Source: Nitrospinota bacterium (GTDB lineage Bacteria > Nitrospinota > Nitrospinia > UBA9942 > JAHJSF01). From it: a DNA stretch of 6,830 nucleotides. The notes under the pieces are model-generated. The model saw nothing but the letters and a program-made list of their open reading frames with translations. It was not told the DNA's origin and made no database searches. How positions within the stretch are numbered: position 1 is the stretch's first letter; every line of letters begins with the position of its first letter. The position numbers and the translations under genes were made by a program. The stretch covers positions 1 through 6,830 of the forward strand of contig JAHJSF010000181.1 of NCBI GenBank assembly GCA_018830405.1, in the 5' to 3' direction. Positions 1 through 6,830 of the stretch are shown here, piece after piece.

Positions 1-512
1 ATAGGGTCTAATCCTGAGGCAGGTTCATCGAGTATTAAGATATCGGGGTCATGGATGACCGCCTGAATAAGCCCTATCTTCTGTATCATCCCCTTGGAGA
101 AATATCTGAGTCGAGTCTTTTTGGCGTCTTCAAGTCCCATCTGAGAAATAAGCCTATTACCTTTCTCAACAATATCCTTCTTCTCCATTCCAAATGTTTG
201 CCCGACGTAGAGAAGCAATTCCTCGGCAGTCAGATATTCGTAAAATATTGGATTTTCGGGGAGGAAACCAACCTTGGCCCGGCTTGAAGGGTCGCTGCTC
301 TTTTTACCTGATATAAATATTTCTCCTGAGGTAGGCCTTATAATCCCAAGGATAGCCTTGATCGTGGTTGACTTACCCGCCCCATTTGGGCCGAGAAAAC
401 CGAATATCTCCCCCTCATCTATATTCAGACTCAGGTCGTCAATGGCCAAGAATTTTTTCTTAAGCCCGGACGAATAGACTTTGGTTAGATTTTTTATCTC
501 TATGGCGTACAT
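1..512 (-). CDS. ABC transporter ATP-binding protein, partial (C-terminus beyond window)
   Basis: This is the ATP-hydrolysing subunit of an ABC-2-type exporter, a cytoplasmic protein expected to pair with the permease encoded at 1446-2258. The first 170 residues are present. Walker A is GPNGAGKST (about residues 41-49). A Q-loop-region segment FLPENP (83-88) carries Glu where many ABC proteins have Gln. The signature motif is the variant FSKGM (138-142), and Walker B plus D-loop read ILILDEPASGLDP (158-170). The ATG at 512 is preceded by an AAGGA ribosome site about 8 nt upstream. A palindromic repeat lies between it and the TPR gene, so coupling is looser than between permease and TPR gene, but the order suggests one operon. 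Sequence type is the NosF/CcmA-like single-domain ATPase family. The link to pili (Myxococcus PilH-like) rests on gene context only. The protein is truncated by the window edge, not by mutation. Confidence 0.93.
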   Translation of the reverse strand, partial: MYAIEIKNLTKVYSSGLKKKFLAIDDLSLNIDEGEIFGFLGPNGAGKSTTIKAILGIIRPTSGEIFISGKKSSDPSSRAKVGFLPENPIFYEYLTAEELLLYVGQTFGMEKKDIVEKGNRLISQMGLEDAKKTRLRYFSKGMIQKIGLIQAVIHDPDILILDEPASGLDP

Positions 513-537
513 ATTTATAGTTCCTTCTCATTAAAAA

Positions 538-600
538 CTTACCACCCCGGCCTTCGGCCACCCAAGCTCCCCTCCTTAGTTGAGGAGGGGCAGTTGGTTT
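538..600. repeat. Palindromic repeat element, family R1, copy a
   Basis: A short element between the TPR and ATPase genes. It begins with CTTACCACCCC and contains two hairpins: GGCC-TTC-GGCC (about 550-560) and CCCCTCCT...AGGAGGGG (about 569-590). The second copy at 4414-4478 has the same order of parts in the same orientation. The right terminal repeat has decayed here. In the operon transcript it would fold just upstream of the ATPase ribosome site. Confidence 0.75.
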
Positions 601-615
601 AGAGGGGAATCTAGT

Positions 616-1449
616 TCATTTCTTAAAAAGAAAGTTGCTGGTTGTCTTTATTCTATCCTCTTTGGCATCGTAGTAAAACTCCCCCCCGTAAGGGTCTTTC
701 GGAATCTCTTCTATTATCCCCCTGACAATAAGCTGATTAAGGGGATGGGGAATATTGTTGTATCTCTTTTTGTAGGCCTGGACGCCTTTATAGAGGGTGT
801 CCGCCCCGGTGTAGGCCTCTATCCTTGTTGTTATATTTTTTCTTATCTCTTCATTGTTAATCTTACTGTAAAGTTCTTCCAAGATGGCAATGGCTACGGG
901 GATTTGATTGGCCCGGTAATGAAACTTTAGGGATAGCTCTATCAGGGCCGGGTTTAATTTGGCCGCTATGTCGAAATATTCGGCTGCCTTGGCATCATCC
1001 CCGAGAAAGTGAAAATGGTTGAACCCTATAAAGAAAGGGATATAAAAGTCCCAGTCTCTATGTTTCATTCCCCGTTCAAGTATCCTATTTGTCTCGGCTA
1101 CCATCCCATCCCAGGGGAGGGTCGCCTGGGCGAAGTAGTAGGAGTCGATGTTATAAGGGTCAAGGGTTGTTGAGGCCTCAAAAGAGTTATACATCCAGGG
1201 CAGGTCTTGCCTTACATTTTGCTCCTGGCGCTCCCCGTAATAGACCATCCCCCTGAAGAGGAGGAGTTTGGATACTATCCCCTTATAGTCAAGAGAGATT
1301 ACCTTCAGCATCCCGACCGGCGGTATATAGGCGATTCTACTCTCAAGCCTATTGTTCCGCCTGTATCGGTCCACCTGAGAGAAGGAGACCGTGTATCCGA
1401 GGATTGATATCAGGATGAGGATAATGGGGAGTTGACGGGATATTCTCAA
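616..1449 (-). CDS. Membrane-anchored TPR-like protein of a pilus-associated ABC transporter operon
   Basis: A 277-residue protein of unknown molecular function. One hydrophobic segment (about residues 8-24) fits an uncleaved signal anchor, with the rest predicted periplasmic or extracytoplasmic. The middle (about 85-200) is helical with TPR-like repeats, for example the stretch around DDAKAAEYFDIAAKLNP (151-167). The C-terminus (about 235-270) has the pattern L-x-x-L-[IV]-x-x-G-x-I-x-x-IP-x-DP-x-GG-x-[FY], a tail seen in some TPR proteins and reminiscent of the DPWG segment of GspG pseudopilins. The start is TTG at 1449. It overlaps the permease stop as TTGA and has a strong AGGAGGGAG ribosome site inside the end of the permease gene, so translational coupling is likely. 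No alternative start occurs before Met47. By position it may correspond to the accessory protein of Myxococcus pilGHI, but I could not compare sequences. Confidence 0.75.
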   Translation of the reverse strand: MRISRQLPIILILISILGYTVSFSQVDRYRRNNRLESRIAYIPPVGMLKVISLDYKGIVSKLLLFRGMVYYGERQEQNVRQDLPWMYNSFEASTTLDPYNIDSYYFAQATLPWDGMVAETNRILERGMKHRDWDFYIPFFIGFNHFHFLGDDAKAAEYFDIAAKLNPALIELSLKFHYRANQIPVAIAILEELYSKINNEEIRKNITTRIEAYTGADTLYKGVQAYKKRYNNIPHPLNQLIVRGIIEEIPKDPYGGEFYYDAKEDRIKTTSNFLFKK

Positions 1450-2258
1450 AGAAACTCCCTCCTCTCAAATATTATCGCAGCGATGGCCATGGCTATTACC
1501 ATGTAGAAGAGGGAGTAGGCCGCCAGATATACCAGGTGGCCGGTATCTATCGGGAGAGAGTATATAGCAGCCGGTTTAAGGTCGAAGGCCTCAAAATTGG
1601 GGAATATATAGTAGGCCAGCTTGGCCAGATATTGAATGGCCAGATTCGGTTTTATATTAGGGGAGGCGCTTTCTATAAATATCCTGACCTCCTCCACCGA
1701 TTCAGCGATCATGTAGAAGGCGATGGCCAGGGAGAGGGGGAGAAAGGCCGATGTGGCCAGACTTGAGAAGAGAAAGAGGATGGCGGCTATAATGGCCAGC
1801 TTAAGGAATATGAATAGAGAGGCCAAGAAATAGTTTCCCCAGCTTATGGTCTGGTTTATCTCCTGGGGAGATAAGACCCCGGCTATACAGACAGACAGCC
1901 CTCCCAGGGCGGATAGGATGGTTACCGAGAAGAGGATAAGGGTTAACAGCCCCAAAAATTTTCCGATTATATACTCCCCCCTCTTTATCGGGAGGGATAT
2001 AACGGTGTAGATACTCCGCCTGTCTATATCCTTAGTTATAAGATTCTGCCCGATGAAGAGGGTCAGAATAAGGGATATGAATGAGGCGGACGAAAGGCTA
2101 AAATCGCAGGCCACCACCGCCACCTGCCTCATCGAGAAGGAGGCCAGGAGTGGAATAAAGAAGAGTAGGAATAGGGCCAGAAGGGAGAGACCGAATAAGG
2201 TCTTATCTCTTATCCCCCCCTTGATGGTTGCGATTGATATTAGAATGATGTTTTTCAT
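1446..2258 (-). CDS. ABC-2 type transporter permease (NosY-like)
   Basis: A 270-residue integral membrane subunit of an ABC exporter, partner of the ATPase at 1-512. About six hydrophobic segments are visible near residues 20-42, 55-74, 100-128, 143-166, 168-186 and 238-264. The cytoplasmic loop after the second segment contains LITKDIDRRSIYTVISLPIKRGEY, typical of ABC-2 permeases; the protein ends FERREFL. The usual length of the family is similar. The ATG at 2258 is chosen because the next upstream in-frame codons reach a stop within about 15 nt. There is no ribosome site at normal distance: AGGAGGG lies about 20 nt upstream, and TATAAT lies only 7-12 nt upstream. Its first ~45 codons are duplicated at 2893-3023. 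It is the first gene after the pilA-C2 terminator. A role like Myxococcus PilI is inferred from the adjacent pilin genes. Confidence 0.88.
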   Translation of the reverse strand: MKNIILISIATIKGGIRDKTLFGLSLLALFLLFFIPLLASFSMRQVAVVACDFSLSSASFISLILTLFIGQNLITKDIDRRSIYTVISLPIKRGEYIIGKFLGLLTLILFSVTILSALGGLSVCIAGVLSPQEINQTISWGNYFLASLFIFLKLAIIAAILFLFSSLATSAFLPLSLAIAFYMIAESVEEVRIFIESASPNIKPNLAIQYLAKLAYYIFPNFEAFDLKPAAIYSLPIDTGHLVYLAAYSLFYMVIAMAIAAIIFERREFL

Positions 2259-2264
2259 GGCGCC

Positions 2265-2270
2265 ATTATA
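2265..2270 (-). promoter_or_regulatory. Possible -10 box for the permease operon
   Basis: On the minus strand TATAAT ends 6 nt before the permease ATG, and the same box at the same distance is kept in the duplicated copy at 3030-3035. If used, the mRNA would be almost leaderless, which would agree with the missing ribosome site. No convincing -35 hexamer is visible at 16-18 bp, so this is weak. Confidence 0.25.
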
Positions 2271-2275
2271 TCATC

Positions 2276-2355
2276 AAATCCCTCCTGACCTCCCTTTTCT
2301 AAAGGGAGGGAATTAAGCCTACACCCCCCGGTCTCCCCCTTTGTTAAGGGGGAAT
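2276..2355. repeat. Palindromic repeat pair, family R2, copy a
   Basis: Two short hairpins in tandem: CTCCCTTT...AAAGGGAG (about 2290-2309) and CCCCCTTTGTTAAGGGGG (about 2335-2352), linked by a C-rich spacer. The arrangement recurs at about 3054-3130 (inside the duplicated unit) and at 4328-4403. It lies between the pilA-C2 terminator and the permease gene. Confidence 0.6.
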
Positions 2356-2363
2356 TCTTGAAT

Positions 2364-2396
2364 AAAAAAAGGGGGTGGAGATAAAATCCCCACCCC
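2364..2396 (-). terminator. Rho-independent terminator after pilA-C2
   Basis: On the minus strand an 11-bp stem (GGGGTGGGGAT pairing with ATCTCCACCCC, one G-U pair) with a TTT loop is followed by C and seven T residues. It sits 40 nt past the pilA-C2 stop codon and should separate the pilin transcript from the ABC operon. Confidence 0.88.
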
Positions 2397-2436
2397 ACGA
2401 TCAAAAAGACCTACAGCTTTAAGCCACTACTGTCTA

Positions 2437-2832
2437 TTACTGAACGGTATAAGCAGCATTAAGACCTCCTCCCGGGGTTGCTGTAGGGACATAGGCATCG
2501 GCCAGCGTCCCCCAGGAGCCTGGTGTTACAGTAGCGCTGTAGGGGCTACCCCCACTACTGTGCATAACATACTGACTGTTTCCCCTTTTGTGCTGGGTAA
2601 CTGAAGCAAAATGATCCCCGCCGTTACTGGTGTGGTAGGCCACCTGGACGCCGGCGCTTGGAATAAAGTATCCAGCATTCGACCCGATACCGAGGTCATT
2701 CGCTACTACAGTGAGTGCTCCCCCAAAAGTACCATCAGTGCCGCGATGAGCAGCCGCGGCCTCCGCCTTGCCTACCTCGGCGAACAGGGAGATCATGGCT
2801 ACCATTATTAATAAATTAAATATCTTAGACAT
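2437..2832 (-). CDS. Secreted pilin head-domain protein PilA-C2 (second, diverged paralogue)
   Basis: A 131-residue protein clearly paralogous to the product of 3219-3617. Shared positions include the MSKI start, the SLFA core of the signal peptide, FGxxLTV, PSAGVxVAxHT, TQHxxGxxQY, HSxGGSxY, GxW and the C-terminal AYT-x-Q. A Sec signal peptide (about residues 1-25, cleavage near KAEA|AA) is followed by a beta-rich, Gly/Ala/Ser/Thr-rich domain without cysteine, as in the C-terminal head of type IVa pilins. I chose ATG 2832, not the longer TTG start at 2889, because the longer N-terminus is out-of-frame translation of a pilA-N remnant. The ribosome site (GAGG, 4 nt from ATG) is weaker than that of its sister gene. 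There is no intact pilA-N directly upstream. It is probably an alternative subunit, or a copy drifting toward decay; the open frame and intact signal peptide argue against a dead gene. Confidence 0.75.
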   Translation of the reverse strand: MSKIFNLLIMVAMISLFAEVGKAEAAAAHRGTDGTFGGALTVVANDLGIGSNAGYFIPSAGVQVAYHTSNGGDHFASVTQHKRGNSQYVMHSSGGSPYSATVTPGSWGTLADAYVPTATPGGGLNAAYTVQ

Positions 2833-2844
2833 CTTGCCTCGCCA

Positions 2845-2898
2845 CGTTATAAGCCTTAACACGATAGGTGCTGAACTGAGGTATGGCAATAGTCGCTA
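2845..2898 (-). pseudogene. Internal fragment of pilA-N left by tandem duplication
   Basis: This stretch matches 3693-3746 inside pilA-N with few substitutions and encodes, in the pilA-N frame, IAIPQFSTYRVKAYN. The promoter, leader peptide and N-terminal half are missing. On the other side the 3' end has been lost in a deletion of about 63 bp that brings the fragment to 13 nt from the pilA-C2 start. It is too short to be a pilin. Confidence 0.85.
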
Positions 2899-3023
2899 CC
2901 TGCCGCATCGAGAAGGAGGATAAATAGTAAAAGAAACAGGGCCAGAATGGAAAGGCCGAATAAGGTCTTATCTCTTATTCCCCCCTTGATGGTTGCGATT
3001 GATATTAGAAGAATATTTTTCAT
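2893..3023 (-). pseudogene. 5' fragment of the ABC permease gene (duplication remnant)
   Basis: The minus-strand sequence from ATG 3023 repeats the first ~45 codons of the permease at 2258: MKNILLISIATIKGGIRDKT against MKNIILISIATIKGGIRDKT. Substitutions have accumulated, and an 11-bp deletion (arms 123 versus 112 bp between the ATG and the common CATCGA) shifts the frame. It ends at the junction with the pilA-N fragment at about 2893-2898. The shifted frame stays open through the junction to a stop at 2856-2858, giving a chimeric 55-codon ORF rich in Leu/Ile. No evidence shows whether it is translated. Confidence 0.85.
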
Positions 3024-3150
3024 GCCGTCATTATATCATCAAAATATCATCAAATCCCTCCTGACCTCCCTTTTCTAAAGGGAGGGAATTAAGCTTACAC
3101 CCCCCTGTCTCCCCCTTTACCAAAGGGGAGTGGGAGGGAATTGTTGAATT

Positions 3151-3183
3151 AAAAAGGGGATGTGAGACTAAACTCCCACCCCC
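3151..3183 (-). terminator. Rho-independent terminator after pilA-C1
   Basis: On the minus strand GGGGGTGGGAG pairs with CTCACATCCCC (one mismatch, one G-U pair), followed by TTTTT. It is the duplicated, slightly decayed counterpart of the terminator at 2364-2396 and begins 35 nt past the pilA-C1 stop. Confidence 0.78.
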
Positions 3184-3218
3184 ATCATTAAAGAGATTTG
3201 ATTATACTCTTTAACCCA

Positions 3219-3617
3219 CTATTGAGCGGTATAAGCGGTAAAATCTGTAGCAGGAACCGCTGTTGCCGCGGTGGTATCCAGAGTCGTCATCCAAGTGCCT
3301 ACCGTTGTAACGGCAATACCGTAGAGAGACCCACCGTTACTATGAAGGCCATACTGTATGGTTCCCTTATTGTGCTGAGTCTCCACATGGAAATATGCCC
3401 CACTGGCATCAGTGTGAAACGCCACCTTTACACCGGCACTCGGGGTGAAGGTTCCCGCAGTTGCCGGTAAGCCGGCACCAAAGGTGTCCACGGCCACAGT
3501 GAGTGTGTCACCGAAACCGCCACCAACATTATGAATAACAGCAGCATCTGCATTCCCTATCCCTGCAAAGAGGGAGACTACCGCTATTATCGTTAATAAA
3601 CGTAAAATCTTAGACAT
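3219..3617 (-). CDS. Secreted pilin head-domain protein PilA-C1 of a split type IVa pilin
   Basis: A 132-residue exported protein, proposed to be the globular C-terminal half of the major pilin, encoded separately from its N-terminal helix. An N-terminal Sec signal peptide (MSKILRLLTIIAVVSLFAGI, cleavage near NADA|AV) replaces the usual pilin helix; no prepilin KGFTLIE motif is present. The remainder (about 27-132) is Gly/Ala/Thr-rich, predicted beta, without cysteine. It carries patterns seen in heads of deltaproteobacterial long pilins, such as VETQHNKGTIQYGLHSNGG. The ATG at 3617 has GGGAGG 9 nt upstream and follows the pilA-N stop by only 16 nt, so the two are co-transcribed. The arrangement matches Geobacter PilA-N/PilA-C (GSU1496/GSU1497), where the two chains assemble together. 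Homology to GSU1497 is inferred from architecture and could not be tested by alignment. Confidence 0.78.
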   Translation of the reverse strand: MSKILRLLTIIAVVSLFAGIGNADAAVIHNVGGGFGDTLTVAVDTFGAGLPATAGTFTPSAGVKVAFHTDASGAYFHVETQHNKGTIQYGLHSNGGSLYGIAVTTVGTWMTTLDTTAATAVPATDFTAYTAQ

Positions 3618-3633
3618 CTTTCATTACCTCCCT

Positions 3634-3822
3634 TTATATTGAATAACCTGTTAATGTTGTCAACAGGTTCTTGGCATCCGCCTGGGCTGCCGCGTTATAA
3701 GCTTTAACACGATAGGTGCTGAACTGAGGTATGGCGATAGCCGCCAATATACCTATGATTGCTACAACTATCAAAAGCTCGATCAATGTAAAACCCTTGT
3801 CATTATCTAATCTTTTAAACAT
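3634..3822 (-). CDS. pilA: Type IVa major pilin, short N-terminal subunit (PilA-N)
   Basis: A 62-residue prepilin. The leader MFKRLDNDKG is cut by the prepilin peptidase PilD before Phe, which is then N-methylated. The mature chain of 52 residues begins FTLIELLIVVAIIGILAAIA, with the conserved Glu5, and continues IPQFSTYRVKAYN, very close to Geobacter sulfurreducens PilA as I remember it. It stops soon after the helix at LTGYSI, so it has no globular head; the head is supplied by the next gene. ATG 3822 is chosen over an upstream in-frame TTG at 3846, because the AGGGAGGTGG ribosome site (3831-3840) lies 8 nt before this ATG and inside the longer version. Transcription probably starts near 3976 from a sigma-54 promoter. 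Mature aromatic residues are F1, F24, Y27, Y32 and Y50. Confidence 0.93.
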   Translation of the reverse strand: MFKRLDNDKGFTLIELLIVVAIIGILAAIAIPQFSTYRVKAYNAAAQADAKNLLTTLTGYSI

Positions 3823-3873
3823 CTGTCTCTCCACCTCCCTTCGCAAGTTTAGTTTGAAGATTTACCGATTCTC

Positions 3874-3949
3874 TGTCATTCCCGCGAAGGCGGGAATCCA
3901 GAAGTCTTTTAAAGAAAAATGGATTCCCCGATCAAGTCGGGGAATGACA
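3874..3949. repeat. Palindromic repeat element, family R3 (ATTCCC type), copy a, in the pilA leader
   Basis: A 76-bp element with 10-bp terminal inverted repeats TGTCATTCCC / GGGAATGACA and two internal hairpins: ATTCCCGC-GAAG-GCGGGAAT (3878-3897) and ATTCCCCGA-TCAAG-TCGGGGAAT (3923-3945). The whole unit is repeated at 4172-4257. It resembles the widespread ATTCCC/GGGAAT intergenic repeats and MITE-like elements. It lies inside the predicted 5' untranslated region of pilA-N. Confidence 0.85.
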
Positions 3950-3954
3950 ATTTG

Positions 3955-3974
3955 GAGACCTTTTTAAAGGTCTC
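3955..3974 (-). promoter_or_regulatory. Hairpin at predicted 5' end of the pilA mRNA
   Basis: A perfect 9-bp inverted repeat, GAGACCTTT / AAAGGTCTC with a 2-nt centre. It begins about 2 nt after the transcription start predicted from the sigma-54 promoter. No T-run follows on either strand, so it is not a terminator. Possible roles are protection of the 5' end or a protein-binding operator (inference). Confidence 0.5.
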
Positions 3975-3986
3975 AACTAGATAGTA

Positions 3987-4002
3987 TGCAACCCCCATGC
4001 CA
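3987..4002 (-). promoter_or_regulatory. Sigma-54 (RpoN) promoter of pilA
   Basis: On the minus strand TGGCATG-GGGG-TTGCA matches the -24/-12 consensus TGGCACG-N4-TTGCW, with the invariant GG and GC exactly 12 bp apart. The predicted start is near 3976, giving a leader of about 154 nt before the pilA-N ATG. RpoN plus the response regulator PilR is the known control of pilA in Pseudomonas and Geobacter, which supports the assignment. The neighbouring palindrome at 4115-4129 would be the activator site. Confidence 0.82.
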
Positions 4003-4114
4003 AATATCCAGTTGGCCAATATCTGCCTAACGGGCTGTTTTAATAAGGTTTATTTTCGGCTCTTTTATTGTTGGGAAGGGATTGGGACGAATAATGCTAC
4101 TAAATATAGCCCAA

Positions 4115-4129
4115 TGACAATTATTGTCA
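4115..4129. promoter_or_regulatory. Candidate enhancer-binding site (PilR-like) upstream of pilA
   Basis: A perfect palindrome TGACAAT-T-ATTGTCA, centred about 146 bp upstream of the predicted start. That is the normal distance for an NtrC-family activator of sigma-54 promoters. The TGTC core agrees with the motif reported for Pseudomonas PilR. Only one palindrome is visible, whereas such activators often use two. Confidence 0.45.
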
Positions 4130-4171
4130 CCGTTTCAGCATGCCCCTCCTTTGGGGGATTTTAATGCGTCA

Positions 4172-4257
4172 CGTCATTCCCCAGCTTGACTGGGGAATCC
4201 AGAACAGACATTGCAACCCTTCCAGACTGGATTCCCCGATTAAATCGGGGAATGACA
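4172..4257. repeat. Palindromic repeat element, family R3, copy b
   Basis: An 86-bp element ended by CGTCATTCCCC / GGGGAATGACA (one mismatch) with hairpins ATTCCCCAG...CTGGGGAAT (4177-4197) and ATTCCCCGATTAAATCGGGGAAT. It has the same architecture as 3874-3949, with a different spacer between hairpins. Confidence 0.85.
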
Positions 4258-4327
4258 AGGGGGTCGGGGGATGAAGGGGGATTTGAAAACTTGGAGATAG
4301 AAATATGGTGTGAGCCATGATTATAAA

Positions 4328-4403
4328 ATCTCCCCTGACCCCTCTTTGCCAAAGAGGGGGACTCTAATATATTCCCCCTTAACAAAGGGGGACTAAGGGG
4401 GTT
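4328..4403. repeat. Palindromic repeat pair, family R2, copy c
   Basis: Two neighbouring hairpins, CCCTCTTTGCCAAAGAGGG and CCCCCTTAACAAAGGGGG, with a short A/T-rich spacer. It has the same design as the pairs upstream of the permease gene (2276-2355) and its duplicate, but is not part of the tandem duplication. Confidence 0.65.
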
Positions 4404-4413
4404 GTTTAGAAAA

Positions 4414-4478
4414 CTTACCACCCCGGTCTTCGGCCACCCGAGCTCCCCTACTATTTTAGGAGGGGCAGGGGTGGTAAG
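4414..4478. repeat. Palindromic repeat element, family R1, copy b (complete)
   Basis: A 65-bp element bounded by perfect 11-bp terminal inverted repeats, CTTACCACCCC and GGGGTGGTAAG. Inside are a GGCC-type hairpin and a CTCCCCT...AGGAGGGG hairpin. It is the best-preserved copy of the element also present at 538-600; a right-half copy lies at 4524-4556. No transposase is encoded, so it fits a small non-autonomous element. Confidence 0.8.
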
Positions 4479-4515
4479 AACTTAAGGAGGGGAGCTGCTA
4501 TGCGCGCACCCCCCC

Positions 4516-4545
4516 AAAAAACTCCCCTCCTTGGTTAAGGAGGGG
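4516..4545 (-). terminator. Terminator after bioDA, formed by part of an R1 repeat
   Basis: On the minus strand a perfect 9-bp stem CCCCTCCTT-AACC-AAGGAGGGG is followed by AG and TTTTTT, about 18 nt past the bioDA stop. The hairpin is also the conserved internal stem of the R1 repeat family, so a repeat appears to provide the operon's terminator. Confidence 0.7.
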
Positions 4546-4563
4546 CAGGGGTGGTTTGAAAGA

Positions 4564-6830
<2,267 letters not shown>

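Follow-up and report, generated by a model that had tools for sequence, protein, structure and literature searches.

A split type IV pilin locus in a Nitrospinota genome contains two head-to-tail units, and these probably derive from two pilA-N / pilA-C / permease loci that had already diverged as working genes before they were joined, with the half-genes at the join decaying afterwards. We give this reading a probability of roughly 0.6. The initial annotation had read the same arrangement as a single microhomology-mediated tandem duplication; the head-to-tail structure, the short homology, the gene identities and the single-copy relatives all stand, but the history of duplication followed by decay conflicts with the pattern of coding and silent changes in the truncated permease copy.

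Organization of the pilin locus

The window, a stretch of 6,830 nucleotides, is one whole 6.8-kb contig of a 1.42-Mb draft genome (185 contigs, 87% complete) from what we take to be a groundwater-type bacterium. The order on the minus strand is pilA-N, pilA-C_A, terminator, R2 repeat and permease' fragment, joined to pilA-N' fragment, pilA-C_B, terminator, R2 repeat, permease, a 277-aa gene and an ABC ATPase. The features are as follows, in the direction of transcription.

3987..4002, minus strand: sigma-54-type promoter match TGGCATGGGGGTTGCA, 5' of pilA-N (exact to TGGCAYN5TTGCW; 0.23 expected in the window even with one mismatch)
3634..3822, minus strand: pilA-N, intact, 62 aa, split type IV pilin, geopilin domain 1 (N_methyl 6e-11; structure matches 7tgg 3e-22, 9egp_A 2e-21, 6vk9/2m7g 1e-18)
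3219..3617, minus strand: pilA-C_A, 132 aa, signal-like N terminus, geopilin domain 2-like (weak family-profile match, 9egp_B)
3156..3183, minus strand: terminator-like hairpin 3' of pilA-C_A, followed by UUUUU (z -3.2 for the 79-nt stretch)
3044..3129, minus strand: R2 interspersed repeat, unit A (self-comparison)
3030..3038, minus strand: extended -10 promoter match TGATATAAT, unit A, now 5' of permease', pilA-N' and pilA-C_B (motif search)
2893..3023, minus strand: permease' fragment, about 47 first codons with an 11-bp deletion, now a 55-codon ORF ending at 2856 (alignment with intact permease)
2893..2898, unstranded: junction TCGCTA, in frame; CCGCCA in both parents at 2117-2122 and 3741-3746 (sequence comparison)
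2841..2892, minus strand: pilA-N' fragment, final 63 bp including stop and ribosome site deleted (alignment with pilA-N)
2437..2832, minus strand: pilA-C_B, intact, 131 aa, 49% identity with pilA-C_A (ORF and pairwise comparison)
2372..2396, minus strand: terminator 3' of pilA-C_B (hairpin analysis)
2268..2353, minus strand: R2 interspersed repeat, unit B (self-comparison)
2265..2273, minus strand: extended -10 promoter match TGATATAAT of the intact permease (motif search)
1446..2258, minus strand: ABC-2 type permease, intact, 270 aa (ABC2_membrane_2 1e-8)
616..1449, minus strand: next operon gene, 277 aa, no Pfam match (similar gene 3' of the permease in relatives)
3..512, minus strand: ABC transporter ATPase, truncated at the window end (ABC_tran 2e-29)

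PilA-N is a prepilin-type N-terminal pilin that lacks a globular domain, as in a split geopilin locus. The locus resembles the split geopilin PilA-N/PilA-C of Geobacter (GSU1496/GSU1497; PDB 6vk9, 9egp), where, as here, a short N-terminal pilin gene lies immediately before a separate one, whose product has a signal-like N terminus and a beta-rich domain. The match of the N part is strong (3e-22 to 1e-18), and the sigma-54-type promoter match 5' of pilA-N is a further point of likeness. The similarity of the Geobacter C-domain structure to PilA-C is weak; geopilin domain 2 (9egp_B) was the best solved-structure match of the pilA-C family profile, at E 0.18-0.36. The position of pilA-C and its H-x-x-G-x-x-x-Y pattern are consistent with geopilin domain 2, a weak match at the sequence level. 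Unlike the Geobacter locus, this one has a single N-domain gene and two C-domain genes that are divergent. The confidence of an AlphaFold model of PilA-C (pLDDT 45) was too low to support a fold search; a Pfam "DDR" match of pilA-C_B fell under the family cut-off and was disregarded. Three T2SSE matches above the cut-off in the host genome provide candidates for the assembly ATPase, a family to which type II secretion ATPases belong as well. The reading frames of both pilA-C genes are open, all indels between pilA-C_A and pilA-C_B are in-frame, and dN/dS between them is 0.36. No further permease or pilA-C copies were found elsewhere in the 87%-complete host draft.

The window contained only two TGNTATAAT matches (0.34 expected), which are the two unit copies just 5' of both permease starts. 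The extended -10 matches thus place pilA-C_B behind a copied permease promoter, after a terminator, and pilA-C_B may use this promoter. Judging from these motifs, its expression is probably separate from that of the sigma-54-type pilA-N unit.

Elsewhere in the window, a single 689-aa ORF (4564-6633, minus strand) encodes a BioD-BioA fusion, in which a class III aminotransferase is linked to a domain of the dethiobiotin-synthetase type (AAA_26), and adjoins another partial ORF. R2 (2268-2353, 3044-3129 and 4371-4405) is a member of a family of interspersed repeats, of which the genome has dozens of partial copies. Short palindromic intergenic repeats recur at 3857-3973, 4173-4256 and 534-600/4410-4560 (GTCATTCCCCGA..TCGGGGAATGAC; CTCCCCTCCTT..AAGGAGGGG). 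An Rfam scan returned nothing at gathering score; one of the short palindromic repeats had a sub-threshold match to FtrB.

The two units and their junction

Self-comparison of the window gave direct repeats in a fixed order: 2118-2143/2894-2919, 2146-2278/2911-3043 (85% identity), 2268-2353/3044-3129 (93%), 2746-2835/3531-3620 (71%) and 2841-2896/3689-3744 (93%). The alignment of 2117-2892 with 2893-3740 spans the units from end to end. Outside pilA-C it scored 279, whereas the best of 500 shuffles reached 27; the scores for the pilA-N part and for pilA-C were 89 and 59, with shuffle maxima of 20 and 27, respectively. The fragment order occurring twice in tandem, as the initial annotation had proposed, is thereby borne out, and the pairwise alignment that it had called for shows extended similarity outside pilA-C as well. 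The 11-bp and approximately 63-bp deletions that it had postulated both appear as gaps, the former in permease' and the latter (63 bp) in pilA-N'. In addition, unit A has an 11-bp tandem duplication (TTTGATGATAT) 5' of permease', which had gone unmentioned. The head-to-tail units, the novel joint and the parental sequence on either side together have the structure of a tandem duplication.

An internal pilA-N sequence abuts an internal permease sequence at 2893-2898, where TCGCTA replaces the parental CCGCCA, just as had been described. Shared runs of at least 6 bp occur at 0.14% of random breakpoint pairs between permease and pilA-N, and the 6 bp found here correspond to an illegitimate join at a few base pairs of homology. 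Permease and pilA-N are in identical codon phase at the join, a point not remarked on before, so the original fusion product was in frame (SFSMRQVA-TIAIPQFSTYRVKAYN).

The closest relatives by sequence are Nitrospinota/Nitrospinae genomes. In the order-level comparison set of seven genomes, pilA-C was present in four, the host included; a contig scan for closer relatives returned only those Nitrospinota MAGs and one distant Deltaproteobacterium. Relatives with pilA-N, one pilA-C and then the permease had been predicted, and genomes G003 (JACRGN010000228.1) and G005 (MHDO01000129.1) have this order, with small genes inserted between the single pilA-C and the permease. In G004 the permease is followed by a gene like the 277-aa gene and by an ATPase. 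Small nucleotidyltransferase-like genes lie 3' of pilA-C in the relatives (L024 4502-5903, L021 2446-2868), in L024 between pilA-C and the permease and with a partner ORF; they look like a toxin-antitoxin type module.

Divergence of the units and its timing

Identity along the units was 94% for pilA-N', 62% for pilA-C, 63% for the terminator spacer, 91% for R2 with its upstream region and 87% for permease'. The divergence is thus highly uneven, from 6% to 38% within one unit, which the initial annotation had not noted. It had called the junction datable; we discarded dating by total divergence because of this range. Between pilA-C_A and pilA-C_B, dS was 1.16 and dN 0.42, with 24 of 39 fourfold sites changed. 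Positive selection as the sole cause of the pilA-C divergence was rejected, since divergence is strong at silent sites, too, and in the terminator spacer, which is not translated. GC3 was 0.45 in pilA-C_A and 0.51 in pilA-C_B, values that are uninformative about a foreign origin. In R2 and the upstream region next to it, 8 of 94 sites differ, a far lower share than at silent sites; we assume that constraint on R2 and the promoter accounts for their similarity.

For the first 33 codons of permease' compared with permease, dS was 0.55 and dN 0.056. When the codons past the deletion are included (41 codons), there are 12 silent and 4 coding changes, none of them at second codon positions; pilA-N' and pilA-N differ by 2 silent changes and 1 coding change. 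Had permease' drifted since the copies separated, about 9 to 10 of its 16 changes should be coding; the observed number has a probability of 0.004-0.01 in simulations conditional on the number of changes, and of 0.0005-0.0085 when permease' and pilA-N' are taken together. A permease' copy that was identical at birth and free thereafter should show half or more of the neutral divergence at its coding sites. With the unit's silent or terminator divergence as the yardstick, at least 20 coding differences are expected in permease' and 4 were seen (P ~1e-6); P is still about 0.01 if only a quarter of the change falls on the permease' branch. The 95% upper bound for unconstrained divergence in permease' is 0.10, compared to 0.5-1.2 at neutral sites. 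The few coding relative to silent changes imply that most of the differences predate the join, unless the fusion peptide itself was conserved. Most of the divergence between units A and B thus probably predates the join.

As a control, we used the single-copy orthologues from G003 and G005, which are two species in one genus. Their pilA-C genes share 44% amino acid identity (dS 0.82), and the N-termini of their permeases 93% (dS 0.83, dN/dS 0.09). The corresponding values for units A and B are 49% (dS 1.16) and 91% (dS 0.55, dN/dS 0.10). The divergence profile of the units equals that of orthologues from two species, as might be the case for donor DNA from another lineage with long homology on one side; the units look like orthologues of one locus in two congeneric species. 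Between relatives, dN/dS of pilA-C is 0.5-1.1, indicating fast evolution generally. For G005 and G004 it is 1.1 in pilA-C and 0.19 in pilA-N. For this pair, which belongs to different genera (L024 3770-4165 and L021 1498-1893), the silent divergence of pilA-C (0.29) is lower than that of the neighboring pilA-N (0.53); together with the dN/dS of 1.1, this hints at exchange or diversifying selection.

We weighed three other histories against the joining of diverged loci. In one, a single tandem duplication within the genome made pilA-C_B, and the copies then diverged, pilA-C fastest as a surface protein, while the half-genes decayed. The structure, the short homology and the single-copy relatives are all compatible with it, and pilA-C evolves fast anyway. 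A truncated copy should then diverge free of coding constraint, and the 12 silent to 4 coding changes in permease' (P ~0.004-0.01, or ~1e-6 by calibration) count against the initial annotation's claim that the second pilA-C was born in this way. Silent sites differ by 38-59%, but the coding sites of the supposedly free permease' by 4%. Fast protein evolution leaves unexplained why pilA-C differs at 59% of silent sites and the terminator spacer at 37%, beside a pilA-N' with 94% identity; gene conversion from the intact gene is no remedy, as it removes silent and coding changes alike. We therefore regard a simple duplication as unlikely, with the caveat that the permease' comparison covers only 41 codons and that a long-conserved fusion peptide would give the same pattern.

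That caveat leads to the idea that selection maintained the in-frame fusion of permease' and pilA-N', either as a working gene or as a translated leader coupled to pilA-C_B, through most of the period after a simple duplication, which would explain the silent-only changes. Both frames agree at the join, a 55-codon ORF that ends 23 bp 5' of the pilA-C_B start codon still includes the first 33 codons, and the upstream promoter match is retained. The silent-only pattern, however, extends to the codons past the 11-bp frameshift and to those of pilA-N', which are out of frame with the start; a one-helix permease stub with a pilin tail has no known use, and one third of joins are in frame by chance. 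A selected fusion is thus more doubtful still than a simple duplication. It is very improbable that the arrangement is an artefact of metagenome assembly, in which sequences of two strains were misjoined. The draft is in 185 contigs, of which the window is one in its entirety, and a 51-bp exact match in R2, common to both units, could let a short k-mer assembler switch strains there; but the junction lies on no long exact match and is beyond such switching, and both flanking half-genes carry deletions, as in dead gene ends of a real chromosome.

Under the preferred reading, the diverged loci would have been joined head to tail at 6 bp common to both (coding strand: TGGCGG), with codon ~47 of the permease from one locus fused in frame to codon ~30 of the pilA-N from the other. 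The 11-bp and 63-bp deletions in the half-genes would have followed only after the join, and the outcome would be a single PilA-N with two different PilA-C partners. The likeliest route would be recombination of the resident locus with incoming DNA from a sister lineage, in which one side was exchanged by homology and the other was joined illegitimately. An equal trace would result if a single genome had carried two older full copies of the operon and a microhomology deletion had occurred between them. The sister-lineage route would need fewer lost genes; for the deletion route, there is no other trace of older operon copies in the host genome.

Known systems and implications for split pilins

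Recombination that ends in an illegitimate join at short homology is a described class of events (PMC6382021). As in homology-facilitated illegitimate recombination, where donor and recipient share 3-10 bp at the illegitimate join, the homology here is short; that process is known from transformation experiments, whereas ours is a reconstruction from sequence. ComEC (PF03772) had no match in the 87%-complete host draft, so DNA uptake by transformation is unsupported.

An origin by duplication and degeneration has been proposed for split geopilins (PMC5174107). In Pelobacter carbinolicus the unsplit geopilin gene is tandemly duplicated, and its domain 2 has been termed variable (PMC3543383). 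The geopilin gene thus occurs twice in tandem there, but both N domains are kept, whereas here the second N domain was destroyed and only domain 2 is doubled. A limited literature search returned no account of a locus in which PilA-C is doubled and PilA-N single.

The gene layout suggests that one PilA-N core may be able to carry either of two separately controlled surface domains. More tentatively, the host may have gained a second surface domain, divergent at the species level, in one step from the pilin locus of a sister species by an illegitimate join; one PilA-N core and a ready-made promoter could then give pili with mixed or switchable PilA-C. A tandem pair of textbook appearance is here better explained by the joining of two diverged loci, on the strength of silent and coding changes in a dead half-gene, and the same comparison is applicable to other "diverged tandem duplicates". 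For split pilins, the locus suggests that the outer PilA-C evolves fast and can double while the filament core PilA-N stays single.
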